Assembly: GCA_003170475.1 (NCBI GenBank)
Contig: PMZI01000014.1
Location: 89,546 to 153,545 of the forward strand
Origin: Ignavibacteriota bacterium
GTDB lineage: Bacteria; Bacteroidota; Ignavibacteria; UBA10030
Length of the DNA: 64,000 nucleotides
Direction of reading: 5' to 3'
Shown here: piece after piece, positions 1-64,000 of the stretch
Layout of the letters: every line of letters begins with the position of its first letter
Position numbering within the stretch: position 1 is the first letter of the stretch
Made by a program: the position numbers and the translations under genes
The notes under the pieces: model-generated
What the model was told of the DNA's origin: nothing
Databases searched by the model: none
The model's input: the letters and a program-made list of their open reading frames with translations, nothing else

Positions 1-497
1 CGTCGAGCAATTTCCCGAGTGATCTCTATGTGAGGCATCTGGTCTTCTCCCACGGGGACAACCTGACCCTTGTAAAGAAGAATATCCGCAGCCTGAAGCA
101 CAGGGTATCCGAGATGGCCATACGCCATCGTTTCCATTTCCAGGTCCCGAACCTGCTCCTTCAGCGTCGGATTTCGCTCCAGCCTCGAGGTCGTGATGAG
201 CATCGAAAAAATCAGGTGAAGCTCCGCGTGCTCTTTGATCCTCGATTGACGAAACATAGGGCTTTTCTTCGGATCCAGTCCTGCAGACAGCCAATCGATG
301 AGCATGTCGATCGAGTTCTTATAGATCTCCGACGAATCGGGATTCGTCGTCAGCGCGTGATAATCCGCAATAAGATGATAGTTCTGATATTCACCCTGAA
401 GCGAAACCCAGTTTTCCAAAGCACCGACAAGATGCCCCAAATGCAGTTTTCCTGTAGGGCGCATGCCGCTCAGGATGATCTTCTTACTCTGGCTCAA
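1..497 (-). CDS. trpS: Tryptophanyl-tRNA synthetase, N-terminal part (runs off window start)
   Basis: Minus-strand translation reads (M)SQSKKIILSGMRPTGKLHLGHLVGALENWVSLQGEYQNYHLIADYHALTT..., the class I Trp-RS N-terminus with HIGH-like HLGH. Probable TTG start at 497 with upstream AAGGAG. Confidence 0.9.
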   Translation of the reverse strand, partial: MSQSKKIILSGMRPTGKLHLGHLVGALENWVSLQGEYQNYHLIADYHALTTNPDSSEIYKNSIDMLIDWLSAGLDPKKSPMFRQSRIKEHAELHLIFSMLITTSRLERNPTLKEQVRDLEMETMAYGHLGYPVLQAADILLYKGQVVPVGEDQMPHIEITREIAR

Positions 498-540
498 AAC
501 GCTTTACGAACTCCTTTCAAAGTGAATCGCATCCATCTCC

Positions 541-1044
541 TCAGTTCATGAACAGATAGGGCTTCCACCGATCGTCAACACTCCCAACGAAGTCACGGAT
601 GAACATCACATGGTTCGGGCGGATCGGTTTCCTCAACAGATTCATCATGGATTCACCGGGAAGGCGATCCCCCTTCTTGTTATTGCATCGAACACATGCC
701 GCTACAAGATTCTCCCACGCATCCTCGCCCCCTCGAGCACGTGGAATCACATGATCAACAGTCAGTGGAACATCCACGCGGCCGCAATATTGGCAGCGAT
801 GACCATCGCGCCGAAGGATGTTCTTCCTCGACAACACAATCTTTTTGAAGGGAATTCGGACGTAGATAGAGAGGCGAACGATGCTTGGAAACGGCACCGT
901 CATCGAAACGGAATGCAGGAACCTGCCGTCAGTGGCTTCGATCAACTCGGCTTTCCCCAAAAACAGAAGAATGACCGCTTTCTTGACGTTGCAGACGCTC
1001 AAGGGCTCGTAATTGTGATTCAAAACGAGCACTTTCCTGTTCAA
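541..1044 (-). CDS. HNH endonuclease family protein
   Basis: ORF 167 aa; CQYCGR...LTVDHVIPRARGGEDAWENLVAACVRCNNKKGDR is a typical HNH motif with zinc-binding cysteines. Confidence 0.9.
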   Translation of the reverse strand: MNRKVLVLNHNYEPLSVCNVKKAVILLFLGKAELIEATDGRFLHSVSMTVPFPSIVRLSIYVRIPFKKIVLSRKNILRRDGHRCQYCGRVDVPLTVDHVIPRARGGEDAWENLVAACVRCNNKKGDRLPGESMMNLLRKPIRPNHVMFIRDFVGSVDDRWKPYLFMN

Positions 1045-1163
1045 CTTTCCTGTTGGACTTATTGCAAGTTCTGCTGCGCTGAAGTCTCAAGCACCTCCTT
1101 ACGTCGGCAAATATGGGCCTTAGGTGAACAGTTGCTTGAAGGATGAACAATTACGCCTTGCAA

Positions 1164-1192
1164 AATATAGTATAATCAAGAGAGAGAGTCAA
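1164..1192 (-). promoter_or_regulatory. Sigma70-like promoter upstream of the HNH gene
   Basis: Minus strand TTGACT (1192-1187), 17-nt spacer, TATATT (1169-1164). Confidence 0.6.
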
Positions 1193-1347
1193 GGATGGAA
1201 ATGTTGTGTTGCTGCGAAAAGGTCAGATTCTACGCGGGTTTCAGCAACGTGTGAACAGGCTGTGGCGGTGGGTTTCCAAAAAGGCAAGTTTCTTGCTAGT
1301 CCATGAAGGAGAGCCTTCGGCGCCAAAAGGAAAACTCCCCATCTCAA

Positions 1348-2523
1348 CTACTCAGGTTTAGAATACCTCAAGCAAATCTCCTGAAGCGAATCTCCTCCAA
1401 ATTTCTCCAAAAACGCATTTGCCAAAACCGGCGCGATCGCCGCCTCCCCGATAACTGAGCATGCGGGCAGAGCACAAACGTCCGAACGCTCGTAGCGAGC
1501 GTCCACAAGCTTGCCCGATTTCAGATCGATGGATTTCAGAGGATGCGCAAGCGTGGCGATGGGCTTCATTGCCGCGTGAAGAACGATCATTTCTCCATTC
1601 GTCACACCACCTTCGAGTCCTCCTGCCCTATTCGTTGTTCGGCGAATCTTGCCGTCACGAACTTGGAATGCGTCATGAACCTCTGATCCATTTTGTTCCG
1701 CATTCGCAAATCCTGCCCCAATCTCGACCCCCTTGACTGCGTGAATGGACATCAAGGCTTGTGCCAGAAGACCGTCGAGCTTTCTGTCGAATTGAACATA
1801 ACTTCCCAAACCCACCGGTGCGCCAGTGACTATCACCTCAAAAATCCCTCCCAGCGTATCTCCTTGTTTCTTGGCGCGCTTGATCATCGCGATCGCTTTT
1901 CTCTCCGTCGCCGCGTCAAGGATTCGCACTTCCGACTTGTCGGCTTCCTCTGTGATTTTGTAGGCACCACACGATGCCTTTGTCCGCCGGGCAATCAGTC
2001 GATCAATCTGCCTGCGGTCTGAAACGCTCACCGATCCAATCGACAAGACATGACTGCCGACAAAAATCCCGACCTCCTCGAGGAGCTTTCGGGCAAATGT
2101 GCAGCACGCCACGCGCATTGCGGTTTCTCTTGCACTGCCTCGCTCGATGGTGTTGCGAATGTCGTCAAATCCGTACTTTATGGTACCCGCATAGTCGACA
2201 TGCCCCGGACGAGGAATTGAGATCTTCTCAATTCCTACACCTGTGCCCTCAATTGCCATTTTTTCGGACCAATTCTGCGAGTCCTTGTTCTTCACGAGAA
2301 GAGCTATGGGCGAGCCAAGCGTTTTTCCATGCCGAATCCCCGAGAGAATTGTCACGGTGTCCGACTCGATCTTCATTCTCCCGCCACGCCCATATCCTTG
2401 CTGTCGGCGTCGCAGCTGATGATCGATATATTCAGTGGAAATCGGGAGTCCCGCTGGAATTCCCTCTATGATTCCAACAAGCGCCTGACCATGAGATTCG
2501 CCGGCAGTGAGATATCTGATCAC
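1348..2523 (-). CDS. aroC: Chorismate synthase
   Basis: MIRYLTAGESHGQALVGIIEGIPAGLPI...RRQQGYGRGGRMKIE...RPGHVDYAGTIKYG; family hallmark motifs. Confidence 0.97.
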   Translation of the reverse strand: MIRYLTAGESHGQALVGIIEGIPAGLPISTEYIDHQLRRRQQGYGRGGRMKIESDTVTILSGIRHGKTLGSPIALLVKNKDSQNWSEKMAIEGTGVGIEKISIPRPGHVDYAGTIKYGFDDIRNTIERGSARETAMRVACCTFARKLLEEVGIFVGSHVLSIGSVSVSDRRQIDRLIARRTKASCGAYKITEEADKSEVRILDAATERKAIAMIKRAKKQGDTLGGIFEVIVTGAPVGLGSYVQFDRKLDGLLAQALMSIHAVKGVEIGAGFANAEQNGSEVHDAFQVRDGKIRRTTNRAGGLEGGVTNGEMIVLHAAMKPIATLAHPLKSIDLKSGKLVDARYERSDVCALPACSVIGEAAIAPVLANAFLEKFGGDSLQEICLRYSKPE

Positions 2524-2610
2524 AACATACTCCTTACTCTTTCCATGTGAGAGAACAGCATGAGCATAATTAAGTCATTTTTGAGAGGATTATCAAATCC
2601 TCCAAACGAA

Positions 2611-2655
2611 AAAGCGCAAGCACATCTCCGCCGAGGCAAAGAATGCTTGCGCTTT
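2611..2655 (-). terminator. Intrinsic terminator downstream of the HtrA-like protease gene
   Basis: Perfect 12-bp inverted repeat AAAGCGCAAGCA (2611-2622) / TGCTTGCGCTTT (2644-2655), followed on the minus strand by TTCGTTT. Confidence 0.7.
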
Positions 2656-2679
2656 CCGCTTCAATCCATTGTCAAGATT

Positions 2680-4242
2680 CTACTTCTCGGGAACCTCGAT
2701 CGCAACAAACTTCATCGATTTGTCGGCTCCCTTCACCCTCATCAGTAAAGCATCACCAGCTTTCTTTGCTTTGATCAGTTTCTCAAACTGTGTGATGGAT
2801 GTGACCGGCTGATCGCCCACACTGACAATAACATCGCTCGCCAGAATATTGCGTTTGTTTGCTTCGCTCAGCGGCTCAACGGCGGCGACGATAATTCCGT
2901 TCTCAACGCCGTAGTCCTTTTTCGTCTTCGCGTCAAGGTTCCTCACCGTCATGCCAAGATTGCCGAGCTCGAGCGTTGTTTTCGAATTGGTTGCCGAAGG
3001 CTCGTCGGTTTCATCTTTCTGTTCATTCGACGCGATGGCTTCTTCCGCCTCATCACGCGGCTTCAGCACAACCTTCTTTTCGATGCTCTTGCCACTTCGG
3101 AAGATCTTGAGTGTCACCGATTCTCCCGGATTCTTCGAGGCGATGATGGTCTGCAACATGTTGGAAGTGTTCACTTCCTTTCCATCGATCGTGAGAATGA
3201 TGTCTCCGTCTTTGACTCCGGCGGATTCACCTGCGCTCCCGTGCGTCACCTCTTGCACAAAGACGCCCATGGGTTTGCTCAGGCCATTCGCCTTCGCCAT
3301 AGTCGCATCCACGTTTTGAATCTTCACGCCCATGTACCCTCGGCGCACTTTCCCGAATCGAATGATATCAGTCGCAACCTTTTTCGCCATGTTGATGGGA
3401 ATTGCAAAACTGTATCCCTGGTATCTCGCGTTTGTGGTTGCAATAGCTGCGTTGATTCCGATGACATCGCCACGGATGTCCACCAATGCTCCTCCGCTGT
3501 TTCCGGGATTCACTGCCGCATCCGTCTGGATGAAATCTTCGATTCCCAAATTGCCGCCGCTCGCCGTCCCTTCTTGTATGATTCCAAGATTACGTCCCAG
3601 GGCGCTGACAATTCCCTGCGTCATGGTCGACGTCAACGCAAGCGGGTTTCCAAATGCAAAAACAACGTGACCCACCTCGACATCGTCGGAATTTCCCAAG
3701 CGAGGAATTGGAAGATCCTGTGCATCGACCTTGATAACTGCCAGATCTGTAAACTTGTCTGTCCCGATCAACTTTGCTTTCTTGAATACTCTATTGTCCC
3801 ACAGTGTGACCTCAATGCCATCGGAGGTTGCACCCTCGACGACGTGATTATTCGTCAGGATGTATCCATCGCTGGTGAGGATGACTCCCGATCCCGCACC
3901 AAGTTCAGGTTGCTGGCGCGGCATCTGCATATCCGGTCCGAAGAAATGGAAAAATGGAGCTTGGTTATTTCGATCGGCGTGTGGCTGTGATTTCACCACA
4001 ATGTACACGACCGTCGGGGTGACGTCCTTGGCAATGGCATGGTACGCATCATTCAATGCCTGCAAGGCAGGGTTTGGAGTTGACGACTTCGATTGTGCTC
4101 CCAGTTTCACATCCTGGCCTGCAAAGGAGAACTCGACCCCCTTGAAGGACGAAACGAGCGTCACACCAAACACAATTCCCAAGCCAATGAGTAGGACTGC
4201 AACAATGACAGACTTCGTCGACATGAACATTCTCCTCAACAC
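2680..4242 (-). CDS. Do/DegP/HtrA-family periplasmic serine protease with PDZ domains
   Basis: N-terminal TM; catalytic GSGVILTSDGYILTNNHVV and TDAAVNPGNSGGALVDIRGDVIGIN; two PDZ-like regions. Confidence 0.95.
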   Translation of the reverse strand: MLRRMFMSTKSVIVAVLLIGLGIVFGVTLVSSFKGVEFSFAGQDVKLGAQSKSSTPNPALQALNDAYHAIAKDVTPTVVYIVVKSQPHADRNNQAPFFHFFGPDMQMPRQQPELGAGSGVILTSDGYILTNNHVVEGATSDGIEVTLWDNRVFKKAKLIGTDKFTDLAVIKVDAQDLPIPRLGNSDDVEVGHVVFAFGNPLALTSTMTQGIVSALGRNLGIIQEGTASGGNLGIEDFIQTDAAVNPGNSGGALVDIRGDVIGINAAIATTNARYQGYSFAIPINMAKKVATDIIRFGKVRRGYMGVKIQNVDATMAKANGLSKPMGVFVQEVTHGSAGESAGVKDGDIILTIDGKEVNTSNMLQTIIASKNPGESVTLKIFRSGKSIEKKVVLKPRDEAEEAIASNEQKDETDEPSATNSKTTLELGNLGMTVRNLDAKTKKDYGVENGIIVAAVEPLSEANKRNILASDVIVSVGDQPVTSITQFEKLIKAKKAGDALLMRVKGADKSMKFVAIEVPEK

Positions 4243-4304
4243 GTGATGGTTCCTTTAATAGTTATTAATTTTGTTGTTTTGGGCGTACAAGATACACCCC
4301 TGCC

Positions 4305-5147
4305 CTACGCCGGTGGCCTTTTGAAGCGTTTAAGCATGTCAAAAGACTTTATAGGCTTAAGGTCTTCAAAGTGTTGACGCAGATATAAACGTAAAGTTCC
4401 ATCGATTTCGTTCCCCAGGACCGAACCCAAGTCAAGCGAGCCTATGGATTCCAGAGGGTCATGAAGCAATCTTTGAAGGCCTTTCAACGCTCCGATGGAA
4501 ACGCGAATGTTCCCTTCGTCGGAAGAAGTTCCCGAGCCTCCAGATCTGACCGTTTGTACTACCCCCTGCCTTGGGACAGTCTCTGGTTGCCAACATCGAT
4601 TGCACAGAACGGCGCCCTTGCCTGTCTGAAAAACCGCAGAATCTTCGGCGACCAGATCATCAAGCTTTCTGCCGCACCCTTTGCAGGCGTCGAGGGAAGG
4701 CATATACCCCAGCACGGATGCACACCTCAATTCGAATGCAAGAAAGAAATTCATGAAGTGCTTGTGAGCACATTCCAGCTCGTCCAACGACTTCACAAGA
4801 AGTGTGTACAATGCATCATTTCCTTCTTCGTCATGAGTCAACTGGTTGATCAACTCGATGATGGCGAGTCCTACAGCCATTCGCTCCAACTCGCTGTGAA
4901 TGTTCTTGTACGTCTTGAGAACATCAGACTGGGAGATAAGCTGCAGTTCCCGTTGATCTTTCTTGTAGAGAATGAGGGATACGGTAGAGAGAGGTTCCAA
5001 TGAGCCGCCGAACTTGCTTTTCATCTGGCGGGCACCTTTGGCAATCCCCTTCACTTTACCAAAGCGGCGGGAATAGAACGTGACAATCTTGCTGCTGTCA
5101 CGGTACTTCATCGATTTCAACACAACAGCGTCGGTCCTGGTGATCAT
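4305..5147 (-). CDS. recO: DNA repair protein RecO
   Basis: N-terminal OB-fold MITRTDAVVLKSMKYRDSSKIVTFYSRRFGKVKGIAKGAR and zinc-finger CKGCGRKL...CNRC. Confidence 0.93.
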   Translation of the reverse strand: MITRTDAVVLKSMKYRDSSKIVTFYSRRFGKVKGIAKGARQMKSKFGGSLEPLSTVSLILYKKDQRELQLISQSDVLKTYKNIHSELERMAVGLAIIELINQLTHDEEGNDALYTLLVKSLDELECAHKHFMNFFLAFELRCASVLGYMPSLDACKGCGRKLDDLVAEDSAVFQTGKGAVLCNRCWQPETVPRQGVVQTVRSGGSGTSSDEGNIRVSIGALKGLQRLLHDPLESIGSLDLGSVLGNEIDGTLRLYLRQHFEDLKPIKSFDMLKRFKRPPA

Positions 5148-5155
5148 CAGATCAT

Positions 5156-6235
5156 CTAGTGAAAAACAGCTCTCCGGACCATTGACGAAAGGTCCTTTTT
5201 CTTCAGGTCGTCCATCGCGGTCCTATACGGACTGCGCAGGACCCCCTTCTCTGTGATGATCGCCGTGATCAGTTCGTTCGGTGTAATATCAAATGCGGGC
5301 GAGTAGACATCGACGCCCTCGGGGGCAACCTGACGTCCTCCAAACGATGTCACTTCTGTTCCACTTCGTTGTTCGATCGGGATCTCATGACCTGTGAGCA
5401 TTTCGAAGTCGATCGTGCTCGTCGGAGCCGCGACATAGAACGGAACGTTATGATATTGTGCCAGCACCGCCAGACCGTACGTGCCGACCTTGTTCGCCAC
5501 ATCTCCATTCAAGGTTATTCGATCTGCACCAACGATGATGGCATTCACTTTCCCTTGTTGAAGCAGAAACGCCGCTGTGCTGTCGGTGATGAGTGTCGAA
5601 GGAATCTGCAATTTCTTGAGTTCCCAAGCCGTCAGGCGAGAACCCTGGAGGAGCGGGCGGGTTTCATCGATGTACACATGTTTCAATGTGTGCAGCTCCC
5701 ATGCAGCCTTCAAGATACCCTGAGCAGTTCCGTCCCCTCCGGTTGCCAGACTTCCGGTGTTGCAGTGAGTCAATACGCTCGCAGCGTTGGGCAGGATCGC
5801 CGCACCCAATTCACCAATCAACCGGCAGTTTTCCTCGTCTTGAGCATGGAGAGCTTTTGCTGCAGAGAGAATGTTTGCTTGAATCGTCTCCGCCGGTTGT
5901 CCGGCTGAATCGATGGCGACGTGACGCATCGCGTTGACAGCCCAAAAGAGATTCGTGGCCGTCGGTCGGGTAGAAGTGAAAAGGTTGGTCGTCCGCTCGA
6001 TGCACGCGGTAAGAGAACGAGCATCGACTGCCTTAAGTTTGTTGAAGGAGAGGGCGAATCCATACGCGGCTGCTATCCCCAGAAGAGGTGCGCCCCGGAT
6101 TGCCAGAGATTTGATTGCTTGGGCAAGGACATTCTCGTCATCCGTTTCGACGTAGACTTCTTCGAGCGGGAGTTTCGTTTGGTCAAGAAAAATGACAAAC
6201 CCGTCCTGCCACGCAATCGATCGCATCGGGATCAC
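5156..6235 (-). CDS. mtnA: S-methyl-5-thioribose-1-phosphate isomerase
   Basis: AIKSLAIRGAPLLGIAAAYG, THCNTGSLATGGDGTAQGIL, YIDETRPLLQGSRLTAWEL, VGADRITLNGDVANKVGTY; eIF2B-like MtnA motifs. Confidence 0.95.
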   Translation of the reverse strand: MIPMRSIAWQDGFVIFLDQTKLPLEEVYVETDDENVLAQAIKSLAIRGAPLLGIAAAYGFALSFNKLKAVDARSLTACIERTTNLFTSTRPTATNLFWAVNAMRHVAIDSAGQPAETIQANILSAAKALHAQDEENCRLIGELGAAILPNAASVLTHCNTGSLATGGDGTAQGILKAAWELHTLKHVYIDETRPLLQGSRLTAWELKKLQIPSTLITDSTAAFLLQQGKVNAIIVGADRITLNGDVANKVGTYGLAVLAQYHNVPFYVAAPTSTIDFEMLTGHEIPIEQRSGTEVTSFGGRQVAPEGVDVYSPAFDITPNELITAIITEKGVLRSPYRTAMDDLKKKDLSSMVRRAVFH

Positions 6236-7146
6236 CGTTCATCAAACCGCGATAGCTGCACAAAGGAGCGATACCGGTCCTGTATTTGAAGGTACGTAAG
6301 GTCTTTGAGTCCGTCGACGCTAAATTTTTCGACACAGAAGGAGGCAAGCGTGCTGCCGTAGACAACAGCACGTTTGAGATTTTCGGCCGACAAATCATCG
6401 GTTCGCGCCAACCAACCGACGAAGCCGCCGGCAAATGCGTCACCAGCACCTGTAGGATCATTGATGTTCTCGAGGGGATACGCCGGAGCAGAAAAGATCG
6501 TGTCTTCGGTGACCAAGGTCGCACCATGTTCCCCCTTCTTGATGATGACGATTTTTGGACCCAATTTCATGATGCGCTTCGCAGCTTTTACAAGGTTGGG
6601 TTCGTTGGTCAACAGACGCGCCTCCGATTCGTTGACCACAATGACGTCCATCGCCTTCATCGTCTCCGCAAGTTCTTTCGGCTTGCTCTCAATCCAGTAA
6701 TTCATCGTGTCTCCGACGACAAGTCTCGGCTTGGCAACGCGTTCAAGAACCTGCCGTTGAAGGATCGGATCGATATTTCCCAAACAGACATATGCACTGT
6801 TCTTGAAGCTTCCCGGGATGACCGGATTGAATTTCTCAAATACGTTCAGTTCTGTATAGAGAGAATCCCGCATGTTGAGGTCATAGTGATATCTCCCGCC
6901 CCATCGGAATGTTTTCCCCTCTTGAACGATCTGAAGACCGTCGAGATCGATGTTCCGCTCTTCAAGGAAGCGAATATGTTCCTTCGGAAAATCTCCCCCT
7001 ACCACGGCGACGAATCGCACGGGCGCGGTGAAGTAGCTGGCGGCGACAGAGATGTAGATCGCTGAACCACCGAGTGCCTCTTTTACACTGCCGAACGGCG
7101 TTTCAACCGAATCAAACGCCACAGAACCAACGACAAGCAGACCCAA
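6232..7146 (-). CDS. PfkB-family carbohydrate/nucleoside kinase
   Basis: C-terminal NDPTGAGDAFAGGFVGWLA signature and N-terminal GGSAIYISVAASYF. Overlaps the mtnA start by 4 nt. Confidence 0.9.
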   Translation of the reverse strand: MGLLVVGSVAFDSVETPFGSVKEALGGSAIYISVAASYFTAPVRFVAVVGGDFPKEHIRFLEERNIDLDGLQIVQEGKTFRWGGRYHYDLNMRDSLYTELNVFEKFNPVIPGSFKNSAYVCLGNIDPILQRQVLERVAKPRLVVGDTMNYWIESKPKELAETMKAMDVIVVNESEARLLTNEPNLVKAAKRIMKLGPKIVIIKKGEHGATLVTEDTIFSAPAYPLENINDPTGAGDAFAGGFVGWLARTDDLSAENLKRAVVYGSTLASFCVEKFSVDGLKDLTYLQIQDRYRSFVQLSRFDER

Positions 7147-7169
7147 TGAATTCTCCTTGGTGAAATGTG

Positions 7170-7637
7170 CTACACTTGGAGTGACAGGAGCCGTGCAGCT
7201 TCCTGCCCACCGACAATGTACTCATGAACCAATTCAACCGCATATCGTTGTCCCGGCCACACGAGTTGTTGTTTTGCCTCCTCAAACGAACACCAACAAT
7301 ATGCCTGATGTTCGTGCGACAACGTTACGACGGTTTCCTCCCCCACTTCCATAGCAAAAACCGGACATAGATGGACGGCGTCCGTTACGGGAACATAGAA
7401 AGAATTCACAAATGGAACCACCCAAAACCGTTTTGCCGTCATCCCGGTTTCTTCCCGGAATTCCCTCAACGCCGCATCGAGAGCACGCTCTCCATCGTGC
7501 ATCGATCCCGTGACCAATTGCCACATACCAGGATAGAGGTTGTCCTTTTCCGATCGCTTGAGAAGCAGGTACGCCGGCTTTCCTTGAGCAATCTTGAAAA
7601 CACACGCCTCAACGACTCGGCTTACGATGGCTGCCAC
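7170..7637 (-). CDS. NUDIX hydrolase
   Basis: GSMHDGERALDAALREFREETG is a Nudix box. GTG start at 7637 chosen because AGAGGAAG precedes it; the longer ORF to 7961 reads through the rluB repeat tail. Confidence 0.82.
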   Translation of the reverse strand: MAAIVSRVVEACVFKIAQGKPAYLLLKRSEKDNLYPGMWQLVTGSMHDGERALDAALREFREETGMTAKRFWVVPFVNSFYVPVTDAVHLCPVFAMEVGEETVVTLSHEHQAYCWCSFEEAKQQLVWPGQRYAVELVHEYIVGGQEAARLLSLQV

Positions 7638-8685
7638 CGGTTTTCTTCCTCTGGAATCGAGAGTGGGACTCTGGATACGCTCCTCTTGTTTCTCTCGGCC
7701 CGTCAGTACTCTTGCTGCCGCCAGATTTCTTCTTCTGAAATCGAGAGTGGGACTTTGGATGCGCTCCTCTTGTTTCTTTCGACCCGTCAGTACTCTTGCT
7801 GCCGCCGGATCTCTTCTTCTGAAATCGAGTGTGGAACTTTTGATGCCCAACTCTGGAATCTCTCGAACCAGGAGCACTCTTGCTGTCATCAGCTTTCTTC
7901 TTCTCGAATCGAACGTAGGGCTTTGCGTGCGGTGTCTTGGATTCCTTCGAGCCGAGAGCACTTTTCAGAGAGTTCAGTTCTTCAGGACTCAGTTCACGGC
8001 TCTCTCCTGCTACCAAGTCCCGCAGGAGAAGCGGACCGACCGCAGTCCTCCGAAGGCTTATCACCTCATATCCCAATTCCTCCAGCATCTTTCGGACTTG
8101 ACGGTTCCTGCCTTCAGTAATAGACATCTCGACTTCCAGCGGCTGCCTCACGGAAACTCGTGCTGGCTTGGTAACCACAAACTTCCCTTCTGTTCGAATT
8201 TCCATTCCCTCTGACAACGCCTGAAGGTCCTGGTCCCGGATCGGGCGATCAATGCCTACAACGTACGTCTTTGACAAACCAACATCCGGACTTGTTACGC
8301 GATTCGCTAGTTGATGATCATTGGTGAAAAACAGGAGGCCAGTAGTTTCCTTGTCCAACCTTCCGACCGGTTTGAGGCCTTTGCCCTCCTCGCCGAGGAC
8401 GTCAAACACCGTTCGGCCCCCGTGCTCGTCCGAGCTCGTTGTCACAACTCCACTGGGCTTATGAAGCACGACATAGCGGAACGCTTCACGCTTGAGCGTC
8501 TGGCTCTGAATCTCGATTCGGTCGTTATCGATGTCCACCCAGCGATGAGGATTCAACTCGACCTTGTTGTTTACGCGCACGTTTCCCTCTGCAATCAGCC
8601 GGTTTGCCTGAGAGCGAGACGCGAATCCCAACTTTGAGATTGCACGTGGAAGCGAGACCCTGCCGGGAGCGTGAGAGGTTTTCAT
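7609..8685 (-). CDS. RluB/RsuA-family pseudouridine synthase with repetitive basic C-terminal tail
   Basis: S4 domain RAISKLGFASRSQANRLIAEGNVRVN; catalytic PVGRLDKETTGLLFFTND; SITEGRNRQVRKMLEELGYEV. Confidence 0.94.
   Translation of the reverse strand: MKTSHAPGRVSLPRAISKLGFASRSQANRLIAEGNVRVNNKVELNPHRWVDIDNDRIEIQSQTLKREAFRYVVLHKPSGVVTTSSDEHGGRTVFDVLGEEGKGLKPVGRLDKETTGLLFFTNDHQLANRVTSPDVGLSKTYVVGIDRPIRDQDLQALSEGMEIRTEGKFVVTKPARVSVRQPLEVEMSITEGRNRQVRKMLEELGYEVISLRRTAVGPLLLRDLVAGESRELSPEELNSLKSALGSKESKTPHAKPYVRFEKKKADDSKSAPGSRDSRVGHQKFHTRFQKKRSGGSKSTDGSKETRGAHPKSHSRFQKKKSGGSKSTDGPRETRGAYPESHSRFQRKKTGGSHRKPSR
7612..7911 (-). repeat. 84-bp (28-aa) in-frame tandem repeat in the pseudouridine synthase tail, about 3.6 copies
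   Basis: RFEKKKADDSKSAPGSRDSRVGHQKFHT / RFQKKRSGGSKSTDGSKETRGAHPKSHS / RFQKKKSGGSKSTDGPRETRGAYPESHS / RFQRKKTGGSHRKPSR. Nucleotide copies nearly identical between units 2 and 3. Confidence 0.92.
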
Positions 8686-8795
8686 TTCATCCTTATCGCA
8701 CAGCGATGGTGATCAGCTCGAACACACACTTGTTTCTCGAGCCGGAAAAAGATAAAGCAAAATCGAGTGGAATCCAAGGAAGCGCTGTCGGACAA

Positions 8796-9731
8796 CTACG
8801 CGTTGAGGCCCGGTATTCCCGCTGTGGTTTTGGCGGCCTTCACGGCCCGCCGGATCGCTTCGGCGGTCAACTGAGAAGCAATCTCAGACACAAGATCAAG
8901 ATCGGCTTTCATATCGCCGCAGGCAAGAGCAAACGATACATCGCCGTCGTACGACGTGTGGACCGGCACAACGGCTCGCGCCATTCCATCGTGCATCCGC
9001 TGCGAGACCCGATGCAATTCCAGTTTCGACAATTTCGCATTCGTCGCCACAACGACGAGCGTCGTGTTGGATTGTTCCAACACCTTGCCCCGCGCAAGCG
9101 GACGATATGGTTCTGTTGCACCAAGAAACTGACCATCCGGACGACGAGCTCCGGCAAGGATGGTTCCATTTTCGGCAATGATGTCACCCACTGCGTTGAC
9201 GACAGCAAGTGCTCCGACGATGAGTCCTGACTGTTCAACAGAGACACTCCCCAACCCGCCTTTCATCCAGAATTCAGTCCCCTTCCACTTCCCCACGGTT
9301 GTTCCTGTTCCCGCTCCGATATTGCCTTCGTCGAACGGTCCTGAGAATGCAGTCTCACATGCCCGATATCCGCTCAGAGCATCCGGACGAACCGTACTGC
9401 TGCCCGCATTCAGATCGAAAACTACTGCTGTGGGTACGATCGGGACTCTGGCCCACGGTGTCGGATATCCTATATTGTGCTCCTCCAACCAACGCATGAC
9501 TCCGTCGGCAGCGGCGAGTCCGAACGCACTGCCGCCTGTGAGCAAGACAGCGTGGATTTCCTGAGCCGATTTCTCGGGGGCCAGAAGAGCAAGCTCCCTG
9601 CTGCCGGGGGAATTTCCCCTCACCTCACAGCTCGCCCGCGTGTTCGGCGGACAGAGGATGACCGTGCAGCCTGTCATCGCTTTCGTTTCCGTGAAGTGAC
9701 CAACCTTAAATCCTGGTACCGCCGTCAGCAT
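8796..9731 (-). CDS. P1-family peptidase (DmpA/BapA-like)
   Basis: AVPGFKVGHFTETKAMTGCTVILCP...LLTGGSAFGLAAADGVMRWLEE...GNIGAGTGTTVGKW; P1 family layout. Confidence 0.92.
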   Translation of the reverse strand: MLTAVPGFKVGHFTETKAMTGCTVILCPPNTRASCEVRGNSPGSRELALLAPEKSAQEIHAVLLTGGSAFGLAAADGVMRWLEEHNIGYPTPWARVPIVPTAVVFDLNAGSSTVRPDALSGYRACETAFSGPFDEGNIGAGTGTTVGKWKGTEFWMKGGLGSVSVEQSGLIVGALAVVNAVGDIIAENGTILAGARRPDGQFLGATEPYRPLARGKVLEQSNTTLVVVATNAKLSKLELHRVSQRMHDGMARAVVPVHTSYDGDVSFALACGDMKADLDLVSEIASQLTAEAIRRAVKAAKTTAGIPGLNA

Positions 9732-9737
9732 GCGGTC

Positions 9738-10538
9738 CTACGCCCCTTTCTTCTTTTCTTGAAGGCTTCGAATGCGTGACAGCACGATCCCGCACGCGAC
9801 TCCCACATTCAGCGATTCTGCTTTTCCGTATTTGGGGATTCGGACGACTTCGTCCGCTAAAGCACGGATCTCGCCAGCAACACCATGGGCCTCGCTCCCC
9901 AAAATAATCGCGAGTTTCCCTGACATCGGTTTTTCATCGTAGGATTGCTTCCCATCTCCCGAGAGAGCAATCACAGAGAAACCGAGGTCCTTGAGCATCA
10001 GTAGAGCAGAGGGGAGTTCAACACACTCGATGATAGGTAGATGAAAGATCGAACCCACTGTTGATCGAATGACCTTATCGTTGTAAAGATCGACGCACCC
10101 TTTTCCCAAGAGGAGCGCATCAACATTGAACCAATCTGAAGATCGAATAATCGAGCCAAGATTGCCGGGATCACTCACCGAATCTGCCACGACAATCACC
10201 GAAGCCTTCTTGAGGAGCTCAGGGGCAAGCGAATTGCTCTTCTGTTGGACCACAGCGATTACACCCTGCGCATGGACGGTGTCTGCAAGGGAGTCGAGCT
10301 CCTTCTCCCCAAGCTCCCGTATCGCGGCTCCCCGTTCTTCGAGTTGCGAAAGGATCCCTTGATAGTCAGGATCATCGAGGTAACGTGAGAGAACGCCAAC
10401 GATGTCCACTTTTGACGAGGAATTCAGGACTTCCTTGAGTGCCCGCCACCCTTCAAGAACGAACTTCTGTTCCGCTTGACGGTTCTTCTTCTGCGACAAA
10501 GATCGAACAAGCTTGATTTCGTTTTTGGTGATGCGCAT
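9738..10538 (-). CDS. TrmH/SpoU-family RNA 2'-O-methyltransferase
   Basis: DSVSDPGNLGSIIRSSDWF, LAIILGSEAHGV, VRIPKYGKAESLNVGVACGIVLSRI; SPOUT motifs 1-3. Confidence 0.93.
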   Translation of the reverse strand: MRITKNEIKLVRSLSQKKNRQAEQKFVLEGWRALKEVLNSSSKVDIVGVLSRYLDDPDYQGILSQLEERGAAIRELGEKELDSLADTVHAQGVIAVVQQKSNSLAPELLKKASVIVVADSVSDPGNLGSIIRSSDWFNVDALLLGKGCVDLYNDKVIRSTVGSIFHLPIIECVELPSALLMLKDLGFSVIALSGDGKQSYDEKPMSGKLAIILGSEAHGVAGEIRALADEVVRIPKYGKAESLNVGVACGIVLSRIRSLQEKKKGA

Positions 10539-10618
10539 GTGCTCAATATAGAGAAAATGGCCACAAGAGACAAAAAATACGATCGTTGAACGTCATGTTC
10601 CGTTGCAATGTCGACAGG

Positions 10619-12265
10619 CTACTTTTCGTATTCTCCCCAAACATTTCTCAAGGCATCGGAAATCTCGCCGATGGTCGCATATGCTTCCACAGCGGCAAGA
10701 ATCGATGGGATGAGATTGTCGTTACCACCAGCGTCGGTTTGGATTTTCTTCAGCTTCGCCTCCACTTTAGTACGGTCTCTCGTTGCTTTGGTCGCCTGAA
10801 GTTTCCTGATTTGTTTCGTCCGCATTTCTTCGTCGATGCGGAGTGTGTCCGGCCTCTGCTCTCCCTCGAGCCGGAAATCGTTCACCCCAACGATGACTTT
10901 CTCCTTCCGTTCAATTGCCATTTGATATTTGTATGCGCTCTCCGCGATCTCCGATTGATAGAACTGCTTTTCGATCGCCTGAACGGCTCCACCAAGGTCA
11001 TCCACCTTGGCAATGTAGTCCCAGACTCTCTGCTCGATCTCGTCGGTCATCGATTCCACGAGATACGATCCTCCGATAGGGTCGATGGAATCGGCAACCC
11101 CGGATTCGTGGCCGATAATCTGCTGGGTTCGCAGAGCAAGTCGGACAGAGTCTTCGGTAGGGAGGGCGAGTGCCTCGTCGCGGGAATTTGTGTGAAGTGA
11201 CTGACAACCTCCGAGCACCGCTGCAAGTGCCTGCAGAGTCACCCGGACCACATTGTTTTCGATCTGCTGGGCCGTAAGGGTAGATCCTCCTGTTTGAGCA
11301 TGAAACCGCAACCTCATGGTCTCTTCCTGCTTTGCGCCAAACCGCTCTTTCATGATCTTCGCCCAGATTCTGCGTGCAGCCCGAAACTTTGCAATCTCCT
11401 CAAAGAAATTGTTATGGGCATTAAAGAAAAAGGAAAGCTGTCCACCGAATCTGTCAACGTCGAGCCCGCGATCAACAGCAGCCTGGACGTATGCGATCGC
11501 ATTCGTCAATGTGAAAGCCAGCTCCTGAACGGCAGTCGCGCCGGCCTCACGAATGTGGTATCCACTGATGGAGATCGTGTTCCATCGCGGCAGATGATCA
11601 CTGCACCATTCAAAGATATCCGTCACCAATCGCATCGAAGGCTGAGGAGGAAAAATGTGCGTTCCTCGAGCAATGTATTCCTTCAGGATATCGTTCTGAA
11701 TTGTCCCGGAAATCGTTGCGAGGTTAGCTCCCTGCTTTCTCGCCACGGCGACATACATACACAAGAGTGTCGCCGCGGTGGCATTAATAGTCATGGACGT
11801 GGTCACTTGATCAAGACGAATCCCGTCAAATAAGGTTTCCATATCCGCCAGAGTGTCGATTGCGACACCGACCTTTCCTACCTCTCCCTCCGCCAACGGA
11901 TGATCCGAGTCGTAACCGATTTGCGTTGGGAGATCGAATGCAACTGACAATCCAGTTGTCCCCTGATCGATGAGATAGTGATAGCGTTTGTTCGATTCCT
12001 CTGCCGTCCCAAAGCCTGCATATTGACGCATCGTCCACAAACGGTTCCGATACATCGAGGGGTAGATTCCACGCGTGAAGGGATACTCTCCGGGAAATCC
12101 CGACTGCGTTTCATACTCAGACTCGGGCGGTAGATACAATCGTTCGACCGTCATCCCAGAATCTGTTGAGAAGGGAGTCTTTCGTTCCGGAGACTTCACA
12201 AGAGACGGCTTCACCCGTTCTTCTTGCCAACGCTCGAATTGTTTCTTGATCGGGCTCTTCATCAT
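10619..12265 (-). CDS. Methylmalonyl-CoA mutase family protein, catalytic (alpha) chain without B12-binding domain
   Basis: [63 protein letters not shown]; the 548-aa ORF ends before any DxHxxG cobalamin module. Confidence 0.93.
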
Positions 12266-12339
12266 ATTCTCCCAGCACCCACTATGTAATTGTGTATCGT
12301 TACCTATGTTGCTCTTTTTCGTTTGTCGATAGCGTTGTT

Positions 12340-14766
12340 CTAGAAAAAGGATATCAGATGGCTGTTCCGCCAGGCTTCACTTCGGAAGTGATCTCCATCG
12401 CTTGTGATCACGAGAGCGCCCTGGAGATCAGTTCTCCTCGTTTCAATTTCCAACGATTCGTATCTGGAAAGTGTCACAGGTGCCGGATGCTTGAACTTGT
12501 TCTCGCGCCCGACGGAGATCAACGCTAGTTTCGGCTTCACAGTTCTCAGGAAGTCGGCGCCCGAGGCAGTAGCTGAGCCGTGGTGTGCCACTTTGATCAC
12601 ATCGCTTGTGAGAACCGCGGCGCCGCCATCAAGAAGTTCGTCTTCGACCCGCGTACTTGCATCCCCCGTGAGAAGCAGCGTCGATCGACCGTAAGCAACT
12701 TTGAGCACGATAGACTCATCATTCAGGTCACGCGGACGGATTGCGGGAGCAGCATGCAGTACAAAGATGCGTGTCGTTGAGTCAAATTGCAAGGATTCTC
12801 CCGCACGAACGAGAAGAATAGGAATTCCCATCCCTCGTGCCCGGGTGAGCGTCTCGGCGAACGGCCGGCTTGGACATGACGAATCCGACAGTATCAGCCG
12901 CCGAATCTTGAAGTTGTCCATCAGATACCTGCAGCCACCAATATGGTCGTCATGTGGATGAGTAAGGACGATCGCATCGAGATCCTCGATTCCCTTTCTT
13001 TTCAAAAGAGGGGCAATCATCCGCTCGCCTGAATCGTTCGTCATTACTTTAGGACCAGTGTCGACGAGGATCGCGTGCCTGTTCGGAAGCTCCAGAAGAA
13101 TAGCATCTCCCTGCCCGACATCGATGACGGTTGCACAGAGAACCGGAACGGAGTCAGCGAGGACCTGTCTATAGACAATGAGGTTGCTGATGACGAGCAA
13201 TGCCACTACTGACCAGGCAAGCGCTCTCGGCTTTCGCAGACTGAAGAGTAAGGTCACGACTGTATAGTAGAACACCGTAAATGTCCCCCCCACCCTCATC
13301 GTTTCTGCATAGGCGAACGGCACCTTCGAACACCACATGACAAATTTCAAAAGCACAGATGTGAGAAGATCGTCCAAAGCCGCATAGCCTGCGGCAATCC
13401 AGTTGGAGACAAATGAAAAGGCCACCGTCGCAAAACCGAGCAAGACATTTATTCCGCTCACCGGGACGACAATCAGATTGGCAATGACGGCGACGAGAGA
13501 GACTCGGCCAAAGTAGAATGCCGTGAAGGGCAGCGTTCCAATCTGTGCCGCGAGCGAAACAACGAAGAGTTGGAGTCCGGACTTGACAAGACCGATCTGC
13601 ACAAACTTGCCTGGGATCATCCCGATGAGAGGCTCCAACTTCGGATAATAATAGACGATCGAGATCACCGCCGCAAATGAGAGCTGGAAGCCGACATCCA
13701 ACAGGTACAGAGGATCCCACATGAGCATGACGAGAGCCGAGAAGCCAAGTGAATTGTAGACGTCTCCTTTTCGCCCCAGGAGCGACCCTCCGAGAATCGC
13801 GCTCCCCATGATCGTTGCCCGAATAACGGACGGGCTGAGACCGGTGATCACCATATACCAGAGGAGGCCGATGAGCGTGAGAAGTGTCGCAATCTTCCGG
13901 GAGACACGAAGAAACCCGACGAGAGAAGAAAAAATCAACGCGACCACGACAACATTTGAACCGGAAACGGCGAGGATATGAATTGTTCCGGTGTTCATGA
14001 AAGACTGCTTCAGATCAGCTGAGAGATCGGCGCGATAACCAAAGACGACCCCTTTGAGATATCCGGCTTCCTCCGTCTTGTGATAGCGGTCGAAGACTCC
14101 ATAGATCCCGTTCTGTGCGCGACCGATGATGCCGGAGGGTGTCGGACCTTTCGAGCGTGCGATCAGGGCAATCGCGTTGGAGTCCCGAACAGAGATGAAT
14201 CCCTGGATGCCATTCAAAGCGAGATACCTTCCATAGTCAAATTCACCGGGGTTGCGCGCCCCCGGCAACGGCTCGAGCGTGCCAGAGAATCGGACGGCAT
14301 CTCCGATTTCCAGTGAGTCTCCATTCACCCATCGGGCAGACTTCACCACATGGACCAGCAACCGTCGACTGACGTGTTGACTGTTCGTCTGCCTGTGAAT
14401 CTCCTCAGCGTGGACAACCATTTCCGAGCGCGTGCCTTTTCGCACCGGTTCAGATTCGATTCTTCCTTCGATCCTCACCCGCTCTCCATAAAATCTTGGA
14501 CTGAGAACGTCCGCTTCGAGCTGAGAAATTCGGTCAGATCCGGCGTACCACCCGAGCACAACGACGAGGACGTGGAAAGCAAGCGTCAACCACGGTGATG
14601 CATCGAGCGTGCCGACACGAAGGATCAGTACGAGGGTTGCAGTAGCGATGACGACAAGCAAGAGAAGGCGCGGATTTCCTCCCGCGCCGCTTGCGAGTAC
14701 GATACCAAGGATGAACAACAGCGCAAGTCTCGCTGCTGGTCTACGACTCCACCACGATGCTTCCAT
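12340..14766 (-). CDS. comEC: ComEC/Rec2 DNA internalization protein
   Basis: Multi-TM competence domain ([21 protein letters not shown]) plus C-terminal metallo-beta-lactamase domain ([24 protein letters not shown]...[11 protein letters not shown]). Confidence 0.94.
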
Positions 14767-14772
14767 GAGAAC

Positions 14773-15675
14773 TCAAAGAAGAGATACGAGAGCCGGGGTA
14801 ACGTCCGTCAGGCTTCTCAGAATAGCACTGAGTTCCTGGCGTTTTCTCCCAGAGATGATACAGGGGACAGGATTGCGAGTGTGGGATTTTGTTGAGAGAT
14901 CTTCGATGTTTCCGTGATCACTGGTGAGGATGAGAGTGCATTCCTTTGGAGCGAAATCCTCGAGCAGACCACCGAGCATGCCGTCAAATCGTTCAAGCAC
15001 TTCAACCGCGGTTGTTACTCCCCTGCCGTGGCCTGCATAGTCGGTAAGCCAGTATTCAAAGAGTGTGAAAGCGTGTTTCTGCGAGATATTCCAGAGATGC
15101 CTACCTGCGTCGCGAGGAGTGATGACGGGAAGATCAGGGTATCCAAGTTCCGGCCACCGACCGCGCGTAATGTCTGCGGACACCGCTTCGTCGCGTCCCA
15201 ACGCCTCTGCATCCAAAATCTCGACACCTGCGTTCTGACAAGAGAGTGTTGTGACGCTGAGACGCCGTTTGCCTGAGGCGACGTAATCGAAGAACTGTTT
15301 AGGGAACGCGTTCGAGAAACAAACCGAACGCCCCTTTGCCTTTAATTGTTTGAAAATGTTCTGTTCACGAATCAAAGAATGGAGAGTCGACGGCGGGTAG
15401 GGACCAAAATGTCGGCCGATGAGCTTCGATGCATTTACTCCCGTGAAGAGCGCTGCCTGCCCTGTGCCACTCTGAGGAAGTCCAGCCACTCGGAGTGTGG
15501 CGTTCAATGGCACAACCTCCGCACGGTCCGACGAGAACCTTCGGAGGCCCAGGTAGGGGATTTTTCCGCCCAACAATGACCTAAAATGAGGTAGCCGTGC
15601 CGTGAACAGAGGATTGACTGCTGGGTCCGCCTTTCCCAACCCTACACCGTCAAGAAACAGAAATATCACGCGCAC
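14773..15675 (-). CDS. Alkaline-phosphatase-superfamily metalloenzyme (phosphoglyceromutase/phosphopentomutase-like fold)
   Basis: IFLFLDGVGLGKADPAVNP, SGTGQAALFTGVNA, LTSDHGNIEDLSTKSHTRNPVPCI. Confidence 0.83.
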   Translation of the reverse strand: MRVIFLFLDGVGLGKADPAVNPLFTARLPHFRSLLGGKIPYLGLRRFSSDRAEVVPLNATLRVAGLPQSGTGQAALFTGVNASKLIGRHFGPYPPSTLHSLIREQNIFKQLKAKGRSVCFSNAFPKQFFDYVASGKRRLSVTTLSCQNAGVEILDAEALGRDEAVSADITRGRWPELGYPDLPVITPRDAGRHLWNISQKHAFTLFEYWLTDYAGHGRGVTTAVEVLERFDGMLGGLLEDFAPKECTLILTSDHGNIEDLSTKSHTRNPVPCIISGRKRQELSAILRSLTDVTPALVSLL

Positions 15676-15700
15676 AGTTTAACTCCACTTTGGGAAATCG

Positions 15701-16153
15701 TCACGCCGTTTTGCTTTCCACCATGACAGTCACCGGACCATCATTGACAAGGTTCACATCCATCATCGCACGAAAGACACCTGTAGCAACCTTTTCATCG
15801 CCGAGAAGTGTTCTTAGATGTCTAACAAACGATTCATACAACCCCTCGGCCACCTCCGGGGGAGCAGCAGTACTATAGCTCGGTCTGTTCCCTCTCGTGG
15901 TATCGCCGTAAAGCGTGAATTGAGAGACGACCATAGCCGCGCCACCGACATCCCTCACCGAGAGATTCATTTTGCCTTGCGGATCTTCAAAGATCCGCAG
16001 GGAGGCACAGCGTTCTGCAAGATAGGCTGAGTCTTCTTCTCTGTCTTCCCGCTTCACACCGAGGAGAATGAGCATACCGTGACCAGTCGAGCTATGCTCG
16101 ACCCCGTCGATGGCCACCGAACAGCGATGAACACGTTGAATGAGAGCCTTCAT
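15701..16153 (-). CDS. dtd: D-aminoacyl-tRNA deacylase
   Basis: MKALIQRVHRCSVAIDG...VVSQFTLYGDTTRGNRPSYSTAAPPEVAEGLYE...NDGPVTVMVES. Start moved to Met at 16153. Confidence 0.95.
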   Translation of the reverse strand: MKALIQRVHRCSVAIDGVEHSSTGHGMLILLGVKREDREEDSAYLAERCASLRIFEDPQGKMNLSVRDVGGAAMVVSQFTLYGDTTRGNRPSYSTAAPPEVAEGLYESFVRHLRTLLGDEKVATGVFRAMMDVNLVNDGPVTVMVESKTA

Positions 16154-16322
16154 CACCTTCCCGATAATGAGAACATTCACCTTTTGGAGGAACAATCAAT
16201 ATCTGCAACGACAACTGACGAATATCATAGAAGCGGCGAGCCCGGGCAATTCCATCGAGTCGCTCACCCCATCTTCTTTCAACGAGGATCCTCGGGATAT
16301 AGGATTGCTCTCAAGACTCATT

Positions 16323-17210
16323 TCACGAACAGCGTCCCATGACTACGCGGGGAATGTCCTGCAGGTCGTTTACGACGCTGATCTCTTCAAATGCAGCTGT
16401 GCGGAATAAATCGCTGACACGCTCCGCCTGTCCATGCCCCACCTCAACGAGAACCCACCCGCTTTTTCGGACGAGCTGCGCCGCCACTTCTCCGATGCGG
16501 CGATAGAACTCATAGCCGTCATTTTGATCGCTGACCGCATGCTTGGGTTCAAACTGACGGACCTCCGGATCAAGCGTCTGCCATTCTTGAATCGAGACAT
16601 ACGGTGGATTGCCAACAAGGAAATCAAATTGATGTGGGAAGCGCGATTCTAATGGCGCGAAGAAATCCGCGTTTTCAAATGCGATACTCTCAGCGACGCC
16701 ATGGGCCCGCGCGTTTGTGCGTGCCACCTCGAGTGCTTCCAAGCTTCTGTCCACGCTGGTAATCCTGGACCTTTTGATGAGCTTCGCCAATGAAACCGCT
16801 ATATTCCCACTTCCGGTGCCAACATCAAGAATGCGAGTCTCCTCCTCCGCTTCCCGTTGATTGCATTTCATCATTAACTGCTCAACGAGAGTCTCTGTCT
16901 CCGGTCGGGGGATAAAAACCCTTTTGTCGACTGCGAATTGAAGCCCCATGAAGCTTGTCGTTCCTACGATATACTGAACCGGCTCGTGCGCAAGACGACG
17001 TTCGTAGAGTCCGCGGAATGCCTTCCGTTCTTCGTCACTGAGGGGCTTGTCGAAATGCGTATAGAGTTCGATTCTTTGGCATTGCAGCGCGTGGGAAAGG
17101 AGGAGTTCGACAGTCAGTCGTGCTTCGTCGAATCCGCGTCCCTGGAGATGATCAATGGTGAACTTCATCAAGTCCCGGATCGTCCAGACTTGATTCTGCT
17201 GCTCGAGCAT
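16323..17210 (-). CDS. prmC: Peptide chain release factor N5-glutamine methyltransferase
   Basis: RILDVGTGSGNIAVSLAK and FLVGNPPYV (NPPY motif). Confidence 0.94.
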   Translation of the reverse strand: MLEQQNQVWTIRDLMKFTIDHLQGRGFDEARLTVELLLSHALQCQRIELYTHFDKPLSDEERKAFRGLYERRLAHEPVQYIVGTTSFMGLQFAVDKRVFIPRPETETLVEQLMMKCNQREAEEETRILDVGTGSGNIAVSLAKLIKRSRITSVDRSLEALEVARTNARAHGVAESIAFENADFFAPLESRFPHQFDFLVGNPPYVSIQEWQTLDPEVRQFEPKHAVSDQNDGYEFYRRIGEVAAQLVRKSGWVLVEVGHGQAERVSDLFRTAAFEEISVVNDLQDIPRVVMGRCS

Positions 17211-17902
17211 TATGAGCGCCTGGATCGTTTCGATCGGGAAGGACTGGAAGGTTTCTTCATGCTGCTTTTCTTGGCAGGTTGGAGCTTTTTCTTGGGCGCT
17301 GCCGCCTTTTTCTTTGCGACAGGCGTTTTCTTCGTGGCTGACCGTGAAGTTTTTTTGGCAGACCCGTTATGGCGATCCGTCTTCTTGAGCAACTGACCCA
17401 GCTCTTTCATACGCTCATCAGAAAACGTGTGCTTGACTTCGCGTTGAAGCTTCTGCGTGCGCGCCAGGATGTCGAGCAACTGATCTTCCGTGTCCGGATC
17501 TCCTTCAGGTCTTCGTTCCCAGGCTCGAGCGAGAGCGTCCATCGTCATATCAACTTTCTTCCGAATAAGGCCGCCGATCACTTCCGGGGTTAGTTCCACG
17601 CTGCGAAGCTTCACCCGATCGCCGGAATAGAATCCCAGGCTTTCGAGGTCTTCTTCCTGCTGTGACCCATCGCGCGGGAGATCCTCCAACGGCTCGCCAT
17701 TTTCATCCAGCGAAGCAAGGAACTCGAACCGAGTATCTCCTTCGAGGAGCGCAGTGAAATCTGGTAGCACGGGAATCTCAAATCCCTGAGACTTCCCCTG
17801 CTTCTCAACAGCTTCCCAAATTTTCTTGACGGGGACGACGACGTCTTTGTCTGAGGCAAGGATCCGTTCAGCTTCGTTGAGACAGCGCTCGTACACAAAC
17901 AC
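17210..17902 (-). CDS. Hypothetical protein with histone-H1-like Lys/Ala/Pro/Ser-rich C-terminal tail
   Basis: Complete ORF overlapping the prmC start (TAATG); tail SAKKTSRSATKKTPVAKKKAAAPKKKLQPAKKSSMKKPSSPSRSKRSRRS. Confidence 0.75.
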   Translation of the reverse strand: MFVYERCLNEAERILASDKDVVVPVKKIWEAVEKQGKSQGFEIPVLPDFTALLEGDTRFEFLASLDENGEPLEDLPRDGSQQEEDLESLGFYSGDRVKLRSVELTPEVIGGLIRKKVDMTMDALARAWERRPEGDPDTEDQLLDILARTQKLQREVKHTFSDERMKELGQLLKKTDRHNGSAKKTSRSATKKTPVAKKKAAAPKKKLQPAKKSSMKKPSSPSRSKRSRRS

Positions 17903-18043
17903 CTCCGGGGTTCAAACAGGCAGCAAGGACTGGTGAAAAGGTAAAGCTATTTGGAGGAAAGCGCAAGCCGCGGAGTTTGCAGTACAAGCTCTCTTCGCTC
18001 GGCATTCTGAGACGAACGAGAGTTGTGATCTTGTGAAGGGATA

Positions 18044-18078
18044 GAAAAAGGAAGAGGGTCCCCGGTGGGCAACCCTCT
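18044..18078 (-). terminator. Intrinsic terminator after the receiver-domain gene
   Basis: Minus-strand AGAGGGT...ACCCTCT stem followed by TCCTTTTTC. Confidence 0.65.
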
Positions 18079-18107
18079 GAACACATTCTAATGCCATCTG
18101 AACCGAT

Positions 18108-18515
18108 CTATCTCTTTTTCATCTTGTCGGCGAAAAGTTGCGCCGCCTTCTCGATGTCGTATCCAACCTTGGGCATATAGATCCCGCCGTATTTCTCCAC
18201 CATGGATTTCAAAGTATCGTATGCGTCCGCACTGCAGAAAAAAATCGGCGAACCACGGTTGACACCTTCGCGCCGAGCAAGTTGCAGCAAAGCAATTCCC
18301 GGAAGATGGCCCTTTAGATGGGTATCCTTAAAGTCGTTGTCGAGTATGACAAGGTTAAAGACTTCGGTGCGAAGCTTTTCCCATGTTTCGATGCTCGTGG
18401 CCGTCTCGACAATTGTGATCTCGTCTTCAAGGATGGCCGTACAGACTTCGAGCGCAAACCCATGGGATCGGCGCTGTCCTTCGTCATCGTCTGCAACCAG
18501 AACCTTATAAGACAT
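18108..18515 (-). CDS. Stand-alone response-regulator receiver-domain protein
   Basis: MSYKVLVADDDEGQRR (acidic pocket), LVILDND (phosphoacceptor Asp), FFCSAD, YMPKVG (Lys). No output domain. Confidence 0.82.
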   Translation of the reverse strand: MSYKVLVADDDEGQRRSHGFALEVCTAILEDEITIVETATSIETWEKLRTEVFNLVILDNDFKDTHLKGHLPGIALLQLARREGVNRGSPIFFCSADAYDTLKSMVEKYGGIYMPKVGYDIEKAAQLFADKMKKR

Positions 18516-18609
18516 CTTCTGCTGGTTCCTTCACAATTTGCGTTCGGAATTGGACGGAACGTACAACTTTTTAAACGCAAAAACAACCACCGTGCAACGC
18601 TGCTGCTCG

Positions 18610-20394
18610 TTATTTCTGAGCATCCTGAGTACGGACATACACTTCCTTGCCACCGACGATCGTCTTTTCGACGACAGTCGACGGAATGTCCTCTGGAACA
18701 ATCTTCATGAGGTCGCGAGACAAGACCACAAAATCCGCCAGTTTCCCTTTTTCCAATGAGCCAAGCAAATGTTCCTGAAATCCTGCGAATGCCGCCCAGC
18801 TCGTAAAACTCCGTATGGCTTCCTCTCGAGTCATCTTTTGGGAAGCATACCAACCATTGTCGAAATCTGTCGTGTCCCCGATCCCGTCGGCCGATAGTTC
18901 GAAGAAAGCCCTCACTTCCTGAGCATTTCTGGGTCTCCCTTGAAGATCGCGGCGTGTCACGGCGGCATAAATGCCCAATAAAGGAATGGGTTGTTCCACC
19001 GGGAAATCCGAGCCGCCGGGAATGATCACGCCAGTGTTCAACAGTGAACGCCAGGCATAGGCTCCGCGAACTCTAATTGGCCCAAGCCGTGCCCCTGCCC
19101 AGTGCATGTCCGAAGTGCAATGTGTCGGCTGCATGCTGGGAATAACCCCGAGTTGTTTGAACCTTGGAATATCATTCAGTGACAAGACTTGCGCATGTTC
19201 AATTCTCAGTCGACGGTCCGCGCCGGGATGCGTTTTGAGTGCCGCCTCGTACACATTGAGAATAATGTTGTTGGCCCGATCACCGATAGCGTGAGTGCAC
19301 ACCTGAAATCCATTCACCAATGCTTCATCAACTGTTTTCCTCAACGAAGCTTCATCTGTCACTGTCAGTCCTCTGTTTGCCGGATCGTCGCTATACGGTT
19401 CCAGGAGAGCAGCACCTCTTGAGCCAAGCGCGCCATCAACATACAACTTTACCGACCGAACCCACAATCGATTGTCACCATAGCCAATGATCGGCCCAAT
19501 CGCCGGCTTCAACGAGTCCCTTCCGATGAACGCATCCCACGTCTCCCCTGCTCCATCGATGGCGGCGTAAACTCTGAACGGAAACTCCTTCTTCTCAATG
19601 AGACTTTTGTAGACATCAATTTCGTTCTTATCCACTCCCATATCATGCATTCCCGTCATCCCATGGCTCAGGCATTCGTGAATTGCCAGGGTGATCGCTT
19701 CTTCTGTCTCTTTCACAGAAGGAGGCGGAAGGAACCTACTCACCAGCGACATGGCATTATCGACAAAAACGCCAGTGGGATTGCCGGACGCATCGCGTAC
19801 GATCCTGCCTCCCGTGGTATCCGGAGTCTGCTTCGAAATGCCTGCAATTTCCATCGCTCTCTTGTTCACCCACGCCGCATGCCCATCTATGCGAGCTAGA
19901 TACACGGGATTGTTCAGCGAAACACGGTCGAGAATTTCATGCGCCGGGAAACGTTTCGAGGCCCAAAGATTCTGATCCCACCCTCGCCCTCTCACCCATT
20001 GTCCGGATTCGCTCTTCTGAACTCTTTCGGCGACAAGCGTCGCGGCCTGCGCATCAGATTGAATTCCTACCAGATCGACCGTGAGCATTGCCACACCGAG
20101 GCTCATGAGATGGCCATGCGCATCCGTAAATCCCGGGAACACTGTTTTGCCCGCCAAATCCACGGTGTCTTTCGCCCGAATTTTCTTTCCAAGTTCATCC
20201 CGGGAGCCGATGGCAACTATCCGGCCGCCCCGGACAGCAAGCGCTTCTGCGACAGACTCGGTTGCGTCCATCGTGTAAATGCGGCCATTGACATAAATAA
20301 CATCAGCTTGTTCCGGAACAGTTCGAAAGAATAGATATGTGCAAAGCGCTGCACAGACAACGAGGAGAATGAACCACGCCAATTGAGTATTCAT
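18610..20394 (-). CDS. Membrane-anchored amidohydrolase family protein (YtcJ-like)
   Basis: N-terminal TM then DVIYVNGRIYTMDA..., TVFPGFTDAHGHLMSLG, QVCTHAIGDRANN, GSDFPVEQPIPLLGIYAAVTRRDLQG. Confidence 0.92.
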   Translation of the reverse strand: MNTQLAWFILLVVCAALCTYLFFRTVPEQADVIYVNGRIYTMDATESVAEALAVRGGRIVAIGSRDELGKKIRAKDTVDLAGKTVFPGFTDAHGHLMSLGVAMLTVDLVGIQSDAQAATLVAERVQKSESGQWVRGRGWDQNLWASKRFPAHEILDRVSLNNPVYLARIDGHAAWVNKRAMEIAGISKQTPDTTGGRIVRDASGNPTGVFVDNAMSLVSRFLPPPSVKETEEAITLAIHECLSHGMTGMHDMGVDKNEIDVYKSLIEKKEFPFRVYAAIDGAGETWDAFIGRDSLKPAIGPIIGYGDNRLWVRSVKLYVDGALGSRGAALLEPYSDDPANRGLTVTDEASLRKTVDEALVNGFQVCTHAIGDRANNIILNVYEAALKTHPGADRRLRIEHAQVLSLNDIPRFKQLGVIPSMQPTHCTSDMHWAGARLGPIRVRGAYAWRSLLNTGVIIPGGSDFPVEQPIPLLGIYAAVTRRDLQGRPRNAQEVRAFFELSADGIGDTTDFDNGWYASQKMTREEAIRSFTSWAAFAGFQEHLLGSLEKGKLADFVVLSRDLMKIVPEDIPSTVVEKTIVGGKEVYVRTQDAQK

Positions 20395-20990
20395 AGTTTG
20401 TTTAATTGATGGTTGAGCGCGTTAAGGGTTTCTTCATTCGGAGCAACGATTCATCGCGAGACACGGGGCGTTGGCGACTGCCAATCGATGTGACTTTGAA
20501 ATCGCTGCAACGGTGTCGGTCGGAGGAGTGAATGGCCTTCTCTCTAGCTAATAGAGAATTCGGCATGTGGAAGGCAATTTAGCGCCTTAGGGAGCGAATA
20601 GCAAACAAAAACTCCCCCCGCCTTTTCAGAACGGAGCGATCAATTGGCCGCGTTCGATTCAGTAACCCCTGCCTGTCGAACAAGCAGCACGGCTTCTGAA
20701 GATCCGATTGCTCTGTATCATGATGTCCCAACAGTTTGAAGTGCCGAGTGATGCCTTTCAGGAAGAGGCTATCCAGAATTCCTCACCATCCTTGAGATTG
20801 GGTTTGACACTCTCATGCCTGCAACCCAGCGGGATCTGTCTTGTCCATTTTCGGAATTGCACGCACAGGATTACTGCGAATTTGCTTGTTCGCCGGAATC
20901 GCGATTCCGGCTTGTTAACATTAGCGAAATTGGCTACACTGTGAAGAAAAGTCTTATACAATGGGCTCAATTCATTGAGACGAAACAGCC

Positions 20991-21019
20991 TTGACAAGGC
21001 GCTCAACAATCCCTATTTT
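20991..21019 (+). promoter_or_regulatory. Sigma70-like promoter for the alpha-mannosidase gene
   Basis: TTGACA (20991-20996), 17 nt, TATTTT (21014-21019), about 60 bp before the ATG. Confidence 0.55.
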
Positions 21020-21080
21020 CCACCTGCCTTCGCAAAAATCATGCTATTGACAGCGAATTCTTAAGGAAACGAAACGTCTC

Positions 21081-24000
21081 ATGCACACCGATCTTTTGAA
21101 CCAAACCCTTCCTTTCATCAAGAGCCACATCCATTCTGAATCCTTGCCTTTGTCAGAATGGAAACTTAAGGAGGGCGATATCGCCAACGGTGCTTCCCCG
21201 TCTCTCAATGATACGACGTGGTGGAATTACACAATCCCAGCTCCATGGGGTGGATACGACAAAACCGTCTGGTTTCGAAAGCGATTCACGATTCCGGAGC
21301 AGCTCTCAGGCAAATGCGTGGGACTGGCATTGGATCTTAACGAAGCGCTCCTCTATGTGAATGGAAAGCCTCATCAAGGCATCGACAAACATCATCAGGA
21401 AGTGTTGCTGACGACAAAGGCGCGCTCGAATCAGTCGTTCCTGATCGCTCTCGAAGCTTACAGCGGACGGAAGCGCGATCTCAGCACGTTCAATTCCGCT
21501 CACCTCGTTGTCATCAATCCCGTCGCACGCGCGTTATACAACTCCCTGAACGCGCTCCACGATCTCGAGAAGATTCTGGGGCCGAATTCCAGCGAAGCAA
21601 AAGAGGTTAAGGAGCTGATCCGCCAGACTTTGATTTTCCTCAAATATTTCAAGCCGGACGGCGAGGAGTATCCTAATGCCATTGGGAGAGCTCAAAATTT
21701 CCTTACCCGCGTCCTGCAAACTGAGTTCAAATCAAGCATCGCAAGCACCATTCACCTCGTAGCGCAATCACACATCGATGTTGTCTGGTTGTGGAGATTG
21801 CAAGAGACGAGAAAGAAATGCGGACGAACGTTTTCAACAGCGTTGCGCTTGATGGAAGAATTCCCTGAATTCAATTTCACGCAAAGTCAGGCGTTGCTGT
21901 ACCAGATGACAAAGGAACGTTACCCGGATCTCTACAAGGAAATCAAAGCAAGAGTCACGGAGGGCCGCTGGCATCCGGTTGGGTCGATGTGGGTTGAGCC
22001 TGATTGCAACATCCCGAATGGCGAATCCCTTGTGCGACAAATTCTTCATGGCAAAAGATTCTTCAGAAGTGAATTCGGGATTGACTCGGACATCCTTTGG
22101 CTTCCCGACACGTTTGGATATAGCGGAGCGCTTCCGCAGATTATGAAGAAGTCGGGCATCAAGTACTTCTTCACCACTAAGCTTGCCTGGAATGATACCA
22201 ATCCGTTTGAGCACACCATCTTCTGGTGGCGCGGTATCGACGGAAGCAAAGTCCTGGCACATTGTCCTCAAGTCGGACTCGAAGGAACAATCTCTCCTAA
22301 AGATCTGAAGAAGACCTGGGAGAGTTTTCACGAGAAAGAAAAGACGCCCCATGCCATGCAGACGTTTGGGTACGGAGATGGCGGCGGCGGAGTGACAACC
22401 GAGCAGGTCGAGGCCTCGCGCGTTCTCGGAACGATCGTCGGCATGCCCCCCTCTGTTCTTTCGACTGCATCACAGTTCTTTAAGACGATCGAGGAACAGG
22501 CGAAGGAGTTTGAGACATGGAACGACGAGCTTTATCTGGAAAAACACCGGGGGACGTACACAACCCACGGATGGGTGAAGAAGGCGAACAGGCAATCAGA
22601 GGCACTGCTTTACACGACAGAGCTTCTCGCATCCCTCGGAATGCTCCTGGGCAAATCATCTACTTCACGTCGTTATCCTCAGCAGCAACTTGAGCGTGCG
22701 TGGAAACTCCTTCTCCTCAACCAGTTTCATGACATCCTCCCCGGCTCCGCAATTCCTGAAGCGTACGATGATGTCAAAAAGGATTTTGCGAGTCTGCAAT
22801 CGTCTTGCGGCTATATTCAACAGCATGCGCTTTCCGGATTCGTGGAAAAGGAAGCCAGGAAACAGGCGCCAACGGAGTTCCGGTATTCTGTCTTTAATTC
22901 TTTGGCCTGGGAACGAAACGAGTACGTAACTTTCGAAGTGAAGTCACAAGCGAAGGACTTTGTGGTCACAGATGGAAATGGAAATACGGTGGAACATCAG
23001 CTCGTCAGCCGGAGAAAGGGATTGACCCTGCTCCTTTGCTACGTGGAGAGCATTCCACCCTTCTCTTTCAAGCAGATTGTCATCACCTCGTCAGAGAGCA
23101 AGCCAAACGTACCTGCCCCCTGGAAAATGACAAACCATGTTGTGGAGAGCCCGTTGTACAGGATCCGGTTCGACTCAAAGGGCCAGCTTTCCTCACTCCA
23201 CGACAAGGCTCTTCGACGCGAATTGATCGCCAAAGGCGGTCGAGCCAATCAATTTCAGGCCTTCAAGGATCAGCCAAAACAGTGGGATGCGTGGGACATT
23301 GATCCGGACTATCCTCACAAGCATCTTGACCTTCTGCGTTTCGAAAGACTGCGGGTCATCGAACAAGGACCGCTCCGAGCCCAAGTGCGGTTTGAATTTC
23401 GAACCGAGGATGGATCAAAAATTGCGCAGGACCTTTTTCTGTACCACAAGTCACGCCGTATCGACTTCAAGACGGTGGTGACTTGGAAAGAGAAACAGAC
23501 ACTGTTGAAGGTCGCCTTTCCTCTCAATGTGAAGACGCATACTGCAACATACGAAATTCAGTTCGGAGCCCTGCAGCGAACCACCAAGCCCGCTGAGTCG
23601 CGGGAGAAAGCTAAATACGAAGTGCCCGCCCAACAGTGGGCAGACCTCTCCGAGCAGAAATTCGGCGTTAGCTTGCTCAACGACAGCAAGTACGGCCATG
23701 ATGCGTCAGACACCACACTTCGACTTACGCTCCTCCGGTCACCCCACTATCCCCATCCGATCGATCCACTGCGATTGACGGATGAGCGCGTGACGGACCA
23801 GGGCGAACACCAATTCACGTACAGCCTGTTCCCCCATGCCGGAGATTGGCGCAACGGAGGAAGCGTTCAACGGGCACGTGAGCTAAACCAACCTGTAGTC
23901 GTCCTCCCTGGCACGGCGGCTTCGATTCCGTCGCTGTTCACCATCTCCAATCCGAGTGTCATCGTTGACAGCGTCAAGAAAGCTGAAGACTCAGATGAAA

Positions 24001-24200
24001 CGATCATTCGACTCCACGAAGCTTTTGGACAGTCGCTGAAAACGACATTGACGTTTGGCGTGCGGGCAGATTCCGCCTCCGAGTGCGATTTGCTGGAGCA
24101 GGACATTGCTCCGCTGAAAGTCGTCAAATCGAAGATTCCGCTGAAGTTTTCACCCTTTGAGATCAAAACTCTCAAGGTGAAGTTCAAAACGAAGAAGTAG
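21081..24200 (+). CDS. Glycoside hydrolase family 38 alpha-mannosidase
   Basis: IHLVAQSHIDVVWLWRLQETRKKCGRTFSTALRLMEEFPEFNFTQSQA, VEPDCNIPNGESLVRQILHGKRFF, WLPDTFGYSGALPQI; GH38 motifs. Confidence 0.95.
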   Translation: MHTDLLNQTLPFIKSHIHSESLPLSEWKLKEGDIANGASPSLNDTTWWNYTIPAPWGGYDKTVWFRKRFTIPEQLSGKCVGLALDLNEALLYVNGKPHQGIDKHHQEVLLTTKARSNQSFLIALEAYSGRKRDLSTFNSAHLVVINPVARALYNSLNALHDLEKILGPNSSEAKEVKELIRQTLIFLKYFKPDGEEYPNAIGRAQNFLTRVLQTEFKSSIASTIHLVAQSHIDVVWLWRLQETRKKCGRTFSTALRLMEEFPEFNFTQSQALLYQMTKERYPDLYKEIKARVTEGRWHPVGSMWVEPDCNIPNGESLVRQILHGKRFFRSEFGIDSDILWLPDTFGYSGALPQIMKKSGIKYFFTTKLAWNDTNPFEHTIFWWRGIDGSKVLAHCPQVGLEGTISPKDLKKTWESFHEKEKTPHAMQTFGYGDGGGGVTTEQVEASRVLGTIVGMPPSVLSTASQFFKTIEEQAKEFETWNDELYLEKHRGTYTTHGWVKKANRQSEALLYTTELLASLGMLLGKSSTSRRYPQQQLERAWKLLLLNQFHDILPGSAIPEAYDDVKKDFASLQSSCGYIQQHALSGFVEKEARKQAPTEFRYSVFNSLAWERNEYVTFEVKSQAKDFVVTDGNGNTVEHQLVSRRKGLTLLLCYVESIPPFSFKQIVITSSESKPNVPAPWKMTNHVVESPLYRIRFDSKGQLSSLHDKALRRELIAKGGRANQFQAFKDQPKQWDAWDIDPDYPHKHLDLLRFERLRVIEQGPLRAQVRFEFRTEDGSKIAQDLFLYHKSRRIDFKTVVTWKEKQTLLKVAFPLNVKTHTATYEIQFGALQRTTKPAESREKAKYEVPAQQWADLSEQKFGVSLLNDSKYGHDASDTTLRLTLLRSPHYPHPIDPLRLTDERVTDQGEHQFTYSLFPHAGDWRNGGSVQRARELNQPVVVLPGTAASIPSLFTISNPSVIVDSVKKAEDSDETIIRLHEAFGQSLKTTLTFGVRADSASECDLLEQDIAPLKVVKSKIPLKFSPFEIKTLKVKFKTKK

Positions 24201-24258
24201 CCGCGGCGCGTGCAGGCCTAAAGACGCACAGAGCCTGCCTGACACTATTGAACAAAGG

Positions 24259-24287
24259 CGGGCGAGGGCTCCTCGCCCGTTTCTCTT
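24259..24287 (+). terminator. Intrinsic terminator after alpha-mannosidase
   Basis: CGGGCGAGG-gct-CCTCGCCCG followed by TTTCTCTT. Confidence 0.8.
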
Positions 24288-24420
24288 CTGACCAGCTCAG
24301 GAGGCCGACGATCGCCGAAAGCGAGAAAGCAGAGCGGCCCGTCGAGCGCAATGGCCCGGGACAACAAATACGTAGGCGGTTGTCTCAGAGCACACCCAAG
24401 TTTTTCTGAAAGGTCACCCT

Positions 24421-25791
24421 ATGACGAAACGGCGATGGATCCTTCGAGGAACCGTCTTTCTCTTCTTCTTTCTTTTGGTCCTGAACCTCTACGTCTTCTT
24501 TTCCCGCGAGTGGGAATCTTCTTTCTCCCCGACATCCTATGCGACCCTCTATTATCCTCTCGATGTCCCGACCATCCGCGAATGGAAGCTCGTGGAGCGC
24601 AATCGAATCCAGTTGAACCTCGCTTGTACAAACGATATCTCCGACTGGAGAGTCCTCACCGATGGCGGCAAAGAGCAGACCGCTATGGGGATGAAACCGT
24701 CGTTTCGAATCGACACGACGTTTAGTGAGCTCCACACCTATACGCTCGTTCCCGTTTCCCGTGAATCAGTCCAGTCGATCGAAATCTCCGTCCGTTTCTA
24801 CAGCAAAGAATTCTATGCGTCTCAAGGGATGAAGCACGCAGATGTCTACGTCGTTCGATCAAATGTGCCATGCGGTGAATTTGAGCAATATTCCGTCAGC
24901 GACTGGGTCGACGATTATCGGTATGTAGGTGAAGCATCTCTCGCTCAGACGAGCCGCATTTTGCGCGACGAAGTGGGAATAAGCGACTCAGATGCTACGT
25001 TTACGCGAATGGAGAAACTCGTTCCCTACCTGCGCAAAACGCTCAGAGGTGCAGGCGGTGTGCCGAAGGATGACGAGCGGTGGATGAATCCATTTCGGTT
25101 GTATAACGAAATGGCGGCCGGAACGGGGAAAGGCTGGTGCACGCAGCATGCCCAAGTTTATGTCTTCTGGGCCAACAGGGCGGGGATTCCGACAAGATTC
25201 GTGTTTGGTGCCCGGACGCAAGACAACAGCATCGTATATACAGGGCATTCCTGGGCGGAATCCTATATTCGTGAACAACATCGATGGGCTTTTGTCGACC
25301 TAACGCAGGGCGAGCTCTACATCACGGACAAGAAAGGCCAGGTGCTCAACACGGCGGAGTTATTCCAGCTCAATCAGCACAACGCGTTCGATAGTACCAA
25401 TGTGAGGCTTTACGCGGACTGGATCTGGAAGAATCATCCCGGCATTCCGGCAACCGACACACTTGTGTCGGTTCCTTTCGCACTCTGTAACGCACTCGTG
25501 CGCGACGAGTTCACGCCTCACTCGATTCTCAAATATCGCCGGCCACCCAATGTTGAAGATGTGCGAGAAGATTACACTGGCTTTTTCAGTGATCGGACAT
25601 TTCTTTTCGGAAATCTCGAGCGCTATCTTTTCAAGCCACAGCTCGCCTATTCGCTTTATCCAACGGAAGGCAGTCACACCTATTTCGTTCGCCGATTCCT
25701 GTTCTTTTCATTGCTCGTAAGTCTTGTGTTCTGGATAGCGATGCTTGTGATCAGCATGCTCTCGAAATCGAAGCTCCCGGGACAACCATGA
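24421..25791 (+). CDS. Membrane-anchored transglutaminase-like protein
   Basis: GKGWCTQHAQVYVFWANRAGIPTRFVFG, TGHSWAESYI, WAFVDLTQGEL (Cys/His/Asp triad); TM segments at both ends. Confidence 0.87.
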   Translation: MTKRRWILRGTVFLFFFLLVLNLYVFFSREWESSFSPTSYATLYYPLDVPTIREWKLVERNRIQLNLACTNDISDWRVLTDGGKEQTAMGMKPSFRIDTTFSELHTYTLVPVSRESVQSIEISVRFYSKEFYASQGMKHADVYVVRSNVPCGEFEQYSVSDWVDDYRYVGEASLAQTSRILRDEVGISDSDATFTRMEKLVPYLRKTLRGAGGVPKDDERWMNPFRLYNEMAAGTGKGWCTQHAQVYVFWANRAGIPTRFVFGARTQDNSIVYTGHSWAESYIREQHRWAFVDLTQGELYITDKKGQVLNTAELFQLNQHNAFDSTNVRLYADWIWKNHPGIPATDTLVSVPFALCNALVRDEFTPHSILKYRRPPNVEDVREDYTGFFSDRTFLFGNLERYLFKPQLAYSLYPTEGSHTYFVRRFLFFSLLVSLVFWIAMLVISMLSKSKLPGQP

Positions 25792-25870
25792 GGTCTGACT
25801 GACAGCGCAAAGTCGTCGGTATATGTCGCCACCTCCAGGCGATGAACGTCTAAGGCATAAGCACAAAAAG

Positions 25871-25908
25871 AAACGGGCGAGATCCTCTCGCCCGTTTTTC
25901 TTTTTTGC
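25871..25908. terminator. Bidirectional intrinsic terminator between convergent transglutaminase and nagB genes
   Basis: 12-bp perfect stem AAACGGGCGAGA-tcc-TCTCGCCCGTTT flanked by T-rich runs on both strands. Confidence 0.85.
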
Positions 25909-25922
25909 ATTTCATGGTTGGG

Positions 25923-26735
25923 TTATCGGAGAAGCGTCGCCGGATCCAGATTGGGAGCTTCGATATCCTTGAAGTACTTTACCGTACCAACCTTCAGCTC
26001 GAGCGTCGCTTCGTCATCACACACGATGATACCGTGTGGATGAAGCTGCAGAGCGCTCACGGTCCACATATGGTTCACGCCGCTTTCCACCACGTTCGCC
26101 AGAGCGCGAGCTTTCTTGTAGCCGTTGATGATGATCAGTACCTCTTTGGAATCCAGTACCGTTCCGACACCAACTGTCAATGCCGTCTTCGGAACTTTCG
26201 TGATATCATTGTCAAAGAAACGGGCGTTGGCGAGTATGGTGTCATAAGTCAACGTTTTGACTCGCGTCCGCGATGTGAGCGATGAGCCGGGCTCGTTGAA
26301 TGCGATGTGGCCATCAGGTCCGATCCCGCCAAGGAACAAGTGAATTCCGCCGTACTTCTTGATTCTCTCTTCGTACCCAGAGCATTCTTTCTCAAGATCC
26401 GGAGCATTTCCGTTAAGGATGTTGACATTTTCCTTCTTGATGTCGATGTGTTTAAAGAAATTGTTCCACATGAAGGAATGATAGCTTTCCGGATGATCTT
26501 TCGGAATCGCGATATACTCATCCATGTTGAAGGTCACCACATTCTGGAAGGACACTTTTCCAGCCTTATGCATTGCCACCAGCTCTTTGTACGTGCCGAG
26601 CGGTGAAGAGCCCGTCGGAAGCCCGAGGATAAACGGTCTTTCCGGCGTCGGCTTGAAGTCGCGGATTTGTCTCACCACATAAGAGGCAACCCATTTGCTT
26701 ACGAGATCGTAGTTCGATTGAATGATAACTCTCAT
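25923..26735 (-). CDS. nagB: Glucosamine-6-phosphate deaminase
   Basis: [78 protein letters not shown]. Confidence 0.96.
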
Positions 26736-26911
26736 CGCATTCTCCTGGTTTCGTTAGTTCTTCGTACGTTTGTTATGGTTTTCCGTGAAATGAATTTCAT
26801 GTCTGATACAATTTAGGGTCGACCAAGGGTGCATGCGATCCCCTTCCAATCAACCCACTACCCAAAGAAAAGCAATCAGATCCTCTGTTCCCATCGTTCG
26901 ATACATTCTCG

Positions 26912-28906
26912 TCACGAGGAAATTGACGCTATCAGCGCCTTGAATTGGTCTTTTGTCTGTTTGATTGCAGTCGCTTCAACCGTAAGTTTCTGCACGACAG
27001 AGTTAGTATCGCTGGTGCCGCGAACCGCTTCAAAGTCCTTCTTTTGATCCTCTTCGGTCTGGTCCAATCCATATCCAATGCGGGCAAAAGCCCCGAATTC
27101 CTTCTTTGAGTCCTCCAGGATCATCCCATGGAGGGAACTCGCGGATCCCTCCCAATCATCAGCTGCTCCCAGAAGTTGAGTCTTCGTTATTTCTGTTAGC
27201 TGAATACCATTTTCCTTCTGGTACGTCTCGAATACATACTGCCATTCGAACGCCCGATATCCCTCGAACATCTTCTGAAATTCCGCCAACAGTTCATCAT
27301 ACGATTTGACCGATCCATTTGTCACCCTTGATTCCAAATCGGCAAGCCGTTCACGTGGAGCCAACAATCCAGCCACATCGCTCCATTCCGATGACCGCTG
27401 CAATGTGGACTCTGGCTTCAGAGATTTGATGAGAGAGCTCCAATTTGAGTGCTGTGCGGCAGAATCCCGGACCTTTTCCATTACTTTCTGATTCAGGTAC
27501 CGTTTGACCGCGAGTGAATAGCGTTTCACCCCTTTCTCGAGGGACTGTCTGCTGACCTGTGCCCCACCAACGCTCAAGGTCATTTTGTCCTTTGGTTCTC
27601 TGGCGCTCAACGCTAGCAACTCATCGCGTCCGCAACGCATTTTCTCGACCGTGTACGGGGAGAAGACATCAAATACGATGAGATCTCTTTTCTTGGGCGC
27701 TTTTCTGCCGTCGCGTTTGGGCCATTTCTCACCATCACGCACCGTTCCGACAGAAACAAGATTCATTGCGGGAACGATCTTTGATGCTCCGCCCTCCTCA
27801 AAGATGTAGGAGAACGGAAGATTTGGCACATCGAGATTTGAATAGTGCTTGCCGATCACAACACCGAATGCCCCGATGTGAGCCTCAAAGAGCAAATACG
27901 AGAAAGATCCTGTCTTTGAGCCGCGCTCAAGCACGCCTTGGTGCACCGGACCAAGCTTGTACATGTGATTGCTTTGGTTGGAACCACTTCCAGCGTTGTA
28001 GAATGAGAACAATCCAGCAATCAGCAAGGTTGACTTGTGATGTGTCACCGTGTAGGGCCCGGCAAAAAGCGATACCGCCTCTCCGTGAAATGCTTCGCAG
28101 TTTGCAAAGAAGAGTGAATTTTCCGCGGAATACTGTTTTCCCATTTTTGCATTCTGGCCCACGAACACTTTGTCGAGGATTGCTCCGCTTTCAACACGTG
28201 CCCCTTCGGCAAGAATGAACGACTTTGCCTGCACACCCTCTCCAATTTCCGTAGGATGCTCAATGCAGCTGTTCACCGTTCCGTTCTGAAGGAACTGCGC
28301 TCCATGAATAAACGCATGCGATCCGATGGCGACGTTGTGAATTGTGCCGCAGTGCACCAAACGTGCTCCATCACCGACTCGACCCCGTTCCGCCTTCGCC
28401 TCAGATGCTTTCACCTCGATGAGTCGCTCAACTTGTTTGGTGAATGCCGCATTATGCTTCAACATCGCTTGCACATATGCTGTCTGAGAGGTGAGATCAT
28501 TGATGATCCTGACTCCCCTCCCCCCACCCTCGTTGACCGTTTCAAGCTCCACGCCATTGCCGAATGTCGCGTTCGAGTCAGCAGTTAGGGCTGCAACATC
28601 CTCAATCAAAACGTTCTTCTCGATGATGTAGTTGGAGAGGACTGAGCCGATATTGGCGACACGGACGCTGTCGCCAATGTCGCAATTCGCAATAGAAGCT
28701 CCGTAGACCCCGCTGTGGAGTTCCACGCCGTCGACAGTATGGCTGCCAGACACGTCACCAATGCGAACGCTCCCAAAGAAATGTGCGTTTTGGATCCGAG
28801 CGAGATCAAGGTTGGGGACGATCATCACCTGCCGCCAGTCAGCGGCTGCACAACCCTGCAGAGTAAGCTGAGCTATCTGTTTTTCGTTCAATTGTAAGTA
28901 GGTCAT
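26912..28906 (-). CDS. DUF4954-family protein (left-handed beta-helix / nucleotidyltransferase-associated repeats)
   Basis: MTYLQLNEKQIAQLTLQGCAAADWRQVMIVPNLDLARIQNAHFFGSVRIG with hexapeptide-like repeats; start moved to 28906. Confidence 0.75.
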   Translation of the reverse strand: MTYLQLNEKQIAQLTLQGCAAADWRQVMIVPNLDLARIQNAHFFGSVRIGDVSGSHTVDGVELHSGVYGASIANCDIGDSVRVANIGSVLSNYIIEKNVLIEDVAALTADSNATFGNGVELETVNEGGGRGVRIINDLTSQTAYVQAMLKHNAAFTKQVERLIEVKASEAKAERGRVGDGARLVHCGTIHNVAIGSHAFIHGAQFLQNGTVNSCIEHPTEIGEGVQAKSFILAEGARVESGAILDKVFVGQNAKMGKQYSAENSLFFANCEAFHGEAVSLFAGPYTVTHHKSTLLIAGLFSFYNAGSGSNQSNHMYKLGPVHQGVLERGSKTGSFSYLLFEAHIGAFGVVIGKHYSNLDVPNLPFSYIFEEGGASKIVPAMNLVSVGTVRDGEKWPKRDGRKAPKKRDLIVFDVFSPYTVEKMRCGRDELLALSAREPKDKMTLSVGGAQVSRQSLEKGVKRYSLAVKRYLNQKVMEKVRDSAAQHSNWSSLIKSLKPESTLQRSSEWSDVAGLLAPRERLADLESRVTNGSVKSYDELLAEFQKMFEGYRAFEWQYVFETYQKENGIQLTEITKTQLLGAADDWEGSASSLHGMILEDSKKEFGAFARIGYGLDQTEEDQKKDFEAVRGTSDTNSVVQKLTVEATAIKQTKDQFKALIASISS

Positions 28907-29595
28907 TTCAATTCTGCTTAAAGTATGAATTATCAATTTAGTCACACGTATGCCCTGACGGGAAGTTACAGGAGCCGGGGCGGCATTCATTCGGAGAAGG
29001 AGGGCACTTCCTTTGCTGCAATTAAACTACCAAATCACTTGCACAAGTTCAAGAACAAAGCGTTGTGATGCCGAATCAGCGTTCAATCGTGTCGTGGAAG
29101 GGCCGGGGGAGTTGATCTCGCCCTCCTTGACACCCTCGGAGGAACATTGGTAGACCATTCTCTGGCTTCATGTGACGCCGACGTCGTACGCTCTGTCGCA
29201 CCACCATTGAGCTGACTCAACCCAGCATGGTTCTCCACGGGATCTGACCATAGAGATGCCGATCTCAGCAAGTTCCGTTTGACTGCGGCAAATGCACCAC
29301 GTATGAGTTGCAAAACTGCGAAGAAATTCACTGCTCTGCATGGATATCTCTCGCAATTTCAGGAAATCTCACGATTACTCACAATGAGCGTGATGCTGGA
29401 AGCAAACGACATTCTATGGCTCGCTGGAATTCACGCGCCGAGCAGCATTTCCCTGGAGCAAACAAAGGTTCAGGCAATGCAATGTGAGGATCTGATGCGA
29501 TGAGGAGAAAAACAAAGGGAGGAGGAAGATCAGCGAAGAGACCCTGGCGGAGGATCTCAGACATCAAGCCGTTAGAATCTTGAAGCAAACCCCTT

Positions 29596-29671
29596 GGTAG
29601 CCACAACGTGTTTCACACGCGCGGTATCATTCGGAGGGAGAAGAATTATCACAGTACACACTGTGGCTACC
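29596..29671. repeat. Long inverted repeat downstream of the AraC-type gene
   Basis: GGTAGCCACA (29596-29605) / TGTGGCTACC (29662-29671), stem extendable to 14 of 16 bp (acGTGT / ACACac). Confidence 0.7.
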
Positions 29672-29688
29672 CGTGGCGGGAAGGGAGG

Positions 29689-30183
29689 TCAATTCGCGTG
29701 CCCCTGGATCGTGATTCCTTCAAGCTGAGTCGCTGATGGCTTCGAGGACCCGCGTCGAGTGGAAGTGATGGCGTGCTGTACTGCTTTTGCCGTTAGCACC
29801 AAATGCGGCCCCGAATCCATGTTTGCCTGGTTTCTTGCTTCTCTACGCCAGATGCCTGAGATCGACCGTCTGTACATCTTCCGAAATTCTTCCATCGTCA
29901 TACCAGTGGCGTTTCTGAACAGGCGCGCACCGACATCTTCACGGATGCCAAGATCGATGCAGATAACTTTGCAAAGTGAATCTGATTGGGCCAGTTGTTC
30001 TTTCATCCTTGCAATGCGTGATTCCCGAATGAATCGGCTCAAAGTCAATTTCTCCGAACGATAGAATGACTTCTTCAGCTTGTCCAACGGGCAATTCAGT
30101 TGATCAGCGACGTGCTGAGTCTTGTGAACGTGCCCAAGATTGGTTTCAACGAAGGATTTGATGAGTGTGATGTCCAGAGCCAT
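29689..30183 (-). CDS. AraC-type helix-turn-helix protein
   Basis: MALDITLIKSFVETNLGHVHKTQHVADQLNCPLDKLKKSFYRSEKLTLSRFIRESRIARMKEQLAQSDSLCKVICIDLGIREDVGARLFRNATGMTMEEFRKMYRR; AGGAGG precedes ATG at 30183. Confidence 0.75.
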   Translation of the reverse strand: MALDITLIKSFVETNLGHVHKTQHVADQLNCPLDKLKKSFYRSEKLTLSRFIRESRIARMKEQLAQSDSLCKVICIDLGIREDVGARLFRNATGMTMEEFRKMYRRSISGIWRREARNQANMDSGPHLVLTAKAVQHAITSTRRGSSKPSATQLEGITIQGHAN

Positions 30184-30338
30184 GAGACATTCCTCCTGTG
30201 GTGGGGGTGGTAGGTGAGGTGGGATTTGGATAACGCGTCGATCCATGGTCACAATCTCCGGGAGCTCCACGAAAGCGAGACAGTGTGGTAACGCAATATT
30301 TCAGTGCATGAGAGAACGAGGTGTTTGACTACGGAGTG

Positions 30339-30367
30339 ATGATAAACAACTGGGAGGACAAAGTCAA
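30339..30367 (-). promoter_or_regulatory. Sigma70-like promoter for the AraC-type gene
   Basis: Minus TTGACT (30367-30362), 17 nt, TATCAT (30344-30339). Confidence 0.55.
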
Positions 30368-30376
30368 GTAAAATCT

Positions 30377-30402
30377 CGGAATGTTTCCGCTATTTTGCGG
30401 AA
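30377..30402. promoter_or_regulatory. Overlapping palindromes, three CGGAA half-sites, next to the -35 of the AraC-type gene
   Basis: CGGAAtgtTTCCG (30377-30389) and TTCCGCtattttGCGGAA (30385-30402) share the central half-site. Confidence 0.5.
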
Positions 30403-30434
30403 TCACAGTCACTTTCAATTTGCAATTTGAACAG

Positions 30435-31379
30435 TTAAGGTTTTCTTGCCGTCGGAATTCCCAGCCTGCGCATCCTATAACGAAGTGTATCTTCCGTGAT
30501 CCTGAGAAAGCGAGCAGCCTTGCTTTGATTGAATCCAGATTTCTCGAGAGTCCTCAGGAGGATTCCCTTCTCAATAATCTCCAAGGAGTTGTCCAAAGCG
30601 AAGTCTGTGCCTGCCTCTATACGGTCTAGTATGCGTGAAAGCTCGGCCTGTTCATTCACGATACCTGCGGGAAGTCTGAAGACATCCTTATCTCGTGAGA
30701 GGACAATGCTGCGTTCAACCATCCGCTTGAGCTCCTGGACATTCTCCTTCCATTCCTGACGAACCAGCACACCGATGGCGTTCGCATCGATCACCATGTC
30801 CTCCATCCCTAACTCACCTGTAATCTGCTTGACGAAATACTCAACGAGGTCCGGGATATCCGCTGGCCTATCCCGAAGCGGCTGGATTTTTACTACCCCC
30901 CAGTGCTTTGTCTCATCAAGAATGCAAGGAAGAACCGATCCCGTCTTCACATACTGCATGACAGGGAATTCCGACAATACGATGAATCGGATCTCACACC
31001 TCTTTTTCCGGCAAAAAGCAAGCAAGTCACAAACAGCCTTCTGAGCGGCAAGCCCCGCCTTGTCTATGTCTTCCAGGATCAGTGTTGTCCCCTCGACGAG
31101 CTTAAACGTGCCGTGATCAGGAGAGATGGGGTTGTGAAACTCCCCCTTCTCGATCGCGAGCTCAACCAGTTTTCGCAAATGCGTTGGATCCGTCGTAGCC
31201 ACATTGAGCCGCACGCACGGTTTCCGGGAATCTCTACTCTCCCGATGAATCGCTTCAGCGAGATGGCCTTTCCCGACACCAATCTCACCCGCGATGACGA
31301 TGTTCCGTCTTGAGCGAGAAAACCTTTGCACTTCTTCTCGATTACGGTTCGTTTCCTGACTGGTACCGATTATTTGCAT
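30435..31379 (-). CDS. Degenerate enhancer-binding-protein-like AAA+ ATPase with Fis-type HTH, no N-terminal sensor domain
   Basis: IAGEIGVGKGHLAEAIHRES (Walker A), TLILEDIDKA (Walker B-like), LRDRPADIPDLVEYFVKQ, C-terminal EIIEKGILLRTLEKSGFNQSKAARFLRITEDTLRYRMRRLGI. Confidence 0.85.
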   Translation of the reverse strand: MQIIGTSQETNRNREEVQRFSRSRRNIVIAGEIGVGKGHLAEAIHRESRDSRKPCVRLNVATTDPTHLRKLVELAIEKGEFHNPISPDHGTFKLVEGTTLILEDIDKAGLAAQKAVCDLLAFCRKKRCEIRFIVLSEFPVMQYVKTGSVLPCILDETKHWGVVKIQPLRDRPADIPDLVEYFVKQITGELGMEDMVIDANAIGVLVRQEWKENVQELKRMVERSIVLSRDKDVFRLPAGIVNEQAELSRILDRIEAGTDFALDNSLEIIEKGILLRTLEKSGFNQSKAARFLRITEDTLRYRMRRLGIPTARKP

Positions 31380-31422
31380 GCCTCACCTTTCATCTGTTTC
31401 AACGATCGTCTGATCTTTTTAA

Positions 31423-32583
31423 CTAACCATCGATTCCTTTATTTGAATTGCGCTGAATGAGAAACCGCCGCTCGAGCTCTCCCTGATTCATGAACTGTCG
31501 AACGACCCAGTTATCGAAGGCATCACGCCATCGGGTTATGCCCTCAGGCCCCTCGATCAATCGACGTTCATAGTAGCCTCCTTCTACTGATTTGATGAAA
31601 TGAAGGCGCAGAGCAAAGAGGACACAGAGGAGCCACATGAATGACATCGATACGTAGCCGCCAATTGCCACAAAATTCATGTACCTGTCGTATGACTGAG
31701 TCTGTGCGTAACCGTAGTAGTGAAGAACTTCAAAGCAGGAGTAAGGTAAAAGACACCAAGCTATCTTTTCCATATAGGCTCCTTCTGGTGAGTCTACCAA
31801 GTACCTGCAGATGACAAGTATGACTAGCGCAAATAGGGTTATCAGACTCATCTTCACACAAGACCGCCAGAGTGGTCTATAAAACAACATATACGCATCA
31901 TCACCGTGATTGTAGGGCAATACCTCTTGCACAAACGCTATTCTTTGTTCCTGTGATAAGTCCATCTCTTCCTTCCCAATTCCTGGAGATTGTAGATTTG
32001 CATGCGACGCGATTTGTTCGACGCTGGGATGCAGGTTGCCCTCCTGCCGCATTCGTTCGACACTAATGTGAACTGCCTTCAGGTTTTTCAACTGAGGCAA
32101 GGTGGTTAAATACATCGGATCCTTGAGGAATGAACCGAATAGCACCATCGTCACGCCTCCAACTAATATCAGTGTTGCACCATATTTTCGCCATGCGGTC
32201 CAATTCCGAAAAACATAGTTGAACACGACAAACACTACGACTATCTGTAAGAGAACGATGTAGGTGAGCAAATTGTATTCATAGAAATAGAACCGTGCCC
32301 ACTCATTTTTTGGCACGAACACGAGTATAGCAAGTTGGAACAAAGGGGTGGCAATACCATTACCGCCAAAAAAAACCGCGCAATTCAAGAATACAAAACG
32401 TGTTCCAATAGACATCTCATACACGTACAAGAAGCACGAAGTCAACCCTAGCAACGCGCTTGATCCCAGAGATGCTATGTTCACCAGATGACCCCATTCT
32501 TCAGATGGATTAGAAAGGGCACCGGCGACGATGAGACCCATCAGCACAATCCATAAATAAAATATTGTGACGAATGTTTTCAT
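31423..32583 (-). CDS. Hypothetical multi-TM membrane protein with central soluble segment
   Basis: Complete 386-aa ORF with several hydrophobic segments flanking a charged ~80-aa middle region; good upstream promoter. Confidence 0.7.
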   Translation of the reverse strand: MKTFVTIFYLWIVLMGLIVAGALSNPSEEWGHLVNIASLGSSALLGLTSCFLYVYEMSIGTRFVFLNCAVFFGGNGIATPLFQLAILVFVPKNEWARFYFYEYNLLTYIVLLQIVVVFVVFNYVFRNWTAWRKYGATLILVGGVTMVLFGSFLKDPMYLTTLPQLKNLKAVHISVERMRQEGNLHPSVEQIASHANLQSPGIGKEEMDLSQEQRIAFVQEVLPYNHGDDAYMLFYRPLWRSCVKMSLITLFALVILVICRYLVDSPEGAYMEKIAWCLLPYSCFEVLHYYGYAQTQSYDRYMNFVAIGGYVSMSFMWLLCVLFALRLHFIKSVEGGYYERRLIEGPEGITRWRDAFDNWVVRQFMNQGELERRFLIQRNSNKGIDG

Positions 32584-32626
32584 TTCAATGACAAACCGCT
32601 CCTTCTACAAGCACGAAGATGCCGCC

Positions 32627-32655
32627 ATAGTAATCTTTCTCCATGTACAAGTCAA
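32627..32655 (-). promoter_or_regulatory. Sigma70-like promoter for the membrane protein / AAA+-Fis pair
   Basis: Minus TTGACT (32655-32650), 17 nt, TACTAT (32632-32627). Confidence 0.6.
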
Positions 32656-32852
32656 GAGTTTTCTCGCCCCACCTCCGCAATATTACGGATTTCTCAGAAA
32701 TGCCAATCGTTTCTTCATGAGGGGAGTTCACACGCCACGGGCTGGCAAGATACCAGTTTTCTTGAGACTGAGCGTGCTATCTATCCGGAGATTGCCTATT
32801 TTATTGGCACTCAACATCAAGATCCACTGTCACTTTCTCCTGAGAATATCCT

Positions 32853-33839
32853 ATGACGATCCGCCAGACGATCAAGCAACCGAAGCACAATCACCATTCC
32901 GAGGAACATGACCTGGTTCGATCCATCAGGCTCGTTAATTTCAAGTCGGGAGAGGTGGCCACGATTATGCCCAATTTCGGAGCGACGGTACTTGAGGTCG
33001 TCCTCAGGTCGGGGAAGAACCTCCACTCCATCCTCGAAGCACCCGGGTCATCCAAGGATATCATCGAGAACAAGCACTTCCACGGCGCAAAGCTGATGCC
33101 GTTTCCGGGGAGGACTCCTCGAGGGAGATACCAGTTTGGCGGGAAAAACTATACTCTTAAGCCGAACACGAACGACAGAAGGTCCTCCATCCACGGCTTT
33201 GTGTGCAAGAAGCCATTTCGAATCGTTCGAACCACCGTCAGTAATCGCCGGGCTTCCGTGATCCTTGAATACATCCATCAAGGAGGCACAAAAGGCTATC
33301 CGTTCAAATTCTCTATGCGCCTCACCTACACACTCGGCAGCAGATCCTTCAGCTGCACAACCTTTGTGCGCAACCTCGACAAGTGCGCAATCCCCATGGG
33401 AGACGGATGGCATCCGTACTTCACAACAGCCGGAAGATCCAATCGACTACTCCTTTCTCTTCCCCCCCATTCCGTTGTCGAATTGACCGGACAAAAGGTA
33501 CCTACCGGCAGACTTGTGAGGCCGAACCGGAAAATGAGCACGATTGCACTTCGCCGGAAGAAGTTAGACTCAGTGTTTGACCTTGGAGAGAAGAGGCGGC
33601 GGGTGACGACGAAGCTCATCAATCCGAAAAGTGGAGTTGAACTCCATCTCTGGCAAGAAGCAGGAGCAGGGAAATACAGGTATCTGGTCGTTTATCGGCC
33701 GCCATCAGGCACGTCAGTGGCAATTGAACCTTGGACGTGCGCGCCAAACGCAGCCAATAACAAACTGGGTTTGATTGTTTTGAAGCCGGGTGGAACGTTT
33801 AGGGCTTCATACGGAGTGAGACTCAAATCAAGACGCTGA
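32853..33839 (+). CDS. Aldose 1-epimerase family protein
   Basis: VRLVNFKSGEVATIMPNFGATVLEVVL..., KLMPFPGRTPRGRYQFGGKNYTL, MGDGWHPYF, VAIEPWTCAPNA. Confidence 0.88.
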   Translation: MTIRQTIKQPKHNHHSEEHDLVRSIRLVNFKSGEVATIMPNFGATVLEVVLRSGKNLHSILEAPGSSKDIIENKHFHGAKLMPFPGRTPRGRYQFGGKNYTLKPNTNDRRSSIHGFVCKKPFRIVRTTVSNRRASVILEYIHQGGTKGYPFKFSMRLTYTLGSRSFSCTTFVRNLDKCAIPMGDGWHPYFTTAGRSNRLLLSLPPHSVVELTGQKVPTGRLVRPNRKMSTIALRRKKLDSVFDLGEKRRRVTTKLINPKSGVELHLWQEAGAGKYRYLVVYRPPSGTSVAIEPWTCAPNAANNKLGLIVLKPGGTFRASYGVRLKSRR

Positions 33840-33849
33840 AGCTGCGGCT

Positions 33850-34497
33850 CTATTTCGCTTTCGCCGCCTTCACATTCTGCACCATCCTGGCGGCACGATC
33901 TGTCAGGACTTCGTAGCGCTCTTCTTCGATCGCTTTTTTGTCAAGCAAATCGCTCCCTATACCCACCGCGCACGCTCCAGCTGTGATCCACTCTCCCACG
34001 TTGTCTATGGTGACTCCACCAGTGGGCATGAGACGGATATCGGGGAACGGCCCCCTCAGGTCCTTGAAATACTTCGGCCTTAGCGACGTTGCCGGAAACA
34101 CCTTGATGATATCCGCTCCGGCCTTCCAACCCGCAAGAATCTCCGTTGGCGTATAACATCCGGGCATAACTGCGATGCCTCGTTTGACGCAAAGGGACAC
34201 AACGCCGAGATTGAGCACCGGGCCAACAACGAAAGTCGCACCGGCCTCTATGACCTTCTCAGCGGTCTCCTGATCGACGACCGTTCCTGCACCAATGAGC
34301 ACATCTGACGGCACGGCTGACGACAGCTGGCGAATCATGTCAACTGCCCCCGGGACGGTCATCGTGATCTCGATGCATTTGATACCCCCGCTTCGCACAG
34401 CTTCAATGACTTTCAAAAGTCGGTTTGTATCCTTCATGCGAATCACGGCGACCACGCCTGAATCCATGATGCGGGCAACTACTTCGTTCTTGTTCAT
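33850..34497 (-). CDS. eda: 2-dehydro-3-deoxy-phosphogluconate aldolase / 4-hydroxy-2-oxoglutarate aldolase
   Basis: GGIKCIEITMTVPGAVDMI, IGAGTVVDQETAEKVIEAGATFVVGP, VMPGCYTPTEI, IKVFPATSLRPKYFKDLRGPFPDIRLMPTGGV. Confidence 0.94.
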   Translation of the reverse strand: MNKNEVVARIMDSGVVAVIRMKDTNRLLKVIEAVRSGGIKCIEITMTVPGAVDMIRQLSSAVPSDVLIGAGTVVDQETAEKVIEAGATFVVGPVLNLGVVSLCVKRGIAVMPGCYTPTEILAGWKAGADIIKVFPATSLRPKYFKDLRGPFPDIRLMPTGGVTIDNVGEWITAGACAVGIGSDLLDKKAIEEERYEVLTDRAARMVQNVKAAKAK

Positions 34498-34498
34498 T

Positions 34499-35881
34499 TT
34501 ACTTGTTCACAAAGAAAGTGTAGTATGGTTCGTTTTGGGCCATCCGACGGAGCAGGAGCGCCAACTCACGTGCATGATAGTCGCCCCACATGGAGGACTC
34601 ACCGCACGGTACTTTTCTCCCGGACGGAATGTGATCCCATCCATTGGGACGGTGATAGACAGAGTGCAGAATCAAGCCCTCGTGTTCAGGATTTGCTGAG
34701 AGATAAGGCTCCTGAAAAAGCTTCGATGCCACGGTCAGTCCGGCCTGCAGGTATGACTTGCCTCTATCGGCGTGTCCCGCTTTCGTCAGGCAGTTGCCAA
34801 GTCGCACGAGACCCTGAGCGGCAATCGCGGCTGCCGAACTGTCCACCGGCTCAAAATCATTAAACGGCTCTGCAGGACGCTCAAGGAAATTGCCCATCCT
34901 TGCCAATCCGGGAGCGGCGGTATCCCAATACGGAATTCCATCAGTGGGGGCGTCCTTGATGTAGAAGTCAGCCACTGCCTCAGCGACAACGTAAAAGGCG
35001 TTTCGGATTCTCTCACTTCCGCCGAATGGAGATAGCTCCTCCTCCGAACGAGTGTCGAGAAACTCTATCTCTTCCGCGTACCCCAGAAGAATCCAAGCAA
35101 GACCTCTCGTCCATGTCGAGAATGGTGAATAGCCCTGTTGTGTGCTTGGACAACGATATGATCCGTCATTGACATTGAAAATCGATTCATGCGCGACCCG
35201 GCCAGAAACATCATATGAATCCCGTCCTTGTCCGTAATAGACATTGTATCGCGCTGTTGTCTCTGCATGTTGGAGGAGCCTTTCCAGCAGATTGATTTTA
35301 CGATCCTTCTCCCCCATCAGAACATGTCCAAGTTGATGGGCGACAGCGAGAACGCGCAATGAGCGGATGGTATCTGCGAAGAGTGAGTGCGGACCGTTGA
35401 ACGAATAGATGAAGCCCCCATCTTCGCCAAGATCTGTCCAGCGAGCAGCTTGCACAGCCCCGCTCACTTTGATGGCAAGCTCATAGAAGTTTCGTTCCCA
35501 TTGATCAAATGGGATCTTCTGTTCATGAACCAATCGCAGGAGGTTCCCGCACGTGCTGATCGTATTGAATCCGTGGTCATGTACGCCAACGTGGCTGATG
35601 TGACGCGGCATTTCCCGCAACGTTCCTTCACGTCCGATCACCAGGAATTCTTTGTCGCCGCTAACATCATACTGGAGAATTGCGGATCCGAACTGGAATC
35701 CTTGCGTCCATTCAGTCCATCCGCGAGAGGTGTAGGAACCCTCCACCGTAAACACGGGCGATCCTTTTTGGGGATCCCAGCGTCGTTGGAGATTCGAAAT
35801 CTTCTCACTCGAAAGACTGAAGAGCCGATCGACGAGAGGAATAAGTTGAGAAGGCTGAAGCTGATAGTCGATCCGGAGCAT
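34499..35881 (-). CDS. GH88-like unsaturated glucuronyl hydrolase family protein
   Basis: SYTSRGWTEWTQGFQFGSAILQYD..., HDHGFNTIS..., GYSPFSTWTRGLAWILLGYAE, DSSAAAIAAQGLVRLG; (alpha/alpha)6 UGL-like. Confidence 0.8.
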   Translation of the reverse strand: MLRIDYQLQPSQLIPLVDRLFSLSSEKISNLQRRWDPQKGSPVFTVEGSYTSRGWTEWTQGFQFGSAILQYDVSGDKEFLVIGREGTLREMPRHISHVGVHDHGFNTISTCGNLLRLVHEQKIPFDQWERNFYELAIKVSGAVQAARWTDLGEDGGFIYSFNGPHSLFADTIRSLRVLAVAHQLGHVLMGEKDRKINLLERLLQHAETTARYNVYYGQGRDSYDVSGRVAHESIFNVNDGSYRCPSTQQGYSPFSTWTRGLAWILLGYAEEIEFLDTRSEEELSPFGGSERIRNAFYVVAEAVADFYIKDAPTDGIPYWDTAAPGLARMGNFLERPAEPFNDFEPVDSSAAAIAAQGLVRLGNCLTKAGHADRGKSYLQAGLTVASKLFQEPYLSANPEHEGLILHSVYHRPNGWDHIPSGRKVPCGESSMWGDYHARELALLLRRMAQNEPYYTFFVNK

Positions 35882-35886
35882 AGGAA

Positions 35887-36681
35887 TCAGAGTTGTTGGA
35901 TGTGCAAGCCACCGTCGACATAGATAACATCGCCGGTGGAGAATGGAAATTCACCTGTGACCAGTGAGCCCACTGCATGGCCCACATCCTCAGCAGTTCC
36001 CCATCGTTTCATCGGAACCAATCCGTCGGCCAGGCGCATGTCGTACTTCTCTTTGACACCGCTCGTCATGTCCGTTGCCATAACGCCGGGTCTGAGATCG
36101 TAGACCTGCACACCGTGTTCAGCCAAACGAACAGCCCACAGATGATTTACCATGGAGAGACCGGCCTTCGATATGCAGTATTCTCCCCGATTGAGGGACA
36201 CAGCGACAGCCGAGATCGATGAAACAAAGACAACTTTAAACCCGCTTCGAAGAAGAGGCCGCGGTTTCTTCTTCAGCCAGTAGTTCGCAACGCGCTGCGT
36301 CAGGAAGAACGGACCTTTGAGATTCGTGTCCATCACCTCATCATATGACTGTTCCGTCATCTCCGTTATGTCATGACGGACTTTTGGCGCAACCCCTGCG
36401 TTATTGACCAAGGCATCAATTCGCCCGAGTTCTTCCAGCGTGTTTGTCACGAGGTCTTCGCGTTGCTTCGAATCACCAATGTCCGCCTGAATCGCCACGA
36501 AATGCTGTGACTTGTCAGGACGGAGAGCACCGCAGAGGGCTACAGTCTCTTCGGCGGCTTTGCGGTTTTGGGAATAGTTGATGGCTACTGAGAAGCCGCG
36601 CGCTGCTAATTCAACGGCGATTCCACGTCCCAGTCCCCGGCTCGCGCCGGTCACAAGGACAACAGGAAGTGCTTTTTTCAT
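35887..36681 (-). CDS. Short-chain dehydrogenase/reductase
   Basis: VTGASRGLGRGIAVELAARG, ALVNNAGVAP, YCISKAGLSMVNHLWAV; start moved to 36681. Confidence 0.93.
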   Translation of the reverse strand: MKKALPVVLVTGASRGLGRGIAVELAARGFSVAINYSQNRKAAEETVALCGALRPDKSQHFVAIQADIGDSKQREDLVTNTLEELGRIDALVNNAGVAPKVRHDITEMTEQSYDEVMDTNLKGPFFLTQRVANYWLKKKPRPLLRSGFKVVFVSSISAVAVSLNRGEYCISKAGLSMVNHLWAVRLAEHGVQVYDLRPGVMATDMTSGVKEKYDMRLADGLVPMKRWGTAEDVGHAVGSLVTGEFPFSTGDVIYVDGGLHIQQL

Positions 36682-36901
36682 CAGAAGTAGTGTAGTGTGG
36701 AATGAGTTGCCGGCTTGATTCAGGCCCCGGCGACGACGACGAATCGCCAAGTCAAAGTACAAAACCAATCTCCGAAAGACAAGTGAGCGTGCGGGTGGAA
36801 ATGCGCGGCAAGTCGGTGGATTTTCAGAGTCATTTTGCTTACCATCAGACCATACTTTCGCACCGTCCCCTCCCACATTTTTGCGGTAAAGGATACCTAC
36901 G

Positions 36902-38110
36902 ATGAACGGATACGACCGCCGTCAATTCTTGAAATCAACACTCCTTGGCACTTCTGGCGCGCTCCTTTCTCTGCCCGCATTGGCTCACGGTGAGTCCCCA
37001 AGCATTGATCCGACGAAAAACGAGAAGAAGTTTATCACAAGAAAGCTCGGGAAGACGGGGATTGAAGTCCCCATTGTCAGCTTTGGTGTCATGCGTGCAG
37101 ACAATCCGGCTCTGGTCAAGGCGGCACTCGATGCTGGAATCGTCATGTTTGACACAGCCCACGGCTACCAGCGCGGCAAGAACGAAGAGATGCTGGGAGA
37201 AGTGTTGAAGGATCGACCGCGCGATTCGTTCGTGCTCGCTACCAAAGTCCCGCCGGAGGAGATGGATAATCGGACAGGAGAGGTGAAAGCAGGCTCAACC
37301 GCCAGGGCATTTCTCGACAAATTGGATATCAGTCTCAAGAGATTGAAACTCGACTATGTCGACATCCTGTACGTCCATGGCATATCTTCAAAAGACGGAG
37401 CGCTGTTTCCCGCTCTCCTCGATGCAGTTCAGTCGGCGAAGAAGTCTGGCAAGACCAGGCACGTAGGTTTGTCGACGCACAAGAACGAGCCCGAGGTGAT
37501 CCAGGCGGCTATCGAGAGCGGGGTTTATGAAGTCGTGTTGAGCGCGATCAACTTCAAGCAGGACTATTATCCAAGACTCAAAGAAACCATCGCAAACGCA
37601 GCAAGGGCGGGAATCGGCATTGTTGCTATGAAAACGATGGCCGGAGGATTTCACGACAAAGAGCGGAAGCAGCCGATCAACTGCAAGGCAGCGCTCAAGT
37701 TCGTGCTTCAAGACGAAAACGTCACTACAGCAATTCCGGGGAACACCAACTTCGATCACTTGAACATCAACATGAGCGTCAACACGGATCTAAAGTTGAC
37801 CGACGACGAAAAAGGGGATCTCCTGCTTGGACAAACTCAGGGCAGCTTGTACTGCCAGGGATGCGAGCATTGCGTTCCCAACTGCCCGAAAGGCCTGCCA
37901 ATTCCGGAAATCATGCGGGCCTACATGTACACATACGGATATCGTGAACCGGAGATGGCACACTCGCTTCTTTCGAGTCTCGATCTCCCGGAGCATCCAT
38001 GTTCGGACTGTTCCCAGTGCGGCGCCAACTGTGTCAACGGTTTCGACATTTCTGATAGAATCAAGGACGTATCCAGGCTGACGAGAGTCCCAGTCGAATT
38101 CCTCTCCTGA
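36902..38110 (+). CDS. Tat-targeted aldo/keto reductase with C-terminal 4Fe-4S-type cysteine clusters
   Basis: YDRRQFLKSTLLGTSGALLSLPALAHG signal; AKR barrel; CQGCEHCVPNCPKGLPIPEIMRAY and CSDCSQCGANCVNGFDI. Confidence 0.92.
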   Translation: MNGYDRRQFLKSTLLGTSGALLSLPALAHGESPSIDPTKNEKKFITRKLGKTGIEVPIVSFGVMRADNPALVKAALDAGIVMFDTAHGYQRGKNEEMLGEVLKDRPRDSFVLATKVPPEEMDNRTGEVKAGSTARAFLDKLDISLKRLKLDYVDILYVHGISSKDGALFPALLDAVQSAKKSGKTRHVGLSTHKNEPEVIQAAIESGVYEVVLSAINFKQDYYPRLKETIANAARAGIGIVAMKTMAGGFHDKERKQPINCKAALKFVLQDENVTTAIPGNTNFDHLNINMSVNTDLKLTDDEKGDLLLGQTQGSLYCQGCEHCVPNCPKGLPIPEIMRAYMYTYGYREPEMAHSLLSSLDLPEHPCSDCSQCGANCVNGFDISDRIKDVSRLTRVPVEFLS

Positions 38111-38116
38111 GGCAGA

Positions 38117-38989
38117 GTGATGGTAAAACTTCTTGTACCGTTGCTTGTTGCAGTGATGATGGTCTTCGTTCGACCTCAAAGCGCTTCCGCTCAGGAATTG
38201 GTATTCCCTCGGCTTGAGGGTTGGAAACTGTCGCAAGAAGAAACAGCCTATAACCCCAACAACCTTTTCGACGTCATCGACGGAGCAGCTGACCTCTACC
38301 TGGAATACGATTTCGTCGATCTCCACATTGGCCGGTATTCAAGAGACACCCTTGAAATCAAGGTTGAGCTGTATAAGCACGGATCCGCCGTGGATGCATT
38401 TGGCATTTTCTCACAGGAGCGGTTCGCAGACTATCACTTCATTGATCTCGGAGTTCAGGGCTATTTAGAAAAAGGGGCACTGAACTTTCTTTCGGGTGTA
38501 TTCTACGTCAAGATCTCGACCATTCAGGAAGGCGCTGCAGCTCAACAGGCGATGTTGCTCGTTGCAAAAGCCGTGCACAAACGACTTCAGCAAAGCGAGG
38601 AGTGGCCGGCCGTGCTTGCGGCTTTTCCCGCAGAAAAGAAAAAACCATATTCAGAACAATACGTTGCGAAGAATTTCCTCGGCTACAGTCCTCTGAACCG
38701 TGCGTTTGTCGGAAGCTACGATGATGGCTCATCATTCAGGGCGTTCGCCATCAGATCCGAGGGTCCCGAGGAAGCGAAGCACATCCTCAAGAGCTTCATC
38801 GAAGCCTTGCCAAAAAGCGCAATCAAGAGAGTGAAAAGCTGGAAACAAGAAATAGAGGACCCGAACAACGGGTCGATACAGATCGTTCTGAAGGGCAATT
38901 ACATATTCGGAGTGGTTAGCACAGAGGCTGGAAGAAACCGCGACACTTTCCTCATAGAGTTCGGCAAGAAGCTCTCATCGCTCAAATAG
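38117..38989 (+). CDS. Secreted hypothetical protein (DUF6599-like)
   Basis: Signal peptide ...VFVRPQSASAQE; LEGWKLSQEETAYNPNNLFDVIDGAADLYLEYDF. Starts just after the aldo/keto reductase stop. Confidence 0.7.
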   Translation: MMVKLLVPLLVAVMMVFVRPQSASAQELVFPRLEGWKLSQEETAYNPNNLFDVIDGAADLYLEYDFVDLHIGRYSRDTLEIKVELYKHGSAVDAFGIFSQERFADYHFIDLGVQGYLEKGALNFLSGVFYVKISTIQEGAAAQQAMLLVAKAVHKRLQQSEEWPAVLAAFPAEKKKPYSEQYVAKNFLGYSPLNRAFVGSYDDGSSFRAFAIRSEGPEEAKHILKSFIEALPKSAIKRVKSWKQEIEDPNNGSIQIVLKGNYIFGVVSTEAGRNRDTFLIEFGKKLSSLK

Positions 38990-39043
38990 CTGCAATTCCT
39001 CTTTCCTCAGTCCTCCGAACAGCCGGCGGACAGGGATATCGGG

Positions 39044-40204
39044 CTAGACTGTCAGATCAGCGAGATCGATCCATTTGCGTTCCGCCCAACTCTTGAGCGC
39101 AAGATCCGCGAGTTGGATCCCCTTGGCACCTTCGACGAAAGTCCATGGGAAGGGCTCGTTCTCGACAACATGCTTGAGGAAGAATTCCCACTCGATTCGG
39201 AATGCGTTGTCGAATTTCTGACCCGCCTGAACTTCCTGCCATCCCTCGAAGTAGTTTGCCGGATTGTCCGCATCGGGATCCCAAACGCACGTGGGCGTGG
39301 CGCCTGTATTCTGGTAGAAACATTTCTGCAGACCGGCGACCGCCGTCCCATTGGTGCCATCGACCTGGAGGGTCAGCAAATCATCCCGGCGAACCCGAAC
39401 TGCCCACGAAGAGTTGAAATGGCATACAATGCCTTCATCGCAAAGAAATGTCGCATACGCAGCGTCCTCCGCTGTACACCGGTATTCCTTTCCCGCTTCG
39501 TCGATCCTGGTTTCGACGTGCGTCGCGCCAAGACACGAAACAGATCTCACTTTGCCAAAAATATTATCCACAACATAGCGCCAGTGGCAAAGCATGTCAG
39601 CGATGATTCCGCCACCGTCCTCTTTTCGATAATTCCACGAAGGCCGTTGACAGGGCTGGGACTTTCCATCAAAAACCCAGTAGCCGAATTCCCCGCGGAC
39701 GGACAATACCTTTCCGAGCGCCCCTGAGTCAATCAAATGCTTGAGTTTTAGAATGCCGGGCAGCCAGAGCTTGTCCTGCACGACCCCATTCTTGATTCCT
39801 GCCGCCTTGATCGCTCGGCACAGGGTGAGCGCTTCCTCAAGATTTGACGCGACCGGCTTCTCGCTGTAAATTGCCTTCCCGGCAGCCACAGCCTTGAGCA
39901 CAGATTTCGCCCGGTTGTTCGTCGTCTGTGCATCAAAATAGATCTCATTGTACGGATCGGCAAGGCAAGCATTGAGATCAGTGGTATAGCGTTGAAGCCC
40001 GTAGGTCTGTGCAAGCGCCTTCAACTTTTCTTCGTTGCGGCCGACGAGGATCGGATCCGGCAGAATCACCATACCGGATTTCGTTTTCACGCCCCCCTGT
40101 TGACGAATCGCGAAGATGGAGCGCTCAAGATGTTGGCGAGTCCCCATCCGCCCTGTCACACCATTCATGATGATGCCAATGTTCCGGACCTTTTGATTTT
40201 CCAT
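39044..40204 (-). CDS. Gfo/Idh/MocA family oxidoreductase
   Basis: NIGIIMNGVTGRMG..., GKAIYSEKPVASNLEEALTLCRAIKAAGIKNGVVQDKLWLPGILKLKHLIDSGALGKVLSVRGEFGYWVFDG. Confidence 0.92.
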   Translation of the reverse strand: MENQKVRNIGIIMNGVTGRMGTRQHLERSIFAIRQQGGVKTKSGMVILPDPILVGRNEEKLKALAQTYGLQRYTTDLNACLADPYNEIYFDAQTTNNRAKSVLKAVAAGKAIYSEKPVASNLEEALTLCRAIKAAGIKNGVVQDKLWLPGILKLKHLIDSGALGKVLSVRGEFGYWVFDGKSQPCQRPSWNYRKEDGGGIIADMLCHWRYVVDNIFGKVRSVSCLGATHVETRIDEAGKEYRCTAEDAAYATFLCDEGIVCHFNSSWAVRVRRDDLLTLQVDGTNGTAVAGLQKCFYQNTGATPTCVWDPDADNPANYFEGWQEVQAGQKFDNAFRIEWEFFLKHVVENEPFPWTFVEGAKGIQLADLALKSWAERKWIDLADLTV

Positions 40205-40209
40205 TTCGA

Positions 40210-40689
40210 TTATAGCTCTTTCGGTTTCTCTGTGATTTGAAGGCTGGCACCTTGTGGCAACGGCGGGACATCAATTCCTGCCTTCGGCAATGTTCCGGCA
40301 AGTTCCTGGCGCCAGTGAGCGACCTCCCCCGTGGGACTGTAGCAATAAATCATGTGCATCGGCGTATCGCCGGTATTGGTTAGCTGATGAAATATTCCAC
40401 TTGGAATGTACGCCGCCTGTCCGGCGGATATTGTTCGTCGCTCTTCACCAAGACACATTTCCCCAATTCCGTCGACGATGAAGTAGATCTCCTCCTGTTC
40501 CTGGTTATGCCAGGGCACTTGTCCACCTCGCGGTTCCAGAGTCACGTACCCCATGGCAAAGTTCTTCGCCTGGATGGGCGAAGCGCCTCCGATGAGATTC
40601 TGTGTTCGGCGCCGTGCAGGGTATACGCGACCTTCAATGCTCTTTAGGTCTGCGATGATCATCAAGTTCTTGACCTCTTTCTTCGGCAC
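40210..40689 (-). CDS. Cupin domain protein
   Basis: PRGGQVPWHNQEQEEIYFIVDGIGEMCLGEERRTISAGQAAYIPSGIFHQLTNTGDTPM; cupin motifs 1 and 2. Confidence 0.88.
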   Translation of the reverse strand: MPKKEVKNLMIIADLKSIEGRVYPARRRTQNLIGGASPIQAKNFAMGYVTLEPRGGQVPWHNQEQEEIYFIVDGIGEMCLGEERRTISAGQAAYIPSGIFHQLTNTGDTPMHMIYCYSPTGEVAHWRQELAGTLPKAGIDVPPLPQGASLQITEKPKEL

Positions 40690-40891
40690 GGATTTTCCCG
40701 CGCTGACGAAGGTTCATTCGAGGAATCAGTGAGGTGAGGGATAGTCTAACGGAACGTTAAGAATTATGGAGAAACTACAGCAGATTGTGATAAAAGGCAA
40801 CTGAGAGAAGACAAACCTCGCGGAAGCCTGGATTTCCGCATAAGAAATCGTGTTTTATACGTGAAATTCCCACTCTCCGTCTCTATTCTCG

Positions 40892-41926
40892 TTACAACTT
40901 CCGTCCTTCGAGCGCAACAAGCTTTCTCACCCAGTCCATCATTTCCCCGAATTGCTCCGGGAGCAGCGATTGTGCACCGTCAGAGAATGCCTCTTCAGGA
41001 TTTGGGTGGACCTCCACGATCAATCCATCTGCACCGACGGCGACGGCAGCCTTCGCAATTGGAGTCACGAGACTTCGGACACCCGTTCCGTGGCTGGGAT
41101 CGACGATAACTGGCAGGTGACTCATCTCCTTCAACGCAGGGACCGCCGACAGGTCGCATGTATTGCGAGTGTAGTCTTCAAACGTTCGGATTCCTCGCTC
41201 ACACAGCATCACTTCGTAGTTTCCCTGGGAGAGAATGTACTCTGCTGACATCAAGAGCTCTTTCAACGTGCTCGACATGCCTCGCTTCAGCATCACTGGT
41301 CGGCGTGATTTGCCCACCTCTTTTAGCAATGCAAAGTTCTGCATATTGCGGGCTCCGATCTGCAGAATATCGGCATAGTCAGCTACCATCGAAACATCGC
41401 CCGGAGCGATAACCTCCGTGATGACTTTCAGTCCTGTTTTGTCACGCGCCTCAGCAAGCAGTTTCAGGCCTTCCTCTTCCAGCCCCTGAAAACTATAGGG
41501 GGATGTCCTTGGCTTGAATGCCCCCCCACGCAGAATCTTGGCGCCCGCCGCTTTCACCAGTTCTGCCGAAAGAATGATTTGTTCCCTCGATTCTACTGAG
41601 CATGGACCGGCCATGACCACAAAATGGTTGTTTCCAACGATCATTGGCTCGCTTCCCGAGGCGCCCGGAAATGAGATCTGCGTTCGCGCATCCTTCCATT
41701 CCTTTCCGGCAAGCTTGAACGGCTTGAGGATCGGAAACACACTCTCGACACCATCCAACGAATCGAGCGCCTGCAGCCGTGATTTTCCCCTTTCATCTCC
41801 AACACACGCGATGACCGTGCGCTGCTCTCCGAAAATCGGATGTACTTGATATCCAAGGTCTCGCACTCTTTCAAAGACATGATCGACCTGTTGCTGGTTT
41901 GCGCCTGCTTTCATTACGATGATCAT
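40892..41926 (-). CDS. aroF: 3-deoxy-7-phosphoheptulonate synthase (type I-beta with N-terminal ferredoxin-like domain)
   Basis: [55 protein letters not shown]. Confidence 0.95.
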
Positions 41927-42006
41927 TCAAACTCCACGCTGCACTCTATGAGAACTGACCCCAGACCTCCCGGAGGTTGCCGTCTGTTGCCCATGAATTC
42001 CTTCTG

Positions 42007-43065
42007 TTACTTTTTTGGGGCATTTTCTGGGCGAAGCGCGCGAACCTTCGCACCTGCTTGCCACATTTCAGAGTTTTTCCATTCATCCAGTTCCACCTGA
42101 AGCTTCTCCCGATAATCTGGAGCACCGCACGTGTCAAGAACCCGCCGGGTCTCGACACCCTGGAGTACGTCACGATAGAGCAGTTCGAACAATGGCTTGG
42201 TCGCTGCCTCAAATCGTTTCGACCAGTCGAGCGCACCGCGTTGAGCCGTGGTACTGCAGGCACCGAACATCCAGTCCATGCCGTGATTGCCAATGAGCGG
42301 ATAGAGGCTTTGCGTCGCCTCTTCCACCGTTTCATTGAACGCTTCGCTCGGTGAGTGTCCCATCGCTCTGAGTGTATCATATTGCGCTTTCATCAGGCCT
42401 GCGATAGCTCCCATCAGAACTCCACGCTCGCCAGCCAAGTCGCTGTACACTTCCTTCTCAAATGTTGTCGGGAACAGGTATCCGGAACCGATAGCGATTC
42501 CAAGTGCCAGTACGCGTTCCTTCGCCCGTCCCGTAGCATCCTGATGTACCGCATAGCTCGCATTGATGCCGCTCCCTGCGAGGAAGTTGGTCCGCACCGT
42601 TCTTCCCGAACCCTTTGGGGCGACGAGGATCACATCAACATCCAACGGTGGAACGACCCCGGTTTGTTCCTTGAAGACGATGGAAAATCCGTGGGAGAAG
42701 AACAGAGCCTGCCCTTTCTTCAAATTCCTTTTGATGATGGGCCACTGTTCCTTCTGGCCGGCGTCTGAGAGAAGATACTGTACCACCGTTGCCTTCCTGA
42801 CCGCCTCTTCAACGTCTGAGAAGAGGTTCTTTCCTTCAACCCATCCGTCGCGGACTGCATCATTCCATCCCCTTCCCCCCTTGCGCTGACCGACGATGAC
42901 GGCAATGCCGTTGTCTCGCATGTTCAGGGACTGACCATGCCCCTGAGGACCATACCCGATTACCGCGACGACTTCAGTTCGCAATTTCTCTCTGGCCATC
43001 GAAAGTGAAAATTCCTCGCGAGTAGTGATTTCTTCCGTAACACCGCCAAAATTGATGGAAGCCAT
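42007..43065 (-). CDS. ilvC: Ketol-acid reductoisomerase
   Basis: VVAVIGYGPQGHGQSLNMRDNGIAVIVGQRKG; SDLAGERGVLMGAIAGLMKAQYDTL; AFNETVEEATQSLYPLI. Confidence 0.95.
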   Translation of the reverse strand: MASINFGGVTEEITTREEFSLSMAREKLRTEVVAVIGYGPQGHGQSLNMRDNGIAVIVGQRKGGRGWNDAVRDGWVEGKNLFSDVEEAVRKATVVQYLLSDAGQKEQWPIIKRNLKKGQALFFSHGFSIVFKEQTGVVPPLDVDVILVAPKGSGRTVRTNFLAGSGINASYAVHQDATGRAKERVLALGIAIGSGYLFPTTFEKEVYSDLAGERGVLMGAIAGLMKAQYDTLRAMGHSPSEAFNETVEEATQSLYPLIGNHGMDWMFGACSTTAQRGALDWSKRFEAATKPLFELLYRDVLQGVETRRVLDTCGAPDYREKLQVELDEWKNSEMWQAGAKVRALRPENAPKK

Positions 43066-43155
43066 ATGATCTATTTCTCCTTGTTATACTTAATGTACAC
43101 AATCGTGGTTTCTAATTCATTGAGGGGGAGCTGACAGTTTCCGAATCATCGACGC

Positions 43156-44226
43156 CTACACCTTTGCCGAAAGTCTGTCAATGATCGCATCTGTCATCTC
43201 AAGTGTTGTCAACTTCCCGGCGAGGTCGGCAGTCCTGCATCCATCTGTGACAGCCCGATCCGTTGCTGTTTCGATTGCCAGCGCTTCTTGCTCAAGTCCA
43301 AGGCTGTACCGCAACAACATCGCGGCGCTCAGAATAGAACCGACAGGGTTGGCGATCCCTCTTCCGGCGATGTCGGGGGCGGACCCATGAATCGGCTCAT
43401 AGAGGCCGGGACCCTTTTCGCCAAGCGATGCCGAGGGGAGCATACCCATCGATCCAGCAAGGACAGATGCTTCGTCTGTGAGGATGTCCCCGAAAGTGTT
43501 TTCCGTGACAATAACGTCGAACATGGCCGGGGAGGTAATGAGCCGCATCGCAGCCGTATCGACCAGCATATGTTCAATGGCGACCCCGGGATTCCGCACA
43601 GCGATTTCCGATGCAATCTGGCGCCAAAGGCGCGAGGTTTCCAGGACATTTGCTTTGTCGACCGAACTCACCTTCTTTCTCCGTGACTTCGCAAGCCGAA
43701 AAGCCAGTTCGACAATGCGAACAATCTCGTAGTCATGATACACCATAGAGTCAACCGCGCGCTCCCCCGATTGATCCCTGGTGCGACCTTTCGGTTCTCC
43801 AAAATAGAGTCCCCCGGTAAGTTCTCGGACCACGATCATATCGACTCCTGCGAGTCGGTCCGGCTTGACCGGTGACGAATCGAGGAGAGCTGGATGCGAG
43901 CGAACGGGTCGCAAGTTCGCATACAATCCCAGTCCCTTCCGAATTGCCAGCAGTCCTTGTTCAGGGCGTACGGGAGCGTTCGGATTGTCCCACTTGGGTC
44001 CTCCGACTGCTCCGAGGAGCACTGCATCTGATGCCAGGCATGCCTGCAACGTCTCCTCTGTAAGCGCGGCGCCGTGTTTTTCGATCGAGCAACCTCCTAT
44101 CGGATGCTCGGTGAAAGTGAATTGGTGCCCGCCCCTTTTCGCAATACTCTGCAGCACGCGCACCGCGGATGAGGTTACTTCGGGTCCGATTCCGTCTCCG
44201 GGAAGTACTACAAGATTCGCTTTCAC
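43156..44226 (-). CDS. leuB: 3-isopropylmalate dehydrogenase
   Basis: LVVLPGDGIGPEVTSSAVRVL; LLGAVGGPKWDNP; VTENTFGDILTDEASVLAGSMGMLPSASLG. Confidence 0.96.
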   Translation of the reverse strand: MKANLVVLPGDGIGPEVTSSAVRVLQSIAKRGGHQFTFTEHPIGGCSIEKHGAALTEETLQACLASDAVLLGAVGGPKWDNPNAPVRPEQGLLAIRKGLGLYANLRPVRSHPALLDSSPVKPDRLAGVDMIVVRELTGGLYFGEPKGRTRDQSGERAVDSMVYHDYEIVRIVELAFRLAKSRRKKVSSVDKANVLETSRLWRQIASEIAVRNPGVAIEHMLVDTAAMRLITSPAMFDVIVTENTFGDILTDEASVLAGSMGMLPSASLGEKGPGLYEPIHGSAPDIAGRGIANPVGSILSAAMLLRYSLGLEQEALAIETATDRAVTDGCRTADLAGKLTTLEMTDAIIDRLSAKV

Positions 44227-44254
44227 AATTCTCCCTTAGATTTCTAGTTCGAGC

Positions 44255-45808
44255 CTATGCCAGAAGCAGTCCATATTCAACACTGTCAGCGAGCGCCTGC
44301 CAGCTGGCTTCAATGATATTTGCGCTCGCTCCGACCGTACTCCAACGCTTGACGCCGTTTTGTGTATCGATAAGAACCCGCGTCACCGCAGCGGTCCCAT
44401 TTTCGCCGTCAAGAATCCTGACCTTGTAATCCGCAAGGTGAAAATCATTCAGCGATGGATACACGGGGGACAGTGCCTTGCGAATAGCAGCATCGAGAGC
44501 GTTCACGGGACCGCTCCCATCCGCCACGGTGTGAAGAATCTCCTTCCCCACTCTGACCTTGATGGAGGCCTCTGCAAACAATCCTCGTCCCTGGCGATGC
44601 TCCACATTCACCGCGAAATCGATCAATTCAAACGGCGCCCTATATTCCGGTTGCTGCCGTTTCAAAAGCATCGCCACCGATGCTTCCGCAGCTTCAAAGG
44701 AGAATCCTTTTGCCTCAAGAGTCTTGATCGTATTCAGGACTTCCGACACTCCTGATCCCGCGGGTGCGTCAAGACCATACTCTTCGGCCTTGCTTAAAAG
44801 ATTGCCACGTCCGGAGAGTTCGGAGACGACCACTCGAAGGTGGTTTCCCACGAGAGCCGGATCGATGTGCTGGTACGATTTCTCATTTCGCCTGATGGCT
44901 GCAACGTGAATTCCCCCTTTGTGCGCGAAAGCCGACTTCCCCACATATGCCAAATGTTCGTCCGGGGACAGGTTGGCGACTTCAGCGACGAAATGAGAGA
45001 GTTCCGTCAACTTCTGCAGATTCCCCTCGGGGAGACAGTGCATACCAAGTTTCAATTCGAGGTTGGCGACGATAGACACCAGGTTCGCATTTCCACATCG
45101 TTCACCGTACCCGTTTATCGTTCCCTGAACCTGGGCACATCCTTCCGTAATCGCTGCGAGCGAATTCGCCACGGCGCACTCCGCATCGTTGTGCGTGTGA
45201 ATTCCGAGTGGGGTCGACGTCTTGCTCTTCACCAAACGAACAACAGACGCGATATCCCATGGCATGGTCCCGCCGTTCGTGTCGCACAGAACTACTGTTT
45301 CCGCACCGCCCGCAGACGCCGCCTGAACGGTGGCAAGCGCGTAGTCCGCATCCAGACTGTACCCATCAAAGAAATGCTCTGCGTCATAGATGACCCTTCG
45401 CCCCGAAGAGACCAAGAATGCCACGCTTTCCTGGATGATCCGAAGATTCTCTTCTGGAGTTGTCTGGAGCACATCGGATACGTGCATCAACGAAGTTTTT
45501 CCGACGACCGTGCAGACGCTGGTTTCTGCGTCAAGCAGAGCACGGATGTTCGAGTCGGTCGACGGTTCTCCCCCAACTCTGCAAGTTGATCCAAAAGCTG
45601 TAATGACGGAATGGCGAAGGGGAATTTGGCGTACCCGGCGGAAGAATTCCGCATCCTTTGGATTCGATCCCGGCCATCCTCCCTCAAAGAAGTCTACTCC
45701 AATTTCGTCGAGCTTGCGGGCAATCGCAAGCTTGTCGTCACAGGAGAGAGAGATACCTTCACGCTGTGTCCCGTCTCGAAGTGTAGTGTCATAGATTTCG
45801 ATTTTCAT
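44255..45808 (-). CDS. cimA: (R)-citramalate synthase
   Basis: MKIEIYDTTLRDGTQREGISLSCDDKLAIARKLDEIGVDFFEGGWPGSNPKDAEFF; CimA-type signature, second DRE-TIM synthase distinct from leuA in the same operon. Confidence 0.93.
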   Translation of the reverse strand: MKIEIYDTTLRDGTQREGISLSCDDKLAIARKLDEIGVDFFEGGWPGSNPKDAEFFRRVRQIPLRHSVITAFGSTCRVGGEPSTDSNIRALLDAETSVCTVVGKTSLMHVSDVLQTTPEENLRIIQESVAFLVSSGRRVIYDAEHFFDGYSLDADYALATVQAASAGGAETVVLCDTNGGTMPWDIASVVRLVKSKTSTPLGIHTHNDAECAVANSLAAITEGCAQVQGTINGYGERCGNANLVSIVANLELKLGMHCLPEGNLQKLTELSHFVAEVANLSPDEHLAYVGKSAFAHKGGIHVAAIRRNEKSYQHIDPALVGNHLRVVVSELSGRGNLLSKAEEYGLDAPAGSGVSEVLNTIKTLEAKGFSFEAAEASVAMLLKRQQPEYRAPFELIDFAVNVEHRQGRGLFAEASIKVRVGKEILHTVADGSGPVNALDAAIRKALSPVYPSLNDFHLADYKVRILDGENGTAAVTRVLIDTQNGVKRWSTVGASANIIEASWQALADSVEYGLLLA

Positions 45809-45820
45809 TGTCCACCCGTC

Positions 45821-46411
45821 CTATTGCCTCGACTCATACGCTGTGATTTGTTTTTCAAATCGCAGCAGGTACCCCAACTCATCCGTGCCCTCCAGAAGGC
45901 AGGTCTTGGAGAAACTGTCGATGGGAAATTCTCTCACACCACCTCCTGGCAGAAGAATAGATTGTGTCTTGAGGTCGATTGTAAATTCGGCCGTGGGATG
46001 AGCTGCAAGGAGATCACACAATTCCCGGTGAACGTCCTTCCCCACCACCACCGGAAGAACCCCGTTCTTCAGGGCATTGTTCTTGAAAATATCAGCGAAC
46101 GAAGTGCTTATGACGGCCCGAATACCCTGGCCTTTGAGCGCCCATGGAGCGTGTTCCCGAGATGACCCGCAGCCGAAGTTGTTTCCGGCGAGCAGAATCG
46201 CGGCGCCTTGGTATTCCGGGAGATTCAGTACGAAGTCCTTCTTTGGAGATCCATCCGCATGGTACCTCCAGTCGGAAAACAGGTTCGCACCGAGTCCAGA
46301 TTTGTCGGTGACCTTGAGGAAGCGCGCCGGGATAATCTGGTCGGTGTCTATGTCATCGGCGAGCAAAGGTGCCACCCGTGATGAAAAGGAGGGAAAATGG
46401 TTCATCGTCAT
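45821..46411 (-). CDS. leuD: 3-isopropylmalate dehydratase small subunit
   Basis: DDIDTDQIIPARFLK; GNNFGCGSSREHAPWALKGQGIRAVIS. Confidence 0.96.
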   Translation of the reverse strand: MTMNHFPSFSSRVAPLLADDIDTDQIIPARFLKVTDKSGLGANLFSDWRYHADGSPKKDFVLNLPEYQGAAILLAGNNFGCGSSREHAPWALKGQGIRAVISTSFADIFKNNALKNGVLPVVVGKDVHRELCDLLAAHPTAEFTIDLKTQSILLPGGGVREFPIDSFSKTCLLEGTDELGYLLRFEKQITAYESRQ

Positions 46412-46417
46412 TACCGA

Positions 46418-47836
46418 TTAGTGAGAGATCATCGTTCGCACATCAGTTATCGCTCCGGCAACGGCAGCAGCAGCGGCTGTCAGCGGAGAAGCCAGAAACG
46501 TTCGTCCGCCTTTTCCCTGGCGTCCTTCGAAATTCCGATTACTCGTTGAGACGGCATATTGGCCGGGTTCAAGCTGGTCTCCGTTCATAGCAATGCACAT
46601 CGAGCATCCTGATTCGCGCCATTCGGCTCCTGCCTGTTTGAAAACCTTGTCAATACCTTCGGATTCAGCCTGGAGCTTGACTGCCTGAGATCCCGGTACT
46701 ACGAGCGCCCGGACATTCGGTGCAACGCGCCTTCCCTTCATAATAGCTGCAGCCTGTCTCAGGTCCGATATTCGCGAATTGGTGCAACTGCCAATGAAGA
46801 CAACGTCAACAACCTTCCCGAGGAGAGGCTGGCCGGGTTCAAGCCCCATGTACTTCAGCGATTTTTCCAGCGCCGCCCGTTCAGATGCATCTGCGACATC
46901 TGACGGATCCGGGATTGACTCCGTCACTGACATACCCATCCCCGGATTTGTTCCGTACGTAATCATCGGACCCAGTGTGCCCGCGTCGATCGTGAGGCTC
47001 TTATCATAGCGCGCCCCTTCATCTGTCGGCAACTGACGCCATTGCGACAATCGCTTATCCCATTCTTGACCCTTTGGCGCGAATTCTCTCTCAGACAGAT
47101 ATTGAAATGTGATTTCGTCCGGTGCGATCATGCCCGCTCTTGCCCCGCCTTCGATCGACATGTTGCAGATGGTCATCCGCTCCTCCATCGTGAGCGCCCG
47201 AATCGCGCTTCCTGTGTATTCAAAGACGTGACCAGTCCCGCCTCCGATACCGATTCTTGCAAGGAGAGCGAGAATGACATCTTTTGCTGTCACTCCATCA
47301 ACCAGTTTACCTTCGACTCTGACTTCATAGGTGTTTGGCTTTCGCTGAAGCAGGCATTGGGAAGCGAGGACGTGTTCGACCTCACTCGTGCCGATACCGA
47401 AGGCCAGCGCCCCAAAGGCACCGTGCGTTGCCGTATGGCTGTCACCACAGACGATCGTCATTCCCGGCTGGGTCAACCCAAGTTCCGGACTGATGACATG
47501 AACAATTCCGCGCTGCGGACTCTTCATCCCGCAAAGCCGGATTCCGAACTCCCTGCAGTTCACCTCCATTTGCTCGATCTGCTTCCCAGCAACGAGATCG
47601 ACCATGGGTAACGACGGATCAGATGTCGGCACGCTGTGATCTATGGTCGCAAATGACTTGTCCTGACGTCGCACCTTCAGTTTGCGCTCCCGGAGTCCGG
47701 AAAATGCTTGAGGTGACGTCACTTCATGCAGGAGGTGCAGGTCGATGTACAACACGGCTGGAGATCCAGATTCCTGTGCAACGACGTGTGAATTCCAGAC
47801 TTTATCGAACAATGTGAGCGGCGTAGTCTTTGTCAT
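46418..47836 (-). CDS. leuC: 3-isopropylmalate dehydratase large subunit
   Basis: [55 protein letters not shown]. Confidence 0.97.
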
Positions 47837-47881
47837 TTGTCTTCTTTGCGATATTCAATCGATGAATTCAGTCGCCTGCTT

Positions 47882-49453
47882 TTACACGGCGACCGCTTTC
47901 TCCTTTGCTCCGTTTTGCTGCACATCACGACGTTTCTTCGCGCTCATTGCACGATTCAGAGCCTCGAGATAGGCCTTCGCACTTCCGGTGATGACGTCGG
48001 TGCTCACCGCGCGACCATTGAACATCACCCCATCGAAATCAACACGAACAAAGACCTCGCCGATGGCATCGTGTCCAAATGTGACAGATTTGATCGAATA
48101 CTCCGTTAGTTTCCCGATTTCTCCGGTAATTCGTTCGATCGCTTTGTAGGCGGCGTCGACAGGGCCATCCCCTGTTGCGGAGTCAACGAAGCGTTCATCG
48201 CGTAGTCGCAACTCAATGGTCGCCGTGGGTCGCAGGTTCGTGCCGCTGAAGATCTGCAGGTTCTCAAGGTGGTAGAATTCATCAGCGGAACTCTCACGGT
48301 CTTCAACAATCGCTATCAAATCTTCATCGAAGATGTCCTTCTTCTGATCAGCAATCGTGCAAAAAGTCTGATAGGCTTGTTCCAGTTCCTGATCGGAGAG
48401 TTCATATCCGAGTTCTGCGTATCGCTGCTTCAAAGCGTGGCGACCCGAGTGCTTTCCAAGTACGAGCGTACTGTGCTTGATGCCGACGGACTGCGGAGTC
48501 ATAATCTCATAGGTGATCCGACTCTTTAACATTCCATCCTGATGAATTCCAGCTTCATGCGCGAAAGCGTTCGCGCCGACGATCGCCTTATTTCGCTGCA
48601 CCATCATGCCGGTCAACGTCGTAAGGAGTTTGCTGGATTTGTAGATCTCTTCGGTGTTGACATTGGTATCAAGCCCAAGCGTTTCTTTGCGGGTCCTGAT
48701 CGCCATGACGATCTCTTCCAGAGCTGCATTGCCTGCACGCTCTCCGATGCCATTGATCGTGCATTCAATCTGCCTGGCTCCGTTGCGAATCGCGGCCAGG
48801 GAGTTTGCCACGGCCAGTCCGAAATCGTTGTGACAGTGAGAACTGAAGACAATGTTCTTCGCATGAGGAACGCGTTCTCGCACGATCCGGAACATGGCGC
48901 CATATTCTTCCGGAATCGCATAGCCGACGGTATCAGGCAGGTTGATGATGGTCGCACCCGCTGCAATCGCCGCACCAACGATCTCACAGAGATATTCTAT
49001 ATTGCTGCGCGAAGCGTCTTCGCAGGAGAACTCCACCTCATTGCAGAGCGATTTGGCATGTTGAATCGCCCCGACAGCGTCATCCAAGGCTTGCTGGCGG
49101 GTCTTCTTGAGCTTATGAGCCAGATGGATGTCTGACGTCGCAATGAACGTGTGGATACGGGGCTTCTTCGCATATTGAATCGCCTCCCAAGCCCGGTCGA
49201 TGTCTCGTTTCACCGTCCGGCAGAGGGCGGCAACCGTGCAGTACTCGAGGGTTCGGGCGATCAAATGGACGGCCTCAAAGTCACCGACAGAGGCAATCGG
49301 AAATCCCGCCTCGATCACATCTACCCGGAGCAACTCAAGTTGACGAGCCATGCGCACTTTTTCTTCCAGGTTCAGGCTGCAACCCGGTGATTGCTCGCCA
49401 TCGCGCAATGTCGTATCAAATACAGCGATCCGCTCTTCCATAGCCTTTGTCAT
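47882..49453 (-). CDS. leuA: 2-isopropylmalate synthase
   Basis: [48 protein letters not shown]-terminal allosteric domain. Confidence 0.97.
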
Positions 49454-49489
49454 TCCTTTAATGATGAGTTAGAGAGAACAATTCCGATT

Positions 49490-52400
49490 TCAAGATCGTA
49501 CTCCGACAGCCGACCCGACCACCACACCTGGTGGAGATAATGAAAGGTTTTGAAGTTTTGGGACGACTTTCCAAAACATAGGCTGATATTCTGTCCAATT
49601 CAGCAAGATCTTCTGAGCGCGCTCGCTCGAGGTGCTTTCGACATACTGATAGATGATTGATTGGAGCACGCGGACGTCTTCGCCGTCAACGAGACGATCG
49701 TACTGAACAAGCTCTGTATTGCACCGCCTGGAAAAATCGCCAAGGAAGTCCAGAACATATGCCCTTCCACCTGTCATCCCTGCTCCAAAGTTTCTGCCGA
49801 CGGTGCCGAGAACAACCACAGTTCCATTCGTCATGTACTCGCAGCCATGATCACCAACTCCCTCGACGACCGCCAGAGCCCCGCTGTTGCGAACGGCGAA
49901 CCGCTCTCCCGCCCGACCGCAAGCATAGAGTGTTCCCCCCGTCGCACCATAGAGCACCGTGTTTCCCACAACAACATCGTAGGTAGAATCGGCTCGTTGA
50001 CGCAGAGGCATGACGACAATCTCACCACCACTCATCCCCTTGCCGACATAATCGTTGGCTTCACCTGTAAGAATAAGCCTTACCCCACGAACGAGGAACG
50101 CACCAAAGCTCTGCCCGGCGCTGCCCGCAAACCGCAACTCAATCGTGTTGGGAGGCAGACCGAGATCACCATAGAGATATGCGATTTCGCCCGAGAGTTT
50201 CGTTCCAATGGAGCGATGGATATTGCGAATTCGATAACTTCGCACGAGCGGTGTTTTGTCCCGAAGCGCGTCTTTCACATCCTGGAGAATGGTGTCATCT
50301 AATGGCTTGTCAGGTTTGTCATTTCGATACCAGACTCGAAGACGCTGGTCTCTCTCATAATCGCGCCGAGCGAGCACGCGGCTCAGATCGACGGTATTCG
50401 CCTTGGAGTGATCCGTAATCGCCCGCTGCTTCAAGAGATCGGTCCGCCCTACGATTTCATTCAAAGAACGGAATCCCAACTCAGCAAGAATCGCTCTCAC
50501 GTCCTCGGCGACGGCATCCAGATAACGAATCAACATTTCAGGCTTTCCCCCGAATCGGGCTCGCAGTTTTTCATCCTGTGTCGCGATGCCAACGGGGCAT
50601 GTATTGAGATGACATTGGCGAACGTAGCGACAGCCGAGCGCAATCAGAGCAGCAGTTCCAAAATTGAATTCTTCCGCGCCAAGCATGGCAGCGATGACAA
50701 TGTCCCGACCCGTCTTCAATCCTCCATCAACCCGAATGGTCACCCTTTCCCTCAACCCGTTCATCACGAGCACTTGCTGCGCCTCTGCCAGTCCCAGCTC
50801 CCACGGACCACCGACGTTCTTGATCGAACTCAGAGGTGAAGCTCCGGTCCCTCCCTCATGTCCACTGATCAGAATGACATCAGCGTATGCCTTCGCGACT
50901 CCGGCGGCGATCGTGCCCACTCCCGCCTCCGACACGAGCTTGACACAGACTCGTGCCCGGGGATTTGCCTGCTTCAAATCGTAGATGAGTTGGGCCAGAT
51001 CTTCAATGCTGTAGATATCGTGATGCGGCGGAGGTGAAATCAATGCTATGCCGGGAACCGCTTTCCGCAATCGGGCGATCAACGGGGAAACCTTATTGGC
51101 CGGAATTTGTCCGCCTTCACCAGGTTTTGAGCCCTGCGCCATCTTTATTTCGAGTTCCTTGGCACTCGCCAGATACTCAGCCGTCACGCCAAATCGCGCG
51201 GAGGCGACTTGCTTGATGGCGCTGTTCGACGAATCACCATTGGGCTGGACACGAAAACGTTTGGGATCTTCACCCCCTTCACCGCTATTGCTCTTGCCTC
51301 CAATCCGATTCATTGCAATGGCAATCGTTTCGTGAGCTTCGGGCGACAGAGAGCCGAGCGACATTGCTGCAGTTGTGAATCGCTTCCGGATTTCCTCAAT
51401 CGGTTCCACGTCCGCCATGGGAATCGCAGAATTCATTTTCTTAAACTCAATCAAGTCCTTGATTCCGATTGGACTCGTATCTCCCAGGGCTTTCTTGAGA
51501 TGATCGAATTCCTCCTGAGCTCCTTTTGCTGAGAGGTTCTGCATCGCTCGTAGGGCTTCAGGAGACCAAGCATGACGCTCACCATGCTTGCGAAAACGAT
51601 ACTGACCGTCGTCGCGAAGTTCCGGCTTCTCCGACTGAAAGGCACGAGTATGACGTTCGAGGGCTTCCCGCGCAATTTCACGCAACCGCAGGCCTCCGAT
51701 GCGCGTCGGAGTCCCAGTGAAATACTTCTCAACGACTTCCTCTGCGATGCCGATCGCCTCAAAAATCTGCGCACCGCGGTATGAGCCGAGCAACGAGATG
51801 CCCATTTTCGACATGACCTTGAGAAGCCCTTCATCGATGGCCGTGCAGAAGTTCGCGCAGGCCTGGTCAAAGGAAAGATCGGAACCTGTTTCATGAGCAA
51901 CCAGTGAGCGAATGCTTTCAAATGCGAGATATGGGTTCACCGCATTCGCCCCGTATCCAAGAAGCGTCGCAAAATGATGCACGTCGCGTGGTTCGCCAGT
52001 TTCTGCTACGACACTGAGCTTGAGACGTTTGTTGCGTCGCAACAGATGATTGTGCACTGCTCCAACGGCCAGAAGAATTGGCATTGGCGCATGTGCAGCA
52101 TCCACGCCGCGATCGCTCAAGATGATGAGAAACTTACCCTCATCAGCCGATCTTTCAGCCGCTGAGCACAAGTCATCCAGTGCGCGGTGCATCCCATCTT
52201 CTCCCTCAGAAGAGCGGAACAGCACACTCAGAGTCGCACTTTGATACCCTGGATCTTCGAGAGAGCGCAATCGCTCCAACTCGGCATTGAAGAGCATCGG
52301 GCTCTCGAGTTCCACTTGCCGGGAGTGTTCCTCAGTTTCTCCGAACCAGTTGCGCCGAGGGCCAAGTTTCGTCGTTAAGGACATCATCAGGCGTTCACGG

Positions 52401-53980
52401 ATCGGATCAATCGGCGGATTCGTCACCTGAGCAAATTGCTGTCTGAAATATGACGGGAGAAGTTTCGGGATCTTCGAGAGAATTGCCAGCGGCGCGTCGT
52501 CTCCCATCGAAGCAATAGGTTCCTTTGCTCCGTGCATCATCGGCTTAACAATAGTCGCGAGTTCCTCTGTGCTGTAACCGTAGCAAAGCTGAACTCGGAC
52601 CAAAGTATCCCGGTCCAAGGGGCTTCGATCATTTTGAACGTTTCCGCTCAATGAAGGAAGCTTTGTGATGTTTCGGACCCACTGAGAATAAGGCTTCTGC
52701 GCTGCGATTTCGTTCTTGATGTCAAGATCCCTCATCAAGATTCCCCGCACAGTGTCTACGGCGATCATTTGACCGGGACCCAACCGACCCTTCTCAACAA
52801 CAAGCGCGTCATCCAGCTCGAGCGCGCCGGCTTCAGAGCTCAGCGCGATAAGCCCAGTCGATGTGATCTTGTACCGTGCCGGACGTAATCCATTTCGGTC
52901 GAGCGTCGCAGCAACAATGTTTCCATCGCTGAAGACCAACGCCGCAGGTCCATCCCAGGGTTCGCTGAAACACTCGTTATACTCATAGAAGTCCTTAACC
53001 TGCTGATTGATGTCATCGCGGGATCGCCACGCCTCCGGGACGAGCATCATCATCGAGTGCAGCACATTTCTCCCGGACAGAGTCAACGCCTCAAGGGCGT
53101 TATCCAGATTAGCAGAATCGCTCCCTCCCGGCTGAATGAGCGGTTTGAGCATCTTTACATCCTCACCCCAGTAGTCAGAGGCGATATCCGCTTCGCGCGC
53201 GGCACTCCAGATGCGATTTCCCTGAATGGTATTGATCTCTCCATTGTGTGCCAGCATCCGAAACGGCTGCGCCAGATTCCACGTCGGGAATGTGTTGGTG
53301 CTATAGCGCTGGTGATAGATGGCAAATGCTGATTCAAACAGCTCATGCTGAAGATCAGGATAGAACCGATCCAAGGCCGTGGCGATCATGAGACCCTTGT
53401 AGACAATCGTCCGACTGGAGAATGAGCAAATGTAGAAATCTCTTATGTCTGTCTTCAGAAGATGCTTTTCAATTTCCTTTCGGACGAGATAGAGTTGACG
53501 CTCGAACTCCATCCCTGACACATGTCTTGGTTTCTTGACGAGTATCTGCTGTACTCTCGGAGAAGTCAACGCAGCGCTTTCTCCAATAACGGAGACATCG
53601 AGTGGGACCCTTCGCCAGCCAAGAACGCCCAGCCCTCTCCGTGACACGGCATGCTCCACGAGCGCCTTGCACAATGCGTAGGAGTCCTCGTCCTGAGGCA
53701 TGAAGAGCATCCCCACACCAAGATCAGCGCTATCATCGATTCGCTCCGACAGGCCGGACACCTGATCGGCAAAGAAACGGGCAGGAAGCTGAACCAAGAT
53801 ACCGGCGCCGTCGCCGGTCTGTGTGTCAGCGGCAACCGCGCCGCGGTGCGTCAAATTGCACACCGACCGGATTGCCTGTTGGACAATCTCGTGCCTTTTT
53901 TCACCGGCGATGCTCGCCACGAAGCCGGTTCCGCAGGCATCGTGCTCGAAGCGGGGGTCATATAGTGGGAAGCGATTCAA
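49490..53980 (-). CDS. gltB: Glutamate synthase large (alpha) subunit
   Basis: [102 protein letters not shown]. Confidence 0.97.
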   Translation of the reverse strand: [1496 protein letters not shown]

Positions 53981-53996
53981 GTCTCTGCAATCCTGT

Positions 53997-54545
53997 TTAC
54001 ACTTCGCCCTGAAATTCGCGTTTCAAAGCAACACGCCCTGTCCGGGCCAGTTCCTTAATGCCGAACGGCTTCAGCATCTTGATGATGGCATCCACTTTCT
54101 GCTGACTCCCTGTAGATTCCAGGGTCACCGATCGCGGACTGATGTCGACGATTTTCGCCCTGAAAATCTCAGCAATCTGCATGATCTCCGGTCTGGTGGA
54201 CTGCGTGGTTTGCACCTTCACAAGAACAAGCTCACGGTCGACAAAATTCTCAAATGTCAGGTCGACCACCTTGAGCGTGTCGATCAATTTGTTCAATTGC
54301 TTTGTAATCTGTTCGATGATTTGATCGTCTCCCCGCGTCACGATCGTCATGCGGGAGACATCTTCTTCTTCCGTTGGTCCGACAGAAAGACTATCGATGT
54401 TGTATCCCTTCGCGGCGAACATGCCCGCGATGCGGTTGAACGCACCAAATTTGTTCTCTACGAGAATGGAGATCGTGTGCCGCTTATAATGTTCGGTCTC
54501 CTTTGGCTCGGAGCCGCTCTTTGGAGGATGTTCTATATGTGACAT
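53997..54545 (-). CDS. ilvH: Acetolactate synthase small (regulatory) subunit
   Basis: HTISILVENKFGAFNRIAGMFAAKGYNIDSLSVGPTEEEDVSRMTIVTRG; ACT domain. Confidence 0.95.
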   Translation of the reverse strand: MSHIEHPPKSGSEPKETEHYKRHTISILVENKFGAFNRIAGMFAAKGYNIDSLSVGPTEEEDVSRMTIVTRGDDQIIEQITKQLNKLIDTLKVVDLTFENFVDRELVLVKVQTTQSTRPEIMQIAEIFRAKIVDISPRSVTLESTGSQQKVDAIIKMLKPFGIKELARTGRVALKREFQGEV

Positions 54546-54573
54546 GCTTTTGCCCTCTTGTTGAATGCGTGAA

Positions 54574-56346
54574 CTATCCTTTGACGACTGTCATCAGTGA
54601 TTCTTCCGGCACACCGTTCGACGGCTTCAACACCGGATCAGGCATATCGAGGATCTCATTGACGGTCTGTCCCGACGGAATCATAGGATAGACATTGTCC
54701 TCTTGCTCGACAACGAATTCAACGAATACCGGTCCATCCTTGTGCGCAAGCGCCTTCCTGATCACGTCCTCCACATCGGACGAATGCTCCACTCTGTATG
54801 CGGTACATCCATATGCCTCAGCGAGCTTGACGAAATTTGGATTCGAAAGCCCAACGTGTGAGTATCGCCTCCGCCAGAACAACTCCTGCCACTGGCGCAC
54901 CATACCGAGGAACCCATTGTTGATGACAAAGATCTTCATCGGAAGTTTATGTTCGACGACCGTCGCCATCTCCTGGCTGTTCATTTGAAAGCCTCCGTCG
55001 CCGCTGATCGAGATGACGGGAAGATCCTTGCGTCCAAAGCTGGCGCCCATTGCCGCCGGAAGGGAGAATCCCATTGTTCCTAAACCGCCGGAAGTGATGT
55101 GGGATCGCGGATGGATCCACTTGAAGAACTGAGCTGTCCACATTTGATGCTGACCGACATCCGTGACAACGATAGCATCGCCGCCAGTAATCTCGCCGAG
55201 TTTCTGGATCACATACTGGGCACGGATGGCGTCACCACTCCTATAGCGCAGCGGATGTTCCTTTTTCCATTGCTGAATTGTGGCGAGCCAGTCCTTTGTA
55301 TCGAGCCGCTGCACCATTTCATTGAGCTGTTTCAAAACACGTTTCACATCACCAACGATCGGAACGTCGACTTTCACGTTCTTGCTTATGGCGGATGGAT
55401 CGATGTCGATGTGGATTTTCTGCGCCTCGGCAGCGAATGCTTCCACTTTGCCCGTAACGCGATCGTCAAAACGTGCACCCACAGCAATCAGCACGTCGCA
55501 ATAGCTGACCGCCACATTCGAGTACCATGTGCCGTGCATTCCCAGCATCCCCATGGCAAGCGGGCTGTTCTCAGGAAAAGCTCCGAGTCCGTGCAGCGTC
55601 GTTGTCACCGGACACTGCAACGTCTCAGCGAGTTTGCGAAGTTCCGGAGCTGCGTTCGATTGAATAGCTCCTCCACCGACGTAGAGCACGGGACGTTTTG
55701 CAGTGCTGATCACTTCTGCAGCCTTCTTGATCTGCTTTGGATGCCCTTCAACCACCGGCTTGTAGCTTCGAACTTCGACCGACTCCGGATAATGGAATGT
55801 CGTTTTGTGCGCCATGACGTCTTTCGGCAAATCCACCAGAACTGGTCCCGGCCTCCCTGTTGACGCGATATAGAACGCCTCCTTCACTGTTTTTGCAAGT
55901 TCCTTCACGTCGCGCACAAGATAGTTGTGTTTGGTGATTGGTCGGGTAATTCCCACAATGTCCGCCTCCTGAAAGGCATCGTTCCCAATGAGCGGAAGCG
56001 ACACCTGTCCCGTGAAGACGACAATCGGGATGGAATCCATGAATGCATCGGCAATTCCAGTGACGGTGTTCGTCGCACCCGGACCAGAAGTCACGAGAAC
56101 TACTCCGGGCTTTCCCGTCGCTTTGGCATATCCTTCGGCGGCATGGGTTGCTCCTTGTTCATGCCGAACAAGCACATGCTTGATGTCCGAAAGGTCGACA
56201 AGAGCATCATAGATACCGATCGTCGCACCGCCGGGATAACCAAACACCACCTCTACTCCTTCTGCAACAAGGCTGCGGACGAAGATTTCCGCCCCCGTCA
56301 TCATCCTGCCCTGTTTCTGTGTACCCGTCGCCTTTTGCGTTGACAT
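54574..56346 (-). CDS. ilvB: Acetolactate synthase large (catalytic) subunit
   Basis: VEVVFGYPGGATIGIYDAL; HEQGATHAAEGYAKATGKPGVVLVTSGPGATN; GDGGFQMNSQEMATVVEHKLPMKIFVINN. Confidence 0.97.
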   Translation of the reverse strand: MSTQKATGTQKQGRMMTGAEIFVRSLVAEGVEVVFGYPGGATIGIYDALVDLSDIKHVLVRHEQGATHAAEGYAKATGKPGVVLVTSGPGATNTVTGIADAFMDSIPIVVFTGQVSLPLIGNDAFQEADIVGITRPITKHNYLVRDVKELAKTVKEAFYIASTGRPGPVLVDLPKDVMAHKTTFHYPESVEVRSYKPVVEGHPKQIKKAAEVISTAKRPVLYVGGGAIQSNAAPELRKLAETLQCPVTTTLHGLGAFPENSPLAMGMLGMHGTWYSNVAVSYCDVLIAVGARFDDRVTGKVEAFAAEAQKIHIDIDPSAISKNVKVDVPIVGDVKRVLKQLNEMVQRLDTKDWLATIQQWKKEHPLRYRSGDAIRAQYVIQKLGEITGGDAIVVTDVGQHQMWTAQFFKWIHPRSHITSGGLGTMGFSLPAAMGASFGRKDLPVISISGDGGFQMNSQEMATVVEHKLPMKIFVINNGFLGMVRQWQELFWRRRYSHVGLSNPNFVKLAEAYGCTAYRVEHSSDVEDVIRKALAHKDGPVFVEFVVEQEDNVYPMIPSGQTVNEILDMPDPVLKPSNGVPEESLMTVVKG

Positions 56347-56404
56347 AAATGATCCTCTTGTTGTTGGATGAGACCCAATTCACAATTTCGAAATCTCATA
56401 TTCG

Positions 56405-56486
56405 ATCTCATTGAAGCGTCCCGCCGTTCTGGTGACAGCGGGACGATCCGATCCGCATGTTTTGCGGATGGCCCATTCAATGAGAT
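56405..56486 (-). other. Candidate three-way-junction RNA element at the ilvD/ilvB junction
   Basis: Three perfect nested helices: P1 11 bp (56405-56415/56476-56486), P2 8 bp (56417-56424/56438-56445), P3 7 bp (56451-56457/56463-56469); P1 contains the ilvD stop codon. Confidence 0.65.
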
Positions 56487-58165
56487 TTCTGTTCGTTCGT
56501 AGACAGATCTGTCACAGCACCAAGACTGCTACTGGAAACCAGCCTGGCGTACTTTACCAGTGCACCTCTGGAGTATCTGGGCGCAGGCGACCGCCATGCC
56601 GATCGGCGTTGCTCGAGTTCCTGATCGGAAATGTTGAGCTGCAGCAACCGTTGTTCAGCATCAATGGTAACGCTATCGCCTTCCTTAACGAATGCAATTG
56701 TTCCGCCAACAGCCGCCTCCGGGGCAACGTGGCCAACAACCATTCCATAGGTTCCCCCAGAGAACCGGCCATCGGTGATCAGGCCAACCGAGTCGCCGAG
56801 TCCAGCACCGATGATGGCAGACGTCGGAGCAAGCATTTCGCGCATGCCCGGCCCCCCCTTTGGACCTTCGAATCGAATCACTAGTACATCTCCAGCCTTG
56901 ATGTGACCCGCGAGAACTGCCTCCAGGCATGCCTCCTCGGAATCGAATACCCGAGCCGGCCCTGTGATCTTCGGATTTTTAACACCCGAGATTTTTGCGA
57001 CGGCGCCTTCGGTTGCGAGATTACCTTTGAGGATTGCGAGGTGACCTTGCGCGTACAGCGGTTTGTTCCACGGGCGAATGACGTCCTGATCGCTTCGAGG
57101 TTCTGCAGGAATATCGGCGAGCGCTTGCTCAATGGTTTTGCCGGTGATTGTCAAGGCATCGCCGTGGAGAACGCCATGTGCCAAAAGAATCTTCATGACC
57201 TGGGGAATTCCTCCAGCCTTATGCAAATCGGTGATGACGTACTTGCCTGAGGGTTTCAGATCGCAGATGACGGGGACGCGAGTGCGTATGTCCTCGAAAT
57301 CATCGATCGTCAAAGGAACGTCGGCTGAATGCGCAATTGCGAGAAGGTGGAGGACAGCGTTTGTTGACCCACCCACAGCCATGACAACAGCGATGGCATT
57401 TTCAAACGCTTTGCGGGTAAGGAGCTGGCGCGGCAGGATTTGGTCTTGTACAGCGTGTGCGAGGACTTCTGCAGACTTGGCCGTACTCTCACCTTTCTCC
57501 AAATCCTCTGCCGCCATGGTGGATGAATACATGAGACTCATTCCCATCGCTTCAATCGCCGACGACATCGTATTGGCCGTGAACATTCCACCACAGGAAC
57601 CCACCCCCGGGCAGGCGTGGCATTCAATTTCACGAACCTCAGCTTCTGTGGCCTTTCCTGCACTGTGTTGCCCAACGGCCTCGAAAGCGCTCACAATCGT
57701 GAGGTCTTTGCCGTGCAGGTTCCCGGGTTTGCTCGTTCCACCGTAGACAAATATCGATGGGATATTCATCCTGGCCATCGCGATCATCGCACCCGGCATG
57801 TTCTTGTCACATCCGCCGATGGCGATGAGGCCATCCATCGCTTGTGCGTTGCAAACCGTTTCGATTGAATCAGCGATGACCTCCCTTGAGACAAGAGAAT
57901 ATTTCATCCCCTCCGTTCCCATCGAAATGCCGTCACTGACAGTGATGGTTCCGAAGACTTGCGGCATCGTGTTGGCAGCCCGAAGGGCTTCCATCGCCTT
58001 TTCAGCAAGATCGTTCAGCCCGATGTTGCAGGGAGTCAGATTGCTGTAGCCGTTTGCAACCCCGATGATAGGCTTTAAAAAATCTTCATCGTTGAAGCCA
58101 ACAGCGCGCAGCATTGCGCGATTGGGGGTTCGTTCGATCCCTTTTTTGATAAGATCACTTCGCAT
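56477..58165 (-). CDS. ilvD: Dihydroxy-acid dehydratase
   Basis: [91 protein letters not shown] before ATG. Confidence 0.97.
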
Positions 58166-58166
58166 C

Positions 58167-58277
58167 GTTCACCTTTCGCAATTAGAACAAAACATTCTGT
58201 TCGCCAGAGGTGAACCAGCTTTACCAGGTTGTGTTACAGGGTGTTAAGAGTTTGGTATGCTCGGTTGGCCTCTGGCG
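58167..58277 (-). promoter_or_regulatory. Candidate ilvD translational attenuator (alternative helices including an anti-SD)
   Basis: A (58263-58277) pairs with C (58202-58216), 13 of 15 positions; C also contains GTTCACCT, exactly complementary to the ilvD SD AGGTGAAC (58167-58174). Confidence 0.6.
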
Positions 58278-58281
58278 TCTT

Positions 58282-58425
58282 CTAGGCAATAATAAAAAGC
58301 CCGAGAACCAGTAGGCTAACGAGAATAAGGAGGATGCTAAGCAGGGAAATCGCTCTGAATGGTCGGACTTCACCGAGGCCGGTGTTGACCAAACGAATTG
58401 CAGCGATATGTTGGAGGATTTCCAC
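58282..58425 (-). CDS. Candidate branched-chain-amino-acid leader peptide (47 codons, GTG start uncertain)
   Basis: VEILQHIAAIRLVNTGLGEVRPFRAISLLSILLILVSLLVLGLFIIA*; 16 of the last 22 residues are I, L or V; lies between the predicted promoter and ilvD. Confidence 0.5.
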   Translation of the reverse strand: MEILQHIAAIRLVNTGLGEVRPFRAISLLSILLILVSLLVLGLFIIA

Positions 58426-58453
58426 TTGATTAAGGTAAAGTGCTTGCCTTTAC

Positions 58454-58481
58454 AATATAGCATTTATTTTGGGGTTGTCAA
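58454..58481 (-). promoter_or_regulatory. Sigma70-like promoter of the ilv-leu operon
   Basis: Minus TTGACA (58481-58476), 16 nt, TATATT (58459-58454). Confidence 0.7.
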
Positions 58482-58657
58482 GAGATAACACACAAAACGT
58501 GCAATATTTTTCTGAGCCAGGCGGGAAAACATGAGCAAAAACGCAACTCACTGTGAATATCCGACACCTGACCGAGTTCGCAATGTCGTTTGCACTCTAT
58601 AATATGACGTCGTGAAATACTGTTGGGAACTGTTTCCTCCCTCCCTTCGTTCTTTAC

Positions 58658-58686
58658 TTGACAAGCTACATGCGGTGTCGTATATT
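58658..58686 (+). promoter_or_regulatory. Sigma70-like promoter of the methionine operon
   Basis: TTGACA (58658-58663), 17 nt, TATATT (58681-58686), upstream of the SAM riboswitch. Confidence 0.7.
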
Positions 58687-58761
58687 GAAGCAGAAGAAGG
58701 ATTTTACCGCAAACACTTTGGAGCCAGACAGCAGAACAAGAAAATAGAATTACATACGCCT

Positions 58762-60309
<1,548 letters not shown>

Positions 60310-60332
60310 ATGTATTACTCATCGGAGGTTGC

Positions 60333-62798
60333 ATGAAAGTTCTCAAATTCGGGGGCTCTTCAATCGGTGACGCCAAGCGCATTCAAGCCGTCATTAACAT
60401 CATCATCCAATCCCGAAAAACGCATGGAGAGATCGTGGTGGTGGCGTCGGCAATGCAGGACGTGACCAATCAACTCATCGATGCTGGCCAGCAGGCGTTT
60501 CGGGGCGATCGAAGTTACGGGCAACTCCTCAACGACCTCGAAGCCCGGCATCAATCTGTTGCAGGGGAACTCCTCGGAACTTCGGATGGCTCGCCTGCCC
60601 ACCAGTTCATTGCGCAAGCGTTTCTTGAACTGCGGGAGTTTGTGCATGGCATCTGGATCCTCGGCGAAATCACGAATCGCACACTTGACTTCGTCATGAG
60701 TTACGGAGAGCAGCTTTCGTGCACGCTCATCGCTGAAGCCTTGAAGCACGTTGGGGCACCGGCTGACTATGTTGACAGCCGGCGCCTCATTCAAACAGAC
60801 CTTTCGTACGGAGCTGCACAGGTCAACACCGACCTCACGAACTGGAACATCCTGAACCATTTTAAGAACAGGACAAATATCCAGGTCATAACGGGATACA
60901 TCGCGTGCGGGCCGGAAAACGAAACGACGACGTTGGGCAGAGGAGGATCCGACTATACCGCCTCAATCTTGGGTGCTGCCCTCGACGCCGATGAAATTGA
61001 AATCTGGACTGATGTAGACGGCGTCATGACCGCGGACCCACGGCGAGTCTCCGAGGCATTTTCACTCGAAACGCTTTCCTTTGAGGAAGCCATGGAGCTC
61101 TCCCACTTTGGTGCGAAGGTCATTCACCCTCCCACCATGTTGCCGGCGCTTCAGAAGCGGATACCGATCCGGATCCGCAACACCTTCAATCCTGACTTCC
61201 CCGGCACACTTATTTGTGAGCGAGTGCAAACAGCCGATGACACCCCGGTCAAAGGAATTGCCTGCATCGATCGCATCAGCGTGCTGAAAGTCACCGGGGA
61301 GGGCATCCTTCAGACTGTGGGAATCGCCTCAAGGATCTTTGCAGCTCTGGCCAGGAAGAACATTGAGGTGAATCTCATCACGCAGTCATCTTCCGAGCAT
61401 AGCATCTGTCTTGCCATCGCTACGGATCACAGTCGAACGGCGAGAGAAGTCATTGAATTGGAATTCCGCATTGAACTTCACCATGGGCAGATCTCACCCA
61501 TTACGGTGGAGAACGATTGTTCGATTGTCGCGATCGTGGGGGAACGTGTTCAGAACATTCCCGGCGTCACGGGCAAGGTGTTCCAGGCGCTGGGCCGCAA
61601 TGGCATCACGCCAAGAGCCATCGCCCATGGCTCCTCGGAACGGAACCTGACACTCGTGTTGCGCCAAAGCGACCTGCAGAAGGCGATGAACGCACTGCAC
61701 GACCATCTTTTCCTATCGAGACAAAAGACGATCAACTTGTTTCTCCTCGGCCCTGGTCTCGTGGGTGGCACACTCCTCGAACTTCTGAAGGACCAGGAAG
61801 AGTTTGCCCGCTCAGCGCTCCGAACACGGTTCAAAGTGGTGGGCATCGCCAATCGCCGAAAGATGCTTTTTGACGAACGCGGCATCGATTTAAGCACATG
61901 GAGATCTCAGATCGCTGCCGCCGATCAATCCACGGACTTGTTTGAATTCGCAAACAGAGTGCGGCAATTCAATGCGCCAAACTCCATTGTCGTTGATTGT
62001 ACCGGATCGGAGTCTGCCGTTCAGGTGTACCTCGACCTTCTGCGCTCGAGCGTTTCAGTTGTCACATCAAGCAAAATCGCCAACACGCTTCATCAGGACT
62101 TCTATCATCAATTGCGGTTGACAGCCTCCGAACATGGTGCCCAGTTCCGCTATAGTACGAATGTGGGCGCGGCTCTTCCCATCATTGATTCAATCAAGAA
62201 CATTATCCAGAATGGAGACGCCGTCGAAAAGATTGAGGCGGTGCTGTCAGGAACGATGAGCTTCATTTTCAACAGTGTCAATGCCGGCAAACTCTTCAGT
62301 GAGGCAGTCAGGGAGGCAATGAAGCGCGGATTTACCGAACCTGATCCTCGTGTCGATCTTTCGGGAATCGATGTCGCCCGAAAGGTTCTTATCCTGGTCC
62401 GTGAGGCCGGGTTTGCAATGGAACTCGAAGACATTGAGATTGAGAAGTATCTTCCTCAGAGCGTCCTCGCCTTCAGCGACGTTGAATCATCTATTGCCGA
62501 TGCTGACGCGGGGCTCGAGGAGAGAAGATTTGATGCTCAGCAGCGCGGATGCTCGCTCATGTTCCTTGCCCGCTTCGAACATGGACGGGCGAAGATTGGC
62601 GTGGAAGAGGTGAGCCCTCAGCACCCGTTCTATCACCTCTCCGGCAATGACAACATTGTGGCCCTGACAACCCGCAGCCTTTACCAACAGCCGTTCGTTG
62701 TTCGCGGAGGCGGTGCCGGCGCAAAGCTCACGGCATCCGGCCTTTTCAATGATATCGTCTACATCTCTCACTCAACCAGCGAGGAGTTCAGACCATGA
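60333..62798 (+). CDS. Bifunctional aspartate kinase / homoserine dehydrogenase
   Basis: MKVLKFGGSSIGDAKRI; TLGRGGSDYTASILGAALDADEIEIWTDVDGVMTADPR; ACT region; C-terminal homoserine dehydrogenase (AVLSGTMSFIFNSV...GFTEPDPRVDLSGIDVARKVLILVREAG). Confidence 0.96.
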   Translation: MKVLKFGGSSIGDAKRIQAVINIIIQSRKTHGEIVVVASAMQDVTNQLIDAGQQAFRGDRSYGQLLNDLEARHQSVAGELLGTSDGSPAHQFIAQAFLELREFVHGIWILGEITNRTLDFVMSYGEQLSCTLIAEALKHVGAPADYVDSRRLIQTDLSYGAAQVNTDLTNWNILNHFKNRTNIQVITGYIACGPENETTTLGRGGSDYTASILGAALDADEIEIWTDVDGVMTADPRRVSEAFSLETLSFEEAMELSHFGAKVIHPPTMLPALQKRIPIRIRNTFNPDFPGTLICERVQTADDTPVKGIACIDRISVLKVTGEGILQTVGIASRIFAALARKNIEVNLITQSSSEHSICLAIATDHSRTAREVIELEFRIELHHGQISPITVENDCSIVAIVGERVQNIPGVTGKVFQALGRNGITPRAIAHGSSERNLTLVLRQSDLQKAMNALHDHLFLSRQKTINLFLLGPGLVGGTLLELLKDQEEFARSALRTRFKVVGIANRRKMLFDERGIDLSTWRSQIAAADQSTDLFEFANRVRQFNAPNSIVVDCTGSESAVQVYLDLLRSSVSVVTSSKIANTLHQDFYHQLRLTASEHGAQFRYSTNVGAALPIIDSIKNIIQNGDAVEKIEAVLSGTMSFIFNSVNAGKLFSEAVREAMKRGFTEPDPRVDLSGIDVARKVLILVREAGFAMELEDIEIEKYLPQSVLAFSDVESSIADADAGLEERRFDAQQRGCSLMFLARFEHGRAKIGVEEVSPQHPFYHLSGNDNIVALTTRSLYQQPFVVRGGGAGAKLTASGLFNDIVYISHSTSEEFRP

Positions 62799-63694
62799 GC
62801 GTCGTACTGCCCAATGAGCATCGACATCGGGGGGAGTTAGAAAAACGGGGCGTGCTCTGCATTTCAGAACACGAAGCCAATCGTGCGGATATACGGCCGT
62901 TGCGCGTCGGCATCTTGAACATCATGCCAAAAGGTGAAACCTACGAGCCCTACCTCCTGTATCCGCTGAGCCGCACGATCATCCAGATCGAACCCGTCTG
63001 GATCAGGCTGCACTCGCACACGTACAAGACCACGGACCAGGATCATCTGGGGTTATACTACGACTACTTTGAAAATGCAATCACCAAAGCTCCCCTCGAC
63101 GGCCTCATTGTCACCGGTGCGCCCGTGGAGGAGATCGAGTATGAACAGGTGAGTTACTGGAATGAGATTACGACCATTCTGACCTTTGCACGACAAAACG
63201 TTACTTCGACGTTTGGGATTTGCTGGGGAGGCATGGCGCTAGCGAAAATGATAGGAATTGAGAAGGAGATGTTCGCGAAGAAACTTTTCGGAGCGTACGA
63301 AACCCGCAACCTCAACCGGCTGCATCCGGTAACGGGAGAGTTAGACGATATGTTCTGGTGCGTCCAGAGCCGCCACTCGGGAATCTCTGACCACGTGCTC
63401 GAATCTGAGCGGGACCGCGGGAATGTGAACTTGCTGGCGCATTCAGAAAACGGCGGCTATACGATCTTCGAAAGCGCGGACCAGCGCTTTCTCATGCACC
63501 TCGGCCACCCGGAATACGAAGCCCATAGGCTGGTTGAGGAATATCGAAGAGATGTGTCGCTTGGCAGGTCAGATGTTCCGCCTCCTGCAAACCTCGATAT
63601 CGAGAATCCTGTCAACCGATGGAGAAGTCACGGCCTGGAGTTCTTTGCCCAGTGGGTGCGCAGCATTTATGAGCCAACAAGCAGCGAGCACTGA
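62795..63694 (+). CDS. metA: Homoserine O-acyltransferase (MetA family, probably acetyl-CoA specific)
   Basis: LRVGILNIMPKGETYEPYLL; GLIVTGAPVEEIEYEQVSYW; TFGICWGGMALAKM; RWRSHGLEFFAQWV. Confidence 0.92.
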   Translation: MSVVLPNEHRHRGELEKRGVLCISEHEANRADIRPLRVGILNIMPKGETYEPYLLYPLSRTIIQIEPVWIRLHSHTYKTTDQDHLGLYYDYFENAITKAPLDGLIVTGAPVEEIEYEQVSYWNEITTILTFARQNVTSTFGICWGGMALAKMIGIEKEMFAKKLFGAYETRNLNRLHPVTGELDDMFWCVQSRHSGISDHVLESERDRGNVNLLAHSENGGYTIFESADQRFLMHLGHPEYEAHRLVEEYRRDVSLGRSDVPPPANLDIENPVNRWRSHGLEFFAQWVRSIYEPTSSEH

Positions 63695-63712
63695 CGGGTC
63701 GGAGGGGCCATT

Positions 63713-64000
63713 TCACACGTAGAGATGTCGCTTGATCTTCTGCGTCGGCGTCTTTTCGAACGGCTCTCGCTGCTCGATAAGCTGATGAATGCGGGAAAAT
63801 GAGGAAAGGCGCGTATTGACCAGCCTCCGGAGACTCTCCAACAAACTCTTCACGCGCTCCCGAGCTTGTGACTCCGTGAGGTGATCCTTGACAAAGTCTC
63901 GATCCAGCATTTCGTAGTTGAGATGTACTCTGGCGGCAATCTGGTTGTTCTGCTGATAGACGAGAGATTCGAGAACGATCTCTGATTCATTGATGACCGA
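63713..64000 (-). CDS. AMP-forming long-chain acyl-CoA synthetase, C-terminal fragment (runs off window end)
   Basis: ...SEIVLESLVYQQNNQIAARVHLNYEMLDRDF...SSFSRIHQLIEQREPFEKTPTQKIKRHLYV*; PFEKTPTQKIKR matches the conserved acyl-CoA synthetase C-terminus. Confidence 0.75.
   Translation of the reverse strand, partial: SVINESEIVLESLVYQQNNQIAARVHLNYEMLDRDFVKDHLTESQARERVKSLLESLRRLVNTRLSSFSRIHQLIEQREPFEKTPTQKIKRHLYV

Follow-up and report, generated by a model that had tools for sequence, protein, structure and literature searches.

The BCAA (Ile, Leu and Val) operons ilvGMEDA, ilvBN and leuABCD of E. coli are controlled by ribosome-mediated transcription attenuators, and leader peptides that sense amino acids are known mainly from transcription attenuation. 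Translational attenuators are found at the antibiotic-resistance genes ermC and cat, where the arrest of the leader is drug-dependent. The leader of S. aureus ilvD is a transcriptional BCAA attenuator (PMC5794164). According to a 2010 survey, leader-peptide systems had, ermC apart, been known only from Proteobacteria and Actinobacteria before Firmicutes joined the list (PMC2965389). In the LEU element, which belongs to leuA of actinobacteria, it is the run of Leu codons that pairs with the Shine-Dalgarno sequence (SD) around a pseudoknot, and its authors argue against attenuation (PMC1262725). The ilvD motif WRC-18-2 is reported only in Veillonella and is a weak riboswitch candidate (PMC8632094). 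No amino-acid leader-peptide attenuator with translational output was found described for Bacteroidota in the open-licence literature.

In this study, we analyzed a 64-kb stretch of DNA (the window), which contains on its minus strand a candidate translational attenuator ahead of a biosynthetic operon. The features are as follows, all on the minus strand.

58163-58481: candidate translational attenuator, ahead of a ten-gene Ile/Val/Leu operon
58454-58481: promoter of sigma-70 type, TTGACA (58481-58476), 16-nt spacer, TATATT (58459-58454)
58282-58425: leader ORF of 47 codons, GTG start at 58425, TAG stop at 58282, C-terminal run with I/L/V at 16 of 22 residues
58344-58425: 5' leader hairpin P0, GTGGAAAT..ATCGCT (58425-58402) with AGCGATTTCCC (58354-58344), apical CACCGG/CGGTG (58384-58371)
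58308-58320: segment 1, GTTAGCCTACTGG, within the I/L/V codons, complementary to A and coevolving with it
58263-58277: segment 2, or arm A, CGCCAGAGGCCAACC, starting 4 nt past the leader stop codon
58218-58260: distal A:C hairpin, GCAUACC (58260-58254) with GGUAAAGC (58225-58218), variable loop
58202-58216: segment 3, or arm C, GGTTCACCTCTGGCG, complementary to both the SD and A
58185-58202: inner helix of the putative sequestor, GAACA (58202-58198) with TGTTC (58189-58185)
58163-58174: segment 4, the SD AGGTGAAC (58174-58167) and the ilvD ATG (58165-58163)
42007-58165: operon ilvD-ilvB-ilvN-gltB-leuA-leuC-leuD-cimA-leuB-ilvC, from ORFs and Pfam or inspection

As in ermC and cat, a stalled leader ribosome is predicted here to free the SD of the downstream gene, but the signal would be an amino-acid shortage sensed at the codons, in contrast to drug-dependent arrest. 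The element shares an Ile/Leu/Val-rich leader peptide, exclusive helices and a full BCAA operon downstream with the transcription attenuators of E. coli and S. aureus (PMC5794164); in those, however, the 3:4 hairpin is an intrinsic terminator, whereas here, in another phylum, it is predicted to hide the SD and start codon of ilvD. A leader ORF with Leu codons and an SD pairing before a BCAA gene are also seen in the LEU element (PMC1262725), but the partner of the SD in the present element is the distinct segment C, which A would release. The translational T-boxes of actinobacterial ileS (PMC1262725) likewise respond to tRNA charging, as we infer for this element, and possess an SD sequestor rather than a terminator, but a T-box binds the tRNA directly and has no leader peptide. 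WRC-18-2 (PMC8632094) is similar in being a structured RNA upstream of ilvD. The attenuator element gave no match above gathering score to Rfam families, and no match to the T-box covariance model even at E<=5.

The promoter described by the sequence-only reading, TTGACA-N16-TATATT, is present with 11 of 12 consensus matches in its boxes, and most relatives have TTGACA/TATATT-like boxes at the equivalent place. Within the operon, ilvB, ilvN, gltB, leuA, cimA, leuB and ilvC were identified by Pfam, and ilvD, leuC and leuD were named by sequence inspection. The leader heads the entire Ile/Val/Leu pathway together with a glutamate synthase, a possible source of the amino donor. On the plus strand, a divergent sulfhydrylase-like gene (58825-60309) carries a SAM riboswitch (Rfam RF00162, 68.8 bits; 58760-58882) at its 5' end and is followed by an aspartokinase/homoserine dehydrogenase fusion; the same riboswitch was found in L002 and L020.

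IlvD searches were performed in 61 related genomes and the upstream DNA was then inspected. A total of 42 homologous leaders were found in one Bacteroidota order (Ignavibacteria-like relatives), 36 of them before ilvD, five before gltB and one before cimA. In the family of the window, the element is present in 21/21 genomes with an ilvD match and in 0/11 without one (Fisher 8e-9, relatedness uncorrected); a weak ilvD match in G015, with no leader, was discarded. Three ilvD genes of the same order (L007, L018 and L019) do not have the element. The covariance model R1, built on the A..C hairpin, matched in about 40 genomes of this order, and among its stronger matches in 395 genomes of Bacteroidota no convincing member lay outside the class. 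Among 64 named ilvD loci it recovered only two members, L104 and L120, and matches at L068, L069 and L080 were rejected as chance inverted repeats without a leader. The R1 matches away from ilvD, before gltB (L061-L064, L066) and before cimA (L065), all display the full anatomy; judging from these loci, gltB or cimA with its own promoter region can have its own copy of the element. None was found upstream of hisG in five genomes, or upstream of leuA and cimA inside the operon. A small inverted repeat, CACTTTATC-AAGGTAAAGT, lies directly before the hisG start codon (1338) in five genomes (L197-L201) and resembles the CACTTTACC that the BCAA leader has in its 5'UTR.

The 47-codon Ile/Leu/Val-rich ORF proposed earlier is present in the window, with the translation VEILQHIAAIRLVNTGLGEVRPFRAISLLSILLILVSLLVLGLFIIA, and its start and stop lie at homologous places in all 42 leaders, in which its length is 42 to 51 codons. 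The start codon is GTG in 23 leaders and ATG in 19, which resolves the earlier caveat about the start; a clear SD is absent in the relatives too. The spacing from the stop to the GCC of A is 3-8 nt in 42/42 leaders. Over the last 22 residues Ile, Leu and Val average 65%, compared with 24% over the remainder of the ORF; their share is 26% and 4% in the other two frames, and 27%, at most 32%, in shuffled DNA. The leader is a short ORF enriched in codons for the end products of the operon.

A hydrophobic C-terminus, with a Kyte-Doolittle value of 3.2 in the window leader, might also denote a functional small membrane protein, the RNA helices being independent of its translation, and this caveat had been raised before. 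It does not agree with the cimA leader (SSIIRITAPSLSLASPSIYSIG), which keeps Ile codons without being hydrophobic (5 I, 2 L and 0 V in the last 22 residues; Kyte-Doolittle peak 1.05), nor with L013, where the peak is 1.70. Moreover, the stop-to-A spacing is fixed, the ORF belongs to no Pfam family, and the interrupting Asn or Ser of the I/L/V run (VNLL, VSLL) is encoded by AAC or AGC of the mRNA inside the segment that pairs with A, a residue that neither a pure codon run nor a membrane helix would need. We regard a membrane protein as extremely improbable. The codon content of the leader appears to track the pathway, because the cimA leader is Ile-biased and the product of citramalate synthase (cimA) is an isoleucine precursor. 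Ile, Leu, Thr and Pro are abundant in the gltB leaders of the f6 family.

Coevolution of the pairings was evaluated on 29 leaders less than 75% identical, by comparing cognate duplex energies with those of 20,000 partner reshufflings. Three pairings coevolve, A:C (z=-7.5, p<5e-5), C:SD (z=-4.5, p<5e-5) and segment 1:A (z=-3.3, p=0.001), with exact p values that are optimistic, as the permutation keeps column make-up but not phylogeny; none of 13 control segment pairings was significant in the same leaders (p 0.13 to 0.97). The inner C:SD helix gave z=-3.8 and p=2.5e-4 over all leaders, and z=-1.9 and p=0.034 in ilvD leaders alone; it is altered on both sides in relatives (GAACG/CGTTC, CGGACA/TGTCCG, CGGAT/ATCCG). 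Double changes in the A:C helix were counted in 14 cells vs 4.4 in shuffles (0/500), from an alignment not fitted to the structure. Others join segment 1 to A (TTAACCTC/GAGGTTAA vs TTAGCCT/AGGCTAA) and C to the SD (GTTCACCT/AGGTGAAC vs GTTCGCCT/AGGCGAAC). The sequence-only reading had pointed to relatives for covariation in A:C and C:SD beside a conserved I/L/V ORF, and the outcome is positive throughout.

Arm A is near-invariant across the 42 leaders, and segment 1 lies about 40 to 21 nt 5' of the stop in most of them. In the distal A:C hairpin, ACC/GGU and GC/GC recur, though its columns align poorly. Both arms were located as described earlier, and GTTCACCT in C complements the SD exactly. 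Among 35 gene starts of the window, the SD region of ilvD is the most complementary to C (-20.3 vs a mean of -8.6 kcal/mol), a level reached by 0.35% of random 22-mers. The RNA from A to the start codon folds with z = -3.2, and 0/200 shuffles were equally stable. A third small hairpin, AACCTG/CTGGTT, which had been suggested to compete for C, is mismatched in the window and is not kept in relatives; it was dropped from the model. Segment 1 pairs with segment 2, the 2:3 and 3:4 pairings are conserved and mutually exclusive, and the stop codon is placed just before segment 2. This 1:2, 2:3, 3:4 topology is that of trp-type attenuators, with 3:4 as a predicted sequestor of the SD and start codon, not a terminator.

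The arms of P0 coevolve as strongly as A:C (z=-7.4, p<5e-5, 29 leaders). P0 is predicted in nearly all leaders, spans the first two thirds of the ORF from the start codon, and repeatedly leaves a CAUA stretch unpaired near codon 6. Another 5' pairing, CACTTTACC from the 5'UTR with GGTAAAGC, is good in the window and was rejected as not conserved elsewhere. The strong coevolution of P0, its unpaired CAUA and the partly conserved distal GCAUACC/GGUAAAGC would also suit an RNA that binds a ligand or protein, with P0 and the A:C hairpin with its internal loops as the sensor and the ORF being secondary. However, P0 lies within codons, all 42 leaders retain both the I/L/V codons and the place of the stop, and Rfam offers no match, and we find such a sensor highly unlikely.

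Classical transcription attenuation, in which one hairpin would be an intrinsic terminator and A:C the antiterminator, has in its favour that the topology is that of trp and ilv attenuators. In the same genus, trpE of the sister genome G001 (L196, about 1095-1425) has a Trp-Trp-Trp leader (SQWWWRG) followed by a terminator-like hairpin with a T-tract, by its sequence an ordinary-looking transcription attenuator. L011 possesses a T8 tract (1410-1450) near C, behind a possible short CCTCT/AGAGG stem in C, and might combine the SD lock with a terminator or replace the lock by one. However, no intrinsic-terminator-like site was found on the minus strand of the window, which bears out the lack of a U-tract noted before, and a U-tract directly behind the hairpins is absent in most leaders. 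Furthermore, the 3' side of the 3:4 hairpin is made up of the SD itself, which coevolves with C; a classical attenuator would have an intrinsic terminator with a U-tract in its place. Transcription attenuation at this locus is therefore considered very unlikely.

We assign a probability of about 0.86 to a ribosome-mediated attenuator that has a topology like that of trp and would act on the initiation of ilvD translation. Directly observed are the conserved ORF, three coevolving and mutually exclusive pairings, and recurrence before three BCAA-linked genes. The earlier model is supported with three additions, namely segment 1, an inner C:SD helix that often takes in the start codon, and the 5' hairpin. 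Three states were folded for 30 leaders with the ribosome footprint removed, and median expected base pairs were taken. With a stalled ribosome, 12.5 pairs were predicted in A:C and 0.1 in C:SD; with a ribosome at the stop and 12 nt masked, 0 and 11.5, respectively. In the untranslated state, segment 1:A has 9.1 pairs and C:SD 5.5. When only 9 nt were masked at the stop, A:C was still favoured in 8/30 leaders. In 7/30 leaders, C:SD was retained at equilibrium despite a free A, so that folding order during transcription would have to favour A:C; kinetic folding, with A and C made before the SD, would decide in these seven leaders.

The leader probably senses a shortage of Ile, Leu and Val by means of a stalled ribosome and then uncovers the ilvD ribosome-binding site. 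When these amino acids are plentiful, the leader ribosome would reach the stop and hide segment 1 together with the 5' end of A, while C would pair with the ilvD SD and start codon (OFF). When charged BCAA tRNA is scarce, the ribosome would stall in the codon run on uncharged tRNA and cover segment 1, leaving A free to pair with C and the SD exposed (ON). If the leader is not translated, segment 1 would tend to hold A while C closes the SD, and untranslated RNA is predicted to be mostly OFF, given the segment 1:A pairing. The direct target of the SD control is ilvD only; if ilvD is left untranslated, polarity or decay would reduce expression of the genes that follow it in the operon.

P0 may pause the polymerase, or admit only a first ribosome before closing. 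It is a tentative proposal, with the odds against it, that translational attenuators specific for amino acids occur as a class throughout the order and would be the first reported from any lineage of Bacteroidota. In this proposal P0, lying over the start codon, would admit essentially one pioneer ribosome before folding, and each transcript would be switched a single time, much as happens in transcription attenuation. The translational attenuator supported here makes a case for asking how such a switch handles repeated rounds of leader translation. It would supply an RNA family absent from Rfam and, for an uncultured lineage, predicts that the BCAA pathway as a whole is under such control; evolution would here have kept the trp-like logic of three pairings, with a lock on the ribosome-binding site taking the place of the terminator.
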